Assembly (NCBI RefSeq): GCF_900101785.1
Contig: NZ_LT629688.1
Location: 1,922,001 to 1,986,000, forward strand
Direction of reading: 5' to 3'
Source of the DNA: Auraticoccus monumenti
GTDB lineage: Bacteria; Actinomycetota; Actinomycetes; Propionibacteriales; Propionibacteriaceae
DNA: 64,000 nucleotides
Shown one piece after another: positions 1-64,000 of this stretch. Under the pieces are notes generated by a model. It was not told the origin of the DNA, did not search any database, and was given only the letters and a program-made list of their open reading frames with translations. Position 1 is the stretch's first letter. Every line of letters starts with the position of its first letter. A program made the position numbers and the translations under genes.

Positions 1-271
1 GCAGGAGGTCGACGAAGAACGGGTTGTTGGTGTCGGGCAGCAGCACCGCGACCGCCAGACCGGTGCCGCCGTTGGAGGGCGCCGACCCGGGGCGCACGTA
101 GCCCAGCTGCTCGGCGACCCGCTCGATCCGGTGGCGGGTGGTGACGTTCACCCGAGCCGGGTGGGACAGCGCCCTGGACACGGTCGACACCGCCACCCCG
201 GCCCCGGCGGCGACGTCGGCCAGGGTCGGTGCTCGGTCGGCTGCGTCGCCGACGGGGGTGTCCACCTCCAC
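1..271 (-). CDS. LacI-family transcriptional regulator (N-terminal part, cut by window edge)
   Basis: Reading on the minus strand from GTG at 271 (or GTG at 265) gives a LacI-type helix-turn-helix: TLADVAAGAGVAVSTVSRAL, then the hinge-region pattern RIERVAEQLGYVRP, then the start of a periplasmic-binding-like sensor domain with the phrase PDTNNPFF. Only about 90 residues are present, because the gene runs off position 1. It is transcribed away from the Gfo/Idh/MocA gene at 529, with an operator-like palindrome (327-338) between them. The family usually represses adjacent sugar genes and responds to a sugar ligand; the ligand cannot be read from this fragment. The exact start is uncertain, as no clear ribosome binding site is visible. 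Confidence 0.88.
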   Translation of the reverse strand, partial: MEVDTPVGDAADRAPTLADVAAGAGVAVSTVSRALSHPARVNVTTRHRIERVAEQLGYVRPGSAPSNGGTGLAVAVLLPDTNNPFFVDLL

Positions 272-326
272 CGGGGAAGTAGAGCACGATGGCAACACGG
301 TGGCAAACATCTACCGCACTTGCCGT

Positions 327-338
327 GCACGCGCTTAC
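327..338. promoter_or_regulatory. LacI-type operator-like palindrome 1
   Basis: GCACGCGCTTAC is an imperfect palindrome centred on CG in the divergent lacI/Gfo intergenic region. It differs at one base from the 12-mer at 2728-2739, which supports a shared operator. Assignment to the LacI protein at 1-271 is inferred from position and the typical CG-centred LacI operator form. Confidence 0.55.
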
Positions 339-528
339 GCTGTCGGGTGATGAGCCACGATGCCGTGCCCTCGTCCGCTGCCGACGCCCTCGCGTCGGCC
401 GCGACGGCGCCAGGTCACGGCTGCCGGCTGAACGGGCTCGACGCCGAGCCCGCGAGCCCGGTGAGCGCCTCCGGCGGCGCGGCCCGCGCCGCCGCCCGAC
501 TGATCAACCACCCTGGAGCGACCCTGCG

Positions 529-1713
529 ATGACCACTCCCTCCCAGCCCACCCGCGTTCTCGTCGTCGGCTGCGGCGTGATCGGCAAGCACCACGCCATC
601 GTGCTGACCCGCCACCCCGCCTTCGAGGTGGTCGGCCTGATCGACCCGGTCCCCGGGCGTGCGGCCGAGACCGCGGCCGCGGTGGTCGAGAACGGCGGGA
701 CGGCCCCGCAGGAGTTCAGCGACATCGCCGCGGCGATGGCCTCCTCCACCCCGCCGGACCTGGCGGCCGTCTGCACCCCCAGCGGGCTCCACGTCGACCA
801 CGCCGACGAGGCCCTGGACGCCGGCCTGCACGTGGTGATCGAGAAGCCGCTGGACGTGACGGTGTCCAAGGGCGCCCGTCTCGCCGAGCGCGCCCGCGAG
901 GCCGCCGGCCGCGGCCAGGTCGTCTCGGTGATCAGCCAGCACCGCTTCGACCCCGGAGCCGTGGCCGTCCGCCGGGCCGTCGACGGCGACGGTCTGGGCA
1001 CCATCACCTGCGCACTGGCGTCGATGGCCTGGTACCGCAGCCAGGGCTACTACGACTCCGGCGACTGGCGCGGCACCTGGGCCCTCGACGGCGGTGGCGC
1101 CGTGATGAACCAGGGCGTGCACACCGTCGACCTGCTCCGCTGGTACCTCGGCCGGCCGGAGGAGGTCTTCGCCCACACCGCCCAGCTGGCCCACGAGCGG
1201 GTCGAGGTGGAGGACACCGCCACCGCGACGGTGCGCTTCGCCTCCGGTGCGCTGGCGACGATCTTCTGCACCACCGCCGCCTACCCGGGCCTGACCACCC
1301 GCGTCCAGGTGCACGGCACCAAGGGCTCGGCCATCATCGACAACGACGAGCTGCGCTACCTGCACTGCGGTGACGGCGAGGCGTCCGACAACCTGCGCGA
1401 GGCCAAGGTGACCGGCAACCAGGCCGAGGCGGCGCTCGAGCAGGTGGAGGAGTTCGGGGGTTCCCGCAACAACGCCGACCGCTTCGTGGCCGGGCACCTG
1501 CGCCAGTACGACGACATCGCCGAGGCCATCCAGCAGGGGCGCGAGCCCCTCGTCACGGTGGAGGAGGCGCTGCTCTCCTCGGCGCTGGTGCGCTCGCTCT
1601 ACGTGTCGGCCACGCTCGGCCAGCCGGTCCGCTTCGACGACGTGCTGTCCGGCGTCCACGACGACGTGCAGCCGGTCGTGCGCGGCGCCCAGCCGGTGGG
1701 GGTGACCGCATGA
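529..1713 (+). CDS. Gfo/Idh/MocA-family NAD(P)-dependent sugar oxidoreductase
   Basis: A 394-aa protein starting at ATG 529 after a GGAG at 514-517. The N-terminal Rossmann motif VVGCGVIGKHH (about residues 13-23) and the EKPLDVT segment near residue 105 are diagnostic of the Gfo/Idh/MocA family. That family oxidises or epimerises sugars and inositols using NAD(P). The C-terminal half has the usual alpha/beta substrate domain, including GGGAVMNQGVHTVDLLRW with the family's His-Asp pair. It overlaps the next gene by 4 bp (ATGA), so the two are translationally coupled. The substrate is unknown. The LacI neighbour and the ABC importer suggest a sugar delivered by that transporter. Confidence 0.93.
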   Translation: MTTPSQPTRVLVVGCGVIGKHHAIVLTRHPAFEVVGLIDPVPGRAAETAAAVVENGGTAPQEFSDIAAAMASSTPPDLAAVCTPSGLHVDHADEALDAGLHVVIEKPLDVTVSKGARLAERAREAAGRGQVVSVISQHRFDPGAVAVRRAVDGDGLGTITCALASMAWYRSQGYYDSGDWRGTWALDGGGAVMNQGVHTVDLLRWYLGRPEEVFAHTAQLAHERVEVEDTATATVRFASGALATIFCTTAAYPGLTTRVQVHGTKGSAIIDNDELRYLHCGDGEASDNLREAKVTGNQAEAALEQVEEFGGSRNNADRFVAGHLRQYDDIAEAIQQGREPLVTVEEALLSSALVRSLYVSATLGQPVRFDDVLSGVHDDVQPVVRGAQPVGVTA

Positions 1714-2552
1714 GGTTCTCCGTCTTCACCGCCTCCACCCCCGAGTGGACGCCGCAGGAGGCCGCCCGCACCCTGGGTGAGCAGGGCTACGACGGCGTCG
1801 AGTGGCGCGTCGTGGACCAGCCCGCCAGCGACGAGGTCGGGTTCTGGCGCGGCAACCGCGCGACCTGGCCGCTGACCGGGCTGGAGGAGTCGGTCGAGGA
1901 GATGGCGAGGGTCAGCCGCGAGGCGGGGCTGGAGATCTCCGGGCTGTGCCCCTACGTCCCCGCCACCTCCCGTGAGGACGTGGAGCGGGTGATCGCGGCC
2001 ACCGCCGCGGTCGGGGCGAAGCAGCTGCGGGTCGGCGTGCCCGGGGTCGGGCCGGGGGAGACCTACCCCGAGGTCTTCCAGAAGGTCCGCGAGGCCTACG
2101 CCTGGGTGGCCGGGCGGGCTGCGGAGCACGGCGTCAAGGCGCTGGTCGAGCTGCACCACCGCACCCTCACCGCCTCGGCCTCGGCCGCGGTGCGACTGCT
2201 TGATGGGCTCGACCCGGACGCGGTGGGTGTCATCCACGACCTCGGCAACCTGATCAACGAGGGTCAGGAGGACCACCGCTGGGCCTTCCAGCTGCTCGGG
2301 CCCTACCTCGCCCACGTCCACGTCAAGAACGCCGCCTGGCACCAGACCGGGACGCGGGAGGACGGGACGGTGGACTGGGAGTTCCGCTGGGCCAGCCTGC
2401 GCGCCGGCCAGGCCGACGTCGGCGGGTACCTCGCCGCGCTGGCCGAGCACGGGTACGACGGCTGGGTCACGGTGGAGGACTTCTCCACCGACCTGCCCCT
2501 GGCCGAGCGCACCGCCGACAACCTGGCCTACCTCCGGTCGCTGCTGTCCTGA
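1710..2552 (+). CDS. Sugar phosphate isomerase/epimerase-like TIM-barrel protein (xylose-isomerase-like)
   Basis: A 280-aa cytoplasmic protein beginning MRFSVFTASTPEWTP, with the EQGYDGVEWR strand typical of AP endonuclease family 2/xylose-isomerase-like barrels. Metal-binding candidates are the Glu in LVELHHRT, the Asp/His in GVIHDLGN, the His pair in AHVHVKN, and the terminal VTVEDFS. Such proteins isomerise, epimerise or dehydrate sugars and inositols, often next to a Gfo/Idh/MocA partner as here. The start codon overlaps the stop of the upstream gene (ATGA). The substrate cannot be deduced. Confidence 0.88.
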   Translation: MRFSVFTASTPEWTPQEAARTLGEQGYDGVEWRVVDQPASDEVGFWRGNRATWPLTGLEESVEEMARVSREAGLEISGLCPYVPATSREDVERVIAATAAVGAKQLRVGVPGVGPGETYPEVFQKVREAYAWVAGRAAEHGVKALVELHHRTLTASASAAVRLLDGLDPDAVGVIHDLGNLINEGQEDHRWAFQLLGPYLAHVHVKNAAWHQTGTREDGTVDWEFRWASLRAGQADVGGYLAALAEHGYDGWVTVEDFSTDLPLAERTADNLAYLRSLLS

Positions 2553-2573
2553 ACCGGCCCCGGGTGGCAGGCG

Positions 2574-2601
2574 TTGACAACAATTTGCCGCAAACGCTTG
2601 C
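2574..2601 (+). promoter_or_regulatory. Promoter element with LacI-type operator-like palindrome 2
   Basis: The 156-bp gap before the ABC permease gene holds a TTGACA (-35-like, 2574-2579) followed by GCAAACGCTTGC (2590-2601), a CG-centred palindrome matching at 5 of 6 pairs. No convincing -10 is visible at the standard spacing, so the promoter part is tentative. A repressor at 2590-2601 would sit in the spacer region. The operator resembles those at 327, 2728 and 10929. Confidence 0.55.
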
Positions 2602-2708
2602 CACCCGGCCCGGTTTGGGTTTGACTGACGACACCTCGGCGCCGACGGCCCGCCTGTGACGGGCCGAGTGTGACACGAGACGACCTTCGACGAAGCAGGT
2701 GAATGAAC

Positions 2709-3707
2709 ATGGCGCTCGACCAATCAAGCAAGCGCTTACGACCAGCCGGTCGGCCGCAGCCGGATCCTTCCGGCCCGGGCACGGCGACCGTCGCCCGTCC
2801 CAGCGCCATGACGCGGTTGTCCCGGGACAAGCTCCTGGTCCTGCTGGGTCTGCCGGGGGCGATCGCGCTGCTGATGTTCCAGTACGTCCCGCTGCTGGGC
2901 AACGTGATCGCCTTCCAGGACTACCAGCCCTACCTGGGCATCGGTGAGTCGGAGTTCGTGGGGCTGACCAACTTCTCGTTCCTGTTCGACGGGAACCAGG
3001 AGTTCCTCACCGCGCTCTACAACACCATCATCCTGACCATCATCCAGACGGTGCTGGTCTTCCCGGTGCCGCTGGTGCTGGCCCTGCTGCTGAACAGCCT
3101 GGCGGGGGAGAAGCTCAAGCGGCTGATGCAGTCGATCCTCTACCTGCCCCACTTCCTGTCCTGGGTCATCGTGGTGTCGCTGTTCCAGCAGATGCTCGGC
3201 AACGCGGGGATGCTCAACACGTTCCTGCTCCAGAACGGCTTCTCGATCGTGGAGGTCATCGGGGTGCCGGACCTCTTCAAGGCCCTGCTGACCGCCCAGG
3301 TGATCTGGAAGGACGCCGGCTGGGGGACGATCATCTTCCTCGCCGCCATCTCCCGGATCGACCAGGAGCAGTACGAGGCGGCCGCGGTGGACGGCGCGAA
3401 CTCCTGGAAGCGGATGCTCCACATCACGCTGCCGGCCATCAAGGGGCTGTTCATCCTGCTGCTCATCCTGCGCCTCGGCAACAGCCTGTCGGTCGGGTTC
3501 GAGCAGATCATCCTGCAGCAGGGGCCCGTGGGCATCCCGGCCAGCGAGGTGCTGGACACCTACGTGTTCAACAACGGGATCATCGGCGGCGAGTGGGGTC
3601 TGTCGACCGCGGTCGGCCTGATCAAGGGCGTCGTCGGGGTCCTGCTAGTGATCGGGGCCAACAAGCTGGCCCACGTGTTCGGCGAGAGAGGGGTGTACGA
3701 GAAGTGA
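2709..3707 (+). CDS. ABC transporter permease, LplB/carbohydrate CUT1 type
   Basis: An inner-membrane permease of 332 aa. ATG 2709 is preferred over ATG 2703 because AGGTGA (2697-2702) lies six bases before it. A charged 30-40 residue N-terminal tail precedes about six hydrophobic segments, beginning at LVLLGLPGAIALLMFQYVPL. The cytoplasmic EAA loop reads EAAAVDGANSWKRMLHITLP, the docking site for the ATPase. The LplB/YtcP group usually pairs with long lipoproteins of the type encoded downstream and imports complex oligosaccharides. Its first codons contain the operator-like palindrome 2728-2739. It overlaps the second permease by GTGA. No ATPase gene is in the window, so a shared MsmK-like ATPase elsewhere is likely. 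Confidence 0.92.
   Translation: MALDQSSKRLRPAGRPQPDPSGPGTATVARPSAMTRLSRDKLLVLLGLPGAIALLMFQYVPLLGNVIAFQDYQPYLGIGESEFVGLTNFSFLFDGNQEFLTALYNTIILTIIQTVLVFPVPLVLALLLNSLAGEKLKRLMQSILYLPHFLSWVIVVSLFQQMLGNAGMLNTFLLQNGFSIVEVIGVPDLFKALLTAQVIWKDAGWGTIIFLAAISRIDQEQYEAAAVDGANSWKRMLHITLPAIKGLFILLLILRLGNSLSVGFEQIILQQGPVGIPASEVLDTYVFNNGIIGGEWGLSTAVGLIKGVVGVLLVIGANKLAHVFGERGVYEK
2728..2739. promoter_or_regulatory. LacI-type operator-like palindrome 3, inside the permease reading frame
   Basis: GCAAGCGCTTAC is a CG-centred palindrome with 5 of 6 pairs matching. It lies within the first 11 codons of the permease gene, 138 bp from the palindrome at 2590-2601 (centre to centre). This spacing fits a looping or roadblock arrangement, but that is inference. 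Confidence 0.5.
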
Positions 3708-4645
3708 GCACAGACCAGGCGACCATCGGTGACGACACCGTCCGCCCCGAGACGGCCAGCGGGCGACCGGTCTGGATGGAGAAGCCCAGCCCGCTCGTCC
3801 GCGTCCTCAAGTTCCTCGCGCTCGGTGTCTCCGTCGCGCTCGTGATCATCCCCTTCTGGTCGATCATCGCCACCTCGATCGCCAGCCAGGAGACCATCAA
3901 CGCCGCCGCCGGTGGCATGGTGATGTGGCCCGGCGGGATCGACCTCACCTCCTACCAGGCGGTGCTGTCCGGTGGCGTGGTCACCCGGGCGATGGTCATC
4001 TCGATCCTGATCACGGTGATCGGCACCCTGCTCTCGCTGGCCACCACGGCGGGTCTGGCCTACTGGCTCTCCCGGCCCCGTTCGTTCGGGTCCAAGCCGA
4101 TGCTGATCCTGCTGCTCGGCGCCGTGCTGTTCACCCCGGGTCTGATCCCCACCTACCTGGTGGTCAAGGAGCTGGGCCTGCTGGACAGCTACTGGTCGCT
4201 GATCCTCCCGGTCATGATCAACGCCTTCAACGTGATCGTGATGCGGGCCTTCTTCCAGGAGCTGCCGCAGGAGCTGTTCGAGTCCGCCGCCATCGACGGG
4301 GCCTCGAGCGCGACCATCCTGTTCAAGATCGTGCTGCCGCTGTCCAAGGCCGTGCTGGCGGTCGTCGGCCTGTTCTACGCCGTCGCCTACTGGAACGCCT
4401 TCTTCAACGCGCTGCTCTACATCCAGTCCACCGACAAGTGGCCGATGGCCCTGGTGCTGCGGACCTACGTGGTCAACCAGACCTCCATCGGCGGCGACCA
4501 GCTGGGTGCCACGGAGGCGCTGCCACCGCAGCTCTCGCTGCAGATGGCCATCCTGGTCATCGCCGTCGTGCCCATCCTGCTGGTCTACCCCTTCATCCAG
4601 CGCCACTTCGCCAAGGGCGTGATGATCGGCGCCGTCAAGGGCTGA
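3704..4645 (+). CDS. ABC transporter permease, YtcP/carbohydrate CUT1 type
   Basis: The second integral-membrane subunit, 313 aa, starting at GTG 3704 inside the stop of the first permease (GTGA). Hydrophobic segments begin around VLKFLALGVSVALVIIPFW. The EAA loop is ESAAIDGASSATILFKIVLP, and the C-terminus HFAKGVMIGAVKG is characteristic of this permease group. It forms a heterodimer with the upstream permease, and the lipoprotein encoded 74 bp downstream delivers substrate. The whole arrangement is the LplB-YtcP-lipoprotein type of carbohydrate importer. Confidence 0.93.
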   Translation: MSTDQATIGDDTVRPETASGRPVWMEKPSPLVRVLKFLALGVSVALVIIPFWSIIATSIASQETINAAAGGMVMWPGGIDLTSYQAVLSGGVVTRAMVISILITVIGTLLSLATTAGLAYWLSRPRSFGSKPMLILLLGAVLFTPGLIPTYLVVKELGLLDSYWSLILPVMINAFNVIVMRAFFQELPQELFESAAIDGASSATILFKIVLPLSKAVLAVVGLFYAVAYWNAFFNALLYIQSTDKWPMALVLRTYVVNQTSIGGDQLGATEALPPQLSLQMAILVIAVVPILLVYPFIQRHFAKGVMIGAVKG

Positions 4646-4719
4646 CCGTCGTCGCACCACCGACCCACACCTACCCAACGCTGGACCAATAGTCGTACCC
4701 CCGGATCGAGGAGGATCCC

Positions 4720-6378
4720 ATGTCACCCGCAGCCTTCACCCGTCGTCAGGTGCTCGCAGGCGCCGGCAGCTCCGCCCTGCTGGTAGGCCTCGGCCTCACC
4801 GGCTGCGGCGGTGGCGGCAACGCCGAGCAGAACTCGGCCGCCGTCAACACCGCCGTGCAGCTCCCCACCTACACCCCCTACACCGGGCTGACCCCCGACC
4901 TTCCCGCCACCGAGCAGGGCGTCGACGCGGCCTTCCGCACCTTCCCGAGCGAGAACCCGAAGTCGGTCCCCGAGGCGCCGGGCTCGGGCGCGGTGGTCAC
5001 CGCGCTGGCCAACATCTACTTCGCCGTGCCGCCGGGCCCCGACAGCAACCCCTACTGGAAGGGGCTGAACGAGCGGATGAACGCCGACCTGCAGCTGCAG
5101 ATGGTCAGCGCCGCCGACTACCCCCAGAAGTTCGCCACCACCATCGCCGGCAACGACCTGCCCGACATGGTGCAGACCCCGAACGGCTCCCCGCCCCCGG
5201 TGCCGAACCTGCCGCAGCTGCTGGAGCGTCGCTTCACCGACCTCACCGAGTACCTGTCCGGGGACGCCATCAACGAGTACCCGAACCTGGCCAACATCCC
5301 GACCCGTTCCTGGCGCTCGGCCATCTACAACGGCGGCATCTACGGCGTGCCGATCGCCCGTGGCGCGATCGGCTCCTACCAGTTCATCCGCAAGGACCTC
5401 TTCGACGAGGTCGGGGCTCCGACCGAGCCCAAGAGCTACGAGGAGTTCCTCGAGGCCTGCAAGGCGCTGACCGACCCGGCCAAGCGCCGGTGGGCGCTCG
5501 GGATCAGCGGGCAGGTGCGCAACATCCTGGGACGGATGAACGCCGAGCCCAACGTCTGGCGCGAGGAGGGTGGCCAGTTCACCCACCGCTACGAGACCGA
5601 GGAGTACGCCCAGACGATCCGCGACTACAAGGAGCTGTGGGACGCCGGCGTCATCCACCCCGACGCCTTCAACCCGGCTAACCCCTTCAAGCAGCTGTTC
5701 AACGCCGGCACCATCGCCATCACCGACGACGGCTACCCGGGCTGGAACCAGTACATCCTGGACAACGCGTCCAACCCCGACTTCGAGCTGGCTCTGATGC
5801 CGAGCCACCTGCGCGACGGCGGCGGGCTCGCCCCGTGGACCTACGGCAGCGGCGTCTTCTCCATCACCCTGCTCACGCAGACCGAGGACCCGGAGCAGAT
5901 CAAGGAGCGGCTGCGCATCCTCAACTACCTCGCTGCCCCGTTCGGTACCGAGGAGTACCTGTACCGCGTGTACGGCGAGGAGGGCGTGGACCACGAGAAG
6001 GACGGTGAGGGCAACCCGGTGCTGACCAAGACGGGCCAGACCAACACCGTGCTGCCGATCCGCTACCTGTCCGACAGCCCGTACACGATCTACCAGCCCG
6101 GACGCCCCGACGACGCGGACACCCAGCACGCCTACCAGTCGCTGGAGATCCCCACCGGTCAGGACAACCCGGCGGTCGGTCTGTACTCCGACACCGCGGC
6201 CAGCGAGAACGCCACCGCGGACAAGAAGCTCACCGACGCGGTCAACGAGATCGTCCAGGGGCGCCAGCCGATGGACTCGCTGACCGCCGTCATCGACACC
6301 TGGCGCAACGCCGTCGGCGACAAGATGCGCCAGGAGTACCAGGACCAGCTGCAGGGCGGCAGCGCGGCCCCGCGCTGA
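4720..6378 (+). CDS. Extracellular solute-binding lipoprotein (LplA/YtcQ type), Tat-like signal
   Basis: A 552-aa binding protein with strong ribosome binding site GAGGAGGA upstream of ATG 4720. The N-terminus has a twin-arginine-like motif TRRQVLAG, a hydrophobic stretch and lipobox GLTGC, so it is probably exported and lipid-anchored at about Cys29. The length exceeds typical 420-450-aa sugar-binding proteins and fits the LplA/YtcQ group paired with LplB/YtcP permeases, which tend to bind complex glycans. It contains aromatic-rich stretches such as GYPGWNQYI. A 13-bp perfect hairpin follows its stop codon (6392-6423) and may raise the abundance of this cistron over the downstream one. Confidence 0.92.
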   Translation: MSPAAFTRRQVLAGAGSSALLVGLGLTGCGGGGNAEQNSAAVNTAVQLPTYTPYTGLTPDLPATEQGVDAAFRTFPSENPKSVPEAPGSGAVVTALANIYFAVPPGPDSNPYWKGLNERMNADLQLQMVSAADYPQKFATTIAGNDLPDMVQTPNGSPPPVPNLPQLLERRFTDLTEYLSGDAINEYPNLANIPTRSWRSAIYNGGIYGVPIARGAIGSYQFIRKDLFDEVGAPTEPKSYEEFLEACKALTDPAKRRWALGISGQVRNILGRMNAEPNVWREEGGQFTHRYETEEYAQTIRDYKELWDAGVIHPDAFNPANPFKQLFNAGTIAITDDGYPGWNQYILDNASNPDFELALMPSHLRDGGGLAPWTYGSGVFSITLLTQTEDPEQIKERLRILNYLAAPFGTEEYLYRVYGEEGVDHEKDGEGNPVLTKTGQTNTVLPIRYLSDSPYTIYQPGRPDDADTQHAYQSLEIPTGQDNPAVGLYSDTAASENATADKKLTDAVNEIVQGRQPMDSLTAVIDTWRNAVGDKMRQEYQDQLQGGSAAPR

Positions 6379-6391
6379 CCGAGCACCACCA

Positions 6392-6423
6392 CCCGCGGGT
6401 GCCCCTCACCGGGCACCCGCGGG
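6392..6423 (+). terminator. Intra-operon stem-loop between binding-protein gene and DUF2264 gene
   Basis: The 13-bp perfect arms 6392-6404 and 6411-6423 enclose loop CTCACC. No U-tract follows. The DUF2264 ribosome binding site starts only six bases later, so this is likelier a partial terminator or mRNA-stabilising element than a full operon end. Confidence 0.7.
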
Positions 6424-6441
6424 CCCCCGAGGAGGACTGAC

Positions 6442-8340
6442 GTGGCGACCGACGACGCACCGACCGGAGGTGGCCTCGCCGCGGCGGTGGCCGCCCTCCC
6501 GCGGGACAGCACCCGTTCCCCGCGGACGGGGTGGACCCGTCAGCACCACGAGCAGGTGGCCGACCGGTCGCTGCTGGCGCTGCGGCGCTGGGCCAGCCCG
6601 GGGCGGGGCCGGATCGACCTGCCGGGCCCGGCCTCGCGGGCCGGCCGGGCCAGTGACGGGCTGGAGGGCTTCGCCCGCTCCTTCATGGCGGCCGGCTTCC
6701 GCCTCGCCGGCTCGACGGCCGACCCCCACGACCACGCCGGCTTCTACGCCGCCGGTCTGGCGGCCGGCTCCGACCCCTCGGCCCCGGACCGCTGGCCCAC
6801 GCTGACGGAGACCCCGCAGGCCCGGGTCGAGGCGGCGGCGGTGGCCATCGCGCTGCACGAGTCCCGGGCCCAGGTCTGGGACCACCTCGACCCCGGGGTG
6901 CAGGAGCGGGTGGTGGAGTGGCTGGCCGGCTCCCTCGGAGCCCGCTACGGGGACAGCAACTGGCGCTGGTTCCAGAACGTCACCCAGGCCTTCCTCCGCT
7001 CGGTCGGTGGTCCCTGGGACGCGGCTGAGGTCGAGGCGAACCTGGACTTCCTCGACGGCTGCTACCTGGGTGAGGGCTGGTACAGCGACGGCCGCCCGGA
7101 CGGCCGCTCGGGCAACGTGGACTGGTACAACCCGTGGGTGATGCAGCTCTTCCCGCTGTGGTGGTGCCGCATCCTCGGTGCGGACGCGCCCGTGGACCGG
7201 CTGGAGGTCTACCGCCGCCGGATGGCGGACCTGCTGCCGGACCTGGTCGGGCTCTTCGGGGTCGACGGCGCCCCGCTCTTCCAGGGCCGCTCGCTGGTGT
7301 ACCGCTTCGCCACCACCGGCGCGCTCTGGGCCGGTCCGGTCTTCGGGCTCGACGCCGTCGCCCCGGGCCGGGTGCGCGAGGTGGGGAGCGCGACCCTGCG
7401 CCACTTCGTCGAGCACGGCGCCTACGACGAGCACGACCTGCTCAGCCTCGGCTGGTTCGGGCGCCACGAGCCGATGCGCCAGCCCTACTCCGGACCGGGC
7501 TCGCCCTACTGGTCGAGCCTCGGGTTCGCCGGGCTGGTGCTGCCGGCCGAGCACCCGGTGTGGAGCGACCCCGAGCCCGACGGGGCCCCGGCCGAGGTGA
7601 CGACACCGGTGTGGCCGGTGGGCTGGCTGGTGGGGCAGCACCGCGACGGCATCGTCCGGGTGGTCAACCACGGCGTGGACCACTCCGGCGCCGATCCCGG
7701 TCCCGAGGACCCGATGTACTGCCGGCTGGCCTACTCCACAGCCACCGGGCCGGTCCCCAGCAGCCCCCTGCCCGGGCTGGCTCCGGTCGACAACCTGGCC
7801 GCGCTGCGGGGCGGGCAGGGCCGCTGGTCGCAGCGACGTCCGCTCGAGCTGACCGGCGTCGACGGTCGGCAGGCCTCGAGCGAGCACCGTGTGGTCTACC
7901 TCGGCGCCGACGGCGAGCTCGAACCGGTCGGCGGGGGAGCCGTGCTGCAGACCTGGTCGGTCCTCCGTGGACCGGTCGAGGTGCGTCTGGTCCGGCTCCG
8001 CGCCGACGAGGGCCCGCTCGCCGAGCCGGCCGCCCTGGTGCTGTCGGGCTGGGCGACCCCGACCCGTGACGTCGTCCGGGCACCCGCGGTGAGCGCGGTC
8101 GTCCCGCTGATGGGCGGCCTGCGGACCGGGGAGTCGGTGCACGAGGAGGAGAACCCCTTCGGGTCCGCGCTCCGCGTGCCCTGGGCGGAGACCTCCGCAC
8201 CGGTGCGGCCCGGCGACGTCCACGCCGTCGCGGTGGTGCTCGCCGAGGAGGAACCCGAGCTGCCCGAGCTGCTGCTGCAGGACGGGGTGGCCGAGGTGCG
8301 CTGGCCCGACGGCGAGCGCGACGTCGTCGACCTGACCTGA
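6442..8340 (+). CDS. DUF2264 family protein
   Basis: A 632-aa protein starting at GTG 6442 behind GAGGAGGA. The first ~400 residues match the DUF2264 pattern as I know it: DGLEGFARSF near residue 75, the NWRWFQN segment near residue 175, NVDWYNPWVMQLFPLWW near residue 230, and GRSLVYRF near residue 285. These resemble the helical toroid of polysaccharide lyase or heparinase-like proteins. The remainder looks beta-rich. No signal peptide is evident, so it is probably cytoplasmic. DUF2264 genes commonly sit in plant-glycan utilisation loci with LplB/YtcP importers; the biochemical activity is not established to my knowledge. It ends the operon. Confidence 0.82.
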   Translation: MATDDAPTGGGLAAAVAALPRDSTRSPRTGWTRQHHEQVADRSLLALRRWASPGRGRIDLPGPASRAGRASDGLEGFARSFMAAGFRLAGSTADPHDHAGFYAAGLAAGSDPSAPDRWPTLTETPQARVEAAAVAIALHESRAQVWDHLDPGVQERVVEWLAGSLGARYGDSNWRWFQNVTQAFLRSVGGPWDAAEVEANLDFLDGCYLGEGWYSDGRPDGRSGNVDWYNPWVMQLFPLWWCRILGADAPVDRLEVYRRRMADLLPDLVGLFGVDGAPLFQGRSLVYRFATTGALWAGPVFGLDAVAPGRVREVGSATLRHFVEHGAYDEHDLLSLGWFGRHEPMRQPYSGPGSPYWSSLGFAGLVLPAEHPVWSDPEPDGAPAEVTTPVWPVGWLVGQHRDGIVRVVNHGVDHSGADPGPEDPMYCRLAYSTATGPVPSSPLPGLAPVDNLAALRGGQGRWSQRRPLELTGVDGRQASSEHRVVYLGADGELEPVGGGAVLQTWSVLRGPVEVRLVRLRADEGPLAEPAALVLSGWATPTRDVVRAPAVSAVVPLMGGLRTGESVHEEENPFGSALRVPWAETSAPVRPGDVHAVAVVLAEEEPELPELLLQDGVAEVRWPDGERDVVDLT

Positions 8341-8416
8341 CCCGACCCGAGCGCACCCTTTCCGCCGCGCCCGCGCGCCGGCCTCCGCCCCTTGCTCCGT
8401 GAACCAACCCCGCGCG

Positions 8417-8490
8417 GCCCGGCGCGGCCCGATGCCGCCCGGCCCGGCCCGATGCCGCCCGGCCCGGCCCGATGCCGCCCGGCCCGGCCC
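8417..8490. repeat. 20-bp GC-rich tandem repeat (about 3.5 units)
   Basis: The unit GGCCCGGCCCGATGCCGCCC recurs with a 20-bp period from about 8421, immediately downstream of the DUF2264 gene and before the larger array at 8557. It lies in non-coding DNA. No function is evident. Confidence 0.75.
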
Positions 8491-8556
8491 GGCGCGATCG
8501 CGTCCCCGTGCCGCGGCCCGGCGCGACGCGATCGCGTCCCCGCTCGCCTCCCACGT

Positions 8557-9045
8557 CGCCCCGTCTACGAGCACCTCGCCCCCTCTATAGGCGGGGCAAA
8601 GTCACCGTAGACGGGGCGAGGTGCGGGATGGTGCTGTCCGTCAGACGTAGCCCCGCCTACGGGTACGTAGGTGGGGCAATGTCGCCGTGGTGCGGGCGCG
8701 ATGAGCTGGCGCAGCGGGCCGCTAACCACGTAGCCCCGCCTGCGGGCACGTCGCCCCTTCTATAGACGGGGCAGAGTCGCCGTAGGTGGGGCAATGTCGC
8801 CGTGGTGCGGCGCGAGGAGCTGGCACAGCGGCTACCCACCACGTAGCCCCGCCTGCGGGCACGTCGCCCCTTCTATAGACGGGGCGGAGTCGCCGTAGGT
8901 GGGGCAATGTCGCCGGGGTGCGGGCGCGATGAGCTGGCGCAGCGGGCCGCTAACCACGTAGCCCCGCCTACGGGTACCTCGCCCCTTCTATAGACGGGGC
9001 AGAGTCGCCGTAGGCGGGGCGAAGTCGCCGGGGTGTGGGCGCTAT
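8557..9045. repeat. Intergenic tandem array of ~114-bp units made of nested inverted repeats
   Basis: The 746-bp gap between converging genes (8341-9086) has no convincing gene and is filled by repeats. The marker ACGTAGCCCCGCCT recurs at 8645, 8728, 8841 and 8956, giving spacings of 83, 113 and 115 bp. Each full unit carries GCCCC and GGGGC arms around TTCTATAGAC or CTCTATAGGC, then GTAGGTGGGGCAATGTCGCC. At the left end, CGCCCCGTCTACG (8557-8569) is perfectly inverted at 8606-8618. A clearly related ~70-bp copy lies at 50758-50828. The element could be a REP/MITE-like non-autonomous repeat or a structured RNA; it encodes nothing recognisable. Confidence 0.85.
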
Positions 9046-9086
9046 GAGCCGGAGGGAGGGCCCGGGGTGCGGTACGGACGGGCGGG

Positions 9087-10868
9087 TCAGCCGACGGGTG
9101 GGACCAGGACGGCGGGCTCGGGGCGGTGGACGCCCCGGGGGCGGTAGCCGAGGACGCCGGACAGGCCGACCAGGTCGGCCAGCAACCAGATCACTGCCGA
9201 CCACATCTCGGTGCCCTGCAGCCCGGGCACGGTGGCGGGGAGCCCGCGGGTGCTGGGGTGCGGGGCCTGGAAGCCGAAGCCCTCGTGGTCGGTCCAGTGA
9301 CCCAGCGCGTCGCCGAGCAGCCGGGTGGCGAGCGCGACCACCTCCTCGCGACGGTGCGTGGTCTGCTTCCCGGCCAGCCAGAGCGGGTGGGCGACGTCGA
9401 GGACGTTGCAGGCGTTCTGGCGCTCGGGGTCGAACCAGCGCGGGTCCGAGGCGTGGGCGAGGGTGGTGTCGACGACCCGGTCCGGGTGCGGCAGCGGGAG
9501 CCCGAACTGGGCGTACGTGCCGCGGGAGGCCCGGTAGAAGCCGTTCACCACCTGGAGCATGCCCTCGGTGCCGTCGGGGGAACCCCACATGCCGGTACGG
9601 CGATCCGCGCGCACGTGCATCCACCCCATCACCGTGGCCAGCTGGGTCTCCGCGCCCGGGACGCCGCGGGGGACGTCCCAGCGGAGCGCGGTGCCGACCG
9701 TGTCGATCCAGGCCCCGGAGCCCCAGACCCGGCCGTGCCAGGTCAGCTGCTCCAGCTTCTCCACCAGGTCGGTGCCGGACCTCCCGGTGAACGCGGTCAC
9801 CGGGTGCGGGAAGCCGCTGCCCAGTACGTCCAGGGCGTAGCCGACGCAGAGCACGTGGTAGGCGGCGGTGCCGTCGTGCCAGTCCGGCGGGGTGGTGGAC
9901 GGGCGTCCGGTCCCGTCGAGCTCGGCCACCAGACCGGTGCCGGCGTCCTGCCAGCCGGCGAGCCGCTCGCCCTGGACGTCGGCCGGGAGCTGGGAGGGCG
10001 CGGCAGCCAGGAAGAGGTCGGCGATCTCGATCGCGTCGCACTGGGCCCGCACGGAGGGGCGGGCGCCCGGGCGGTCGACGAACTGCCCGTCCGGCAGCGA
10101 GGGGTCCCAGCTCCGGTCGAGCACCTGCGGCACCTGCTCGCGGGCCCGCTCCACGAAGGCGGCCAGCCGCTCGGTCAGGTCGGACCCGGCGGCCGCGGCG
10201 GCGGGAGGACGTCCGGTGGCGGCACCGTCGGCCGGTGGCACCCGCCAGCGCAGCACCCTCGCGGGGTTGCCGCCGACGACCGCACCGGCGGGGACGTCCT
10301 TGGTGACCACCGCGCCGGCCGCGAGCATCGCCTTGTCCCCGACCGTCACCCCGTCCAGCACCACCACGTGGGACCCGATCCAGACGTCGTCGCCGATGGT
10401 GATGCCGCGGCTGGTGATGGGCTGGCGGAAGACCTCCAGGTCGGGGTCGGTCATGGTGTGGTTGAAGGCCAGCAGCGAGGTGTGGGCGCCGATCCGGACG
10501 CCGTCGCCGAGGGTGATCCGGCCGCGCACCACCGTGAAGGCGTTGATCGTGCAGTCCCGTCCGGCCCGCACCTCGTCGGTCAGGTAGGCGTGGGCGGCCA
10601 CGTAGCTGCGGTCACCCAGCTCCAGCACCTGCGCCTGGACCGAGGCCTGCTCGCTGATGAACACGCGCTCGCCCAGCGACCAGCCCGGGTGGGTGGCCAG
10701 CACCTCGGCCTGCAGCTCCAGCTGGGCGCGACGGGCGTCCTCGTCGGCGTGGCGCCAGAACTCCCACGGGGAGTAGTCGAAGTGCTGCACGTCGAAGGCG
10801 TGCGTGCGTGGGACCTCCGGCTGCGGGCGGTCGGGGGTGGGGTCGGTGATCGTCTCGGTGACAGCCAT
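9087..10868 (-). CDS. Hexapeptide-repeat acyltransferase fused to a large helical (toroid-like) domain
   Basis: A 593-aa two-domain protein. ATG 10868 is chosen, with GTG 10880 possible. Residues ~50-215 form a left-handed beta-helix acetyltransferase: repeats such as VRIGAHTSL, ITIGDDVWIGSHVVVLDGVTVG and AGAVVTKDVPAGAVVGGNPA are the maltose/galactoside O-acetyltransferase signature, with the likely catalytic His in FNHTMTD. From ~230 to the end is a mostly helical region (WHDGTAAYHVLCVGYALD, NACNVLDVAHPLWLAGKQT) resembling alpha/alpha-toroid proteins, which I cannot name. A GCAAGGGCTTGC palindrome upstream (10929-10940) resembles the LacI operators near 2.6 kb, suggesting co-regulation with the importer. 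The substrate is unknown. Confidence 0.8.
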   Translation of the reverse strand: MAVTETITDPTPDRPQPEVPRTHAFDVQHFDYSPWEFWRHADEDARRAQLELQAEVLATHPGWSLGERVFISEQASVQAQVLELGDRSYVAAHAYLTDEVRAGRDCTINAFTVVRGRITLGDGVRIGAHTSLLAFNHTMTDPDLEVFRQPITSRGITIGDDVWIGSHVVVLDGVTVGDKAMLAAGAVVTKDVPAGAVVGGNPARVLRWRVPPADGAATGRPPAAAAAGSDLTERLAAFVERAREQVPQVLDRSWDPSLPDGQFVDRPGARPSVRAQCDAIEIADLFLAAAPSQLPADVQGERLAGWQDAGTGLVAELDGTGRPSTTPPDWHDGTAAYHVLCVGYALDVLGSGFPHPVTAFTGRSGTDLVEKLEQLTWHGRVWGSGAWIDTVGTALRWDVPRGVPGAETQLATVMGWMHVRADRRTGMWGSPDGTEGMLQVVNGFYRASRGTYAQFGLPLPHPDRVVDTTLAHASDPRWFDPERQNACNVLDVAHPLWLAGKQTTHRREEVVALATRLLGDALGHWTDHEGFGFQAPHPSTRGLPATVPGLQGTEMWSAVIWLLADLVGLSGVLGYRPRGVHRPEPAVLVPPVG

Positions 10869-10916
10869 GTCGGCGAGCACGTCCTCTCGGTGGCGGTGCT
10901 CCCATCCTCGCCGCGC

Positions 10917-10951
10917 GGCAAAGCGTCCGCAAGGGCTTGCGTTCCTTTGCC
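10917..10951 (-). promoter_or_regulatory. Nested palindrome / LacI-type operator-like site 4
   Basis: An outer inverted repeat GGCAAAG (10917-10923) and CTTTGCC (10945-10951) encloses CGCAAGGGCTTGCG (10928-10941), which pairs at 6 of 7 positions. The inner core GCAAGGGCTTGC matches the operator family at 2590 and 2728. It lies 49-83 bp upstream of the acyltransferase-fusion start, a good repressor position. The 126-bp gap holds nothing else evident. Confidence 0.6.
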
Positions 10952-10994
10952 ATCGCGGACCTGCGACGCCACCACTGGGCGGCCGGTCCGGCGC

Positions 10995-12737
10995 TCAGCC
11001 GCCGTCGGGTGCCAGCCAGGCGTGCACCAGGGGCACCACGCTGGCCCCCTCGCCGCTGGCCGCCGCCACCCGCTTCATCGACCCGGCGCGGACGTCGCCG
11101 GCGGCGAAGACCCCGGGGACGGTGGTGGCCAGGTTCTCCGGCGGCAGCCCGCCGACCCAGGCCTCGCGGGGGACGTCGCGCCCGGTCAGCACGAACCCGC
11201 GGGGGTCCTTGGCCACGGCCTCGGGCAGCCACTCGCAGTGCGGCTCGGCCCCCAGCAGCAGGAAGAGCCCACCCACCTCGCGCCGGGTCACCGCACCGGT
11301 GCTGCTGTCGTGGACGTCGATCCACTGCAGCCGGCTCTCGCCGCCGCCGTCGACCACCTGGGAGCAGGGCTGCACGTCGACCCGCGGGTTCCACTCGATC
11401 TCGTTGACCAGGTAGTCCGACATCGTCGAGCGCAGGTCCGGGCGACGCACCATGATCGTCACCGAGCGGGCGAAGCGGGCCAGGTGGATGGCGGCCTGGC
11501 CGGCGCTGTTGCCACCGCCCACCACCACGACGTCCTGGCCCTCGGTCTCGCGGGCGGCGGTCATGGCGCTGCCGTAGTGGACGCCGAGCCCTACCAGCCC
11601 CTCGATCGCGGGGACGCCGAGACGGCGGTAGCTCACGCCGGTGGAGACCACCACGGCCCTGGCCCGGAGCTCCCCGTCCTCGGTGCGGACGCGGTGCGGG
11701 CTGCGGCTGCCGTCGGGCTGGACCTCCCCGGGGACCAGCTCGGTGACCTCCCAGCCGGGGAGGAACCGGGTGCCGAACCGGATCGCCTGCTGCCGGGCGC
11801 GCTGGGCCAGCCGCATCCCGGAGACCCCGCGCGGGAAGCCGAGGTAGTTGCGGATCATCGAGCTGGTGCCGGCCTGCCCGCCGACCGCGTCGGACTCCAG
11901 CACCACGGTGCTGAGCCCCTCCGAGGCCCCGTACACCGCCGCGGCGAGCCCGGCCGGTCCGGCGCCGACGACGACCAGGTCGTGCACCTGCTCGGCGTCG
12001 AGCGTCTCCGCACGCCCGAAGGTGGCCGCGGCCACCTCGCGCACCGTGCGCGGGGCGTACACCCCCCGCTCGAAGGCGTCCACCAGCGGCAGCGTCGGCT
12101 CGCCGGTCCAGGCCGCCAGCACCTCGCGCCCGGTGGGGCTGTCGGGGTGGTGCACGCCGTGCGGCATGCCCATCCGGTCCAGGTGGTCCCGGATGCCGAG
12201 GGTGAGGGCGTCGGTGCCGTCGGAGACGATCCGCAGCGCCTCCACCACGTGCCCGCCGACGGTGGCGTTCCAGTCCGAGAGCAGCTCGCTGACCGCCTGG
12301 TGGAACTCCTCGTCGCGCAGCCCGCGGGGCATGAGCAGGTGGCCGTCGAACTTGCCCTTGGCCAGCCCGGCCCGCAGCGCCTCGGTGTCCTCGCGGAACC
12401 GCTCCCAGGGCATCACCACCAGCCGACGCGCGGTCGGCACCACCGTCCTGAGCAGGGAGAAGGCCACCAGCGCCGGGTCCGCGCCGACGTACTCGGTGGG
12501 GAGCTCCACCGTGCCGGGGGGCACCGCGTCGCGGAGGGAGGAGTCGAGCACGAACATGGCGATCCGCCCGCCCTCCGCGCTGACCGTCGAGGTCAGCGCC
12601 AGGGCCTCGTCGACCGACCGGGTCAGGTGCAGCTCGTAGTCACGCTGGTAGCGGCCGAACTCCTCCATCAGGGCGTCGCCGTGCGAGGGGGAGACCAGCA
12701 GCACCACCGGGTGCCGGGTCGCGGGTGAACCGCTCAC
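10995..12737 (-). CDS. Receiver-like domain fused to thioredoxin-reductase-like flavoprotein without redox CxxC
   Basis: A 580-aa protein starting at GTG 12737 inside the stop of the upstream dehydrogenase gene (GTGA). Residues 1-~230 look like a response-regulator receiver (VVLLVSPSHGDALMEEF) plus linker. From ~250 it is a class II pyridine-nucleotide oxidoreductase: FAD motif DLVVVGAGPAGLAAAVYGAS, NADPH motif DVVVVGGGNSAGQAAIHLAR, and C-terminal FAD motif TTVPGVFAAGDVR. Where thioredoxin reductases have CxxC before the NADPH motif, this protein has YGSAMTAARE, so classical disulfide chemistry is absent. Fused receiver/TrxR-like proteins are known in actinobacteria, but their electron acceptor is unclear. 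Confidence 0.88.
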   Translation of the reverse strand: MSGSPATRHPVVLLVSPSHGDALMEEFGRYQRDYELHLTRSVDEALALTSTVSAEGGRIAMFVLDSSLRDAVPPGTVELPTEYVGADPALVAFSLLRTVVPTARRLVVMPWERFREDTEALRAGLAKGKFDGHLLMPRGLRDEEFHQAVSELLSDWNATVGGHVVEALRIVSDGTDALTLGIRDHLDRMGMPHGVHHPDSPTGREVLAAWTGEPTLPLVDAFERGVYAPRTVREVAAATFGRAETLDAEQVHDLVVVGAGPAGLAAAVYGASEGLSTVVLESDAVGGQAGTSSMIRNYLGFPRGVSGMRLAQRARQQAIRFGTRFLPGWEVTELVPGEVQPDGSRSPHRVRTEDGELRARAVVVSTGVSYRRLGVPAIEGLVGLGVHYGSAMTAARETEGQDVVVVGGGNSAGQAAIHLARFARSVTIMVRRPDLRSTMSDYLVNEIEWNPRVDVQPCSQVVDGGGESRLQWIDVHDSSTGAVTRREVGGLFLLLGAEPHCEWLPEAVAKDPRGFVLTGRDVPREAWVGGLPPENLATTVPGVFAAGDVRAGSMKRVAAASGEGASVVPLVHAWLAPDGG

Positions 12738-13801
12738 CGGAGCCCCCCGAACCGGTCGGTGGCGCCGGTCAGCAGGACCTTCACCTGGTCACCGCGCGCG
12801 GCGGCCTCGAAGGCCTCGGCGGCCTCCTCCAGCGGGTAGCTGGCGGTGATCATCGACGCCGCGTCGGGGGTGCCGGCCTGCAGCATCGCCATCGACTCCG
12901 CGTAGTCCTCGGGCAGGTAGGTGGCCGAGCCCTGGATCCGCAGCTGGCGGTCCTGGACCAGGATCGCCGGGATCTGCAGCGGGCGGGCCGGCACCCCGAC
13001 CAGCACCACGGTGCCGCCGCGCTGCACCATGTCGACGGCCTGGTCCATGGTGGCCTGGACGCCCACGCAGTCCAGCACCACGTCGGCGGTCTCGCCGAGC
13101 TCGGCGCGGACCCGCTCGGCGGCGTCGGGGAGGGTGCCGTCGACCACGGCGTCGGCGCCGGCGGCCAGCGCCCCGGCGCGCTTGGCCGCCAGCACGTCGG
13201 TCATCACCACCGCCCGGGCGCCACGGGCCCGCAGCACGGCGAGGACCAGCAGGCCGATGGTCCCGCAGCCGATCACCGCGACGGCCTTCCCCGCCACGTC
13301 GCCGGCCAGCCGGACCGCGTGCACCGGGGTGGCGAGCGGCTCGATCAGGGACGCCTGCTCCAGGTCCAGGTCGTCGGGGACGACGTGCAGGCGGTCACCA
13401 CGGACGGTGAAGACGTCGGCCATCCCGCCCTCGCGGAACCCGCAGCCGAAGAACTCCAGGTTCTCGCAGAGGTTCGAGCGCCCGGTGCGGCACATCTTGC
13501 AGCCCCAGCAGGGCAGCGGCGGCTCCGCGGTCACCCGCTGGCCCACGGTCAGCCCGCTCACCGCGGCGCCGACCTCCTCCACCGTCCCGACCGCCTCGTG
13601 GCCGGGGTAGTAGGGGAGGTCGATCAGGGGGTGGGTCCCGTGGGCGCCGTGCACGTCGGAGCCGCACACCCCGGCGACCAGCAGCCGGACCAGAACCTCG
13701 TCCGGGCCCACCTCGGGCAGCGGCTCGGTGACCACCTCGACCCGTCCCGGACCGGTCACCTTCACACGCCGTCGAGTCGTCACGTCGAGGATCTTAGACA
13801 C
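12734..13801 (-). CDS. Zinc-dependent medium-chain alcohol/polyol dehydrogenase
   Basis: A 355-aa enzyme starting at GTG 13801, eight bases after a GAGGGGGTGA-type ribosome binding site. Catalytic zinc ligands are visible in GVCGSDVHG and GHEAVGTVEEVG. The structural zinc loop is PCWGCKMCRTGRSNLC (four Cys). The Rossmann motif is AVIGCGTIGLLVLAVL. It resembles sorbitol/threonine dehydrogenases that oxidise a secondary alcohol with NAD(P). It overlaps the flavoprotein gene by four bases, so the pair forms an operon and may share electrons, which is inference. Downstream of the convergently placed sugar operon, a polyol role is plausible. Confidence 0.92.
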   Translation of the reverse strand: MSKILDVTTRRRVKVTGPGRVEVVTEPLPEVGPDEVLVRLLVAGVCGSDVHGAHGTHPLIDLPYYPGHEAVGTVEEVGAAVSGLTVGQRVTAEPPLPCWGCKMCRTGRSNLCENLEFFGCGFREGGMADVFTVRGDRLHVVPDDLDLEQASLIEPLATPVHAVRLAGDVAGKAVAVIGCGTIGLLVLAVLRARGARAVVMTDVLAAKRAGALAAGADAVVDGTLPDAAERVRAELGETADVVLDCVGVQATMDQAVDMVQRGGTVVLVGVPARPLQIPAILVQDRQLRIQGSATYLPEDYAESMAMLQAGTPDAASMITASYPLEEAAEAFEAAARGDQVKVLLTGATDRFGGLR

Positions 13802-13824
13802 CCGTCACCCCCTCGTCGGTCCGT

Positions 13825-13889
13825 CCGCCGGCAGGACGCCGCCGCACCGGCCGGACCGGCTGGCCCGGCGCACCGCGTCCTGCCGGCGG
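13825..13889 (-). terminator. Long stem-loop downstream of the phosphodiester glycosidase gene
   Basis: The 15-bp perfect arms 13825-13839 and 13875-13889 flank a 35-nt loop that contains a smaller CCGGCCGG palindrome. It follows the stop of the minus-strand gene at 13896 and precedes the dehydrogenase ribosome binding site, so it probably ends the glycosidase transcript. Confidence 0.75.
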
Positions 13890-13895
13890 CTCCGG

Positions 13896-16800
13896 TCACG
13901 GGGTCACGACCACCTGGGTCTCGCGGCGCTCGCCGTTGACCTCGACGGCCACCGTGGCGGTGCCGGCCCGCAGGGCGGTCAGCTCGCCGGTCGCCGGGTC
14001 CAGCCGCACCACGGCCTGCCGAGGCGCCCGACCGGCGCCGACGTGGACGCGTTCCCCGGACCAGTCCGCCGAGACCGGGTAGCCGACCGGGAAGGACCGG
14101 CTGCCCTGGGTGACGGTCGCCTCGACCTGCCCGCTGGCGCCGACGGCCAGCGTGGCGGGGGCGACCAGCGCGAGCTCGTCGACGTGGGCCCGCATCTCCA
14201 CCCGGATCCAGTCCCGGTCGGCCTCGGGCTCCCAGCGGGAGTCCTCCGGGTCCTGGCTCAGGGCGTCGGGGTCGATGCCCACCAGCGACCAGCCGGAGAA
14301 GCCGCCGTCGGCGGGGTCGGTGGAGGGCGCCTTGCCCATGTTGCCGTTGACCACGTAGGGCACCCCGTCGACCGAGGCGGCGGAGAAGGAGCCGACGTGG
14401 GAGCCGATGGAGGCTGCGCCCTTGCCGGTGTCGGCCCGGAAGTCGGCCAGCAGGTCCTCGACCACCTGGGCCTCGTAGCGGTCGGTGAGCTGGCTGGCGG
14501 CCAGCGGGGACGGGTCGCGGGTGGGGTGGTGCCACAGGGTCACCACGCCGGTGACGTCGTCGTCGGTGCGGGCCTCGTCCAGGGCGCGGTCCAGGAGCTG
14601 CCACTGGTCGAACCCACCGCCGCTGAGCGTCCCGGTGGAGGAGTCCAGCAGCACGAAGCGGGTGCCCTCGTGCACGAAGGAGTGCTGGGCCGGCCCGAAC
14701 TCGGCCTCGAAGGCGGCGATGTTCCCGGTGCCGTAGATCTCGTGGTTGCCGGGCACGTAGTACCAGGGCACCTTGCCCTCGAGCTCCTCGTCGATCACCT
14801 TCCGGGCCAGGGCCAGGTCGGCGGGGTAGCCGGTGTCGACGAAGTCGCCGTTGATCACCACGAAGTCGGGGTCGGCGGCCACGGCCTCCCGCAGGGTGCG
14901 GCGGGCAGCCGGGACCAGGCTCTGGTCGCCGGCGGTGAACTGGGCGTCGGAGACCACGGCGAAGCGGTAGGCCCGGCCGTCGGTGCCCAGGGTGCCGTCC
15001 TGCACCACGACGTCGTCGGTCACGCGCTCGGCCGGTGCCGGCTGCACCTGGGGCGCGACCGCCACCGACAGGTTGTCGATGGTGACCGAGGAGCGGTAGG
15101 AGCGGTCGGCCCCGGTCTCGATCGCGGTGAAGCGGGTGACCTGGATGGGGAAGGCCAGGGTCTGGGGGATGTCGACCTCGACCCGCTGCCAGCCGGCCTC
15201 GGTCAGGTAGGGCCCGTAGATGGCCTGGCTGCGGCCCTCGGCGTCGCGGATGGTGAAGGCGGTCCACTCGCCCTGCCCGGTCGCCAGGACGTCCGCGCCG
15301 ACACGCAGCGGCTGGCCCTCGACCTGGAACGGGGTGGGGGCCGTCGCGTAGGCGGTGCGGGTGGCCGTGGACTGGGTGAAGTCGTAGTCGATGGTCAGCG
15401 CGCCGCTGCCGTCCTCCCCGGTGCCGGGGGACAGCGAGCCGCTGCCGCGGGCGGACCCGAAGGTCCAGCCGGCGGTCCCGGAGTCGAAGTCGGCGAGCAC
15501 CCGCTCCTCGACGCCGACCGTGATGCCCATCGAGGCCGTCCGACCCTGCACGGTCGCGGTGACCACCACCGAGGCCGTGTCGGTCAGCGGGGTGATGGTC
15601 CAGCCGCCGGCGCCGTCGGGCTCGATCGACACCTGGCTGCGGTCGTGGTCCAGCCGGACGTCGGCGGGCTCGACCGGGGCCTCGAAGCCGCCACGGTCGG
15701 CGCCGACGATGCGGAAGGTGCCGGTCTGGGAGCGGTCGCTGAGGTTGACGGTGCTGACCGAGGGGCGGATGCGGTCCAGCGGCTCGAGCACCTGCAGCCC
15801 GACCTCGCCGGTGACGCGGCGGTCGCGGGCCTCGATGGTGACCGGGCCGCTGCGCTGGCCGCCGGTGACGGTGCCGTCGCGGTCGACCCGGGCGGTCAGC
15901 ACGTCGGTGGAGCGCCAGCGCGGGTCGACCGGCGCTGGGGCCAGGGTCTCGTCGTGGCCGAGCCCGGCGAGCTGGCGGGTGAGACCGGGGAAGACCCGCA
16001 GCAGGGACTCGTCCTCCTCGTCGGCGGCCGGGACGACGCGGATGCCGTCCAGCCGGCCCGAGCCCTCGGCGGCGAGGAGCCCCAGCCCGTTGGGCACCGG
16101 GCGCAGCGTCCCGTCCGAGGGGGTGTTCTCCACGTCCAGGTCGTCCTCGCCCGTCTCGCGGGCCAGCATCGTGGAGGAGCCGCCGCCGTCGAGGTTGAGC
16201 GCCTCGTGGGCGCCGAGCTCGGTCATGAACCCGCCGAGCTCGGTGTAGGTCATGCCGCGGCTCTGGGCGACCCGGCCGTCGATGACCACGAAGAAGGCGG
16301 TGTCGCCGGCCTCGTCGAAGCCGACGGCGGTGCGCGGGTGGGCGGCGGGGTCGCCGTGCTGGACGACCTCGCCGTCGTCCACCAGCTGCACGTTCCCGCC
16401 CAGGGCCGTCTCCAGCTCGGCGCCGCTGAAGCGCAGCTCGTGGGTGACCGCGACCGCGTCGCCGACCTGCAGCCCGGTCAGCCGGTCCGCACCGGCGTCG
16501 CGGCCGACCAGCACCGTGGTGCCGGCCGGGACCTGGCCCTCGCCGGCGGCGTCGGCGACCGCGGTCACCACGCCGTCGACGAGGGTCACCTCGCGGACGC
16601 GCTGGGCCCCGGTGGTCATCCAGCCGCGGGTCTCCTCCCCCCACAGCTCGGTGAAGGCGCCGATCCCGTCGGCGGCCACGCGGTGCTGGTTGTAGCCGCC
16701 CAGCGGCACGGTGGTGCCGTCGGGCAGGGAGATGACGCCCTCGAGCAGGGACCGGGTGATGTGGCCCAGACCGCCCTCGTCGAAGCCGACGGTCAGGTCG

Positions 16801-17345
16801 TGCCCGGCGGTCGGGCCCTTGACCAGCCCCTCCTGCGACCGGGCCGCACCGAGCGGGGCGAAGGAGTTGTTGATGTCGAAGAAGTCGCCGTTGACCGCGG
16901 CGACCGCACCCCGCTCGCCCGCGGTGTCGGTGAGCGGGGCGGGGTCGGTGATCGAGCCGCCGTCGAGGTAGTCGGCCCGGACGCGGCCGTCGCCGAGCTC
17001 CACCTGCAGCACCTGGCCCCGGATGAAGCCCTGGCTGGCCACCCAGTCGAAGCTGGTGAGGTCGATCCCCGGGGCGACCGGACGGGTCTCGCGCTCGAGC
17101 AGGACGCGTCGGCCCTCGTCCTCCCCGATCGGGACGCCGGGATCGGCGACGTCGCTGCTGGCCGCGGCCGACCGGCCGGAGCGGGGGTCGGCCGGACCGC
17201 TGACCGGAGCCGAGCTGGTGCCGGGGTCGTCGGTGCGGGGGTCGGCGGCGGCGGGTACCGCCGGCAGGGTGAGGGCGAGCGCCAGCAGGGCCGCGGAGGC
17301 CGTGGACGCGCGCAGCAGGGTGCGGGGGGAGGTGTGGGGGGTCAC
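13896..17345 (-). CDS. Secreted phosphodiester glycosidase (NAGPA/DUF2233-like) fused to calcineurin-like phosphoesterase
   Basis: An 1149-aa exported protein starting at GTG 17345, with a GAGG eight bases before. The signal peptide ends near AVPAAADP. Residues ~130-430 hold the NAGPA/phosphodiester glycosidase fold: [33 protein letters not shown] and [14 protein letters not shown]. Residues ~560-720 look like beta-sandwich, carbohydrate-binding-type modules ([15 protein letters not shown]). Residues ~745-1000 are a metallophosphoesterase with [36 protein letters not shown] and SHVGSF as metal ligands. The C-terminal ~100 residues resemble a Big/Ig-like domain ([14 protein letters not shown]). 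The pairing suggests removal of sugar phosphodiesters and phosphate outside the cell, for example from teichoic acid-like polymers; this is inference. Confidence 0.9.
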
Positions 17346-17494
17346 CCGAGCATCCTCGCCCCGGACGGGGACGGCGACAACGGTCTGTCGGTGACGACCT
17401 GGGGAACGTCCGGTGCCGGCGTCCGGCCCCGGCGGGGTGCCGGGGCCTGCTTCACCGGGAGCTGAGGGGGTGCGGGATCGGTAGGGTGACGCGC

Positions 17495-19285
17495 ATGACT
17501 GCTCCCGTCCTGGCCGCGGTGGCCTGGCCCTACGCCAACGGCCCCCGCCACATCGGACACGTGTCCGGTTTCGGTGTCCCCTCCGACATCTTCGCCCGCT
17601 ACATGCGGATGAGCGGCCACGACGTGCTGATGGTCTCCGGCACCGACGAGCACGGGACGCCGATCGTGGTCCAGGCCGAGAAGGAGGGTCTGACGCCCCA
17701 GCAGACCGCGGACAAGTACCACCGGATGATCGTGAAGGACCTGCGCGGGCTCGGGCTGTCCTACGACCTCTTCACCCGCACCGGCACCGGCAACCACGCC
17801 CGCGTCACCCAGGACGTCTTCACCTCCCTGCACCGCAACGGCTACGTCGTCGCCCAGACCGCCCAGGGCGCGATCAGCCCGTCCACCGGGCGCACCCTCC
17901 CCGACCGCTACGTGGAGGGCACCTGCCCGATCTGCGGCTACGACGGCGCCCGCGGGGACCAGTGCGACAGCTGCGGCAACCAGCTGGACCCGATCGACCT
18001 GATCAACCCGCGCTCCAAGATCAACGGGGAGACCCCGGAGTTCCGCGAGACCGAGCACTACTTCCTCGACCTGCCCGCCCTGGCCGGGGCCCTGACCGGG
18101 TGGCTGGACCAGCGCACCGACTGGCGCCCCAACGTCCTGAACTTCAGCCGGAACCTGATCGAGGACCTGCGCCCGCGCCCGATCACCCGCGACATCGACT
18201 GGGGTGTGGTGGTGCCGCTGGACGGCTGGCGCGACGCCCCGATGAAGCGCTTCTACGTCTGGTTCGACGCGGTCATCGGCTACCTGTCGGCCTCGGTGGA
18301 GTGGGCCGTCCGCAGCGGCGACCCGGACGCCTGGCGGAGGTGGTGGAGCGACCCCGGGGCCCGCAGCTACTACTTCATGGGCAAGGACAACATCGTCTTC
18401 CACTCCGTCATCTGGCCCGGCATCCTGCTCGGCCACAACGGTCAGGGCGACAAGGGCGGCGAGCCCGGCGCCTTCGGTGAGCTGGACCTGCCCAGCGAGG
18501 TGGTCTCCAGCGAGTTCCTGACCATGAGCGGCTCGAAGTTCTCCACCAGCCGGGGGACCGTGATCTACGTCCGGCAGTTCCTCGAGGAGTTCGGCCCCGA
18601 CGCGCTGCGCTACTTCATCTCGGTGGCCGGCCCGGAGAACCAGGACGCCGACTTCACCTGGGACGAGTTCGTCCGACGGGTGAACACCGAGCTGGCCAAC
18701 GAGTGGGGCAACCTGGTCAACCGGTCGCTGTCGATGGCGCACAAGAACATCGGCGCGATCCCGGCCGCCGGCGAGCTGCAGCCGGTGGACGTCGCGCTGC
18801 TGGAAGCCGCCGAGACCGCCTTCGCCACCGTGGGGGAGGCGCTGTCCCGCAACCGGGTCAAGGCCGCCATCACCGAGGCGATGCGGATCGTGACCCTGGG
18901 CAACCGCTACCTGTCCGAGACCGAGCCCTGGAAGCTCAAGGACGACCCGAGCCGGCGCGAGACCGTGCTGCACACGGTGCTCCAGGTGGTCTCGGACTGC
19001 AACACGCTGCTGACGCCGTTCCTGCCGCACTCCTCCCAGCTGGTCTTCGAGGCCCTCGGCGGGCACGGCGTCTGGGCCGCGCTGCCGGAGATCCGCGAGG
19101 TCAGCGAGGAGGGCCGGGAGGACTACCCGGTGCTGATGGGCGACTACGCCCTGGAGCAGGCCCGCTGGGCCCGCCAGCCGATCCGGCCCGGCGTGCCGCT
19201 GCAGAAGCCGTCGCCCCTGTTCACCAAGCTGGAGGAGTCCCTCGGCGAGACCGGCCCGGAGTGGGCGCCGATCCAGCAGGGCTGA
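17495..19285 (+). CDS. metG: Methionyl-tRNA synthetase
   Basis: Charges initiator and elongator tRNA(Met) with methionine in the cytoplasm. The 596-aa protein shows the class I HIGH motif (residues 19-22), a zinc knuckle with Cys at 144, 147, 157 and 160 (CPIC...CDSC), and the KMSKS-like loop [10 protein letters not shown]. The anticodon-binding helical domain includes [14 protein letters not shown] and [15 protein letters not shown] 17495 is preferred over GTG 17486 because TAGGGT (17482-17487) sits seven bases before it, as in a leaderless promoter. The length fits the MetG1 form without the C-terminal dimerisation domain. Confidence 0.97.
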
Positions 19286-19287
19286 CC

Positions 19288-19306
19288 CCCGCGCGGCCCG
19301 CGCGGG
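19288..19306. terminator. GC-rich hairpin between convergent metG and LLM oxidoreductase genes
   Basis: CCCGCGC (19288-19294) and GCGCGGG (19300-19306) pair perfectly around a five-base loop, directly after the metG stop and ten bases before the stop of the opposing gene. It may serve both strands. Confidence 0.55.
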
Positions 19307-19315
19307 CCCGTCGGC

Positions 19316-20149
19316 TCAGAGGCCGAGGGCGGTGGCCAGTGCGCGGACCTGCTGCGGGCCGTCGTCGTCGGGGCCGAGCAGGGGGTTGACGACCACGTGG
19401 TCGGCCCCCGCGGCCAGGTGCTGCTGCAGCCGCGCGGCGACCGACTCCAGCGGCCCCCGGTAGACCAGCTCGTCGAGGAGCCGCTCGCTGCCGCCGTCGG
19501 CCAGGTCGGCGTCGGTGAACCCGAGGGTGCGCAGGTTGCGGGTGTAGTTGGTCAGCCCGAGGTAGAAGCCGACCGTGGTGCGAGCCAGGTCCCGGGCGAC
19601 CGCCGGGTCGGGGTTGAGGGCGATCTTGTGCTCCGGGGCCAGGAACACCCCCGCACCCAGCTCGACCCGGGCGCGGGCGGTGTGCTCGGGCGTGGTCAGG
19701 TAGGGGATGGCGCCGGCGCTGCGCGCACCGGCGAGGCGCAGCACCCGCGGCCCGAGCGCCGCCAGGGCCCGGCCCTGCTGCGGGACGCCGGCGGCGTCGA
19801 GCTCGTCGAGGTAGTCCACCAGGCTCTGGTACGGCGAGGCGTACTCGCCGGTGGCCTCCGGGTGACCGATGCCCAGGCCGAGCAGGAACCGGCCGGGGAA
19901 CCGCTCCTCGAGGCGGTGGTAGGAGGCGGCGACGGTGCGGGCGTCGTCCTTCCAGACGTTGACGATGCTGGTGCCGACCAGGACCCGGTCGGTGGCGGCG
20001 AGGAGGGTCTCGGCCAGCCGGAGGTCGCCGTCGGGGGAGCCCCCGACCCACAACGTGCCGTACCCGGCCTGCTCGGCCGCCACGGCCAGCTCCTCGGTCC
20101 AGCCGGCCGTGCCCTGCCAGACCCCGTACGTCCCTGCCTCGATGCTCAT
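19316..20149 (-). CDS. LLM-class F420-dependent oxidoreductase (TIGR03620-like)
   Basis: A 277-aa luciferase-like monooxygenase-fold protein from ATG 20149. Family signatures are the N-terminal WTEELAVAAEQAGYGTLWVG, the ETLLAATDRVLVGTSIVNVW strand, and RFPGRFLLGLGIGHPEATGEY. The C-terminal HLAAGADHVVVNPL completes the barrel. In actinobacteria this family mostly uses F420 to reduce or oxidise diverse substrates. The substrate is unknown. It is convergent with metG and divergent from the DUF4031 gene. Confidence 0.88.
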   Translation of the reverse strand: MSIEAGTYGVWQGTAGWTEELAVAAEQAGYGTLWVGGSPDGDLRLAETLLAATDRVLVGTSIVNVWKDDARTVAASYHRLEERFPGRFLLGLGIGHPEATGEYASPYQSLVDYLDELDAAGVPQQGRALAALGPRVLRLAGARSAGAIPYLTTPEHTARARVELGAGVFLAPEHKIALNPDPAVARDLARTTVGFYLGLTNYTRNLRTLGFTDADLADGGSERLLDELVYRGPLESVAARLQQHLAAGADHVVVNPLLGPDDDGPQQVRALATALGL

Positions 20150-20244
20150 GGTCCGGACAACCGGCACCGGGTCGAGCCGATTCCCGGTGCAGGGACGGCG
20201 TGCGGGCCGAGCAACCCGGGGGAGGGCGGAGGTAGCGTGGTCCG

Positions 20245-20568
20245 GTGATCCTGATCGACCCGCCCCGCTGGCCGCACCGGGGGACGCTGTGGTCGCACCT
20301 GGTCAGCGACGTCAGCCACGAGGAGCTGCACGACTTCGCCGCCGGGATGGACATCCCGCGCCGGGCCTTCCAGGGCGACCACTACGACATCCCGCAGGAG
20401 TGGTACGACCGCGCCGTCGGTCTGGGCGCCGTCCCGACCGACAGCCGGCAGCTGCTCCGCCGCATCGTCGCGGCCGGGCTCCGCCGTGGTCGTCACACCC
20501 GCCCGGCGGGCCGGCCCGAGGAGACCAGCGTCACATCCAGGCCTCGGACGCACCCGACAGCGCCCTAG
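20245..20568 (+). CDS. DUF4031 domain protein
   Basis: A 107-aa protein starting at GTG 20245, six bases after TAGCGT (20233-20238), a likely leaderless start. The DUF4031 pattern is clear: ILIDPPRWPHRGTLWSHLVSD, then ELHDFAAGMDIPRRAFQGDHYD. The family function is unknown. The C-terminal 30 residues are low-complexity and may be poorly conserved. It stands alone upstream of the surface protein gene. Confidence 0.85.
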   Translation: MILIDPPRWPHRGTLWSHLVSDVSHEELHDFAAGMDIPRRAFQGDHYDIPQEWYDRAVGLGAVPTDSRQLLRRIVAAGLRRGRHTRPAGRPEETSVTSRPRTHPTAP

Positions 20569-20662
20569 CCAGCCCACCCGCGAGCCCCTAGGCTCCGAGC
20601 GCCCCGGTCGGGGATCCAGTGCGCTCCCCGGTGGGTGCGCCTACCCCCGAAGGCTCCCCCAC

Positions 20663-23609
20663 ATGCGGCACCGCCGTCTCCCCCTGCTCGCCCTCGCCCT
20701 CGCCCTCGGCGCAGGGCTCACCTTCACCACGCTGGACCCCGCGGTCGCCTCACCAGGGCAGGAGGTGACCACCCCGACGACGGAGGACCTGCCGGCGCTG
20801 GCGCAGTCGCTGGTCGGCGACGGCGTCGCGGTGAGCAACGTGAGGTACACCGGTGCGGCAGCGGCGATCGGACGCTTCACCGGCATGGAAGCGGCCGTGG
20901 GCATCGACGAGGGCGTCGTGCTGGCCAGCGGGCAGGCCAGCAGCTCGATCCTCGGACCGAACAACGACTCGGCGCAGGACGTCCCCAACAACCCAGGCGA
21001 CCCCGCCCTGACCCTCCTCAGCGGACGGACCACCTACGACGCGGCCATCCTCGAGTTCGACTTCGTCCCGCAGGCCGACGCGGTGACCTTCGACTACATC
21101 TTCGGCTCGGAGGAGTACTTCCCGGGGTCGGGCGGCGAGACCCCGTACAACGACGTGTTCGCGTTCTTCGTGAACGGGCAGAACTGCGCCACCGTCGGAG
21201 ACCGGCCCGTGTCGATCAGCTCGATCAACGAGCGGACCAACGCCGAGCTGTTCAAGGCCAACTACTTCGGCAGCAGCGCCTACGACACGCAGCTCAACGG
21301 CTTCACCACCATCCTGAGGTGCAGCGCGTCGGTCCGGGGCGGCCAGACCAACAGCCTGCGGATGGCGATCGCCGACGCCGGTGACAGCATCGTGAACTCC
21401 GCGGTGATGCTGCGAGCCGGCTCCCTGGTCTCCAACGACCCGCCGACCGCCGAGCCGCGGGACCTCACCACCGGTTTCCGCGAGCCCGTCGGCGTGACCC
21501 TGGCCGGGGCCGACCCCGACGGCAACGAGGTGACCTACCGGATCACCCAGCCCCCCACCGGCGGCACCCTCTCCGGCACCGCGCCGGACCTCACCTTCAC
21601 CCCCGACGACGAGTTCGCCGGCACCGCCACGTTCCAGTACGTGACCAACGACGGCACCTTCGACTCCGAGCCCGCGACGGTCACCATCGAGGTGGTCGAC
21701 GACCTGCGCCCGGTGGCCGACCCCGTCACCGTGACCACCGGCTTCGAGGAGCCGGTGGACGTCGAGCTCAGGGGCAGCGACCCCGAGGAGCAGGACCTGA
21801 CCTTCCAGGTCACCTCGCAGCCGACCGGCGGGACGCTGAGCGGCACCGCCCCGGAGCTGCTCTTCACCCCCGACGAGCTCTTCAGCGGGTCCACCTCCTT
21901 CACCTACACCGTCTCCGACGGCGTCCGCACCTCCGAGCCGGCGACGGTCGCCATCACCGTGGCCTCCAACGAGGGGCCCACCGCCGAGGCGCAGTCCCTG
22001 AGCACCGGCTTCGAGGAGCCGCTTCCCCTGACCCTCAGCGGGAGCGACCCCGAGAACCAGCCGCTCAGCTACGAGGTGGACGACGTGGTCGGCGGCACGC
22101 TGACCGGCACCGCCGGCCCTGGTCTTCACCCCCGACGAGCTGTTCAGCGGCACCGCCTCGTTCAGCTTCACCGTCTCCGACGGCCGCTTCACCTCCGAGC
22201 CGGCCGAGGTCACCATCGAGGTGGCGCCCAACCTGCCGCCGACGGCGGAGGACCTGTCCCTGCGCACCGGGTTCGAGGAGCCTGTCGAGCTCACGCTCGC
22301 GGGCACCGACCCGGAGGGCCGGACGCTGACCTACGACGTGGACGACGTGGTGGGTGGCACCGTCTCCGGCACCGCGCCGGAGCTGGTCTTCACCCCCGAC
22401 GAGCTGTTCAGCGGTGAGGCCTCCTTCAGCTACACCGTCTCCGACGGCCGCTTCACCTCCGAGCCCGCCGACGTGACCATCGACGTCGCCGTCAACCTGC
22501 CGCCCACGGCCGACGACATCGAGCTGGCCACGGAGTTCGAGACCCCGGTCGAGGTCGACCTCTCCGGCACCGACCCCGAGGGTCTCCCGCTGACCTTCGA
22601 CGTCGGCACGGTGGTCGGCGGCACCGTCAGCGGGACGGCCCCGGACCTGGTGTTCACCCCCGACGAGCGCTTCGGCGGCACCGCCTCCATCAGCTACACC
22701 GTCTCCGACGGGCGCTTCACCTCCGAGACGGCCACGGTGACCATCGAGGTGGGCCGCAACGAGCCGCCGACCGCCGCCGACCTGCGGCTGGCCACCGGTT
22801 TCGAGACCCCGGTCGGCTTCACGCTGCCCGGTGAGGACCCCGAGGGCGTCCCGCTGCAGTGGGCCCTGGTCGGCGAGCCGGCGGGCGGGAGCCTGTCCGA
22901 GACCGACGAGTCGCCCCGCAACGAGGGTCTGACCGAGGAGGAGCGGGACGCGCTGCCCCCGGTCACCGGCGGCGGCTGGTTCGACCTCGTGTTCACCCCC
23001 GACGAGCTGTTCAGCGGGGAGGCCTCCTTCAGCTACGTCGTGTTCGACGGCCGCTTCGTCTCCGAGCCGGCGACGGTGACCGTCGACGTGGCCGGGAACG
23101 CGGTCCCGGTGGCCGACGACCTCGACGTGACCACCTCCGCCGCGACGCCGGTGGACCTGCCGCTGACCGGTAGCGACCCGGAGGGGCGGCCCTTGACCTT
23201 CGAGGTGACGTCCTCTCCCGAGGGCGGCGCCCTGAGCGGCACCGCGCCGGAGCTGGTCTTCACCCCCGAGGACGGGTTCAGCGGCGAGGCCACCTTCGAG
23301 TTCACCGTGGACGACGGTCGCTTCACCTCCGAGGCAGCCACCGTCACGATCACCGTCGAGGCCGCCGCGGTCGAGCCCACGCCGGCCCCGGTCGAGCCCA
23401 GCCCGGTCCCGGTCGAGCCCAGCCCGGTCCCGGTCGAGCCCACGCCGGCCCCGGTCGAGCCGGGTCCGACCGAGCCGGCCCCGGTCCCCGGGGTGGACGA
23501 CCGGCTGCCGGACACCGGTGGGCTCGACGTCGCCGCGCTCGTGGTGGGCCTCGGCCTGCTGACCACCGGTGCGACCGTGCTGCTCAGCCGGGCCCGCCGG
23601 CGCGACTGA
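20663..23609 (+). CDS. LPDTG-anchored surface protein: choice-of-anchor-L domain plus Ig/cadherin-like repeats, with a frameshift
   Basis: From ATG 20663 a signal peptide (PLLALALALGAGLTFTTL) leads into a choice-of-anchor-L domain with FDFVPQADAVTFDYIFGSEE and YNDVFAFFVNG. Seven or so ~95-residue repeats follow, each with GTAP-LVFTPDELFSG and SYTVSDGRFTSEPATVTI. A VEP/PVP-rich spacer then leads to the sorting signal LPDTG (23505-23519), a hydrophobic helix and RARRRD. The reading frame breaks at about 22112-22118 inside one repeat: GTA is followed by out-of-frame sequence, while the next frame resumes ALVFTPDELFSG. Loss of two C/G bases would explain it. It would be ~980 aa if intact, and is probably covalently attached to peptidoglycan. 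Either a sequencing slip or a real disruption is possible. Confidence 0.85.
23370..23474 (+). repeat. 21-bp tandem repeat encoding a VEPxPxP spacer
   Basis: Units starting at 23370, 23391, 23412, 23433 and 23454 repeat GTCGAGCCC plus a variable GCC/CCG tail. They encode a proline/glutamate-rich wall-spanning spacer just before the LPDTG signal. Confidence 0.85.
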
Positions 23610-23613
23610 CCTC

Positions 23614-23642
23614 CCGGCCGCGACCCGCGAGGTCGCGGCCGG
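23614..23642 (+). terminator. Rho-independent-like terminator after the LPDTG protein gene
   Basis: The perfect 12-bp arms CCGGCCGCGACC (23614-23625) and GGTCGCGGCCGG (23631-23642) enclose a CGCGA loop. It starts five bases after the stop codon at 23609 and lies between convergent genes. Confidence 0.85.
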
Positions 23643-23679
23643 AGCTGGTGGGTCCACCCGGAGGGGAGCGGGTCTGGGC

Positions 23680-24267
23680 CTACGCCTGCCGGGCCAGCTG
23701 GGCGAGTGCGGCACGGAGACCGAGGGGCTGGAAGCCGAGGGCGAGGGCCCGGCGCCGCATGCCGGGTTCGGACCGCCACAGCGCCAGCCCGCGCCGCACC
23801 AGCACCCAGGGCGCCTTCCGCCGCTCGCGCAGGTCGCGGACCAGCCGGAGCACGAAGGTCAGGGTGCGGGGGCGGTCCAGCCAGATCGGCTGGACGACCA
23901 TCCCCGCCTCCCGGGCCGGGGCCAGCACGTCGGGGGCGAAGACGCCCTCGGCCACCACGCAGCCGCCGTCACCCAGCTCGACCACGTGCTCCCCGACGGC
24001 GGCGTTGGCCGCGATGTCGTACACCGGGACGGTGGCCGCACCGTCCCGGCACAGCGTGAGCAGACCCTCCACGGCCGCGTCCAGGCGCCAGGAGCGGACG
24101 TCGTCCCAGTCGACGATGCCGAGGGTGTGCGGCATGTCGGGCTCGTCGCCGTCGCGGTAGAAGTCGTCCAGCCGGACCAGCGGACGTCGGGCCATCAGCG
24201 CCAGCCGCGACTTGCCGCTCCCCGACGCACCGGCCACCAGGACGAGGGTGCGCGGCGTGGTGGTCAC
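23680..24267 (-). CDS. Uridine kinase-like P-loop NTPase
   Basis: A 195-aa cytoplasmic protein from GTG 24267; TAGGGT lies eight bases before it, as in a near-leaderless start. The Walker A is VLVAGASGSGKSRLALMA. RLDDFYRDGDEPDMPHT and IVDWDDVRSW follow, as in uridine/cytidine kinases and phosphoribulokinase relatives. GCVVAEGVFAPDVL resembles the Walker B region. The protein lacks obvious extra domains. A nucleoside kinase role is plausible but unproven. It is convergent with the surface protein gene. Confidence 0.82.
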   Translation of the reverse strand: MTTTPRTLVLVAGASGSGKSRLALMARRPLVRLDDFYRDGDEPDMPHTLGIVDWDDVRSWRLDAAVEGLLTLCRDGAATVPVYDIAANAAVGEHVVELGDGGCVVAEGVFAPDVLAPAREAGMVVQPIWLDRPRTLTFVLRLVRDLRERRKAPWVLVRRGLALWRSEPGMRRRALALGFQPLGLRAALAQLARQA

Positions 24268-24300
24268 GGGGGCACACCCTAGCCGGGGCCGGTGAGGACC

Positions 24301-24537
24301 TCAGGCGTCGTCGGGTGTCTCCCCGTTGGCCACGGCCTCGATCCAGTCCACGGCGTCGTCGGAGAGCAGCAGCCCGTCGGGGCCGTCCTCGCCCACCCAC
24401 CGGGAACCGGTGCTCCGCACCCCACCGGCCCGCACCACCGCCTCGACGACGTCCTCGGGCAGCGGCTCCCCGTTGTGCGCGACCAGCCAGTCCCGGGTGG
24501 CCTCGGGGATCGACGGCCACCACTCAGCGATCTCCAC
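24301..24537 (-). CDS. Small acidic hypothetical protein
   Basis: A 78-aa ORF from GTG 24537 with normal high-GC third positions and an acidic composition. It begins MEIAEWWPSIPEATRDWLVA and ends AVDWIEAVANGETPDDA. I do not recognise the family; short conserved actinobacterial proteins of this kind exist. It is divergent from the phosphotransferase gene and may share its promoter region. Confidence 0.6.
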   Translation of the reverse strand: MEIAEWWPSIPEATRDWLVAHNGEPLPEDVVEAVVRAGGVRSTGSRWVGEDGPDGLLLSDDAVDWIEAVANGETPDDA

Positions 24538-24614
24538 GACCAGCAGTCTGCACCCGGACGACGTGGCGGGAAAGGGACCGGCGCCCCGCCGGCGGCGCAG
24601 CTAGCCTTCCGACC

Positions 24615-24680
24615 GTGCCGGCACAGGACGAGCAGGGCGGGCCGCCCGCGCACCGCGGGCAGCCAGGAAGGTGGCGATGA
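24615..24680 (+). CDS. Possible leaderless 21-codon upstream ORF coupled to the phosphotransferase gene
   Basis: TAGCCT (24602-24607) is followed seven bases later by GTG 24615. The frame runs 21 codons (VPAQDEQGGPPAHRGQPGRW...) and stops at TGA 24678-24680, overlapping the ATG of the next gene (24677) as ATGA. This is the geometry of a leader peptide that feeds ribosomes into the main gene. The call rests only on spacing. The peptide has no family. Confidence 0.4.
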   Translation: MPAQDEQGGPPAHRGQPGRWR

Positions 24681-25612
24681 CCAGCACCCCGGACCCCGGG
24701 CCCCCGCCGGAGCGCGTCGTCGTCGGGGCGGAGGAGGCGCGTCGGCTGGTCGCGGCCCAGTTCCCCCGGTGGGCCGACCTCCCCGTCGCCCCGGTGCCCG
24801 ACGGTGGCTGGGACAACTGCACCTTCCGGCTGGGCGGGGAGATGCTGCTCCGTCTCCCCAGCGCCGCCCCGTACGCCCGGGCGGTGGAGAAGGAGCACCG
24901 TTGGCTCCCGGTGCTGGCGCCCCGGCTGCCGCTGCCCGTCCCCGTCCCGCTGGCGAGGGGGCGGCCCACCGCGGACTTCCCGCACCCGTGGTCGGTCTAC
25001 CGCTGGCTGGAGGGCGTGCCGGCCACCGCCCGCCGGGTCGTGGACCCGGTCCGCTTCGCCGTCGACCTCGCCGACTTCCTGCTGGCCCTGCAGCGCGTCG
25101 ATCCCGCCGGCGGCCCGCAGCCCGGACTCCACAGCTGGTACCGCGGCGCCCCCGTGCGGACGTACGACGGCGAGACCCGGCGCGCGATCGAGGCGCTCGA
25201 GGGCCGGGTCGACGTCGAGCTCGCGGGTGAGATCTGGGAGACCGCCCTCGCGGCCCGGTGGGAGGGCGGGGACGTCTGGTTCCACGGGGACGTCGCCGAG
25301 GGCAACCTGCTGCTCCGGGACGGACGGCTGGCGGCGGTCATCGACTTCGGCACCTGCGGCGTCGGCGACCCGGCGTGCGACCTGGCCGCCGCGTGGACGC
25401 TGCTGACCGCCGAGGGGCGGATCGCCTTCCGCGAGCGCCTGCAGGTCGACGGGTCCGCCTGGGCGCGCGGCCGCGGCTGGGCGCTGTGGAAGACGCTCAC
25501 CACCGTCGCGGGTGCGGTGCACGAGCCGGGGAGCACAGGCGTGCCCACCTCCGCGACCCAGGTGCTCGACGCGATCTTCTCGGAGTACCGCGACAGCGGG
25601 TCCGCCGGCTGA
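24677..25612 (+). CDS. Aminoglycoside phosphotransferase-family kinase (APH-like)
   Basis: A 311-aa protein kinase-fold enzyme. ATG 24677 follows AGGAAGG with suitable spacing. The catalytic loop VWFHGDVAEGNLLLRDG carries the Asp and Asn, and AAVIDFGTCGVGDPACDLAAAW supplies the metal-binding Asp of the APH family. VYRWLEGVPAT lies at the N/C-lobe hinge. Members phosphorylate small molecules such as aminoglycosides, macrolides or metabolites. Sequence alone does not say it gives resistance, and many chromosomal copies do not. Its start overlaps the stop of a short upstream ORF. Confidence 0.88.
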   Translation: MTSTPDPGPPPERVVVGAEEARRLVAAQFPRWADLPVAPVPDGGWDNCTFRLGGEMLLRLPSAAPYARAVEKEHRWLPVLAPRLPLPVPVPLARGRPTADFPHPWSVYRWLEGVPATARRVVDPVRFAVDLADFLLALQRVDPAGGPQPGLHSWYRGAPVRTYDGETRRAIEALEGRVDVELAGEIWETALAARWEGGDVWFHGDVAEGNLLLRDGRLAAVIDFGTCGVGDPACDLAAAWTLLTAEGRIAFRERLQVDGSAWARGRGWALWKTLTTVAGAVHEPGSTGVPTSATQVLDAIFSEYRDSGSAG

Positions 25613-25643
25613 CGCGGCCGGGGCGTCCTGCGGGCGGGAGGGC

Positions 25644-27320
25644 TCAGCGCAGCCCGAGCGCGACCGACATCTCCTCCCGCAGCCGCGCCAGCAGACCGGC
25701 GGCCCGGGCCCGGGCGGCGGGCAGGTCCGCGGACTCGGCGGGGGAGAGCCGCAGCTCCAGGTAGCACTTCAGCTTGGGCTCCGTGCCCGAGGGCCGCACC
25801 ACGACCTGGACGCTGTGGGTGCTGAGCAGCACCCCGTCGGTGGCGGGCAGGGCCTCGCTGCCGAGCGCCAGGTCGACGACCGTGACGTCCTCGTCCAGCA
25901 GCCGCCGCGGGGGCGCGCCGCGCAGGGTGGTCATCGCCCGGGCGATCAGGGACAGGTCCTCCACCCGGACCGACAGCTGGTCGGTGGCGTGCAGGCCGTG
26001 GCGGAGCATGATCTCGTCCAGCCGGACGCCGAGGCTCGAGCCCTCGGCGCGCAGCGTGGCGGCCAGGGCCAGCACCCGCACCAGCGCGGTGATGCCGTCC
26101 TTGTCGGCCACCGCGTCGGGGTCGCAGCAGTAGCCCAGCGCCTCCTCGTAGCCGAAGGCCAGCCCCGGCACCCGCCCGATCCACTTGAAACCGGTCAGCG
26201 TGGTGGTCGAGGGCTGCCCCGCCGCGGCCGCCAGGGTGTCGAGCAGGGTGCTGGAGACCACCGAGCGGGCGTAGACGCCGGACGTCCTCCGGCGCAGGGC
26301 GTCCTCGGCGAGCAGCGCGCCGAGCTCGTCGCCGCGCAGCATCCGCCAGCCGCCGGGTCCCTCGCCCCCGGCGTCGGGCAGCGCCACCGCGCACCGGTCG
26401 GCGTCGGGGTCGTTGGCCACCACCAGCTCCGCACCCTGCTGGGCGGCCAGGGCCAGCGCGAGGTCGATGGCGCCGGGCTCCTCGGGGTTGGGGAAGGCGA
26501 CGGTGGGGAAGCCGGGGTCGGGCTCGACCTGCTGGGCCACCGGCTGGCCGGGGGTGATGCCGATCGCCCCGACCACCGCGTCCACCACCGAGGCGCCCAC
26601 CCCGTGCAACGGCGTGTAGACCCAGTGCAGCTCGCGCGGGGCGTCGGCGGCGACCAGCGAGGCGGCGCGGGCGACGTAGGCGGCGAGCAGGCTCTCGTCA
26701 GCCGTCCGGTAGGCCGTCGACCGGGCGACGTCGGCCAGCGGGGAGGCCGACACCCGCGCGATCTGGGCCGCCATCTCGGCGTCCACCGGCGGGACGATCT
26801 GCGAGCCGTCACCCAGGTAGACCTTGTAGCCGTTGTCCTGCGGCGGGTTGTGGGAGGCGGTGACCACCACGCCGGCGACGCAGCCGAGGTGGCGCAGCCC
26901 GAAGGCGATCACCGGGGTCGGGGTGGGCCGGTCCACCAGCACGGCGTCGAAGCCGGCCGCGGCCAGCACCTCGCAGGTGTCGCGGGCGAAGACGTCGGAG
27001 TTGTAGCGGGCGTCGTGGCCCACCAGCACGGTGCCGCCCGAGCGCCCCACCTCGTGCAGCCAGGCGGCCAGCCCGGCGGCGGCGCGGGTCACCACCACCC
27101 GGTTCATCCGGGCCGGACCCGGACCCAGCGGCCCGCGCAGGCCGGCGGTGCCGAACTCCAGCGGCCCCGCGAAGGCCGAGGCCAGCTCGGCGACCGCAGC
27201 CACGTCGCCCTCCCCGGCCCGTGCGACCAGGACGTCCAGGGCGGCCACCGTGGCCGGGTCCGGGTCCTCCCCGCGCCAGGCGTCGACGTCCGCGGAGAGG
27301 GCGGCGGGCAGGGTGCTCAC
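25644..27320 (-). CDS. Phosphoglucomutase/phosphomannomutase (alpha-D-phosphohexomutase)
   Basis: Interconverts hexose-1- and hexose-6-phosphates via a phosphoserine. The 558-aa protein has the active-site loop VVVTASHNPPQDNGYKVY, metal-binding VVANDPDADRCAVALPD, sugar-binding GFKWIG and EEALGYC near residue 400, and the C-terminal phosphate loop VRPSGTEPKLKCYLE. Length and order match PmmB/PgcA-type enzymes. It overlaps the purine nucleoside phosphorylase gene by four bases (ATGA). The same gene pair occurs in mycobacteria, and the enzyme may act on phosphopentoses released by the phosphorylase; this link is inferred. Confidence 0.95.
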   Translation of the reverse strand: MSTLPAALSADVDAWRGEDPDPATVAALDVLVARAGEGDVAAVAELASAFAGPLEFGTAGLRGPLGPGPARMNRVVVTRAAAGLAAWLHEVGRSGGTVLVGHDARYNSDVFARDTCEVLAAAGFDAVLVDRPTPTPVIAFGLRHLGCVAGVVVTASHNPPQDNGYKVYLGDGSQIVPPVDAEMAAQIARVSASPLADVARSTAYRTADESLLAAYVARAASLVAADAPRELHWVYTPLHGVGASVVDAVVGAIGITPGQPVAQQVEPDPGFPTVAFPNPEEPGAIDLALALAAQQGAELVVANDPDADRCAVALPDAGGEGPGGWRMLRGDELGALLAEDALRRRTSGVYARSVVSSTLLDTLAAAAGQPSTTTLTGFKWIGRVPGLAFGYEEALGYCCDPDAVADKDGITALVRVLALAATLRAEGSSLGVRLDEIMLRHGLHATDQLSVRVEDLSLIARAMTTLRGAPPRRLLDEDVTVVDLALGSEALPATDGVLLSTHSVQVVVRPSGTEPKLKCYLELRLSPAESADLPAARARAAGLLARLREEMSVALGLR

Positions 27321-28117
27321 AGCACGGCCACCAGACCGCGCAGCAGCTCGGCCAGCCGCGGGCCGGCGTCGCGGCCGGCCGCGATCACCTCCTGGTGGTC
27401 CAGGGTCGCGTCGGTGGTGCCGGCCGCGGCGTTGGTGACCAGCGAGATGCCGAGCACCTCCATCCCGGCCTCCCGGGCGGCGAGGGTCTCCAGCGTGGTC
27501 GACATCCCGACCAGGTCCCCGCCGAGCACCCGGGCCATCCGCACCTCGGCCGGCGTCTCGTACTGGGGTCCGCCGAACTGCACGTAGACGCCCTCGTCCA
27601 GGCTCGGGTCGACCCTGCGGGCCAGCTCGCGCAGCCGGGCGGCGTAGGCCTCGGTCATGTCGATGAAGGTCGCGCCGCGCAGGGGCGTGGCGCCGGTGAG
27701 GTTGATGTGGTCGCGGATCAGCACCGGGGTCCCGGGCGGCCAGGCCGGGTTCAGCCCACCGCAGCCGTTGGTCAGCACCACCGTGCCGGCGCCGGCGGCG
27801 GCGGCCGTCCGCACCCCGTGCACGACGGCGTCCACGTCGCGGCGCTCGTAGAAGTGGTGCCGACCGGTGAACACCGCCCCCACCTTGTCGTTCGCCGTCC
27901 GCACCACCCGCAGCTGGCCGCCGTGGCCGGCCACGGTGGGGGCCTCGAAACCGGGCAGGTCGGCCAGGTCGACGGTGTGCAGCGGCTCCCCGAGCCGGTC
28001 GGCCGCCGAGGACCAGCCCGACCCCAGCACCAGGGCCAGGTCGAGGGCGGGGACCCCGGCAGCGTCGAGCAGGGTGCGGGCAGCGGTGGCGGCGAGCGCC
28101 TTCGGGTTGTCACTCAC
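27317..28117 (-). CDS. Purine-nucleoside phosphorylase (trimeric, PNP-I)
   Basis: Cleaves purine nucleosides with phosphate to the base and ribose-1-phosphate. The 266-aa protein begins at GTG 28117 behind GAGAGGA. Signatures are LALVLGSGWSSAADRL (phosphate loop), VFTGRHHFYE, VVLTNGCGGLNP, VYVQFGGPQYETPAEVRMAR, and LVTNAAAGT with the purine-binding Asn. Length fits the trimeric PunA/DeoD2 class of actinobacteria. It is the first gene of a two-gene operon with the phosphohexomutase. Confidence 0.95.
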   Translation of the reverse strand: MSDNPKALAATAARTLLDAAGVPALDLALVLGSGWSSAADRLGEPLHTVDLADLPGFEAPTVAGHGGQLRVVRTANDKVGAVFTGRHHFYERRDVDAVVHGVRTAAAAGAGTVVLTNGCGGLNPAWPPGTPVLIRDHINLTGATPLRGATFIDMTEAYAARLRELARRVDPSLDEGVYVQFGGPQYETPAEVRMARVLGGDLVGMSTTLETLAAREAGMEVLGISLVTNAAAGTTDATLDHQEVIAAGRDAGPRLAELLRGLVAVL

Positions 28118-28170
28118 GCGCGCATCCTCTCACCAGTCCCCGGCGGGCCGTCCACGGTCGTCCGACTACC

Positions 28171-28217
28171 TGTTGCCACTATGGAAACACCGGAGTACTG
28201 TTGCGGACATGGAAACA
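28171..28217 (+). promoter_or_regulatory. Promoter overlapped by two 19-bp direct repeats (probable autoregulatory operator)
   Basis: TGTTGCCACTATGGAAACA (28171-28189) and TGTTGCGGACATGGAAACA (28199-28217) are repeats 28 bp apart. Each has TGTT/AACA ends that form an imperfect dyad. Inside lies a good promoter: TTGCCA (28173-28178), a 17-bp spacer and TACTGT (28196-28201), seven bases before ATG 28209. The second repeat covers the start codon. The HTH protein encoded in the same operon (28660-28962) is the likely binder. Confidence 0.65.
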
Positions 28218-28667
28218 ACAGCAGCGGGGTCGCAGCCGACCCCGGAGGAAGCCCGCAGGTCCCTCGAGCTGGCGGCCGCCGAGGAGGAGGCCACCCTCAA
28301 CCCGCCGGTGCCCGGGTGGTACTACCCGCTGCTCGCCGGTCTGCTGCTGGTGATCTGCGTGCTCAACGCCGTCGAGGACCCGGTGGGTCCGCTCCGCGTC
28401 GTGGTCGCGGTGGCCGTCGTCGCCCTCGCGGTCACGGTGGCGGCGCTGGTCGGACGGATGACCTTCCACCGCCCCGGGTACCGCCGACTGCACATCCGGT
28501 GGGTGGCGGTGCTGCCGGGAGGACTGGTCGCCCTGGCCCTGGCGGTCGCCGCGCTCCTGCTGCAGGACGTCGTGGGCCGGTGGGTCTGGGTGGTCGCGGG
28601 CGTGGCCCTGGCCGTCCTGGTTCTCCTCCCCGGGCTGGCCTACTGGCGGAGGTACCCGCGTGCCTGA
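28209..28667 (+). CDS. Membrane protein in operon with HTH regulator
   Basis: A 152-aa protein from ATG 28209, apparently leaderless. An Ala/Glu-rich cytoplasmic N-terminus of ~35 residues precedes four hydrophobic segments: YYPLLAGLLLVICVLN, VVVAVAVVALAVTVAALVG, WVAVLPGGLVALALAVAALLL and VWVVAGVALAVLVLLPGLAYW. I know the pattern of a four-helix membrane protein next to a small winged-helix regulator from other actinobacteria, but not its function. Its end overlaps the regulator start by eight bases. Confidence 0.85.
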   Translation: METTAAGSQPTPEEARRSLELAAAEEEATLNPPVPGWYYPLLAGLLLVICVLNAVEDPVGPLRVVVAVAVVALAVTVAALVGRMTFHRPGYRRLHIRWVAVLPGGLVALALAVAALLLQDVVGRWVWVVAGVALAVLVLLPGLAYWRRYPRA

Positions 28668-28962
28668 GGCCCGCTTCGACGCCCTCATCCACGCGCCGCA
28701 CCGGTTGCGGATCTGCGCGATGCTCTCCCAGGCCGACGGGATCGAGTTCGGTGAGGTGCTGCAGCGCACGGGGCTGTCGAAGTCGGCGCTGAGCAAGCAC
28801 GTCACCCAGCTGGCCGAGGCCGGCTACGTCGCCGAGGAGCCCCTGGTGCGGCAGGGGCGCGCGCGGCTGCTGCTCTCCCTCACCCCGCGCGGGCGGACGG
28901 CCTACCTCCGGCACCGGGAGTCCCTGCGCCAGATCCTGGAGCAGGAGACCGCCGACCAGTGA
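28660..28962 (+). CDS. Winged-helix transcriptional regulator (ArsR/MarR-like)
   Basis: A 100-aa DNA-binding protein from GTG 28660, overlapping the membrane gene by eight bases. It shows APHRLRICAMLSQADGIEF as helices 1-2, LQRTGLSKSALSKHVTQLAE as the recognition helix-turn-helix, and a wing QGRARLLLSLTPRGRTAY. This is the small winged-helix form found alone with a membrane partner. It has no metal-binding cysteines. It probably represses its own operon through the repeats at 28171-28217. Confidence 0.88.
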   Translation: MPEARFDALIHAPHRLRICAMLSQADGIEFGEVLQRTGLSKSALSKHVTQLAEAGYVAEEPLVRQGRARLLLSLTPRGRTAYLRHRESLRQILEQETADQ

Positions 28963-28978
28963 CCCGCTGGTCCTGACG

Positions 28979-29479
28979 TCAGTCGTCGTCGAGCAGGCGC
29001 CAGGCGGTCACCCGGTCGCGGCGCTGGCCGTCGCGGACGATCCACAGCACCCACGCGCCGACGCCCAGCCAGACCAGCACCTGCACCGCGGCCGGGGTCA
29101 GCACGCCGGCCCCGACGCCGGCCAGGACCAGCACCCAGCCGAGCAGACCCAGCCCCACCAGCACCGCTCCGGCCAGCAGCAGCCGGGGGAGCGGGGCACC
29201 GGCGGGTCGGTGCCGCAGCAGGCCCCGCTCGACCGCGACCCGCACCACCACCAGCACCACCGCCAGCGACAGCGGCAGGGAGGACAGGTCGAGCAGCCAG
29301 CGCTCGGTCGGGGTCCGCATCGGCAGCCCGCGCACGATCATCACGCACCCGACCAGGGCCAGCACGCAGGCCAGCGCGGCCACCACCAGCGTCAGCGGGT
29401 CCAGCCGACGGCGCGGGGACCGCAGGCCCCCGTCGGGCGCGTCGGGGTCGGTCCACGGGGAGGACGGGTGCTCGGACAT
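28979..29479 (-). CDS. Hypothetical membrane protein next to lpdA
   Basis: A 166-aa protein from ATG 29479, preceded at seven bases by TACACT on the same strand (a leaderless start). After a polar 25-residue head come four hydrophobic segments: LTLVVAALACVLALVGCVMIV, LSLAVVLVVVRVAV, RLLLAGAVLVGLGLLGWVLVL and VLVWLGVGAWVLWIV. Its place beside the LpdA-like gene parallels Rv3304 in M. tuberculosis as I recall it, but homology was not tested. No function can be given. Confidence 0.75.
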   Translation of the reverse strand: MSEHPSSPWTDPDAPDGGLRSPRRRLDPLTLVVAALACVLALVGCVMIVRGLPMRTPTERWLLDLSSLPLSLAVVLVVVRVAVERGLLRHRPAGAPLPRLLLAGAVLVGLGLLGWVLVLAGVGAGVLTPAAVQVLVWLGVGAWVLWIVRDGQRRDRVTAWRLLDDD

Positions 29480-29511
29480 GGCCGGCAGTGTAGGCGTGAG
29501 AGACTGCCCAG

Positions 29512-30936
29512 GTGACTCGCGTGGTGATCATCGGAGGCGGACCCGGCGGCTACGAGGCGGCCCTGGTGGGCAGGGCGCTCGGTGGCGAGGTGACCCTGAT
29601 CGAGGCGACCGGGGTGGGCGGCGCGGCCGTGCTGACCGACTGCGTGCCCTCCAAGACGCTGATCGCCACCGCCGAGGTGATGACCACCATCCAGGGCTCG
29701 GAGAAGCTCGGACTGGTGGTCGGCCGGGCCGACGGCGACCCCAGCACCATCGAGGAGATCGTCACCGTCGACCTGGCTGCGGTGAACCAGCGGGTGCTCG
29801 GGCTGGCCAGCCAGCAGTCGCGCGACATCACCGACCGGCTGCGCCGCGAGGGCGTCGAGCTGGTCGAGGGCCGCGGCCGGATGGACGGCCCGAACAGGGT
29901 GGTGGCCGAGACCGCCGACGGCGAGCGGACCTTCGAGGCCGACGCCGTCCTGGTGGCCACCGGCACCCGTCCCCGGATGCTCCCCGACGCCCAGCCCGAC
30001 GGCGAGCGCATCCTCACCTGGCAGCAGCTCTACACGCTGACCGAGCTCCCCGAGCGGCTGATCGTCGTCGGCTCCGGGGTCACCGGCGCCGAGTTCGCCA
30101 GCGCCTACGACGCCCTGGGATCGGACGTGGTGCTGGTCAGCTCCCGGGACCAGGTGCTCCCCGGCGAGGACCCCGACGCCGCCCGTGTGCTGCAGGAGGT
30201 GATGGAGCGACGCGGTGTCGGCATCGTCGGACGCTCCCGCGCCGCCTCCGCCCGCCGGGTCGGTGACGGTGTCGAGGTGGGTCTCACCGACGGCCGCACG
30301 ATCACCGGGTCGCACTGCCTGATGGCGGTCGGCTCGATCCCCAACACCTCCGACATGGGGCTGGAGGAGGCCGGCATCGCCGTGACCGAGTCCGGGCACA
30401 TCACCGTGGACCGGGTCTCGCGGACGTCCGCCCGTGGGGTCTACGCCGCGGGCGACTGCACCGGAGTGCTGCCGCTGGCCTCGGTCGCCGCCATGCAGGG
30501 CCGGATCGCCATGTGGCACACCCTCGGTGACGCCGTGGCCCCGCTGGACCTCAACCGGGTCGCCTCCAACGTCTTCACCGCACCGGAGATCGCCACCGTG
30601 GGCGTGAGCCAGGCCGACGTCACCGAGGGCCGCGTCCGGGCCACCGCGGTGAACCTGCCGCTGCGGACGAACGCCCGGGCCAAGATGCAGGGCATCGAGG
30701 ACGGCTTCGTCAAGATCTTCTCCCTGCCGCGCACCGGCATCATCGTCGGCGGCGTGGTGGTGGCCCCCTCGGCCAGCGAGCTCATCCACCCGCTCTCGCT
30801 GGCCGTGGCCGAGCGGATCACGGTGGACGAGTTCGCCGGCGACTTCACCGTCTACCCCTCGCTGTCGGGCTCGCTCGCCGAGGCGGCCCGCAAGCTGCAC
30901 CGCCACATCGACGTCACCAGGGCCGCCGGGGACTGA
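29512..30936 (+). CDS. lpdA: NAD(P)H-quinone dehydrogenase / LpdA-like flavoprotein disulfide reductase homologue
   Basis: A 474-aa FAD-dependent oxidoreductase. The N-terminal motif is VVIIGGGPGGYEAALVGRAL. The region normally bearing CxxxxC reads VGGAAVLTDCVPSKTLI, keeping only the second Cys, so dihydrolipoamide oxidation is unlikely. The M. tuberculosis LpdA (Rv3303c) has the same replacement and acts as a quinone reductase. NAD motif LIVVGSGVTGAEFASAY and FAD motif GVYAAGDCTGVLPLASVA follow. The C-terminal dimer domain has the usual LSLAVAERITVDEFA but lacks the His-Glu pair of true disulfide reductases. It is divergent from the membrane protein gene with a 32-bp gap. Confidence 0.9.
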   Translation: MTRVVIIGGGPGGYEAALVGRALGGEVTLIEATGVGGAAVLTDCVPSKTLIATAEVMTTIQGSEKLGLVVGRADGDPSTIEEIVTVDLAAVNQRVLGLASQQSRDITDRLRREGVELVEGRGRMDGPNRVVAETADGERTFEADAVLVATGTRPRMLPDAQPDGERILTWQQLYTLTELPERLIVVGSGVTGAEFASAYDALGSDVVLVSSRDQVLPGEDPDAARVLQEVMERRGVGIVGRSRAASARRVGDGVEVGLTDGRTITGSHCLMAVGSIPNTSDMGLEEAGIAVTESGHITVDRVSRTSARGVYAAGDCTGVLPLASVAAMQGRIAMWHTLGDAVAPLDLNRVASNVFTAPEIATVGVSQADVTEGRVRATAVNLPLRTNARAKMQGIEDGFVKIFSLPRTGIIVGGVVVAPSASELIHPLSLAVAERITVDEFAGDFTVYPSLSGSLAEAARKLHRHIDVTRAAGD

Positions 30937-30937
30937 C

Positions 30938-31894
30938 TCAGCGGTGCTCGGACAGCACCGCCCGCCAGGTGGCGGTGTTGGCCGTCCCGCTCTGCGGGAG
31001 CCCGTGGCGGCTCTGCAGCCGCTTCGTGGCCGCCACGGTGGCCGAGTCCCAGCTCCCGGTCTGGGACACCTTGAGGGCCTGCTGCCACGCGCGGACCGGG
31101 GTGCCGGTGGTGGAGCCGGTCTTCATGTAGTAGCCGGCCCACGGCACCAGCGCCTTGTAGGCCGCCGAGGCCGTGGAGGGGGCGGTCAGCCGGGTGTGGG
31201 TCGGGCAGGGGGTGCTGCGCGCGTTGGTCGAGTACGCGGCCCAGTTGTTGCCGCTGGCGGGGCAGGCGCCGTAGCGCTGCGCGGCGACCGTCCTGGTCCA
31301 GAAGGAGGTGCTGCCCAGCGCGCCGGCCCAGGACAGCGAGATGTGCACGTGGTCGCGGTGGCAGGTGGTGTCGTAGCCCGACGTGGTCCGGCTGGCGCAG
31401 CCGTTGTACTCCCGCCAGCCGTCGCCGGTGCGGTAGCTGCTCCAGATCCGGCCGTCCCAGATGATGTACATGACGCCGAGGCGACGGGCGTTCGCGAACT
31501 TCTGCCCGGACCGGTCGGTGGCCAACAACCAGCTGTTCAACGCCGTGGCGTCGGCCTTCTGGGTGCTGTTGCGTGCCGAGAGCATCAGGTCGACCGCGCG
31601 GCCGTCGGAGTGCTCGGTGACCGACCCGTTGCAGGCGCGGCTGGTGCCGACCGAGCGGCCGTAGGTGCTGCGCAGCAGGGCGGCCAGCTTGTCGGTGCCG
31701 GGCCGGGTGCCTGGGGAGCAGGAGTTGTTGGGGACGTACGGCGCCAGCGTCTCGATGCCGGACGGCAGCCCGGACGGCGTCGCCGGGACCCGGCCCGCGG
31801 CGGAGGCGGGGGTGGCGGGCAGCTGGGTGCCCAGCAGCAGGACGGAGAGGACGACCAGGACGCGCAGCAGACGTCCGCGCAGCGAGCAGGACAC
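30938..31894 (-). CDS. Secreted M15-like peptidase with C-terminal peptidoglycan-binding domain
   Basis: A 318-aa exported protein. GTG 31894 is chosen because AGGTCA precedes it and a signal peptide follows at once (RLLRVLVVLSVLLLGTQLPATPASAA). The catalytic-type core has SVTEHSDGRAVDLML and CHRDHVHISLSW, the His-Asp and His-x-His zinc ligands of M15/hedgehog-like D,D-peptidases. The C-terminal ~65 residues (VRAWQQALKVSQTGSWDSATVAATKRLQ) are a PG_binding_1 module. A role in cell-wall peptide cleavage is likely. Its stop codon lies two bases after that of lpdA (convergent). Confidence 0.85.
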   Translation of the reverse strand: MSCSLRGRLLRVLVVLSVLLLGTQLPATPASAAGRVPATPSGLPSGIETLAPYVPNNSCSPGTRPGTDKLAALLRSTYGRSVGTSRACNGSVTEHSDGRAVDLMLSARNSTQKADATALNSWLLATDRSGQKFANARRLGVMYIIWDGRIWSSYRTGDGWREYNGCASRTTSGYDTTCHRDHVHISLSWAGALGSTSFWTRTVAAQRYGACPASGNNWAAYSTNARSTPCPTHTRLTAPSTASAAYKALVPWAGYYMKTGSTTGTPVRAWQQALKVSQTGSWDSATVAATKRLQSRHGLPQSGTANTATWRAVLSEHR

Positions 31895-32171
31895 AGGGAT
31901 GACCTCGAGGGTGGGTGGGTTGGTGCCCAGGGCCGGCGCACGCGGGACGCGTCGCCGACCACCCGGGCACCGGCCCGGGTCCCCCTCCTGGTGCGGGCTC
32001 AGTCTCAGCGGGGGACGGGTCCCCGGACAAGTCCTGGACATCACGATCTGGTCACGCTTCCCGGCTGCCCGGCGCGCTCCGTTGACGCGTCGCGGTGCAG
32101 GGTCCGCGGGCGCCGGAGGGTGCGACGGGTGGCACCATGGGCGGGTAGCAGCCGTCGAGCGGAGGAGCAGG

Positions 32172-33002
32172 GTGCGAGCGACCACACGACGTCGGGTCCG
32201 CCGGCTCTCCCTGGACGGCACCGACCGCTCCGGCCCGGACACCCTGGCCGGTGAGCAGCCGATGGAGATCGCGCTGTCCGGTGAGCCGTGGGTGGTGACC
32301 ATGCGGACCCCCGGCCACGACTTCGACCTGGTGCTGGGCCTGCTGCACGCCGAGGGCGTCATCGTCGACGCCGCCGAGGTGGCCACCATGAGCTACCGCG
32401 GGGGTGTCGACCCCGACGGCAGCCGCAGCTTCAACCACCTGGACGCCCGGCTGGCGCCCGGCGTGGTGCGCCCGGCCAGCACCGAGCGGGCGGTCTACAC
32501 CTCCAGCTCGTGCGGCGCCTGCGGCACCGCCTCGATGGAGGCGGTGACCAAGCTGTCCCGCTTCGACGTGGCGACCGACCCGGCCGAGGTCGCGCTGGCA
32601 GAGGTGCTGGGCTGGCCGGACCGGCTGCGCGCGCGGCAGGAGATGTTCGAACGGACCGGGGGGGTGCACGCCGCCGCGCTGTTCCGGCTGGACGACGAGG
32701 GCGGCGACCCGTTGTGCGTCCGCGAGGACGTCGGCCGCCACAACGCGGTGGACAAGATCATCGGCTGGGCCCTTCGGGAGGGCCTGCTGCCGCTGCGCGG
32801 AACGGCCCTGCAGCTGTCGGGGCGGATCTCCTTCGAGCTGGTGCAGAAGGCGCACCTGGCCGGGATCCCGGTGGTCTCGGCCGTCTCGGCGCCGTCGTCG
32901 CTGGCCGTGGAGACCGCCGACGAGGCGGGCCTGACGTTGATCGGGTTCAACCGCGGCCGCGGGTGCAACGTCTACACCCACGACCACCGCGTGCACGCCT
33001 GA
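32172..33002 (+). CDS. fdhD: Formate dehydrogenase accessory sulfurtransferase FdhD
   Basis: Transfers sulfur from a cysteine desulfurase to the molybdenum cofactor of formate dehydrogenase. The 276-aa protein starts at GTG 32172 behind GGAGGAGCAGG. It carries the conserved YTSSSCGACGTAS loop with the two sulfur-carrying Cys, PGHDFDLVLGLLHAEGVI, REDVGRHNAVDKIIG, and LSGRISFELVQKAHLAGIPVVSAVSAPSSLAV, all hallmarks of FdhD. No formate dehydrogenase subunit lies in this window, so its client is elsewhere. It is convergent with the hypothetical gene downstream. Confidence 0.96.
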   Translation: MRATTRRRVRRLSLDGTDRSGPDTLAGEQPMEIALSGEPWVVTMRTPGHDFDLVLGLLHAEGVIVDAAEVATMSYRGGVDPDGSRSFNHLDARLAPGVVRPASTERAVYTSSSCGACGTASMEAVTKLSRFDVATDPAEVALAEVLGWPDRLRARQEMFERTGGVHAAALFRLDDEGGDPLCVREDVGRHNAVDKIIGWALREGLLPLRGTALQLSGRISFELVQKAHLAGIPVVSAVSAPSSLAVETADEAGLTLIGFNRGRGCNVYTHDHRVHA

Positions 33003-33051
33003 GCCCTCCCGGCCGTCCTCACCGGGCGCGGCCGAGATCCTCGGTGCCGTC

Positions 33052-33876
33052 TCAGTCGAAGAGGTTGCCGAACATGTCGCCGATGCCCTCGCCGATGTCG
33101 CCGAAGCCCTCGCCGACGCCCTCGAACATGTCGCCCATGCCCTCACCCATCCCGGCCATCCCGGCACCGATGCCGCCGAAGATGTTGCCCCCGCCACCGA
33201 AGAGGAGCGAGCCGATCAGCACGCCGGAGAGCATGTCGCTGCCGCGCCAGGAGCTGTAGTAGCCCTGGGCCCAGGGGGAGTAGGCGGGGCCACCCTCCCA
33301 GTACGGGACGCGCTGGGCGCCGCGCTGCACGGTGCGGATGTAGGGGTCGGCCCCGGCCAGCACGCGCTCCGCGTCGGCGGGGCAGGCGGGGACGTCGCGC
33401 TCGGTCCCACCGGCGGGGGACCAGGACACGTTCTGCGACGAGGGGCCGTGGGCGGGGTTGAAGAAGCACGGCGGACGCTTCTTCGGCAGCGGCTGACCCG
33501 CGAGGCGGGCCTTGACGCAGGTGATCGCGTAGCGGCCGTCCTCCAGGATCTCGGTGACGTGGCGGATCTCCTCGGGCCGGGTCACCGCGTCCAGGGACTG
33601 CTTGGCGTCGTCGTAGGCGTCCAGCGCCCGGGAGTAGTCCTGCTGCATCGGCTCGTCGAGCGCGTGCCCGGCGACGTCGGCGTCCAGCCGCTGGAGCTCC
33701 TCGCCGAACTTGGTCACGTCCTCGTCGGCCACCCGCTTGGAGGCCGAGACCTGGCTCTCCAGCTCGGCCTGGGCCGCGCGCTCCTTCTGGCGGGTCGAGT
33801 GGCGGGCGGCGAAGAGTCCTCCACCGACCAGCACGCCCATGACGAGCAGCAGCACGACGTATTCCATGGGTTCCAT
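33052..33876 (-). CDS. Membrane-anchored hypothetical protein with glycine/methionine-rich tail
   Basis: A 274-aa protein starting MEPMEYVVLLLVMGVLVGGGLFAARH, a single N-terminal membrane helix. Next comes a charged, probably coiled-coil region (residues ~30-115) with KRVADEDVTKFGEELQRLDAD, then a Cys-containing segment (CFFNPAHGPSSQNVSW) and a tail of GMGEGMGDMFEGVGEGFGDI-type repeats. Similar proteins occur in actinobacteria without known function to my knowledge. The repeated GMGD/GEGI pattern suggests a flexible or amphipathic C-terminus. Confidence 0.75.
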   Translation of the reverse strand: MEPMEYVVLLLVMGVLVGGGLFAARHSTRQKERAAQAELESQVSASKRVADEDVTKFGEELQRLDADVAGHALDEPMQQDYSRALDAYDDAKQSLDAVTRPEEIRHVTEILEDGRYAITCVKARLAGQPLPKKRPPCFFNPAHGPSSQNVSWSPAGGTERDVPACPADAERVLAGADPYIRTVQRGAQRVPYWEGGPAYSPWAQGYYSSWRGSDMLSGVLIGSLLFGGGGNIFGGIGAGMAGMGEGMGDMFEGVGEGFGDIGEGIGDMFGNLFD

Positions 33877-33967
33877 AGTCCCCTGTCCGCCAAGCGCATC
33901 CGACCAGGGGTGGGGTTTCTTATGCCTTTCTTGGGCCCAGGGGCTGGCGCCCGGACCTCCTGGGAGT

Positions 33968-35737
33968 TCAGCCGTCGGTGTCGCGGATCTCGCAGATGAC
34001 CTCGCCGTTGCCCACGGTGGCCCCGACCGAGGCGGTCAGCCCGTGCACGACACCCGGTCGGTGGGCCAGCAGCGGCTGCTCCATCTTCATGGCCTCGAGC
34101 ACCACCACGGTGTCGCCCTCGGCCACCACGTCGCCCTCGGCCACGGCCAGCTTGACGATGGTGCCCTGCATCGGCGCGGTCAGCGCCTCGGTCGGCGCGG
34201 CCTGGGCGCCGGAGGAGGACCCGGCCCGACGCCGGGCCGGACGCGAGGCCCTGGCCGCGGGGGCCGCCGCGGCGAACCCGGCGGGCACCTTGACCTCGAC
34301 CCGCTTGCCGTTGACCTCGAGCACCACCGTGGTGGGTTCCTCGGTCTCGGGGGTCTCGCCCGGGGTACCGGACCAGGGCTCGACGGTCCCGGTGAAGGCG
34401 GTCTCGATCCAGCGGGTGTGGACGCCGAAGGTGCCGTCGGCGGCGGTGAAGGCGGGGTCGTCCAGGACGGCGCGGTGGAAGGGGAGCACCGTCGGCATGC
34501 CCTCGACCCGCATCTCGGCCAGGGCGCGTCGCGAGCGCGCCAGCGCCTGGTCGCGGTCGGCACCGGTGACGACCACCTTGGCCACCAGCGAGTCGAAGCT
34601 GCCCGGCACGGTCATCCCGGTCAGGTACCCCTCGTCGACGCGGACGCCGGGACCCGTCGGCGGCAGCCACTCGGTGAGCGTGCCGGGGGCGGGCACGAAC
34701 CCGCGGCCGGCGTCCTCGGCGTTGATCCGGAACTCGATCGAGTGGCCGCGGGCGGGCGGGTCGTCGTAGCCGAGCGGCTCCCCGTCGGCGAGCCGGAGCT
34801 GCTCGCGGACGAGGTCCAGACCGGTCACCTCCTCCGAGACCGGGTGCTCGACCTGGAGCCGGGTGTTGACCTCGAGGAAGGAGATGGTGCCGTCGGTGCC
34901 CACCAGGAACTCGCAGGTGCCCGCCCCGACGTAGCCCGCCTCGCGGAGGATCGCCTTGGACGAGCGGTAGAGGGTCTCCACCTGCTCCTCGGTGAGGAAG
35001 GGTGCGGGCGCCTCCTCGACCAGCTTCTGGTGGCGGCGCTGCAGGGAGCAGTCGCGGGTGGAGACCACGACGACGCCACCGTGGCTGTCGGCCAGGCACT
35101 GGGTCTCCACGTGCCGCGGCTGGTCCAGGTAGCGCTCGACGAAGCACTCGCCACGACCGAAGGCGGTGACCGCCTCCCGGGTGGCGGACTCGAACATCTC
35201 GGCGACCTCGCTGCGCTTGCGGGCCACCTTGAGGCCGCGCCCGCCGCCGCCGAAGGCCGCCTTGATGGCGATCGGCAGCCCGTGGGTGTCGACGAACGCC
35301 AGCACCTCCGCGGCGTCGGCCACCGGGTCGGCGGTGCCGGGCACCAGCGGGGCGCCCACCTTCTCGGCGATGTGGCGGGCCCTGACCTTGTCGCCGAGGG
35401 CGTCGATGGCGCTGGGCGGGGGACCGATCCAGGTCAGGCCGGCGTCGATCACGGCCTGGGCGAAGCCGGCGTTCTCGGCCAGGAAGCCGTAGCCGGGGTG
35501 GACGGCGTCGGCGCCGGTCCGCTCGGCCACGGCCAGCAGCTTGGCGACGTCGAGGTAGGTCTCGGCGGGGGTGGCGCCACCGAGGGCGTGGGCCTCGTCG
35601 GCCAGCCGGGTGAAGAGGGCGTCGCGGTCGGCGTCGGCGTAGACGGCCACGCTGACCAGGCCGGCGTCGGCGACCGCGCGGATGATGCGGACGGCGATCT
35701 CACCGCGGTTGGCGACGAGCACCTTGCTGATCGGCAC
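33968..35737 (-). CDS. Acyl-CoA (acetyl/propionyl-type) carboxylase alpha subunit: biotin carboxylase plus biotin carrier
   Basis: Carboxylates its own biotin with ATP and bicarbonate and presents it to a carboxyltransferase beta subunit. The 589-aa protein starts at GTG 35737 after GAGGGAG. It has [16 protein letters not shown], the ATP-grasp glycine loop [46 protein letters not shown] and EFRINAED. The C-terminal biotinyl domain has [12 protein letters not shown] with the biotinylated Lys. The likely partner beta subunit at 41989 is 6 kb away on the other strand; which CoA ester is carboxylated cannot be told. Confidence 0.95.
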
Positions 35738-35847
35738 TGTGGACTCCCTCACACCTCGACGGGACCCGCACCTGGCTGGGCCCGGGCCACCGGGCAGTCT
35801 AGACCGAGGGCGCCCCCTCGGCTCGGATCACACCCGCACGGGGGCCG

Positions 35848-36252
35848 TCAGCCCGCAGGGCCGTCCTGGGCGAGGTCGACGAGGTCCGCGACGTCCCAGG
35901 TGGACAGGCAGAACGGGTGGCCGGCCGGGTCGGCGTACACGATGCAGTGGTCGGAGTTCGGCTGGAACCCCAGCCGCGTGGCCCCGGCGGCGAGCGCCCG
36001 TTCCCCGGCCGCGTCGAGGTCGTCGACGAGGAAGTCCAGGTGCATCTGCATCGGCACGACGCTCCCCGGCCACCGGGGTGGTGTGTAGGACCCGACCTGC
36101 TGGAAGGCGATGGACCCGTTCCGGCCGGTGACCACCGCCCACCCCGACGTCCCGTGCGCCACGCCGCCGGTCAGCTCGGCGTAGAACCGGGCCAGGGCGA
36201 GGGCGTCCGGCGCGTCCACGGTGGTCCCGCTCAGCCTGATCAGGTCCGACAT
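35848..36252 (-). CDS. VOC-family (glyoxalase-like) protein
   Basis: A 134-aa protein starting at ATG 36252, overlapping the upstream SRPBCC stop (ATGA). It has the two beta-alpha-beta-beta-beta halves of the vicinal-oxygen-chelate fold: LARFYAELTGGVAHG and QMHLDFLVDDLDAAGERALAAGATRL, then VYADPAGHPFCLSTW. It forms a three-gene unit with ArsR and SRPBCC proteins, a recurring arrangement whose substrate is generally unknown. Confidence 0.9.
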   Translation of the reverse strand: MSDLIRLSGTTVDAPDALALARFYAELTGGVAHGTSGWAVVTGRNGSIAFQQVGSYTPPRWPGSVVPMQMHLDFLVDDLDAAGERALAAGATRLGFQPNSDHCIVYADPAGHPFCLSTWDVADLVDLAQDGPAG

Positions 36253-36737
36253 CAGCCGACCGGCCCGTCCTGGTAGACCGGCGTCAGCTCGGTCCAGCGC
36301 TCGTGCCAGGCGAAGGCGGCGCCGGCCAGCGAGCGTCCGAGGTCCTCCAGGTGGGCCTGCCAGCCGGCTCCGTGGGAGGGGAGGGCGGCCAGGGGCAGGC
36401 CGCGCTCCTCGACCACCAGCCGGGTCCGCGCTCCCTCCGCGGTCAGCCACGCCTCCATCTGGGTCTCCTCCCCGGTCCCGGGCGCGGCGGTGAGGAGCAG
36501 GTGGTGCGGGGCGTCGCAGACCTCGATCCGGGCCGGACCCGCCCAGCCGCTGGTGAACACGGCCTGGACCGTGCTCCCCGGACGCAGCTCGCCGGACACC
36601 TCGGCGATCCAGCGCGCCAGCCGCTCCGGGGTGGTCACCGCCGACCACAGGTCCTCGACGTCGGTGTCGTACACGTCCTCCACCCGCACCGCCCCGCGGG
36701 TGTCGTCGACCGCCCGCAGCGTCCCGATGATCCTCAT
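36252..36737 (-). CDS. SRPBCC/AHSA1-like ligand-binding domain protein
   Basis: A 161-aa START-fold protein from ATG 36737 (overlapping the ArsR stop). Typical strands include VRVEDVYDTDVEDLWSAVTT, RLARWIAEVSGELRPGSTV and TRLVVEERGLPL. AHSA1-like proteins of this length, coupled to an ArsR repressor, probably bind a hydrophobic ligand or act with the VOC partner. No catalytic residues can be assigned. Confidence 0.9.
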   Translation of the reverse strand: MRIIGTLRAVDDTRGAVRVEDVYDTDVEDLWSAVTTPERLARWIAEVSGELRPGSTVQAVFTSGWAGPARIEVCDAPHHLLLTAAPGTGEETQMEAWLTAEGARTRLVVEERGLPLAALPSHGAGWQAHLEDLGRSLAGAAFAWHERWTELTPVYQDGPVG

Positions 36738-37051
36738 CTCCGTGCCTTCTTCCCTCGCGCGATCTCGGTGTGCAGGGCGCCGAGCCGGTTCTGCCACAGG
36801 ACGCGGTAGGCCCCGAGCCACTCGTCCACCTCGACCAGGGCCTCCGGCTGCAGGCTGTAGATCCTGCGCTGCGCCTCCCGCCGCACCTCGACCAGCCCGG
36901 CCTCCCGCAGCACCCGCAGGTGCCGCGACACCCCGGGCCGGGCGATCGGCAGGGCGTCGGCGAGGTCGCCCGCCGTCGCCGGACCGCGCCGCAGGAGCTC
37001 CAGCACGGTGCGTCGGCTCGGGTCGGCCAGGGCCTGCAGCACGGCGTCCAT
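36734..37051 (-). CDS. ArsR-family transcriptional repressor
   Basis: A 105-aa winged-helix repressor from ATG 37051, with TACCTT six bases ahead (a leaderless-type start). It begins MDAVLQALADPSRRTVLELL, then LADALPIARPGVSRHLRVLREAGLVEV (recognition helix) and RIYSLQPEAL (wing). It has no ELCVCDL metal site, so it belongs to the non-metal ArsR group that travels with SRPBCC proteins. The palindrome at 37073-37096 overlaps its promoter. First gene of the ArsR-SRPBCC-VOC operon. Confidence 0.93.
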   Translation of the reverse strand: MDAVLQALADPSRRTVLELLRRGPATAGDLADALPIARPGVSRHLRVLREAGLVEVRREAQRRIYSLQPEALVEVDEWLGAYRVLWQNRLGALHTEIARGKKARR

Positions 37052-37072
37052 GCCATGAAGGTACCCGATCAG

Positions 37073-37096
37073 TTACATAACCACCAGGGTACGTAA
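37073..37096 (-). promoter_or_regulatory. 24-bp operator-like dyad upstream of arsR
   Basis: The sequence follows TTAC.TA.CC....GG.TA.GTAA, with 8 of 12 base pairs symmetrical, centred 33 bp before the ArsR start. It covers the spacer and -35 region of the presumed promoter. It is also 74 bp from the divergent GH106-like gene, which it might affect. Confidence 0.6.
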
Positions 37097-37169
37097 GTCC
37101 ATGGCTCGCCGGGGAGGGGACGGGTACCCGGGCGAGAAGGCGCGGGAGCGCCAGCCCTAGGTTGGTCAC

Positions 37170-39734
37170 GTGGACCTGCGAGAGCTCCGTGGAGGATTCC
37201 GTCACCCCGCCGCCGACTGCCGGCCGATGGTGCGCTGGTGGTGGTTCGGGCCCACCGTCGAGCGCCGCGAGCTGACCCGCCAGCTGGAGGCCATGGTCGC
37301 CGCGGGGATCGGCGGGGTCGAGGTGGCCCACGTCTACCCGCTGGCCCCGGCCAGTTGCGACTTCCTCTCCGAGGAGGCGCTGGGTCACCTCCGCCACGCC
37401 GCCGAGGAGGCGCACCGGCTGGGGCTGCGGTTCGACCTCACCCTGGGCAGCGGCTGGTCCTTCGGCGGACCGCACGTCGGCCCCGACCTGGCCGCCCGGC
37501 GGCTGCACTGGGAGCGGCACGAGGTGGGTGGGTCCGCCGCGGAGCTGGAGCTGCGGGCGTCCTGGCCCGGTGACGAGCTGGTCGCGGCCTTCGTCGGGGA
37601 CGGCTCGGTGCTGGAGCGACCCTCCGACGTCCGTGAGCTGGCGGTGCGGGACGGCCGGTTCGAGCTCCCCGCGGGGGGTCAGCCGCGGGTGGTGCTGGTG
37701 GCGTGGTCGCGGCTGACCGGCCAGCAGGTGAAGCGTGCGGCCGCCGGGGCCGAGGGCCCGGTGCTGGACCACTACTCCGCGCGGGCGGCGGCCGTCCACC
37801 TCGAGGAGGTGGGGGAGCGGCTGCTGGGCGCGGTCCCGGCCGGGCTGGTCGGTGCGGTCTTCTGCGACAGCCTCGAGGTGTACGGGGCGGACTGGACCCC
37901 GGACCTGCTGACCGAGTTCGAGCGCCGTCGCGGCTACGACTCCCGGCCGCGGCTGCACCAGCTGGTGCTGGACGGTCCGGGGTGCGAGGAGCTGCGCGCG
38001 GACCACTTGCGCACCCTGTCCGAGCTGTACGAGGAGCACTTCGTGGCGCCGCTGGGCCGCTGGGCCCGGGAGCACGGCGTCGACTTCCGGATCCAGAGCT
38101 ACGGGGTGCCGCCGGCCACCCTGAGCAGCTACCGCTCCGCCGACGTGTGCGAGGGGGAGGGGTGGGGCTGGCGGGACCTGACCACCACCCGCTGGGCGGC
38201 CTCGGCGGCCCACCTGCTGGGACGCACCGTGGTCTCGGCCGAGGCCTGGACGTGGCTGCACTCGCCGTCGTTCCGGGCCACCCCGCTCGACGTCCAGGGC
38301 GAGGCGCACGAGCACCTCCTGCAGGGGGTGAACCAGCTGGTCGCCCACGGCTGGCCCTACTCACCGGCCGACGCCCCGGGGCTGGGCTGGTTCTTCTACG
38401 CCGCCGCCGCCCTCGACGACCGCAACCCCTGGTGGTCCGCCGCTCCCGCGCTGAACGCCTACCTGCAGCGGTTGTGCTGGCTGATGCGCCAGGGCGAGCC
38501 GGTGCGCGACGTGCTGGTCTACCTGCCGACCGAGGACGTCTACACCCGGATGGGTCGCCCCGAGGACCGCTCGCTGGACCTGTGGCGATCCACCGCCGCC
38601 TGGGTCGGGCGCGAGCTGACCGGGACGCTGCGCGAGCACGGGCTGGACTACGACCTGGTCGACGACGACGCCCTCGCGCTGGTGGACCCGGCGAGTGCGC
38701 CGGTGGTGGTGCTGCCGCGGACGTCCCGGCTGCCCGCGGCGGCGCGACGCTGGCTCGACGCCGTCACCGAGGCCGGGGGCACGGTGATCGGCTGGCAGAG
38801 CGAGGTGGAGGGTGCGCTGCTCGCCGGCACCCCGGAGGAGCTGGTCGGCCTGATCGAGCGCGTCACCGCCCCCGCCGCCCGGGTGACCGGCGAGGACGGC
38901 CGTCCGGTCGACGACCTCGCGGTGGTGGCCCGCCGGCTGCCCGGCGCCCACGTCCACCTCGTGGTCAACACCGGCCCGCACCCCCGGACGGCGGTGCTGC
39001 GCAGCCGCGGGGAGCAGACGTCCTGGCAGGAGTGGGACGCCTCCAGCGGCGAGGTGCGGCGCACCGGCAGCGGACCCGTCGGGCTGTCGTTGGCGCCCTA
39101 CCAGGCCACCGTCGTGGTGACGTCGGCCGACCCCGTCGACCCGCCGCTGGACGGCGGCGGGCCGGAGGTGCGGCGGCGCCCGGTCGGCGACGGCTGGCGG
39201 GTCCGCTTCGAGGACGGCCCGGAGTCCCCGGTCGCGCTCCCGCACCGCTGGCAGGACGACCCCGCGCGCCGGGCGTTCGCCGGTCGCGCCACCTACACCA
39301 CCTCGGTGCGCGTCGGCCCCGACGAGGCCGCCGGCGGTGACCGGCTCTGGCTCGACCTGGGTCCCTGCACCCCGCTGGCCGTCGACCCCGACGCCCCGCA
39401 GGCCTCCGGCCACAGCTTCCGGGCCGAGGTCGCCACGCCGGTCGGCGAGGTGGCCGAGGTGTGGGTCGACGACGTCCGGGCCGGGGTGCTGTGGTCCCCG
39501 CCCTACCGTCTCGACCTCACCGGGCTGCTGGGCCCGGGGGCGCACGAGCTGCGGCTGGTGGTGGCCGGTACCGCCGCCGGTGCGCTGGCCGCCGACGCGG
39601 CGACCACCGAGCTGGTGGCCGGGGCCACCGCCCGCGACGGCCGTCGCTTCGTCATGCAGGACCTCGACCTCGCCGAGGTGGGTCTGTCCTCGGGGCTGCT
39701 GGCGGTGCCGGAGCTCGTCGTCACCAGCGGCTGA
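37170..39734 (+). CDS. GH106-like glycosyl hydrolase (alpha-L-rhamnosidase type)
   Basis: An 854-aa protein starting at GTG 37170, six bases after TAGGTT (37158-37163), a leaderless pattern. The N-terminal VRWWWFGPTVERRELTRQL...AGIGGVEVAHVY, LTLGSGWSFGG and the central DSLEVYGADWTPDLLTEFERRRGYD match the GH106 rhamnosidase-like family as I know it. C-terminal beta domains include WLDLGPCTPLAV and VWVDDVRAGVLWSPPYRLDLT. No signal peptide is present, so it would act on imported oligosaccharides. Members are shorter or longer (850-1100 aa). Activity on rhamnose is inferred from the family, not shown. Confidence 0.8.
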   Translation: MDLRELRGGFRHPAADCRPMVRWWWFGPTVERRELTRQLEAMVAAGIGGVEVAHVYPLAPASCDFLSEEALGHLRHAAEEAHRLGLRFDLTLGSGWSFGGPHVGPDLAARRLHWERHEVGGSAAELELRASWPGDELVAAFVGDGSVLERPSDVRELAVRDGRFELPAGGQPRVVLVAWSRLTGQQVKRAAAGAEGPVLDHYSARAAAVHLEEVGERLLGAVPAGLVGAVFCDSLEVYGADWTPDLLTEFERRRGYDSRPRLHQLVLDGPGCEELRADHLRTLSELYEEHFVAPLGRWAREHGVDFRIQSYGVPPATLSSYRSADVCEGEGWGWRDLTTTRWAASAAHLLGRTVVSAEAWTWLHSPSFRATPLDVQGEAHEHLLQGVNQLVAHGWPYSPADAPGLGWFFYAAAALDDRNPWWSAAPALNAYLQRLCWLMRQGEPVRDVLVYLPTEDVYTRMGRPEDRSLDLWRSTAAWVGRELTGTLREHGLDYDLVDDDALALVDPASAPVVVLPRTSRLPAAARRWLDAVTEAGGTVIGWQSEVEGALLAGTPEELVGLIERVTAPAARVTGEDGRPVDDLAVVARRLPGAHVHLVVNTGPHPRTAVLRSRGEQTSWQEWDASSGEVRRTGSGPVGLSLAPYQATVVVTSADPVDPPLDGGGPEVRRRPVGDGWRVRFEDGPESPVALPHRWQDDPARRAFAGRATYTTSVRVGPDEAAGGDRLWLDLGPCTPLAVDPDAPQASGHSFRAEVATPVGEVAEVWVDDVRAGVLWSPPYRLDLTGLLGPGAHELRLVVAGTAAGALAADAATTELVAGATARDGRRFVMQDLDLAEVGLSSGLLAVPELVVTSG

Positions 39735-39779
39735 CCCGGTCCTGCTGGTACGCCTCCGGGACGGCCGGCGGCGGGTCGC

Positions 39780-40502
39780 TCAGGCGGCGAAGGGGACGAT
39801 CTCGGTCCCGGCGTCGGTGAGGGCGTCGCGGACGGCCCGCAGGGTGGCCGCGGCGCCCGGGCTGTCGGAGTGCACGCACAGCGACGCCCCCGCTCCCCGC
39901 TCCACCGCGCGCACGGCGTTGGCGGCGGCCACCTCGGGGTCGGTCACCAGGGCCCCCGGCGCACCGCGGGGGACGAGCCGTCCGCTCGCGTCGTAGCCGC
40001 GGTCGACGAACCACTCCTCCACGGTCCGCAGCCCACGGTGTCGTGCCAGCGTCAGCAGCTGCGACCCCGGCCAGCCCACCACGGCGAGCCCCGGGTCGTA
40101 GTCGACGATGGCCGAGACGACGGCGCTGGCCTGCTCGCGGTGCTCGATGGTGGCGTGGTACAGCGCGCCGTGGGGCTTCACGTAGCGCACCTGGGTGCCC
40201 TCGCTGAGGGCGATGCCGTCCAGCGCGCCGATCTGGTAGACGACGTCGGCGGCCAGCTCCTCGACGCCGGCGTCGACGAAGCGGCGTCCGAAGCCGGCCA
40301 GGTCGCGGTAGCCGACGTGCGCGCCGACGCTGACCCCGTGGGCGACGGCGCTGCGGCAGGCCCGGCGCATGGTGAGGGGGTCGCCGGCGTGGAACCCGCA
40401 GGCCACGTTCGCGCTGGTGAGCAGCGGCATCAGGGCGTCGTCGTCACCGAGGCTCCAGCGGCCGAAGGACTCACCCACGTCCGCGTTCAGATCGACCCGC
40501 AC
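39780..40502 (-). CDS. pxpA: LamB/YcsF family protein (5-oxoprolinase subunit A-like)
   Basis: A 240-aa protein starting at GTG 40502 with the signature VRVDLNADVGESFGRWSLGDD. It continues TSANVACGFHAGDPLTMRRA, VGAHVGYRDLAGFGRR, YVKPHGALYH and CVHSDSPGA. PxpA works with PxpB and PxpC to open 5-oxoproline using ATP, but no such partners are near here, so either they are elsewhere or this copy has another role. The ribosome binding site is weak. Confidence 0.9.
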   Translation of the reverse strand: MRVDLNADVGESFGRWSLGDDDALMPLLTSANVACGFHAGDPLTMRRACRSAVAHGVSVGAHVGYRDLAGFGRRFVDAGVEELAADVVYQIGALDGIALSEGTQVRYVKPHGALYHATIEHREQASAVVSAIVDYDPGLAVVGWPGSQLLTLARHRGLRTVEEWFVDRGYDASGRLVPRGAPGALVTDPEVAAANAVRAVERGAGASLCVHSDSPGAAATLRAVRDALTDAGTEIVPFAA

Positions 40503-40802
40503 GAGACCCAACCCCCATCCCCACGCACGTCCTCCGGGTCGGTGACCCGGCCGTCCGCTGAAGCATGTCACGTCGGGGGGACACGGTCGTCGGCCCACGG
40601 ACCGTCCTGTCCAGGTGGTCCACACGCTGCCCCCGGCGGGCCGGGGGCGACCCGCGGGGCCGGGCGTCGACCAGCTCCTCAGGCCCTGGGGCTAGCGTGG
40701 TCGACGTCCCGTCCGGCCCGGCGCCATCCCTGCCGGTCAGTCGCCGGGGCGACCCGCCCGGCCCACCCGACCGGACGCGATCGACGACGATCGGAGAGAC
40801 CG
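40503..40802. other. 300-bp divergent intergenic region
   Basis: No gene is supported here. A TAGCGT (40693-40698) could be a -10 for the acyl-CoA dehydrogenase operon, leaving a leader of roughly 100 nt that ends in GGAGAG at 40793-40798. No strong dyad was noticed. Confidence 0.4.
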
Positions 40803-41972
40803 GTGCACGAGCCGGACGACACCAGCGAGGACCACCGCGACCTGCGCCGTGCGGTCGCCGACTTCGCGCTCCACGAGGTGGCCCCGCACGCGGCCCGCTG
40901 GGACGCCGACCACCACATCCCCGCCGAGGTGGTCACCGCCCTCGGCGACCTGGGGGTGTTCGCCCTCGGCGGCCCGGAGGAGTTCGGGGGCCTGGGCGAC
41001 CTCACCGCGCTCTGCATCGCCATCGAGGAGATCGGTCGCCAGGACCAGTCGCTGGGCATCACCGTGGAGGCCGCGGTCGGGCTGGGCATCGCCCCGATCG
41101 CCCGCTTCGGCACCCGCGAGCAGCAGGAGCGGTGGCTGCCGGACCTGATGGCCGGACGCGCCCTGGCCGCCTTCGGCCTGACCGAGGCCGGGGCCGGCTC
41201 CGACGCCGGCGCCACCCGCACCCGCGCGGAGCTGGTGGACGGGACGTGGGTGGTCGACGGGACCAAGCAGTTCATCACCAACTCCGGCCACGAGCTCTCC
41301 CGGCTGGTCACCGTGACCGCCCGTACCGGGACCCGCGAGGACGGCCGGGCCGAGATCTCCACCCTGCTGGTGCCCACCGGCACCCCCGGGCTGCTGGTGG
41401 AGCCCGGCTACGACAAGCTCGGGTGGCACGCCAGCGACACCCACCCCCTGGTGCTCGACGGGGTCCGCGTCCCGGAGGCGAACCTGCTCGGCGAGCGCGG
41501 CCGGGGGCTGACCCAGTTCCTCTCCATCCTGGACGACGGCCGGATCGCCATCGCGGCGCTGGCCCTGGGCTGCGTCCGGGCCTGCCGCGACCTCGCCGTC
41601 GAGCACGCCCGGCAGCGCACCACCTTCGGCGCCCGCATCGGCGACCGCCAGGGGATCGCCTTCCCGCTGGCCGACCTGGACGTGATGGCGCGGACGTCGC
41701 ACCTGCTGGTCTACTCCGCCGCGGCGCTGCGCGACCGGGGAGCCCCGGCGGCGGAGGTGGCCCGGGCGGCGGCGATCGCCAAGCTGCAGGTGACCGAGCA
41801 CGCGGTCGCGGCGACCCGGGTGGCCACCCAGGTGTTCGGGGGCTACGGCTTCATGGAGGAGTACCCGGTGGCCCGCTTCTACCGCGACGCCAAGGTGCTG
41901 GAGATCGGCGAGGGCACCTCGGAGGTGCAGCGGATGGTGCTGGCCCGCGGCCTGGGTCTGCTGAGCCGGTGA
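40803..41972 (+). CDS. Acyl-CoA dehydrogenase
   Basis: FAD enzyme that introduces a 2,3-double bond into an acyl-CoA, passing electrons to ETF. The 389-aa protein starts at GTG 40803 after GGAGAG. It shows FGLTEAGAGSDAGATRTRA (flavin/substrate), the DGTKQFITNSG segment, LLGERGRGLTQFLSILDDGRI, and ATQVFGGYGFMEEYPVARFYRDAKVLEIGEGTSEVQ. The Glu in EIGEGTSE is at or near the family's catalytic-base region. The gene lies 16 bp before the carboxyltransferase gene. A dehydrogenase plus carboxylase pair suggests branched-chain acyl-CoA breakdown, as in leucine or isoleucine pathways. Confidence 0.94.
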   Translation: MHEPDDTSEDHRDLRRAVADFALHEVAPHAARWDADHHIPAEVVTALGDLGVFALGGPEEFGGLGDLTALCIAIEEIGRQDQSLGITVEAAVGLGIAPIARFGTREQQERWLPDLMAGRALAAFGLTEAGAGSDAGATRTRAELVDGTWVVDGTKQFITNSGHELSRLVTVTARTGTREDGRAEISTLLVPTGTPGLLVEPGYDKLGWHASDTHPLVLDGVRVPEANLLGERGRGLTQFLSILDDGRIAIAALALGCVRACRDLAVEHARQRTTFGARIGDRQGIAFPLADLDVMARTSHLLVYSAAALRDRGAPAAEVARAAAIAKLQVTEHAVAATRVATQVFGGYGFMEEYPVARFYRDAKVLEIGEGTSEVQRMVLARGLGLLSR

Positions 41973-41988
41973 GCAGGGGAGGACGAGG

Positions 41989-43530
41989 ATGAGCGAGCAG
42001 CCCACGGGGTCGGCGGCCGAGCGGGTGCGCGCGGCCCGCGCCGCCACCGAGCGGCCCGGTGCGGCCGCCGCGGCCAAGCTGGCCCGGCAGGGCAAGCTCT
42101 TCGCCCGCGAGCGGATCGACCTCCTGCTGGACCCCGGCACCTTCGTCGAGGACGGCCGGCTGGCCAACGCGCTCACCCCCGGCTACCCGGCCGACGGCGT
42201 GGTCACCGGACGCGGGCTGGTGGACGGCCGGCCCGTGCTGGTGGTGGCCAACGACCCGAGCGTCAAGGCCGGTTCCTGGGGCGCCCGCACCGCGGAGAAG
42301 ATGATCCGGGTCACCGAGATCGCGCTGGCTGACGAGCTGCCGATCTTCTGGCTGGTCGACTCCGCCGGGGCCCGGATCACCGACCAGCTGCAGATCTTCC
42401 CCGGACGCCGCGGCGCGGGCCGGATCTTCCGCAACCAGGTCGCGCTGTCCGGACGGGTGCCGCAGATCTGCTGCCTGTTCGGCCCCTCCGCCGCCGGCGG
42501 CGCCTACATCCCCTCCTTCTGCGACGTGGTGATCATGGTCGAGGCCAACGCCTCGATGTACCTGGGGTCGCCGCGGATGGCGGAGATGGTGGTGGGGGAG
42601 AAGGTCGGTCTGGCCGAGATGGGCGGGGCCCGGATGCACGCCGAGGTCTCCGGGTGCGGGGACCAGCTGGCCGTGGACGACGCCGACGCCCTCGCCCAGG
42701 CCCGGGAGTGGTTCTCCTACTTCCCCCGCTGCTGGCGGGAGGACCCGCCGGTGCAGGCTGGCGGCGAGCCGGCGACCGAGCTGACCGACGACGTGGTGCC
42801 GGCCGAGGAGTCCCGCGGCTACGACATCCGGGCCGTGGTCGACGGCGTGGTGGACGCCGGCTCCTTCCTGGAGGTCAAGCCGCTGTTCGCCCCCGAGCTG
42901 GTGATCGGGCTGGCGCTGCTGGACGGTCACCCGGTCGGCGTCGTGGCCAACCAGCCGGCGGTCAAGGGTGGCGTGCTGTTCGTCGACTCCGCCGACAAGG
43001 CCGCCCGCTTCATCTGGCTGTGCGACGCCTTCAACCTGCCGCTGCTCTTCCTGGCCGACGTGCCGGGCTTCATGATCGGCTCGGCCGTCGAGCGCCAGGG
43101 CATCATCCGCCACGGCGCCAAGATGGTCACCGCGGTGGCCGAGGCGACGGTGCCCAAGATCTCGGTGATCGTGCGCAAGGCCTACGGCGCGGGTCTGTAC
43201 GCGATGTGCGGGCCGGGGTTCGGCCCGGACGCCTGCCTGGCCCTGCCCACCGCGCGGATCGCCGTGATGGGTCCGGAGGCGGCGGTCAACGCCGTCTACG
43301 CCAACAAGATCGACGCGGTCACCGACGAGGTCGAGCGGACGGCCATGATCGGCGACCTCCGCACCGCCTACGAGGCCGACATCGACATCCTGCGGCTGGC
43401 CGCCGACCTGGTGATCGACGCCGTGGTCGAGCCCGGCGAGCTGCGCCGGGAGCTGGTGGCTCGCTTCGCCGCGGCGTCGACCAAGAGCCGCTCCTTCACC
43501 GAGCGCCGGCACGGGGTGCCGCCGGTCTAG
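41989..43530 (+). CDS. Acyl-CoA carboxylase beta subunit (carboxyltransferase)
   Basis: Moves the carboxyl group from biotin to an acyl-CoA. The 513-aa protein starts at ATG 41989 after GGGAGGA. Both crotonase-like halves are present: FARERIDLLLDPGTFVEDG, SAAGGAYIPSFCDVVIMVEA (first oxyanion loop), FLADVPGFMIGSAVERQGII and KAYGAGLYAMCGPGF (second). The GLYAMCGPGF region differs from classic propionyl-CoA (GGAYDVM) enzymes, so the acyl substrate is open. It pairs with the dehydrogenase upstream and probably uses the biotin subunit at 33968. Its TAG overlaps the opposing gene's stop in a CTAG. Confidence 0.93.
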   Translation: MSEQPTGSAAERVRAARAATERPGAAAAAKLARQGKLFARERIDLLLDPGTFVEDGRLANALTPGYPADGVVTGRGLVDGRPVLVVANDPSVKAGSWGARTAEKMIRVTEIALADELPIFWLVDSAGARITDQLQIFPGRRGAGRIFRNQVALSGRVPQICCLFGPSAAGGAYIPSFCDVVIMVEANASMYLGSPRMAEMVVGEKVGLAEMGGARMHAEVSGCGDQLAVDDADALAQAREWFSYFPRCWREDPPVQAGGEPATELTDDVVPAEESRGYDIRAVVDGVVDAGSFLEVKPLFAPELVIGLALLDGHPVGVVANQPAVKGGVLFVDSADKAARFIWLCDAFNLPLLFLADVPGFMIGSAVERQGIIRHGAKMVTAVAEATVPKISVIVRKAYGAGLYAMCGPGFGPDACLALPTARIAVMGPEAAVNAVYANKIDAVTDEVERTAMIGDLRTAYEADIDILRLAADLVIDAVVEPGELRRELVARFAAASTKSRSFTERRHGVPPV

Positions 43531-43940
43531 CGGGTGGCCTCGCAGACCACCTCCACCTCGAAGCCCTCGCTGTTCTCCAGGTAGAGGGCGCAGTGCTGTT
43601 CGCCGCCGGCGTGGGGGTAGTGGTCGGCGTAGAGCTCGTGCCAGCCGTGCGCGCTGGACTCCGAGCGGATCCGGTCCAGCAGGTGACGGTCCTCGGTCAG
43701 CACCGCGAGGTGGTTGACGCCGGGTCGGAGCCGGTCGTGGGGGACGTCGCCCTGGTCCGGGGAGTGCTCCAGGTGCAGGTAGGTGCCGTCGGGGTGGGTG
43801 AGGACGTTGCCGTCGTGCTCCCAGTCCAGCAGCCCCAGCAGCCAGCCCCACTCGGCCTCGGCGCGGCCGAGGTCCTGCACCCAGAGGTCGAGGTGGTGCA
43901 GGGCGCGTCCGCCGGCGCCCTCGGGGTCCCCGGTGGTCAT
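43527..43940 (-). CDS. VOC-family (glyoxalase-like) protein
   Basis: A 137-aa protein from ATG 43940, coupled to the upstream dehydrogenase (ATGA). VOC halves are visible: ALHHLDLWVQDLGRAEAEWGWLL and VNHLAVLTEDRHLLDRIRSE, then CALYLENSEGFEVEVVCE. Possible metal ligands are His16, His78 and Glu in the last strand. It forms a two-gene unit with the SDR enzyme. Its function is unknown. Confidence 0.88.
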   Translation of the reverse strand: MTTGDPEGAGGRALHHLDLWVQDLGRAEAEWGWLLGLLDWEHDGNVLTHPDGTYLHLEHSPDQGDVPHDRLRPGVNHLAVLTEDRHLLDRIRSESSAHGWHELYADHYPHAGGEQHCALYLENSEGFEVEVVCEATR

Positions 43941-44635
43941 CAGCTCGGCCGGATCGAGAGCGACTCGACGACCGCGTCCGGTGGGGTCCGCACCGCCATG
44001 GCCACCGCCTGGGCGACCGAGGCCGGCCTCATGTGGTCGCTGGGCTGGTAGCCCTCCTCGCCCTGGATCCGGCGCTGCATGTCGGTGTCCACCCGCCCGG
44101 GGTGGATGGAGACGACCCGGACGCGCCCCCGCTCCTCCTCGCGGAGCGCGTCGGTCAGGGCGCGGAGGGCGAACTTGGACGCCGCGTACAGCCCGCCGCC
44201 GGCGGTGCTGAAGTAGCCGGAGCCGGAGTTGATCATGACGACCTGGCCGGAGGCGCGTCGCAGGGCGGGCAGCAGCAGCCGGGTCAGGTCGGCCACGGCG
44301 ACGACGTTCAGCTCCAGCACCGAGCGCCACTGCTCCCGGGTCAGCTCCTCCACCGTCCCGGCGGCCTCCACGCCGGCGCTGTGCACCATCACGTCGAGGG
44401 TGTCGATGGCAGCAGCGGCCTCGGCGGTCGCCCCGGGGTCGGCGAGGTCGACCGGCCACGGCTCCGCGTCGGGGAACCCGTCGCAGACCGTCTGGAGCTG
44501 CTCGCGGTCACGTCCGCCGACCAGGAGGTGGTGGGTGTCGGCGAGGGCGGCGGCCACGGCCAGCCCGATCCCGCGGGACCCCCCGGTGATCAGGACGCTG
44601 GGACGCGTCGGCGGGCTCTGCGCTGTGTCCTCCAT
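43940..44635 (-). CDS. Short-chain dehydrogenase/reductase
   Basis: A 231-aa Rossmann oxidoreductase. ATG 44635 is preferred to GTG 44644 because TAGCGT (minus strand 44648-44643) lies exactly seven bases before it, the leaderless geometry. It shows the cofactor motif VLITGGSRGIGLAVAAAL, VHSAGVEAAG in place of NNAG, the catalytic Ser in MINSGSGYFS and YAASKFALRALTDAL (YxxxK). IHPGRVDTDMQRR follows. The substrate is unknown. Confidence 0.92.
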   Translation of the reverse strand: MEDTAQSPPTRPSVLITGGSRGIGLAVAAALADTHHLLVGGRDREQLQTVCDGFPDAEPWPVDLADPGATAEAAAAIDTLDVMVHSAGVEAAGTVEELTREQWRSVLELNVVAVADLTRLLLPALRRASGQVVMINSGSGYFSTAGGGLYAASKFALRALTDALREEERGRVRVVSIHPGRVDTDMQRRIQGEEGYQPSDHMRPASVAQAVAMAVRTPPDAVVESLSIRPS

Positions 44636-44816
44636 CCCGGTCACGCTAGCCCATCGTTCCGGGGCCTGACCGGCGGCTGGTTCCCGTGCACGTGAATGGG
44701 TTCCGGCCGCGTCTCGGCGACATTTCCGGCACGGCCACGAAGTCGTCGGGACGTCTGGTGCGGAATTGTTCGTCCGGCCCCTTCCGGAATTCGCGTGGCG
44801 GACTTATCGTCGGCAC

Positions 44817-46415
44817 ATGCCGGGCCACGTGTGCACGCCCACGGGGGAGAGGTCCATCCCTTCCCCGGTGCTCGTGCACGCGGTCCTGCTGACCGTGGGC
44901 CTGCTCGCGGTCCTGCTGCTCTGGACGACCGGCGCCACCAGCGCCCGGGCCGAGGAGAAGGACGGGTCGGGCACCGTCGGGGGCGTCCTCGGGGCGGTCG
45001 GGAAGACCGCGGAGGCCACCACGAGCACCGTCACCGACACGGTCCGGGAGACGGTGTCCACGGTGCAGAAGACCACCCAGCCGGCTCCGGCCAAGCCCGC
45101 TCCCGCTCCGGTGAAGCCCGCTCCCGCCAAGCCCGCACCGGCGAAGCCCGCGCCCGCGAAGCCGGCACCCGCGAAGCCGGCACCCGCGAAGCCGGCACCC
45201 GCGAAGCCGGCTTCTGCCAAGCCCGCACCGGCGAAGCCCGCACCTGCCAAGCCCGCACCGGCGAAGCCCGCACCTGCCAAGCCCGCACCGGCGAAGCCCG
45301 CACCCGCCAAGCCGGCCCCGGCGAAGCCGGTCCCCGCGGAGTCCGCCCCCGCGGAGAGCGAGCCCGCACCGACGAAGAGCCAGCCCGCTCCCGCGCCGAC
45401 CGACCGGGCTCCGGCGGACGACGCCACCGACGACCAGCCCCGCAGCGACGTCGACCGACCCACCCCGACCACCGGACTGGTGGGCGGGCTGCTGGACAAG
45501 GTCGAGGACACCACCGACACCCTCCTGACCACCGTCTCCGACGACGTGCTGCCGCCGGTGCTGGACGGTCTCCCCGCCCGTGCCGACGGGCTCGGGGACG
45601 AGCTGGACCGTGACGTCCTGACCCCCGTGCTCGGAACCGTCGACACGACCGTCGACGGTGCGCTGAGCGTCGTGCGACCGGTCACGGACGAGGTAGACAC
45701 AGTGGTGGACCGGGTCGACGGCGTGGTGAGCGAGGTGGTGACCGACGGCGGCGAGCTGGTCGACGGCGTCGTCGGCGGCTCGCCCGTGCTGCTGCCTCCG
45801 CTCTCCCCGCTGCTCCCGCTCCCTCCGCTGGCCCCGCTCTCCCCGCAGCCGCCGCTGGCCCCGCTGCCTCCCGCTCCCGACGCGCTACCCGCCCAGGGCC
45901 CGTCGGCGCCGTCGCGCCCCGGCGTCCCACCGGGTGACCCGCGCCCCGACGGCGAGGAGCTGGTTGCCGCCCCTGCTGCGGCGCGCCCTCTGTCGGACCC
46001 CCGTCCCGGTGCCGTGGCGCCGGACGACGCCGGCACGACGTCCAGAAGCTCCGTCCCTGGTGCCGTCGTGACCGCCCGCGCGTCAGGACCCCTCCAAGGG
46101 TTCTCCGCCGCCGGTCCCGCTGGTGCCCCCGCGGCTCTCACCGGCTCCCCCGCGGGTGCCGACGCGCTGGGCGTGCCGGTGGCGTCCGGCTCCACCACGG
46201 CGACCTCCGAGGCTCCCGCGCCCCAGCCGGCTCCCGGCGAGCCGGCCGCGGCGAGCGGTGCCCAGAGCGCCGGGTCCGCAGCTGGTGCCGACCAGCCCGT
46301 CGCCGGGCTGCAGGACTCCGACCTCACCCGCGCCGTCGCCGGCGCCGGTTCACCGCACGGCCCGGCGGGTGTCTCCCGCGTCCGGGCCGACCTCCCCACG
46401 CATTCCCCCGACTGA
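44817..46415 (+). CDS. Secreted low-complexity protein with PAKPA repeats
   Basis: A 532-aa protein from ATG 44817, six bases after TATCGT (44805-44810). A signal or membrane segment (VLVHAVLLTVGLLAVLLLW) is followed by about 18 near-perfect AKPAP pentapeptides (roughly residues 92-175). Then come a D/T/V-rich segment (LVGGLLDKVEDTTDTLLTTVSDDVL type) and P/L- and A/P/G-rich stretches. It ends HSPD without a sorting signal. Lys-Pro-Ala repeats are typical of cell-wall-spanning or adhesive regions. The middle section resembles a repeated amphipathic V-D-T pattern. No enzyme domain is visible. It is probably co-expressed with the next gene, 90 bp away. Confidence 0.8.
   Translation: MPGHVCTPTGERSIPSPVLVHAVLLTVGLLAVLLLWTTGATSARAEEKDGSGTVGGVLGAVGKTAEATTSTVTDTVRETVSTVQKTTQPAPAKPAPAPVKPAPAKPAPAKPAPAKPAPAKPAPAKPAPAKPASAKPAPAKPAPAKPAPAKPAPAKPAPAKPAPAKPAPAKPVPAESAPAESEPAPTKSQPAPAPTDRAPADDATDDQPRSDVDRPTPTTGLVGGLLDKVEDTTDTLLTTVSDDVLPPVLDGLPARADGLGDELDRDVLTPVLGTVDTTVDGALSVVRPVTDEVDTVVDRVDGVVSEVVTDGGELVDGVVGGSPVLLPPLSPLLPLPPLAPLSPQPPLAPLPPAPDALPAQGPSAPSRPGVPPGDPRPDGEELVAAPAAARPLSDPRPGAVAPDDAGTTSRSSVPGAVVTARASGPLQGFSAAGPAGAPAALTGSPAGADALGVPVASGSTTATSEAPAPQPAPGEPAAASGAQSAGSAAGADQPVAGLQDSDLTRAVAGAGSPHGPAGVSRVRADLPTHSPD
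45089..45335 (+). repeat. 15-bp tandem repeat encoding PAKPA units
   Basis: About 17 units of the type CACCCGCGAAGCCGG or CACCGGCGAAGCCCG run with a 15-bp period. Some stretches form a 30-bp higher-order repeat with CACCTGCCAAGCCCG. It lies wholly within the coding sequence and probably expands or contracts by slippage. Confidence 0.85.
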
Positions 46416-46505
46416 GGTCTCTGCTCCACCTCAGTCCATTTCCGAGGCATTTCCGCAATTCCTGCGCGCCTCGGACTCCCCCGGAACAACAAGGAGCAAT
46501 GAGTC

Positions 46506-48737
46506 ATGTCCACATGGAGAATGAGAGTCGTGGGTGGAGCGGCCTGCGGGCTGGGTCTGCTCACCCTGGGGTGGGGGACGGCCTGGGCCGACACCTCCGA
46601 CGACCCCGGTGACAGCGCGGTCGTGTCAGTCGACCTGGGAGGTTCGTCCTCCGGTGACGGCGGGGCCCGCGGAGGGTCGCTCGCCGACGTCGAGGTCGAC
46701 GTCGAGGTGACCGAGGCGGAGGTCCGCGCCGACGCCGAGGTGAGCACCCAGCAGTCCGAGCCGGTCGTCGAGGTGCAGGTGGAGGTCGAGGCGGCACCCG
46801 AGCCCGCGCCGGCTCCCGAGCCAGCCCCCGAGCCCGCACCGGTGGTGCAGGTCGAGGTCGAGGTCGAGCCGGTGGTCCGGGTCGAGGCCGAGGTGGCCGA
46901 GCCCGCGCAGCGCGAGCCGGTGGCCGAGGTCGAGGCCGACGGCGAGGTCGTCGACCGTGAGGAGGACACCCAGCCGGTCGCCGAGGTGGAGGCCGACGGG
47001 GAGGTGGCCGACGGCAGCACCGAGGAGGCTCCCGCCGAGGAGCCCGCCCCCCACCGTGACGTCGAGGCCGACGTCGACGTGGAGGTGGTCCTCGACGAGG
47101 ACGGCCTGGACGTCTGCGTGGACGCCGCCGTGCTGGGTTCGGCGAGCTGCGACGACGCGGCGCCGGGCGCCCCGAGTGACGGCGGCTCCCCGGAGACCGA
47201 CGTGGACGTCGACGCCGAGGTGGTCCCCGCCGACGGCGACCAGCCGGTGGTGGACGCCGACCTCGAGGCCGGGCTGGACGAGGACGGTCTGGACCTGTGC
47301 CTGGACGCAGCCGTGCTGGGCACCGCCGCCTGCGGTGGTGACGTCCCCGCGGACGGCACCCCCGGTGACGGCACGTCCGGGAGTCAGCCGGTGACCGAGG
47401 TGGACGCCGACGTCGTGGTCGGCGGTGGGTCCACCGACGGTGGCACGACCGGGGGTGACCCGCTCGTGGACGGTGACGTCGACGTGGTGCTGGACGAGGA
47501 CGGTCTGGACCTGTGCGTGGACGCAGCGGTGCTGGGCACCGCTGCCTGTGGTGGTGACGTCCCCGCGGACGGCGCCCCTGGTGACGGCACGTCGGGTGGC
47601 GACCCGGTGGTCGACGTGGGCACCGACGTGGTGGTCGACGGTGACCAGGGCGCGATCGACGTCTGCCTGGACGCCGGGCTGCTGACCTCCGTCTCGTGCG
47701 GTGGGGGCGGCGCCGGTGGTGGGGCCACCGGAGGCGACCCCGTGGTCGACGGTGACGTCGACGTGGTCCTGGACGAGGACGGTCTGGTGCTGTGCGTGGA
47801 CGCGGCCGTGCTGGGCGCCGCCGAGTGCGGCGGCCCCCCCGGCGACGGCAGCTCCGGCGGCCAGCCGGTGGTCGACCTCGACACCGACCTGGACGTCGAC
47901 CTCGGTGAGCCGGGTGTGGACGCGTGCGTCTCCGCCGGGGTGCTGGGTGGGGCCACGGACTGTGGTGGTCCTGGTGCCGGGACCGGCGGCGGTGACCCCG
48001 TCGTCGACGTCGACGCCGACGTCGAGGTGGATCTCGGTGAGCCGGGTGTGGACGCCTGCGTCTCCGCCGGCCTGCTGGGACCGGCCACCGGGTGCGGTGG
48101 ACCCGGGAGCGGGAACGGCGGCGGCGACCCGGTGGTCGACGTCGTGACCGAGGTCGACGTCGACCTCGGTGGACCCGGCGTGGACGTCTGCGTCTCGGCC
48201 GGTGTCCTCGGTCCGGCCATCGGCTGCGGTGAGCCCACCGACCCGACCGACCCGGGCACCGACCCGACCGACCCGACGGACCCGGGCACCGACCCGACCG
48301 ACCCGACGGACCCGGGCACCGACCCGACCGACCCGGGCACCGACCCGACCGACCCGGGCACGGACCCGACCGACCCGGGCACGGACCCGACCGACCCCGG
48401 CACGGACCCGAGCCAGCCGGGCACCGACCCGACCCGTCCGGTCGACGGCGGTGACGGGGGCGCGCCCACCGGTGTCGCCGGCCCCGGCCCCTCCGGCGTG
48501 GCCGGTCCGGGTGCCTCCGGCCCCGTGCCGGTGGTGATCCCGGTCCAGCTCGTCTCCTCACCGGAGGCCCCGGCGGCCAGCACGGTCACCTCGGGCTCGC
48601 CCGCCGCACCCAGCGGTGGCGACGAGCGGCTGGCCAGCACGGGCTCCTCGGACGGCCTGGCCCTGCTGCTCCTGCTGGGGCTGATGGCCACCACGCTCGG
48701 CGGCACGGCGCTGCGGCGCAGGGTCCGCTCGAGCTGA
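46506..48737 (+). CDS. Acidic repeat surface protein with LASTG sorting signal
   Basis: A 743-aa exported protein behind AAGGAG (46490-46495). The signal peptide ends near GWGTAWADTS. The body is strongly acidic. First come VEVEV/EPAPEPAP stretches, then about five cassettes like DVVLDEDGLDLCVDAAVLGTA with paired cysteines (CVDAAVLG...AACGG). Three DLGEPGVDACVSAGVLG cassettes and a DPTDPGT spacer follow. The C-terminus has LASTG, a hydrophobic helix and RRRVRSS: the LAxTG form recognised by class E sortases. The regular Cys pairs suggest a disulfide in each cassette. It is probably a wall-bound, calcium-binding-like acidic coat protein; this is inference. No sortase gene is in the window. Confidence 0.82.
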   Translation: MSTWRMRVVGGAACGLGLLTLGWGTAWADTSDDPGDSAVVSVDLGGSSSGDGGARGGSLADVEVDVEVTEAEVRADAEVSTQQSEPVVEVQVEVEAAPEPAPAPEPAPEPAPVVQVEVEVEPVVRVEAEVAEPAQREPVAEVEADGEVVDREEDTQPVAEVEADGEVADGSTEEAPAEEPAPHRDVEADVDVEVVLDEDGLDVCVDAAVLGSASCDDAAPGAPSDGGSPETDVDVDAEVVPADGDQPVVDADLEAGLDEDGLDLCLDAAVLGTAACGGDVPADGTPGDGTSGSQPVTEVDADVVVGGGSTDGGTTGGDPLVDGDVDVVLDEDGLDLCVDAAVLGTAACGGDVPADGAPGDGTSGGDPVVDVGTDVVVDGDQGAIDVCLDAGLLTSVSCGGGGAGGGATGGDPVVDGDVDVVLDEDGLVLCVDAAVLGAAECGGPPGDGSSGGQPVVDLDTDLDVDLGEPGVDACVSAGVLGGATDCGGPGAGTGGGDPVVDVDADVEVDLGEPGVDACVSAGLLGPATGCGGPGSGNGGGDPVVDVVTEVDVDLGGPGVDVCVSAGVLGPAIGCGEPTDPTDPGTDPTDPTDPGTDPTDPTDPGTDPTDPGTDPTDPGTDPTDPGTDPTDPGTDPSQPGTDPTRPVDGGDGGAPTGVAGPGPSGVAGPGASGPVPVVIPVQLVSSPEAPAASTVTSGSPAAPSGGDERLASTGSSDGLALLLLLGLMATTLGGTALRRRVRSS
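48235..48432 (+). repeat. Tandem repeats encoding a DPTDPGT spacer
   Basis: GACCCGACCGACCCGGGCAC-type units repeat about ten times. They encode the spacer before the LASTG signal. Confidence 0.85.
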
Positions 48738-48741
48738 GACC

Positions 48742-48794
48742 AGCCGGGGAGCCGTCCCGCGCAACCCCCGATGCGTGAGCACGGCTCCCCGGCT
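48742..48794. terminator. Stem-loop unit 1 of a three-member array (probable terminator)
   Basis: The perfect 14-bp arms AGCCGGGGAGCCGT (48742-48755) and ACGGCTCCCCGGCT (48781-48794) enclose a 25-nt loop containing CCCCCGA. It begins four bases after the surface protein stop. The 300-bp gap to the LigD gene holds only this array and a 9-bp hairpin at 48799-48818. Confidence 0.75.
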
Positions 48795-48833
48795 CCACCC
48801 GGCCACCCCGGTGGCCGGTCCCCCCGACGTGTC

Positions 48834-48873
48834 GGGGAGCGGGTCGCATCCCCCCGAGTGCAGCCCGCTCCCC
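48834..48873. repeat. Stem-loop unit 2 of the array
   Basis: GGGGAGCGGG (48834-48843) pairs perfectly with CCCGCTCCCC (48864-48873). The 20-nt loop again contains CCCCCCGAG. The flanks (CGGGGAGC, CTCCCCGG) match units 1 and 3. Confidence 0.7.
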
Positions 48874-48915
48874 GGCACCCCTCGGCCGCCCCCGACAGTC
48901 GGTGGCCAGAGACGT

Positions 48916-48966
48916 GCCGGGGAGCCGCACGCGCACCACCCCCGAGGTGCCGCCCGGTTCCCCGGC
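48916..48966. repeat. Stem-loop unit 3 of the array
   Basis: GCCGGGGAGCCG (48916-48927) pairs with CGGTTCCCCGGC (48955-48966) except for one G-T wobble. The loop contains CACCCCCGAGG. Conservation of stem and loop across three units implies duplication or a shared structured role. Confidence 0.7.
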
Positions 48967-49038
48967 CGTTCCTGCGCGTGCGGGGTCGGTCGTCGCAGGG
49001 TCCTCCTCCTGGCGGCCCGCCGGCACTACCCTGACGGC

Positions 49039-50136
49039 ATGGCGAAGACCACCGCGGCCGAGGTCGAGGCCGGCGGCCGCACCGTGCGGGTCACCAGCCC
49101 GGACCGGGTCATCTACCCGGCCACCGAGCGGACCCCCGAGGTGACCAAGCTGATGGTGGCGGAGTACTTCGCCGCCGTCGACGACGGCCTGATGCGCGCC
49201 CTCCGGCACCGTCCGACCGCCCTGGAGCGCTGGCCCTCCGGTGTCCTGCCCGGGATCACCCTGGCCACTGGGCGACCGGGGGAGAAGGCGGAGGCGTTCT
49301 ACCAGAAGCGCGTGCCCAGGGGCGCGCCGGACTACCTGGAGTCGGCCGAGATCACCTTCCCCTCCGGGCGCACCGCCGAGGAGATCTGTCCGACCGAGAT
49401 CGCGGTCCCGGTCTGGTGCGCCCAGATGGGCACGGTCACCTTCCACCCGTGGCCGGTCCGCCGCGACGACGTCGACCACCCCGACGAGCTGCGGATCGAC
49501 CTGGACCCCCAGCCCGGTACCGGCTTCACCGACGCCGTCCGGGTGGCCGGGGTGGCCCGGGAGCTGCTGGAGGAGGTAGGTCTGACCGGCTTCGTGAAGA
49601 CCTCCGGCAACCGGGGCGTGCACGTCTACGTGCGGATCACCCCGCGCTGGGAGTTCACCGACGTCCGGCACGCGGCGATCGGCTTCGGCCGCGAGCTGGA
49701 GAAGCGCGACCCGGGCGTGACCACCGCCTGGTGGAAGGAGGAGCGGGGGGCGCGCATCTTCGTCGACTTCAACCAGAACTGCCGCGACCGCACCATCGCC
49801 TCCGCCTACTCGCTGCGCCCGCTCCCCGGCGCCCCGGTCTCCACCCCGATGACCTGGGAGGAGCTGGCCGGGACGACGGACCCGCGCGACCACACCCTCT
49901 TCACCGTCCCCGAGAGAATGGCCTCCGGTGGCGACCCGTGGGCGGGCATCGACGACACCGCCGGCTCGATCGAGCCGCTGCTCGCCCTCTACGAGGAGTC
50001 TGGGCTGGGCGAGATGCCCTACCCCCCGGACCACCCCAAGATGCCGGGCGAGCCGCCCCGGGTGCAGCCGTCGAAGAAGGTGGCCGCCAACTGGGAGGCC
50101 GACGGGTCCGGGGCCGAGCGGCGGCGGGAGCGATGA
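49039..50136 (+). CDS. LigD-type DNA polymerase/primase domain protein (stand-alone PolDom)
   Basis: A 365-aa archaeo-eukaryotic primase-fold polymerase from ATG 49039, six bases after TACCCT (49027-49032). It begins VRVTSPDRVIYPATERT, then KVADYF-like LMVAEYFAAVDDGL, ALERWPSGV and FYQKRVPRGAPDYL. The catalytic metal motif is DELRIDLDPQPG, with TSGNRGVHVYVRI and FVDFNQNCRDRTIASAYS near the active site. In end-joining, LigD-Pol fills gaps with ribonucleotides at Ku-held ends. Here there is no ligase, nuclease or Ku gene adjacent. Its stop overlaps the next start (ATGA). Confidence 0.93.
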   Translation: MAKTTAAEVEAGGRTVRVTSPDRVIYPATERTPEVTKLMVAEYFAAVDDGLMRALRHRPTALERWPSGVLPGITLATGRPGEKAEAFYQKRVPRGAPDYLESAEITFPSGRTAEEICPTEIAVPVWCAQMGTVTFHPWPVRRDDVDHPDELRIDLDPQPGTGFTDAVRVAGVARELLEEVGLTGFVKTSGNRGVHVYVRITPRWEFTDVRHAAIGFGRELEKRDPGVTTAWWKEERGARIFVDFNQNCRDRTIASAYSLRPLPGAPVSTPMTWEELAGTTDPRDHTLFTVPERMASGGDPWAGIDDTAGSIEPLLALYEESGLGEMPYPPDHPKMPGEPPRVQPSKKVAANWEADGSGAERRRER

Positions 50137-50666
50137 GCGCCCCGCCGGACCCGATCGAGCTCCGCCCGGGCGGCGCGGACGAGGCGGCGACGCTGGTCGG
50201 CTACCTCGCCTTCCTCCGCTCCCAGGTCACCACCGCCGTGCTGTCGCTGGACCCGGTGGTCCAGCGGCGGAGCCGGCTGCCCTCGGGCTGGTCGCCGCTG
50301 GAGCTGCTCTCCCACCTGCTCCACATGGAGCGCCGCTGGTTCCTCTGGGGATTCGGCGCGGAGCCGGTCGGGCGGCCCTGGGGCGACCTCGACGTCGACG
50401 ACCCGGACGCGGTCGGGGGTGCGCGCTGGCACGTCCCCGACGACGTGGACGCCGCCGGGCTGGTGGCGCGGCTGGACGAGGTGGCCGCTGCCACCGAGGT
50501 CGTGCTGAGCAGCACGCCGCTGGAGCAGCGCGCCCGCACCGGCGGCCGGTTCGCCGACGAGCAGGACGCCCCCACCCTGCGTGCCATCGCCTTCCACGTG
50601 CTGCACGAGTACGCCCGCCACGCCGGGCACCTCGACATCGCGGTCGAGCTCGCGGAAGGAACCTGA
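50133..50666 (+). CDS. DinB-like/DUF664 four-helix protein
   Basis: A 177-aa protein coupled to the LigD-Pol gene by ATGA. It shows LPSGWSPLELLSHLLHMERRWFLWGF and FHVLHEYARHAGHLDIAVEL. The His in HLLHMERRW and the HExxRHxGH pattern supply the three metal-binding His of DinB/mycothiol-transferase folds. In mycothiol-producing actinobacteria this family includes thiol-S-transferases. A role in DNA repair with the neighbour is not implied by the fold. Confidence 0.88.
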   Translation: MSAPPDPIELRPGGADEAATLVGYLAFLRSQVTTAVLSLDPVVQRRSRLPSGWSPLELLSHLLHMERRWFLWGFGAEPVGRPWGDLDVDDPDAVGGARWHVPDDVDAAGLVARLDEVAAATEVVLSSTPLEQRARTGGRFADEQDAPTLRAIAFHVLHEYARHAGHLDIAVELAEGT

Positions 50667-50757
50667 CCGCGCCGCGTCGCCGGCTCGGCGTGCGTCCGCC
50701 TGGCGGAGCGCCGCAGGTTCGTCGGAGGGTCGCAGTGGGCGGTCAGACACCGCACTC

Positions 50758-50828
50758 TGCCCCGTCTTCGGGTTCATCGCCCCCTCTGTAGAAGGGGCGA
50801 AGTGCTCGCAAGTGGGGCAACGTGGGGA
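50758..50828. repeat. Dispersed copy of the 8.56-kb repeat element
   Basis: TGCCCCGTCTTCGGGTTCATCGCCCCCTCTGTAGAAGGGGCGAAGTG-type sequence aligns over ~70 bp with 8557-8627, sharing the GCCCCGTCT-CG, TCGCCCCCTCT-TAG, GGGGC-AAGT and GGGGC blocks. It lies in the 316-bp gap between the DinB-like gene and sppA, which otherwise holds the 10-bp GC repeat and the sppA promoter. Confidence 0.75.
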
Positions 50829-50850
50829 AGGGTCAGCTCGGACGATGGGC

Positions 50851-50899
50851 GCCGGCCGGCGCCGGCCGGCGCTGGCCGGCTCCGGCCAGCTCCGGCGAG
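50851..50899. repeat. 10-bp GCCGGCCGGC-type tandem repeat
   Basis: GCCGGCCGGC repeats about three times, then decays into GCTGGCCGGCTCCGGCCAGC. It is palindromic and could form alternative hairpins upstream of sppA. Function is unknown. Confidence 0.7.
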
Positions 50900-50982
50900 A
50901 CCCGGTGCTCGGCACCGGAACGGGGGTCGACCCAGGGGCCGGCTCAGGGCCGCTTGTCGGAGCGGGCCCCTACGCTCGTCAC

Positions 50983-52722
50983 ATGGACCTCGCCACCGCC
51001 GCCCGTGACCGACTCCGCCGACGCCGCCAGCCCACCGTCCTCGAGCTGGACCTGAGCCGGGGCCTGGTGGCCCCGGGGGCCTGGGACCCCCGCCGTGCGC
51101 TCCGGATGCTGCACGCACCGAGCCTGCGCTCGATCCGCGAGGGCCTGCGCGCCGGGGCCCGCGACGAGCGGGTGGCCGGCCTCCTGGTGCACCTCGGTGA
51201 CTGCCCGCTGAGCCTCACCGAGGCGGACGAGGTCGGCGCCCTGATCGCCGAGTTCGGGGCCTCCAAGCCCACCGTGGCGCACACCGAGACCTTCGGCGAG
51301 ATGACCAGCGGGCTGGCGGCCTACCGGCTGGCCAGCCAGGCCCAGCAGGTGTGGCTGCAGCCCAGCGGTGCCCTCGGGCTGACCGGGGTGGCGCTGCAGG
51401 TGGTGCTGCTCCGCGGCGCCCTCGACAAGGCCGGGGTCGAGCCCCAGTTCGGCCAGCGCCACGAGTTCAAGACCGCGGCCAACCAGTTCACCGCCCGCGA
51501 GGTCACCGACGCCCAGCGGGAGATGATGCAGCGCATCGCGGACTCGGTCCTGGACGACACCGTCACCCGGGTCGCTGAGCGTCGCGGCCTGGCCGTCGAG
51601 GACGTGCGGGCCGCGGTGGACACCGCGCCGCTCACCGCCGCCCGCGCCGCCGAGCTGGGCCTGGTCGACCACCTCGGTTACCGCGACGAGGTGCACGCCT
51701 GGGTCCGTGAGCAGTGGGGCGAGGAGGTCGACGGCGAGCGCGTGGTCGACCTGCACTACGTCCACCGCTACGCCCGCGAGCAGGGCGCCGCCGGGCTGGT
51801 GCGCTCCCTCACCGACAAGCAGCGGCCGGCCGTCGGCGTGGTGAACGTCCAGGGCGCCATCGTCACCGGCCCCGGGCAGCCGGGTGGCTTCGGCCAGCCG
51901 TCGGCCGGCGCCGACACCGTGGCCGCCCACCTGCGGGCGGCCGCCGCCGACGAGCAGGTCAAGGCCGTCGTGCTCCGTGTCGACAGCCCCGGCGGCTCCT
52001 ACGTCGCCTCCGACACCATCCGCCGTGAGGTGGTCCGGCTGCGCGAGTCCGGACGCCCGGTGGTCGCCGTGATGGGTGACGTCGCCGCCTCCGGTGGGTA
52101 CTTCGTCAGCATGGGCGCCACCGAGGTGGTGGCCGGGGCGGCGACGCTCACCGGTTCGATCGGGGTGCTGGCCGGCAAGCTGGTGACCCGCGGGCTGGCC
52201 GACAAGATCGACGTGGTCCGCGAGGAGATGACGGCGGGGGAGCGGGCCGGGATGTTCAGCACCCTGCGCGGCTTCGACGACTCCGACTGGGCGGTGCTCG
52301 ACGCCTGGCTGGACGAGGTCTACGCCGACTTCACCCAGAAGGCCGCGGCCGACCGGGGGCTGCCGCTGGAGACGCTGGAGCCGCTGGCCCGCGGACGGGT
52401 CTGGACCGGTGCCGACGCCGCCGAGCGCGGTCTGGTCGACCACGTGGGCGGGGCCTCACTCGCCCTGGACCGCGCCTGCGAGCTGGCCGGGCTGGGGCGT
52501 GACGACGTCGCGGTCCGCGCGGTCCCGGCGTCGGCGTTCCTGGCCCAGCTCCGCCCGGCCCGCTCCAGCGAGTCCCCGCGGGGCCAGGTGGGGCTCGCTC
52601 CGACGTCCCCGACCGGGCTGCTGACCGGCGGCCCGGAGGCCGCGCTGGCCCGGCTGGCCCGGCTCGGCGGGCTGCAGCTGCCCGGCGTCCTCGCCCTGCC
52701 CTGGCGCCTGACGCTCGGCTGA
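50983..52722 (+). CDS. sppA: Signal peptide peptidase SppA, 67-kDa type
   Basis: A serine-lysine protease that degrades cleaved signal peptides. The 579-aa protein starts at ATG 50983, six bases after TACGCT (50971-50976). Two ClpP-like halves are present. The first has ALGLTGVALQVVLLRGALDKAG and the Lys in GQRHEFKTAANQFT. The second has AVVLRVDSPGGSYVASDTIRREV and the catalytic Ser in MGDVAASGGYFVSMGA, with TLTGSIGVL after it. The usual N-terminal membrane helix is not obvious, so it may be cytoplasmic or peripheral. It stands alone upstream of a strong terminator. Confidence 0.93.
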   Translation: MDLATAARDRLRRRRQPTVLELDLSRGLVAPGAWDPRRALRMLHAPSLRSIREGLRAGARDERVAGLLVHLGDCPLSLTEADEVGALIAEFGASKPTVAHTETFGEMTSGLAAYRLASQAQQVWLQPSGALGLTGVALQVVLLRGALDKAGVEPQFGQRHEFKTAANQFTAREVTDAQREMMQRIADSVLDDTVTRVAERRGLAVEDVRAAVDTAPLTAARAAELGLVDHLGYRDEVHAWVREQWGEEVDGERVVDLHYVHRYAREQGAAGLVRSLTDKQRPAVGVVNVQGAIVTGPGQPGGFGQPSAGADTVAAHLRAAAADEQVKAVVLRVDSPGGSYVASDTIRREVVRLRESGRPVVAVMGDVAASGGYFVSMGATEVVAGAATLTGSIGVLAGKLVTRGLADKIDVVREEMTAGERAGMFSTLRGFDDSDWAVLDAWLDEVYADFTQKAAADRGLPLETLEPLARGRVWTGADAAERGLVDHVGGASLALDRACELAGLGRDDVAVRAVPASAFLAQLRPARSSESPRGQVGLAPTSPTGLLTGGPEAALARLARLGGLQLPGVLALPWRLTLG

Positions 52723-52743
52723 GCCGCAGCACCGCCCGACGCA

Positions 52744-52779
52744 CGACGGCGCCGACCCGGTCACGGGTCGGCGCCGTCG
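52744..52779. terminator. Strong bidirectional terminator between sppA and hemerythrin gene
   Basis: The 16-bp perfect arms 52744-52759 and 52764-52779 surround loop GTCA. It lies between convergent genes, 22 bases after the sppA stop and 25 before the opposing stop. Confidence 0.92.
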
Positions 52780-52803
52780 GCGCTCAGGGGGTGGGGTCCG
52801 GCC

Positions 52804-53355
52804 TCACTCCTCCTCGTCGGCGGGGAGCACACCCTCCTGGTGGGCGCGCTCGACGATGACGCGGACCTGCTCGACCGAGCCGCAGCCCTGCTCCAGCAGC
52901 TCGTTGCGACGGGCCAGCCAGTCCGCCCCGAGCTTCGCGCGGACCTCCTCGGAGACCTCCTCGCGGGCGGGGTTGAGGATGGTCTGCTCCTCCTCGCCGA
53001 TGTGGTGGTTGAGCAGCGTGGCCAGGTTCTCCACCGCGTCGTCGAACTTCTGGGTGTCGGTGCCCGTGCACTCCAGCAGCTGCAGCAGCGCCTCGTTGCC
53101 CTCGGCGTGCTCCTCCTCGCCGTGCTCGGCCTCCTCCTCGCCGATCGCGTGCTTGCGGCGGAGCTGCTGGTAGACCTTCTCCTCCTCGGCCTCGCCGTGG
53201 GCGATCAGCACCTCCGACAGGGCGGCGCGGGCCGCCTCGCGGTCGGAGGCGGAGCTGCGCAGCTCGCGCAGCAGGGTCTCGAAGAGGCGGTGGTCGTCCA
53301 GGATGACGTCCACCACGTCACCGGAGGTGGGGCGGGGGATCTCGTAGGTCGTCAT
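52804..53355 (-). CDS. Hemerythrin domain protein
   Basis: A 183-aa protein from ATG 53355, AGGAG eight bases before. It has the HHE cation-binding pattern: VILDDHRLFETLL, VLIAHGEAEEEKVYQQL and LLNHHIGEEEQTILN, supplying His and Glu ligands for a di-iron site. The central region has a Glu-rich insertion (HAIGEEEAEHGEEEHAEG). Such proteins bind oxygen, nitric oxide or metals, or act in stress sensing. It is unlinked to its neighbours. Confidence 0.9.
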   Translation of the reverse strand: MTTYEIPRPTSGDVVDVILDDHRLFETLLRELRSSASDREAARAALSEVLIAHGEAEEEKVYQQLRRKHAIGEEEAEHGEEEHAEGNEALLQLLECTGTDTQKFDDAVENLATLLNHHIGEEEQTILNPAREEVSEEVRAKLGADWLARRNELLEQGCGSVEQVRVIVERAHQEGVLPADEEE

Positions 53356-53428
53356 GGACCCACTCCTACCGCACCGGGGCCCGGGCCGACCGGTCAGGTG
53401 AGCCTCACCGCCCGGTCGGGCGGGGTGG

Positions 53429-54517
53429 TCAGGCGACGGTGCGGTCGTCCAGGGCGTCGTGGTCCCAGTCGATGCCGAGGCCTGGGCGGCTCGGGGCGTG
53501 GGCGCGGCCACCGCTGATCCCCATCTCCGCACCGGTGACGGCGCGCAGCTGCGGGATGTGCTCGACGTAGCGACCGTTGGGGACCGCCGCCACCAGGCTG
53601 ACGTGCAGCTCCATCAGGAAGTGCGGGCACACCTCGACGTCGTAGGCCTCGGCCAGGTGGGCCACCTTCAGCCACGGCGTGATGCCGCCGACGCGGGCCA
53701 CGTCGACCTGGACGACCGAGGCGGCGCCGCGGTGCAGGTAGTCGCGGAACTGGCCGAGTGAGTACAACGACTCACCCACCGCGACCGGGATGCTGGTGGA
53801 GCGCACCAGGTGCGCGTGCCCGGAGACGTCGTCGGCCGGCAGCGGCTCCTCGAACCAGGAGAGGTCCACCTCCTCGAAGGCGCGGGCCCGGCGCACGGCC
53901 TCGGCGGCGGTCATCGACTGGTTGGCGTCGACCATGATGTCCAGCCCGTCACCCACCGCCGCCCGGACCGCCCGGAGCCGTTCCAGGTCCTCCTGCAGCC
54001 GGGGCTTGCCGACCTTGAGCTTCACCCCGCCCCACCCCGCCCGCTGCGAGGCCAGCGCCCCGGCCACCAGCTCGTCGGTGCCCAGGTGCAGCCAGCCGCC
54101 CTCGGTGTCGTAGAGCGGCACGTCGGCGCAGAAGCCGCCGGCCACCTGCCACAGCGGGGCGGAGGCCCGCAGGCACCGCAGGTCCCACAGCGCGGTGTCC
54201 ACCGCCGCCAGCGCCAGGGAGGTGATCGCGCCCACGGTGGTGGCGCGGGTGGAGGCGAACAGGTCCTGCCACACAGCCTCCACGGTGGCCGCCTCCCGAC
54301 CGGGCAGCCGGGGCAGGAGGTGGTCGGTCAGCATCGAGAGCACGGCCCGGCCACCCGTGCCGATGGTGTAGGAGTAGCCGGTCCCGGTCAGCCCGTCGTC
54401 GGTGTCGATCTCCACCAGCAGGGTCTCCTGCTTGAGGAAGGCCTGGACGGCGTCGGTGCGGACGGTCTCCACCTCGACGTCGACCAGCCGTGCGCGGGCG
54501 GCGGTGATGGTGGGCAT
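53429..54517 (-). CDS. Mandelate racemase/muconate lactonizing enzyme-family protein (enolase superfamily)
   Basis: A 362-aa cytoplasmic protein starting at ATG 54517 after GAGGAGAC. Enolase-superfamily residues are clear: KLKVGK (base Lys), MVDANQSMT (Asp ligand), FEEPLPADD (Glu), VGESLYSLG (Glu) and CPHFLMELH (His base). This set fits the mandelate-racemase subgroup of acid-sugar dehydratases or racemases; the exact substrate cannot be assigned. It is last in a three-gene minus-strand unit after an FMN hydroxyacid dehydrogenase and an AEC transporter. Confidence 0.9.
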   Translation of the reverse strand: MPTITAARARLVDVEVETVRTDAVQAFLKQETLLVEIDTDDGLTGTGYSYTIGTGGRAVLSMLTDHLLPRLPGREAATVEAVWQDLFASTRATTVGAITSLALAAVDTALWDLRCLRASAPLWQVAGGFCADVPLYDTEGGWLHLGTDELVAGALASQRAGWGGVKLKVGKPRLQEDLERLRAVRAAVGDGLDIMVDANQSMTAAEAVRRARAFEEVDLSWFEEPLPADDVSGHAHLVRSTSIPVAVGESLYSLGQFRDYLHRGAASVVQVDVARVGGITPWLKVAHLAEAYDVEVCPHFLMELHVSLVAAVPNGRYVEHIPQLRAVTGAEMGISGGRAHAPSRPGLGIDWDHDALDDRTVA

Positions 54518-54650
54518 CGGGTCTCCTCGGCGTCGGCGGAGCAGGAGCCGGGGCAGCCGCGTCCGCGGGTCACGGGCCGGGCGCTCGAGGGCTCCTGCCG
54601 CGCATCGTAGGGGATCGACCGCGCCCGTGGAGGGGCCGAGACCCCTCCGC

Positions 54651-55586
54651 TCAGCCCAGCAGCAGGGCGATCAGCAGGCTGACCGGCAGGCAGGTCAGCG
54701 TGGTGACCGCGATCACCTCGCGAGCCACCGCCTCACCGGTCCGGTAGCGGGTGGAGAGCAGGAAGATGTTCTGTGCCGTGGGCAGGGCGGCGGTCATCAC
54801 CACCCCGAGCAGGACCGCTCCCTCGAGCCCGAGCGAGCCGGCCACCAGCCAGGCGACGACGGGCTGCACTCCCAGCTTGAGGGTCGTGGCCAGCCCCACC
54901 TGCGCGTTGTGCCCGGAGCGTCCCGGGGGCGGGTTGAGCCGCAGCGAGATGCCGTAGCTGATCAGCATCGCCGGGATCGCGGCCCCGGCCAGCAGCGACA
55001 GCGGCGCCTCGACCACCAGCGGTAGCGGCCAGCCGGTGGCCGCCAGCACCACCCCGGCCGCGGAGGCGAGGGTCAGCGGGTTGGTCAGCACCCGCCGCCA
55101 GGGGGACGTCCTGCGTGCGGGACCGGCCCGGGACCGGTCCCGGGCGGCCAGGTGGTCCAGCGCGGCGAGACTCGCGGGCTGGACCAGCAGCAGCTGCAGC
55201 AGCAGCGTCGGGACCACCACCGAGGGGTCGCCGAGGACGTAGCCGGTCACCGCGATGCCAAGGTTGCCGGCGTTGACGTAGCCCGAGGACAGCGCCCCGA
55301 TCAGCGTCTCCCCGGCCGGTCGTCGCCATGCCAACCAGGAGACCAGCGCGTAGACGGTGAGCACCGCGGCCAGCGAGGCGGTCGAGGCCACCAGGTTGGC
55401 CGCCAGCTCCCGGTCCAGCTCCACCCGGCTGATGGTCAGCACCATCAGCGCGGGGAGGGCGGCGAAGAAGGACAGGTCGGCGATCACCCGCTGGCCGCGG
55501 GCGTCGATGATCCGCAGGTGCGCCAGCAGCAGGCCCACCAGCACCACCACCAGGATCGTGGTGAAGCCGACGACCACCGACCCCAC
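54651..55586 (-). CDS. AEC-family transporter (auxin efflux carrier/malonate permease type)
   Basis: A 311-aa inner-membrane carrier from GTG 55586 with about ten hydrophobic segments: GFTTILVVVLVGLLLAHL at the start, GYVNAGNLGIAVTGYVLGD (the family's conserved Asn motif) in the middle, and VTTLTCLPVSLLIALLLG at the end. AEC proteins move auxin, malonate, malate or other organic acids. Between a hydroxyacid dehydrogenase and an enolase-superfamily gene, it is the best candidate in the window for aldarate or hydroxyacid uptake, by inference. Confidence 0.9.
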   Translation of the reverse strand: MGSVVVGFTTILVVVLVGLLLAHLRIIDARGQRVIADLSFFAALPALMVLTISRVELDRELAANLVASTASLAAVLTVYALVSWLAWRRPAGETLIGALSSGYVNAGNLGIAVTGYVLGDPSVVVPTLLLQLLLVQPASLAALDHLAARDRSRAGPARRTSPWRRVLTNPLTLASAAGVVLAATGWPLPLVVEAPLSLLAGAAIPAMLISYGISLRLNPPPGRSGHNAQVGLATTLKLGVQPVVAWLVAGSLGLEGAVLLGVVMTAALPTAQNIFLLSTRYRTGEAVAREVIAVTTLTCLPVSLLIALLLG

Positions 55587-55618
55587 TCAGCCGCCCGCCG
55601 GCCGTGGCGGGCGGGCGG

Positions 55619-56905
55619 TCACCGCCGGAGCCGGACGTGCTGCGGACCGAGCTCCGCGATGGTCGAGACCCCCAGCAGGGACATCGTGCGCACCATCTCC
55701 GATGCGAGGATGTCGATCACCGTGTCCACCCCGGCCTGCCCACCGACCATCAGCCCGTAGAGGTACGGACGCCCGATCAGCGCGGCGGTGGCTCCGAGGG
55801 CCAGCGCGGCGACCACGTCGGCCCCGCTCCGCACGCCGGAGTCGATGTAGACCTCGGCCCGGTCGCCGACGGCGTCCACCACCGCCGGCAGCAGCTCCAG
55901 CGGCACCGGGGAGCGGTCCAGCTGGCGCCCGCCGTGGTTGGAGAGCACGACCGCGTCCGCGCCGGCGTCCACGGACTGGATGGCGTCCTCGACCGAGAGC
56001 ACGCCCTTGACCACCACCGGGCCTCCCCAGGCCTCCTTGAGCCAGGTGACGTCGGAGGGCCGCAGCCCCTGCTCGCGGAGCACGTTCGACATCCCCCAGC
56101 GCCCGTAGGGGGAGCCCTCGGGGAAGGTGGCGAAGCGCAGCGGCTCGGTGGTCAGGATGTTGGCCACCCAGCCGGGGTGGCGCGCCAGGTCGGCGAAGGT
56201 GCGGGCGGTGAGCTGCGGCGGGATGGCGAAGCCGTTGCGGACGTCCTTGACCTTGAGCCCGGTGGTGCTGGTGTCGATGGTCATCATGGCGGCCTCGTAG
56301 CCGTGGGCCTTGGCCTCCCGCAGGTGCTGCTCGGAGACCGCCCGGTCGGCCATCACGTAGAACTGGTACCAGTTCCGCCCCTGCGGCGCGGCGGCGGCGA
56401 CGTCGCCGATCGAGGTGGTGCCGTAGGTGGAGAGCGTGTAGGGCACCCCCGCCGCAGCTGCGGCCGCGGCCACCGCGCGCTCACCGCTGTGGTGGCTCAG
56501 CCGGGTGTAGCCGGTGGGGGCCAGGGCGAGCGGGAACGGCACCCGACGGCCGAGCACGGTGCTGGAGGTGTCGGGGTCCCCGACCTGGCCGTAGGAGGTG
56601 GGTCGCAGCTCGAGGCTGCGGAAGGCCTCGCGGTTGCGGTCCAGCGAGACCTCCGACTCCGCGCCGCTGTGCACGTAGTCGAAGACCGCACCCGGGACGC
56701 GGCGGCGGGCCAGCCGCTCGACGTCGTCGACGGTGACGCAGCGGCCGAGGCGGCGCTCGGCCGCCTCGCGGTGCCAGGGCCGGGTGACGAGGAAGGGCTC
56801 CACGTCGCGCCAGCGGGGGAGCCGTCGGCGGGTCGGCACCGGGGCGGAGCGACGGCGGACCGGCGCGGCGTCGGGGACGACCGAGGTCGGGACCTCTTCG
56901 GACAT
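55619..56905 (-). CDS. FMN-dependent alpha-hydroxy-acid dehydrogenase/oxidase (LldD-like)
   Basis: A 428-aa flavoprotein from ATG 56905 with GGAGG five bases ahead. It shows APTGYTRLSHHSGERAVA, YQFYVMADR, TIDTSTTGLKVKDVRNGF, VVVKGVLSVEDA and the family signature VLSNHGGRQLDRSP with catalytic His and Arg, then IDSGVRSGADVVAALALGA. It oxidises an L-2-hydroxy acid to a 2-keto acid, for example lactate or a related compound. It shares the divergent promoter region 56906-56977 with the talarate/galactarate dehydratase gene and leads an operon with the AEC carrier. Confidence 0.93.
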   Translation of the reverse strand: MSEEVPTSVVPDAAPVRRRSAPVPTRRRLPRWRDVEPFLVTRPWHREAAERRLGRCVTVDDVERLARRRVPGAVFDYVHSGAESEVSLDRNREAFRSLELRPTSYGQVGDPDTSSTVLGRRVPFPLALAPTGYTRLSHHSGERAVAAAAAAAGVPYTLSTYGTTSIGDVAAAAPQGRNWYQFYVMADRAVSEQHLREAKAHGYEAAMMTIDTSTTGLKVKDVRNGFAIPPQLTARTFADLARHPGWVANILTTEPLRFATFPEGSPYGRWGMSNVLREQGLRPSDVTWLKEAWGGPVVVKGVLSVEDAIQSVDAGADAVVLSNHGGRQLDRSPVPLELLPAVVDAVGDRAEVYIDSGVRSGADVVAALALGATAALIGRPYLYGLMVGGQAGVDTVIDILASEMVRTMSLLGVSTIAELGPQHVRLRR

Positions 56906-56919
56906 CTTGCCTCCAGGAC

Positions 56920-56954
56920 ACTCATCGGATAACTTCTGGACTCATCATACAAGT
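56920..56954. promoter_or_regulatory. Phased direct repeats in AT-rich divergent promoter region
   Basis: ACTCATC occurs at 56920 and again at 56940, exactly 20 bp (two helical turns) apart, in the only AT-rich patch between two divergent catabolic genes. The FadR-type regulator encoded at 58102 is a candidate binder. No full FadR palindrome is evident. Confidence 0.45.
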
Positions 56955-56977
56955 GGTTCGACCCGAGGAGAACGCCC

Positions 56978-58105
56978 GTGCCCGACTCCATCGCCTCCCT
57001 CCAGCTCTCCTCGGTCGTGCTGCCGCTGGAGAACCCGGTCAGTGACGCCAAGGTCCTCACCGGCCGGCAGAAGCCGCTGACCGAGGTGGTGCTGCTGTTC
57101 GCCGAGGTGACCACCACCGACGGCGTGGAGGGGATGGGGTTCAGCTACTCCAAGCGGGCCGGCGGGCCGGCGCAGTACGCCCACCTCTGCGAGATCGCCG
57201 ACGTGGCCATCGGGCAGGACCCCTCCGACATCGCCAAGGTCTACGACTCCCTGCTCTGGGCCGGGGCCTCGGTCGGGCGCTCGGGCGTGGCCACCCAGGC
57301 CATCGCCGCCCTGGACGTCGCCCTGCACGACCTCAAGGCCCGCCGGGCCGGGTTGCCGCTGGCCAAGCTGCTCGGCGCCTACCGGGACTCCTGCCGGGTC
57401 TACAACACCTCCGGCGGCTTCCTGCAGGCCTCGGTGGAGGAGATCAAGGAGAAGGCCACCGCCTCGCTGGAGGCCGGCATCGGCGGCATCAAGATCAAGG
57501 TCGGCCAGCCCGACTGGCGCACCGACCTGGAGCGGGTGGCTGCGGTCCGCGAGCACCTCGGCGCGACCCCGATGATGGTCGACGCCAACCAGCAGTGGGA
57601 CCGGGCCCGGGCCCGGCGGATGTGCCGGGAGCTCGAGGCCTACGACCTGGTCTGGGTGGAGGAGCCGCTGGACGCCTGGGACGCCCAGGGCCACGCCGAC
57701 CTCAGCCACACCTTCGACACCCCGATCGCCACCGGGGAGATGCTGACCTCCGTGCCGGAGCACCTGGCCCTGCTGGAGGCCGGCTACCGGGGCATCGTGC
57801 AGCCCGACGCCCCCCGGATCGGCGGCATCACGCCCTTCCTCCGCTTCGCCACCCTCGCGTCCCAGGCCGGTCTCGCGCTGGCCCCGCACTACGCGATGGA
57901 GATCCACATGCACCTGGCCGCGGCCTACCCGACCGAGCCGTGGGTGGAGCACTTCGAGTGGCTGAACCCGCTGTTCGAGGAGCGGATGGAGATCCGCGAC
58001 GGCCGGATGTGGCTGCCCGACCGCCCGGGACTCGGCTTCACCCTGAGCGAGCAGATGCGGGCCCACACCGTGGCCACGGCGAGCTTCGGGAGCCCGCGCG
58101 GGTGA
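56978..58105 (+). CDS. L-talarate/galactarate dehydratase-type enzyme (enolase superfamily)
   Basis: A 375-aa protein from GTG 56978 behind GAGGAG. The N-terminal PLENPVSDAKVLTGRQKPL is close to the L-talarate/galactarate dehydratase signature as I know it. Catalytic residues are present: GIKIKVGQP (Lys), MVDANQQWD (Asp), VEEPLDAWD (Glu), TGEMLTSV (Glu) and APHYAMEIHMH (His). It removes water from galactarate or talarate to give a 5-keto-4-deoxy-hexarate, the substrate of the KdgD-type enzyme at 61735. Its stop overlaps the regulator start (GTGA). Confidence 0.9.
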   Translation: MPDSIASLQLSSVVLPLENPVSDAKVLTGRQKPLTEVVLLFAEVTTTDGVEGMGFSYSKRAGGPAQYAHLCEIADVAIGQDPSDIAKVYDSLLWAGASVGRSGVATQAIAALDVALHDLKARRAGLPLAKLLGAYRDSCRVYNTSGGFLQASVEEIKEKATASLEAGIGGIKIKVGQPDWRTDLERVAAVREHLGATPMMVDANQQWDRARARRMCRELEAYDLVWVEEPLDAWDAQGHADLSHTFDTPIATGEMLTSVPEHLALLEAGYRGIVQPDAPRIGGITPFLRFATLASQAGLALAPHYAMEIHMHLAAAYPTEPWVEHFEWLNPLFEERMEIRDGRMWLPDRPGLGFTLSEQMRAHTVATASFGSPRG

Positions 58106-58782
58106 CCGGCACCCTGGCCCAGCAGGTGGTGGCCGGCGTCAAGGAGCAGATCCTGGCCGGAGAGCTGGCCCCGGGGGCGAGGTTGCCCTCGGAGTCCAGC
58201 CTGATCGCCACCTTCGGGGTCTCCCGGACGGTGGTGCGCGAGGCGGTCTCCCGGCTGCAGGCCGAGGGGCTGGTGGAGACCTTCCAGGGCCGCGGCTCCT
58301 TCGTGCTGGCCGTCCCCGAGCCGTCGCCGTTCACCCTGCAGGCCTCGGCGCTGCGGACGTCGGCCGACGTGCTGGACATGATCGACTTCCGGCTCGGGGT
58401 GGAGTGCGAGGCGGCATCGCTGGCCGCGCGCCGGCTGTCGGCGACGTCCCGGGTGGGGGTGGAGGAGGCGCTGGCCGCCCTCGACGACGAGGCCCCCGAG
58501 CACGCCGTGGAGGCCGACTTCGCCTTCCACCGGGCGGTGGCCCGGGCCAGCGGCAACCGGTTCTTCGTCGACCTGCTGGACTCCCTCGGACCGATGATGA
58601 TCATGCTCCCGCGGACCCGGCTGGGGGAGGAGCACTCACCCAGCGAGACCGCCTCCGCCGACCGCCTCCGCCGCGAGCACCAGGCGATCGCCGCCGCCGT
58701 GCTGGCCGGTGACGCCGACGGCGCCCGGGCCGCGATGCGCGTCCACCTGGCCAGCACCCGCCGCCGTCTCAGCCCCGCCTGA
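58102..58782 (+). CDS. FadR-subfamily GntR transcriptional regulator
   Basis: A 226-aa regulator starting at GTG 58102 within the stop of the dehydratase gene. The winged helix reads LPSESSLIATFGVSRTVVREAVSRLQAEGLVE, with wing FQGRGSFVL. The all-helical FCD domain follows (IDFRLGVECEAASLAARRL, FHRAVARASGN, HQAIAAAVLAGDADGARAAMRVH) with the His/Asp metal-site pattern. FCD regulators bind organic acids. Coupling to the dehydratase suggests it senses an aldarate or product and controls the divergent promoter at 56906-56977. Confidence 0.93.
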   Translation: MTGTLAQQVVAGVKEQILAGELAPGARLPSESSLIATFGVSRTVVREAVSRLQAEGLVETFQGRGSFVLAVPEPSPFTLQASALRTSADVLDMIDFRLGVECEAASLAARRLSATSRVGVEEALAALDDEAPEHAVEADFAFHRAVARASGNRFFVDLLDSLGPMMIMLPRTRLGEEHSPSETASADRLRREHQAIAAAVLAGDADGARAAMRVHLASTRRRLSPA

Positions 58783-58861
58783 CCGCTGTCGATCCGGGCA
58801 CCCCTCGCACGTCATGGTGGTGACGGCGGGCAGCGGGTCCGCCGCGAGCCGAGGAGGAGCA

Positions 58862-59227
58862 GTGCCCGAGTACCTCATCTACTTCAACCAGCAGTGGGTC
58901 GGGGACCACACCGAGGAGTGGTTCCGCAGCCGGGTGGAGCCGTCGGTGGCCGTGGTGCACGACATGGAGGCCGCTGGCGTCCTGGTCTACGCCGGCGGTC
59001 TGGTGGAGGGCGCGCCCGCGTTCAGCGCCGACGCCACCAGCGGCACGCTCACCTTCTCCGAGGGGCCCTACACCGAGACCACGGAGGTCCTGGGTGGTCT
59101 CACCATCGTCGACGTGCCCGACGAGGCGACCGCCCGGATGTGGGCCGGGCGGATCGCCGAGGGGTGCGGCTGGCCGCAGGAGGTGCGTCTGTTCTCGCCC
59201 CGCCCGGACCGCCCGCGGAACCCCTGA
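58862..59227 (+). CDS. YciI-family (YCII-related) protein
   Basis: A 121-aa protein from GTG 58862 with GAGGAGGAGC just before. It shows the DGBP/YciI-like pattern YLIYFNQQWVGDHTEEW, GVLVYAGGLVEGAPAF and DGPYTETTE-like SEGPYTETTEVLGGLTIVDV, as in YCII-related proteins found with sigma factors. Function is generally unknown. It is convergent with the downstream dehydratase-like gene, 10 bp from its stop. Confidence 0.85.
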   Translation: MPEYLIYFNQQWVGDHTEEWFRSRVEPSVAVVHDMEAAGVLVYAGGLVEGAPAFSADATSGTLTFSEGPYTETTEVLGGLTIVDVPDEATARMWAGRIAEGCGWPQEVRLFSPRPDRPRNP

Positions 59228-59237
59228 CGGGTCCCGC

Positions 59238-60500
59238 TCACCAGCGCAGCGTGTTGGGGGTGAAGTCGGGCTGCACCGTCTGCATGTAGGCGGTGTCGGC
59301 GCGGGCGCGGATGCCGCTGGAGAGGTACTGATCGTGCAGCCGTCCGAGCGCGTCGCGGTCCAGCTCCACGCCCAGCCCAGCGCCCGTGGGCACCGGCACC
59401 GAGCCGTCGACGAACTCCAGCACCCCGGGGAGCACCACGTCCTCGGTCTTCCACGGGTAGTGGGTGTCGCAGGCGTAGGTGAGGTTCGGGGTGGCGGCGG
59501 CCAGGTGCGTCATCGCGGCCAGGCTGACCCCCAGGTGGGAGTTGCTGTGCATGGACAGCCTCAGCCCGAAGGTGTCGCAGATCCCGGCCAGCAGCGTGGA
59601 GCGGCGCAGCCCGCCCCACAGGTGGTGGTCGGAGAGGATGACGTCCACCGCACCCTCCCGGACCGCCGGCGGGACGTGGTCGAAGGCGATCACGCACATG
59701 TTGGTGGCCAGCGGGAGGGAGGTGCGGGCGCGCACCTGGGCCATCCGGTCGATGCCCAGGGTGGGGTCCTCGAGGTACTCCAGCACCCCACCGAGCCGGT
59801 CGGCCACCTGCAGCGAGGTCTCCACCGTCCAGCCGCAGTTGGGGTCCAGCCGCAGCGGCACGCCGGGGAAGGCGTCGGCCAGCGCCTCGACCGCCTCGCA
59901 CTCCTGGTCCGGGGGCAGCACGCCGCCCTTGAGCTTCAGCGAGCCGAAGCCCCAGCCGTCGACCATCCGGCGGGCCTGGGCCACGACCTGCTCCGGGGTC
60001 AGCGCCTCGCCCCACTCGTCGGCGTCCTGGCCGGGGTGGGCGCCCCACTTGTAGAACAGGTAGCCGCTGAACGGGACCCGGTCGCGGACCGCGCCGCCGA
60101 GCAGGTCCGAGACCGGTCGCCCGGTCTCGCGGCCCTGCAGGTCCAGGCAGGCCACCTCGAACGGGGAGAACACCTGGTCCACCGCGGAGTCGATGGCGAG
60201 CATCCCGCCGACGCTGTCCGACCCGCCACCGGTCTCCCGGCCCAGGGTCTCCACCACCACGCGGCGCAGCCCGTTCAGGTCGTACGGGTCGTGCCCGCCC
60301 AGCGCCTGCCCGACGGCTCGCAGCCGCTCCAGGTGCAGCTCGCCGGCGTAGGTCTCACCGAGCCCGAGGCTGCCGGCGTCGGTGTGCACCTCGACCATCG
60401 CGCGCAGGGCGTAGGGCTGGTGGACGCCGACCACGTTGAGCAGCGGCGGGTCGGCGAAGGCGACCGGGGTCACCACCACCCGGGAGATCCGCGAGCTCAT
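59238..60500 (-). CDS. Glucarate dehydratase-related enolase-superfamily enzyme
   Basis: A 420-aa protein; ATG 60500 is chosen because the family N-terminus (SRISRVVVTPVAFADPPLLN) starts there. It has LKLKGGVLPP (the KxK pair), LRLDPNCGW (Asp), YLEDPT (Glu), ATNMCVIAFDH (Asn), SDHHLWGG and the base in MHSNSHLGVS. The set matches the glucarate dehydratase subgroup, but the sequence is well diverged from the GudD-type copy at 62658, so substrate or stereochemistry may differ. It is divergent from the LysR gene. Confidence 0.88.
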   Translation of the reverse strand: MSSRISRVVVTPVAFADPPLLNVVGVHQPYALRAMVEVHTDAGSLGLGETYAGELHLERLRAVGQALGGHDPYDLNGLRRVVVETLGRETGGGSDSVGGMLAIDSAVDQVFSPFEVACLDLQGRETGRPVSDLLGGAVRDRVPFSGYLFYKWGAHPGQDADEWGEALTPEQVVAQARRMVDGWGFGSLKLKGGVLPPDQECEAVEALADAFPGVPLRLDPNCGWTVETSLQVADRLGGVLEYLEDPTLGIDRMAQVRARTSLPLATNMCVIAFDHVPPAVREGAVDVILSDHHLWGGLRRSTLLAGICDTFGLRLSMHSNSHLGVSLAAMTHLAAATPNLTYACDTHYPWKTEDVVLPGVLEFVDGSVPVPTGAGLGVELDRDALGRLHDQYLSSGIRARADTAYMQTVQPDFTPNTLRW

Positions 60501-60610
60501 CGGGTCGCCCCGGCGACGGACCCGCGGACGCCCGCGGTCGGCAGGAGCGGGCAGGGGTGCGGACGAAGAGCACGGGAGGGCATGGCGCCTCACTCCTTGG
60601 TCACCGGGGT

Positions 60611-60639
60611 GGTCGGCCGTCCGGCCGGTTGAGCCGACC
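60611..60639. promoter_or_regulatory. Inverted repeat in the lysR divergent promoter region
   Basis: GGTCGGC (60611-60617) and GCCGACC (60633-60639) flank 15 bases in the 200-bp gap between the dehydratase-like gene and the LysR gene. Inverted repeats of this size and spacing are common in LysR sites, but no match to a known motif is claimed. Confidence 0.4.
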
Positions 60640-60700
60640 GTACGAGGCTTGTGCGATGCCTGTCCAACGTCTGATCGGCATGGCCGGATACCTTCCCTGC

Positions 60701-61630
60701 ATGAGCATCACCCTGGACCAGGTCCGCTGCTTCATCGCCGTGGCCGAGGAGCTCCACTTCGGCCGGGCCGCGGAGCGGATGCAGATGACCCAGCCCCCGC
60801 TGTCGCGCCAGGTGCAGAAGCTGGAGCGCGGGGTGGGTGCCCGGCTGCTCGAGCGCGGCAGCCGCGGGGTGTCCCTGACGGCGGCCGGCACGGCCTTCCT
60901 GGACGACGCCTACCGGATGGTGGCCACCGTGGAGGCCTCCGTGGCCCACGCCCGGCGGGTGGAGGGCGGCTCGGCCGGCACCGTCCACCTCGGCTTCACC
61001 GCCGTCTCCGCGATCGGGGTGCTGGGACCGCTGCTCGGCCTGCTGGAGCAGGACCTGCCCGACGTCGAGGTCGTCCTGCACGAGCGGGTCAGCGGCGCCC
61101 AGGTGGAGGGTCTGCGCCGCGGTGAGCTCGACCTCGGTCTGGCCCGCCCGCCCTTCGACACCGGTGCGCTGTCCTCCCGGGTGGTGGCGCGCGAGCCGCT
61201 GCACGCGGCCGTCCCGGTGGGCCACCGGCTGGCCGGGGTGGAGGGTCCGCTCGGGCCGGAGGACTTCGACGCCCAGGCGGTGATCGGCTACCACCCGACC
61301 CAGGCCCGCTACTTCCACGAGCTGTCGGTCCGGTTCCTGCTCAACAGCCAGGCCCGCACCGAGCAGCACGTCCAGCAGGTGCTGACCGCGCTGCTGCTGG
61401 TGGCGGCCGGGCAGGGGGTGGCCTTCGTGCCGGCCAGCGCGGCGGCCCTGGGGGTGGCCGGGGTGGTGCACAAGCCGCTGGTGGACCTGGCCGGGGCCCA
61501 CGCCGACAGCGACCCTGCCCGCCCGGTGGAGCTGCACGCCATCTGGTCCCGGGGTGGGCTGACGCCGCTGCTGCGCCGGATCCTGCACCTGGTGCAGCAG
61601 GCCGCCGGTGGTGATGCCGTGAGGGCATGA
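60701..61630 (+). CDS. LysR-family transcriptional regulator
   Basis: A 309-aa regulator; ATG 60701 is supported by TACCTT six bases before (60689-60694). The N-terminal helix-turn-helix is typical: [38 protein letters not shown]. The effector domain includes [21 protein letters not shown] and [11 protein letters not shown]. The LysR protein probably controls its divergent dehydratase-like neighbour and the kdgD-gudD genes that follow, using an aldarate or keto acid as inducer, which is inference. Confidence 0.95.
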
Positions 61631-61734
61631 AGCCATGCGTCAGAGGTGTTGGACGGGTATCGATCCGGTTGTCTACGGTGGGAGGACGCGTCGGCGACCC
61701 TCGCCGCGCACCCGCCCAGACAAGGACCGCTGAC

Positions 61735-62652
61735 GTGCCTGCGCAGACCCCCTCCGAGCTCGCCGCCACCCTGGGCGGCGGCCTGCTCTCCTTCCCGGTG
61801 ACGCACTTCGCCGCCGACCTCTCCTTCGACGAGGCCGCCTACCGCGAGCACCTGGAGTGGCAGAGCGGCTACGACGTCGCCGCGCTGTTCGCCGCCGGCG
61901 GTACCGGTGAGGGGTTCTCGCTGACCCTGGAGGAGAGCACCCGGGTGGTGCGCACCGCCGTCGAGGGCGTCGCCGGCGCGGTGCCCGTGCTCGCCCCCGC
62001 CACCGGTTCCACCGCCAACGCGGTGGCCCAGGTCCGGGCGGCCGAGGAGGCCGGGGCCAGCGGCATCCTGCTGATGCCGCCCTACCTGTCCGAGGCCAGC
62101 CAGGCCGGTCTGGTCGACCACGTCTCGGCCATCTGCGCAGCCACCAGCCTGGGGGTCGTCTACTACAGCCGGGCCAACGCGGTGCTGCTGGACGAGGCCG
62201 TCGAGGTGGCCTGCGACCGCAACCCCAACCTGGTCGGCTTCAAGGACGGCGTCGGCAACATCGAGCAGATGACCCGCACCTACGCCCGGATGGGGGACCG
62301 GCTGGTCTACATCGGCGGCCTCCCCACCGCGGAGACCTTCGCGCTGCCGCTGCTGCAGCTCGGCGTCACCACCTACTCCTCGGCCATCTTCAACTTCGTG
62401 CCCGAGTTCGCCCTGGAGTTCTACGCCGCGGTGCGGGCCCAGGACCACACCGAGGTCTACCGCCGGCTGAACGAGTTCGTGATCCCCTACACCCGGCTCC
62501 GGGACCGGTCCAAGGGCTATGCGGTCTCCATCGTCAAGGCCGGTCTGCAGGTCGTGGGACGTCCGGCCGGACCCGTCCGCCCGCCGCTGACCAACCTGAC
62601 CGGTGACGAGCTGGCCGAGCTCGCCGAGCTCGTCCTCCCGATCGCGGGCTGA
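61735..62652 (+). CDS. kdgD: 5-dehydro-4-deoxyglucarate dehydratase (KdgD type)
   Basis: Decarboxylating dehydratase turning 5-keto-4-deoxyglucarate into 2,5-dioxopentanoate. The 305-aa protein starts at GTG 61735, AAGGA eight bases before. It is a DHDPS-family barrel with [38 protein letters not shown] and the Schiff-base Lys in [10 protein letters not shown]. The YYSRAN and FAAGGTGE forms favour KdgD over DapA. It is followed after five bases by gudD, with which it forms an operon. TACGGT at 61674-61679 could be its -10. Confidence 0.93.
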
Positions 62653-62657
62653 TCGCC

Positions 62658-63989
62658 GTGGGAGCCACCATCGCCTCGGTCGAGGTCGTCCCGGTCGCCG
62701 GGCACGACTCGATGCTGCTCAACCTGAGCGGGGCCCACGGGCCGTACTTCACCCGCAACATCACCGTCGTCACCGACTCCGAGGGACGTACCGGGCTGGG
62801 GGAGGTGCCGGGTGGGGAGGCCATCCGCAGCACCATCGAGGAGGCCGGGCGGCTGCTGGCCGACCAGCCCGTGGCGCGGTTCCGCAGCCTGCTCCGCCAG
62901 GTCGCGGCCGCCTTCGCCGACCGGGACGCCGGCGGGCGCGGGCTGCAGACCTTCGACCTGCGCACCACCGTGCACGCCGTGACCGCGCTCGAGTCGGCGC
63001 TGCTGGACCTGGCCGGACAGGCCGACGGGGTACCGGTGGCCGAGCTGCTGGGTGACGGCCAGCAGCGTGACCGGGTGCCGATGCTGGGCTACCTGTTCTA
63101 CGTCGGCGACCCCGACCGCACGGACCTGCCCTACGTCCGCGGGGACGGCGTGGACGGGGTCCAGGACGACTGGACCCGGCTCCGCCGCGAGGAGGCGATG
63201 ACGCCCGCGGCCGTGGTCGCCCTGGCCGAGGCGGCCCAGCAGCGCTACGGCTTCAGCGACTTCAAGCTCAAGGGCGGCGTGCTGGCCGGTGAGGAGGAGG
63301 TCGAGGCCGTCACCGCGCTGGCCCGGCGGTTCCCCGACGCCCGGATCACCCTGGACCCCAACGGCGGCTGGCTGCTGGCCGACGCCATCCGGCTCTGCCG
63401 CGGGCTGGGTGACGTGCTGGCCTACGCCGAGGACCCGTGCGGCGCCGAGGGCGTCTACTCCGGCCGCGAGGTGATGGCGGAGTTCAAGCGCGCCACCGGG
63501 CTGCGGACGGCGACCAACATGATCGCCACCGACTGGCGCCAGATGGCTCACGCCATCCGGACCGACGCCGTGGACATCCCGCTGGCCGACCCGCACTTCT
63601 GGACCATGGCCGGCTCGGTCCGGGTGGCCCAGCTCTGCCACGAGTTCGGGCTGACCTGGGGCTCGCACTCCAACAACCACTTCGACGTCTCGCTGGCCAT
63701 GTTCACCCACGTCGCCGCCGCGGCGCCGGGGGAGATCACCGCCCTGGACACCCACTGGATCTGGCAGGACGGCCAGGGTCTGACCACCGCGCCGCTGCAG
63801 ATCCGCGACGGGGCGATCGACGTGCCCACCGCCCCCGGCCTGGGAGTGGAGCTGGACCGGGAGCGGCTGGCCGAGGCGCACGAGCTCTACCGCGAGCACG
63901 GCCTCGGCGCCCGCGACGACGCCGTGGCCATGCAGCACCTGGTGCCGGGGTGGACCTTCGACCCCAAGCGGCCCTGCCTCGTCCGCTGA
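62658..63989 (+). CDS. gudD: Glucarate dehydratase
   Basis: Dehydrates D-glucarate (and often L-idarate) to 5-keto-4-deoxyglucarate. The 443-aa protein starts at GTG 62658. It is close to the E. coli enzyme across the active site: [73 protein letters not shown] and [15 protein letters not shown], then the conserved [14 protein letters not shown] near the end. All catalytic residues (Lys pair, Asp/Glu/Asn metal ligands, His-Asp dyad) are present. The operon partner kdgD consumes its product. Confidence 0.97.
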
Positions 63990-64000
63990 CGTCCCGGCGC

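Follow-up and report, generated by a model that had tools for sequence, protein, structure and literature searches.

The tandem array of inverted repeats that lies between two convergent genes of Auraticoccus monumenti is probably a group of sites at which a protein whose gene lies elsewhere in the genome binds duplex DNA, and these sites appear to form a dispersed population that is tied to this gene and spreads by cutting and repair; we place the probability of this reading at about 0.6. The tie between the repeats and a putative nuclease gene is established, at the level of sequence comparison, by the dispersed population of the repeats, their position on the flanks of the gene, the recurrence of this arrangement and the lineage-specific pairing of repeat and protein. 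The window referred to below is the whole stretch of 64,000 nucleotides that was analysed, corresponding to positions 1922001-1986000 of the single contig (C1) of the 4.46 Mb genome, here denoted G000.

The Repeat Array

The array had been described in the original prediction as four copies of ACGTAGCCCCGCCT with spacings of 83, 113 and 115 bp, and a renewed search of the window gave exactly this result, with copies at 8645, 8728, 8841 and 8956 and none elsewhere on the + strand. Each copy had also been assigned facing GCCCC/GGGGC arms around a TATAGA or TATAGG centre, which is correct for those at 8728, 8841 and 8956 and incorrect for that at 8645, which is truncated and carries no TATAG centre; the remaining full element starts before it, at 8558, and has a diverged outer arm. 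Exact arm and TATAG centres occur in the window at 8578, 8753, 8866 and 8981, together with a one-mismatch centre at 50779. When both strands of the window were searched for this pattern with up to 3 mismatches, 11 matches were obtained, compared with a mean of 3.2 and a maximum of 9 for shuffled sequences, none of which (0/100) yielded 11 or more.

The underlying element is a 60-bp tetrad, GCCCC-N15-GCCCC-N10-GGGGC-N15-GGGGC, built of four copies of a 20-bp unit in the arrangement <- <- -> -> around a common centre. Four full tetrads are present in the array and a fifth, at 50759-50818, is the relative which had been reported 42 kb away. The features, none of which is assigned to a strand, are as follows:

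8343..9061, block absent in the congener G001, 719 bp by blastn gap (blastn gap and alignment)
8558..8617, tetrad 1, cores GCCCC, GCCCC, GGGGC and GGGGC, centre TATAGG (exact match)
8645..8681, truncated element, left core 8650-8654 and right core 8673-8677, no TATAG centre (by reading)
8666..9049, tandem duplication, period 113-115 bp, of tetrads and flanking DNA (Tandem Repeats Finder and spacings)
8733..8792, tetrad 2 (exact match)
8846..8905, tetrad 3 (exact match)
8961..9020, tetrad 4 (exact match)
50759..50818, solo tetrad in a gap flanked by two genes on the + strand (pattern match, position read)

The segment 8645-8668 served as the reference copy of dispersed-repeat family D4 in the repeat search. 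Tandem Repeats Finder assigned to the array a period of 115 bp, 3.4 copies and a score of 635, a unit of about 114 bp having been proposed earlier, and the gap is indeed convergent, being bordered by a DUF2264 gene (6442-8340, +) and a hexapeptide-repeat gene (9087-10880, -). A CRISPR array, dismissed already at the outset, is ruled out, the repeats being inverted tetrads and the DNA between them being duplicated along with them. Rfam gave no match at gathering score within the window.

A Dispersed Family in the Genome and Its Relatives

Searching the whole of G000 at 0-1 mismatch revealed 27 tetrads, 23 of them exact, and none for the reversed-pattern control; at up to 3 mismatches there were 38 as against 19 for the reversed pattern. 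These counts, like the tandem array score of 635, speak against a chance origin. By our own grouping they fall into 16 clusters, including one more diverged place at 1.412 Mb, so that the family is dispersed, as had been proposed from its two locations, and more widely than was then noted. Several clusters carry extra right-facing units in 20-bp steps, for example at 1081772-1081991 (L037, 5173-5392), where about a dozen consecutive right-facing 20-bp units are seen. Among the clusters viewed by eye, extensions are apparently right-sided.

Classified by gap type, 10 clusters lie in codirectional, 5 in convergent and 1 in divergent gaps, compared with a background of 50 codirectional, 15 convergent and 31 divergent gaps (31/96) of at least 100 bp in the fetched G000 regions, which overlap such that some gaps were counted twice, the types being those given by a purpose-written gene caller that missed the nuclease gene in L190/L195. 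Elsewhere, divergent gaps hold 1 of the 19 places in two genomes described below (G008 and G155) and account for 1 of the 9 gaps in Microlunatus speluncae (G131, family Propionibacteriaceae).

Further copies were sought among relatives. In 198 genomes of the family, the tetrad was found at up to 1 mismatch 27 times in G000, 9 times in G131 and once, at a chance-like place, in each of two genomes, while the reversed-pattern control gave one match each in two others. Among 391 genomes sampled from the order, a sample which did not include G131, G000 and the same two singles matched, and 7 genomes had one control match. A blastn search of 37 relatives yielded, besides own copies, one short match in each of four genomes with E-values of 0.001-0.01.

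Comparison with a Congener

The congener G001 carries no tetrads at up to 1 mismatch and no homologues of the nuclease at an E-value of 1e-10. When 15 G000 loci were compared with 1.12 Mb of G001, 4 aligned beside the cluster, and a fifth, L037, aligned over 393 bp only, far from its cluster. These 4 comprise two clear empty sites, one different neighbour and one contig break. At the counterpart of the array gap, the two convergent genes of G001 are about 30 bp apart, and at 3.759 Mb about 670 bp are absent beyond a terminator-like hairpin which, by eye, is kept in both species. For the tetrad at 50.76 kb, G001 has none at the matching place and also lacks the neighbouring gene, while at the nuclease locus it shows what we read as Rhs-like sequence and a contig break. 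Two G001 segments (L229, 17960-19390, and L230, 1-3210), repeat-rich and Rhs-like by the same reading, lie at this contig break, opposite the nuclease gene and repeats that adjoin the Cpn60 gene in G000.

Neither of the two empty G001 sites showed an evident target-site duplication, and absence in G001 could also be the result of loss. The suggestion of a non-autonomous mobile element was right in part: the copies are lineage-specific relative to G001, but the gene that they flank in G000 encodes an AbiEi-like/Vsr-like protein instead of a RAYT, and PF01797 has no match in that genome. Only one close copy of the nuclease-type gene occurs in G000, the second match being only 31% identical.

The Partner Gene and Its Protein

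The gene G000:C1:2090293-2091252, which lies outside the window, 159 kb from the array and next to a Cpn60 gene, encodes a protein of 320 aa and is bracketed by three elements, two of them upstream (2089976 and 2090151) and one overlapping its 3' end (2091223). Its G131 homologue, 44% identical to the G000 protein, also has elements on both sides, some of them with 2 mismatches.

Pfam matches of the 320-aa protein were sub-threshold, with AbiEi_4 at 22.4 bits (cut-off 25) and AbiEi_1 weaker, and NCBIfam gave none, while PADLOC returned several AbiEi models, the best at 6.8e-15. An AlphaFold2 model with a mean pLDDT of 91 was matched by Foldseek to AbiEi (6y8q, E 1.9e-5) and, weakly, to nucleases (3r3p, E 0.32, TM 0.68 by target). 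VIA-align, used to re-align Foldseek's own matches only, gave Z 11.3 for AbiEi 6y8q, Z 11.1 for I-Bth0305I (3r3p, 97/97 residues, 2.5 A), Z 10.1 for 3hrl and Z 9.9 for Vsr (1cw0), the nuclease matches being clear by this measure. From the model, the protein is predicted to consist of an AbiEi-antitoxin-like part joined to a Vsr/I-Bth0305I-like nuclease fold. The label DUF559, usual in annotation, was rejected; as Pfam DUF559 is not listed for the protein at E 1, the nuclease domain is described by its fold.

Residues invariant in 22 aligned homologues include E197, Q215, D230, E241, D243, G244, K247, Y248, E265, R268 and E269, and the motif ExDGxxKY is invariant in the same set; the acidic and lysine residues among them are candidate catalytic residues. 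No toxin family was present among the four neighbours scanned at two loci, which were Cpn60 and a family-less ORF in G000, and in G131 an HTH protein together with a hydrolase. Nor was a recent duplicate of the gene seen, the identity of other homologues being 31% in G000 and no higher than 53% in G131. A pattern search of viral contigs picked out 20 candidate stretches, none of which was confirmed as a relative.

Recurrence of the Gene-Repeat Pairing

Homologue loci were drawn from 57 relatives (37 matched, 30 loci kept), from G131 (5 matches) and from GTDB genomes (the best 80 of 448 confirmed), and we take the 80 GTDB loci to belong to actinobacterial genera. Side-to-side flank scores of at least 45, the control 99th percentile, were found for 83/112 homologue loci as against 6/348 outward-shifted control pairs, in a set which retains at least one duplicate (a segment of L073 is also within L114); 29 loci fell below 45 and 14 of those were under 34. 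Palindromes exceeded the control 99th percentile in 143/224 flanks compared with 3/215 in the control. Moreover, of 151 palindromes scoring at least 14 and extending over at least 50 bp, 88 contained an internal direct repeat at a 9-of-12 cut, with a lag of 19 or 20 in 77 of them. Loci L106, L109 and L151, which repeat G131 loci, were omitted from the flank and cross-locus tests. Under a between-locus control, 31/35 loci were above the 99th percentile in the first set and 35/77 in the second, where the shifted control gave 0/71; the low second value arises because close relatives with common repeats raise the between-locus bar. For L104 and L105, homologues which carry an MTES_1575/DUF559-type nuclease instead, side-to-side scores were 23 and 53 and palindrome scores 7, 7, 11 and 14, two loci being too few for a control.

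The flanking cores vary between loci and include GCTAC, TGCATG, GCGGCAGTT and others, and in G131 three close homologues have three different flanking repeats. Repeats match across loci mainly where the proteins are at least 60-70% identical: the matching fraction rises with protein identity, from 0.00 (to two decimals) of the 1,196 pairs sampled at 30-50% and 0.03 of 709 at 50-55%, through 0.07 of 257 at 55-60% and 0.23 of 175 at 60-70%, to 0.63 of 41 at 70-80% and 0.80 of 10 above 80%; L084, L104 and L105 were also omitted here, and 8 of the 109 proteins carry X at internal stops. An exception to this lineage pairing is the GCCCC core common to G000 and G131 at 44% protein identity. The flanks of L183 gave very high scores against many loci at 51-59% protein identity, perhaps because a second homologue is present or because the gene end was set wrongly.

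A second family could be followed in two genomes of one genus. GCTAC tetrads occur at 10 places in G008 and 9 in G155, and at none in 18 other genomes or in the controls, and in both genomes the nuclease gene lies between two of them. Of the 10 places in G008, 8 could be compared and have a G155 counterpart at the matching site, one recognised by one-sided synteny and two altered by indels, so that movement is rare. The differences between elements of the two genomes are indels, in many cases comprising entire 20-bp units, and in six orthologous pairs the cores are 99% alike and other positions 73% (64% for paralogues), core conservation being due in part to selection, as the elements were collected by their cores. 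Between the nucleases of G008 and G155, identity is 73% and dN/dS about 0.11, with a dS near 1.8, which is saturated.

Duplex Motif or Hairpin

Arm pairing summed over variable pairs was 16.56, 14.86 and 13.61 in families of 27, 14 and 18 copies, respectively, compared with 16.25, 15.80 and 14.69 after shuffling, and single positions deviated slightly from expectation, both ways. Given this lack of arm covariation, what is conserved looks like a duplex motif and not a hairpin, and the palindrome looks like a consequence of inverted copies of the unit motif, as in duplex binding sites. One strand can fold, with a z of -4.2 relative to shuffles using DNA energies; despite this, the earlier suggestion of an RNA-structured element is disfavoured, the arms being no more complementary than shuffled ones in all three families. 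A protein-binding array, also suggested earlier, is the best reading of these data. As described in PMC7319586, AbiEi-type proteins attach to their own promoters at inverted repeats, of which AbiEi binds two and Rv2827c four of 23 bp.

Comparison with Known Systems

The closest likeness is to REPtrons which, as described in PMC3116915 and PMC3733652, have palindromic intergenic repeats on both sides of the enzyme gene, an arrangement found here at the majority of loci (83/112, against 6/348 in the control). Further shared features are that every paralogue of the enzyme has its own repeat family, that solo copies are dispersed, that tandem clusters comprise flanking DNA as well, and that gaps downstream of genes are preferred. 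REPtrons differ in that the enzyme here is AbiEi plus Vsr-like by predicted fold and not HUH/Y1, PF01797 giving no match in G000 or G131. There is no conserved GTAG (or CGTC) tag; many G000 units have GTAG/GCAG before the core, with the base before the A variable, and other lineages carry other cores. Moreover, hairpin pairing is not conserved, and the units are 20-bp direct repeats within a four-core tetrad. The CGTC REPs are also dispersed palindromes apparently without a dedicated transposase (PMC3733652), but they are short tagged hairpins, and Actinobacteria are unmentioned in the main text of that paper.

The AbiE type IV toxin-antitoxin systems share the AbiEi fold of the N-terminal part (6y8q, Z 11.3) and possibly, by analogy with the two inverted repeats of AbiEi and four of Rv2827c (PMC7319586), a logic of binding. 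In contrast to AbiE, the protein has an extra nuclease-fold domain, no DUF1814 nucleotidyltransferase toxin gene occurs among the four neighbours at two loci, and the repeats, besides being dispersed, occur on both sides of the gene. Vsr and I-Bth0305I resemble the nuclease domain in fold (1cw0, Z 9.9; 3r3p, Z 11.1), weakly so by Foldseek E-value, whereas here the domain is joined to an AbiEi-like module and carries the invariant ExDGxxKY motif, and no relative was confirmed among the 20 candidate stretches of viral contigs.

Alternative Explanations

The elements could act solely as regulatory or nucleoid sites, with an AbiEi-like regulator whose C-terminal domain is inactive, the upstream element as its operator and the dispersed elements as its other targets. 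This would accord with the ability of AbiEi-type proteins to bind their own promoters at inverted repeats (PMC7319586), with the conservation of a motif without arm covariation, with the stability of orthologous sites between G008 and G155 and with the existence of FASTKD4, a Vsr-fold protein without nuclease activity (PMC11879112). We nevertheless consider it unlikely, since divergent gaps are mostly avoided (1/16 clusters in G000, 1/19 places in G008/G155 and 1/9 gaps in G131 against 31/96 in the background), the element at the opposite end of the gene is not accounted for, acidic and lysine residues show no variation among 22 homologues, and whole blocks have been gained or lost between G000 and G001. 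We give rather little credence to a homing parasite, in which the repeats spread by other means and the gene encodes a homing endonuclease that settled between older repeats: repeat similarity follows the protein lineage and the three close homologues of G131 have three different flanking repeats, both unlike a late settler, even though I-Bth0305I is the best nuclease match of the domain and the presumed targets flank the gene.

A function as RNA or single-strand hairpins, whether bidirectional terminators, 3'-end stabilisers or REPIN-like hairpins, appears very improbable. Arm covariation is absent in three families, terminator and promoter scans of 8300-9150 gave no site, and at 3.759 Mb the array lies, by eye, beyond the terminator-like hairpin kept in both species; against this stand the folding of a single strand better than shuffles (z -4.2) and the location of copies mostly outside divergent gaps. 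Ordinary transposon remnants or RAYT-driven REPs, with an unrelated nuclease, can practically be discounted. Clustered, dispersed intergenic palindromes do resemble REPs (PMC3733652), and PF01797 matches do occur, 2 in G008 and 1 in G155, but no GCTAC tetrad (up to 4 mismatches) lies within about 1.5 kb of these three genes, whereas the nuclease gene has them, and PF01797 has no matches in G000 or G131, which rules out a RAYT as the agent in G000.

Proposed Mechanism and Its Implications

The preferred reading is a REPtron-like system with an unrelated enzyme, and we infer that it spreads by binding, cutting and recombination. The AbiEi-like N-terminal part would bind the 20-bp units in the manner of AbiEi and Rv2827c at their inverted repeats, and the C-terminal domain with the Vsr/I-Bth0305I fold would introduce a nick or a cut in the DNA, either within the bound element or close to it. 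Repair that draws on another copy would in turn propagate the elements, make them uniform and extend them by 20-bp units, and could carry the gene along where elements flank it. More tentatively, at somewhat below an even chance, the family may represent a widespread actinobacterial class, selfish or domesticated, in which an AbiEi-like/Vsr-type fusion maintains and spreads lineage-specific tetrads by cutting and recombination, the REPIN-RAYT arrangement having been reached a second time with unrelated chemistry.

To our knowledge, many bacterial interspersed palindromes have no enzyme assigned to them, and the sole well-described repeat-enzyme pairing that we know of is that of REP and RAYT. 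A search of the open literature gave among the matches listed no description linking such repeats to this protein. As far as found, the pairing is apparently new, neither enzyme nor repeat belonging to the known REP-RAYT pairing, although the arrangement itself resembles the known one. If the reading is true, the repeat-enzyme arrangement arose more than once and a function is provided for a large group of unnamed AbiEi-like proteins. These would be diverse, presumably sequence-specific nucleases, with candidate target sites readable beside their genes, and the spread and upkeep of dispersed repeats would become testable.

Other Repetitive Sequences

Beside the array, and within the block absent from the congener, region 8408-8542 carries GC-rich tandem repeats of 10/20 bp (GCCCGGCCCGGCCCGATGCC) as well as a 29-bp pair. 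Further long tandem repeats, possibly coding, occur in the window at 21559-22805 (period 264), 45102-45353 (15/30) and 47855-48434 (132/21 bp). A predicted protein adjoining a repeat cluster (L044, 5542-6195), acetyltransferase-like by reading, carries a long low-complexity AGAGAGSM insert.
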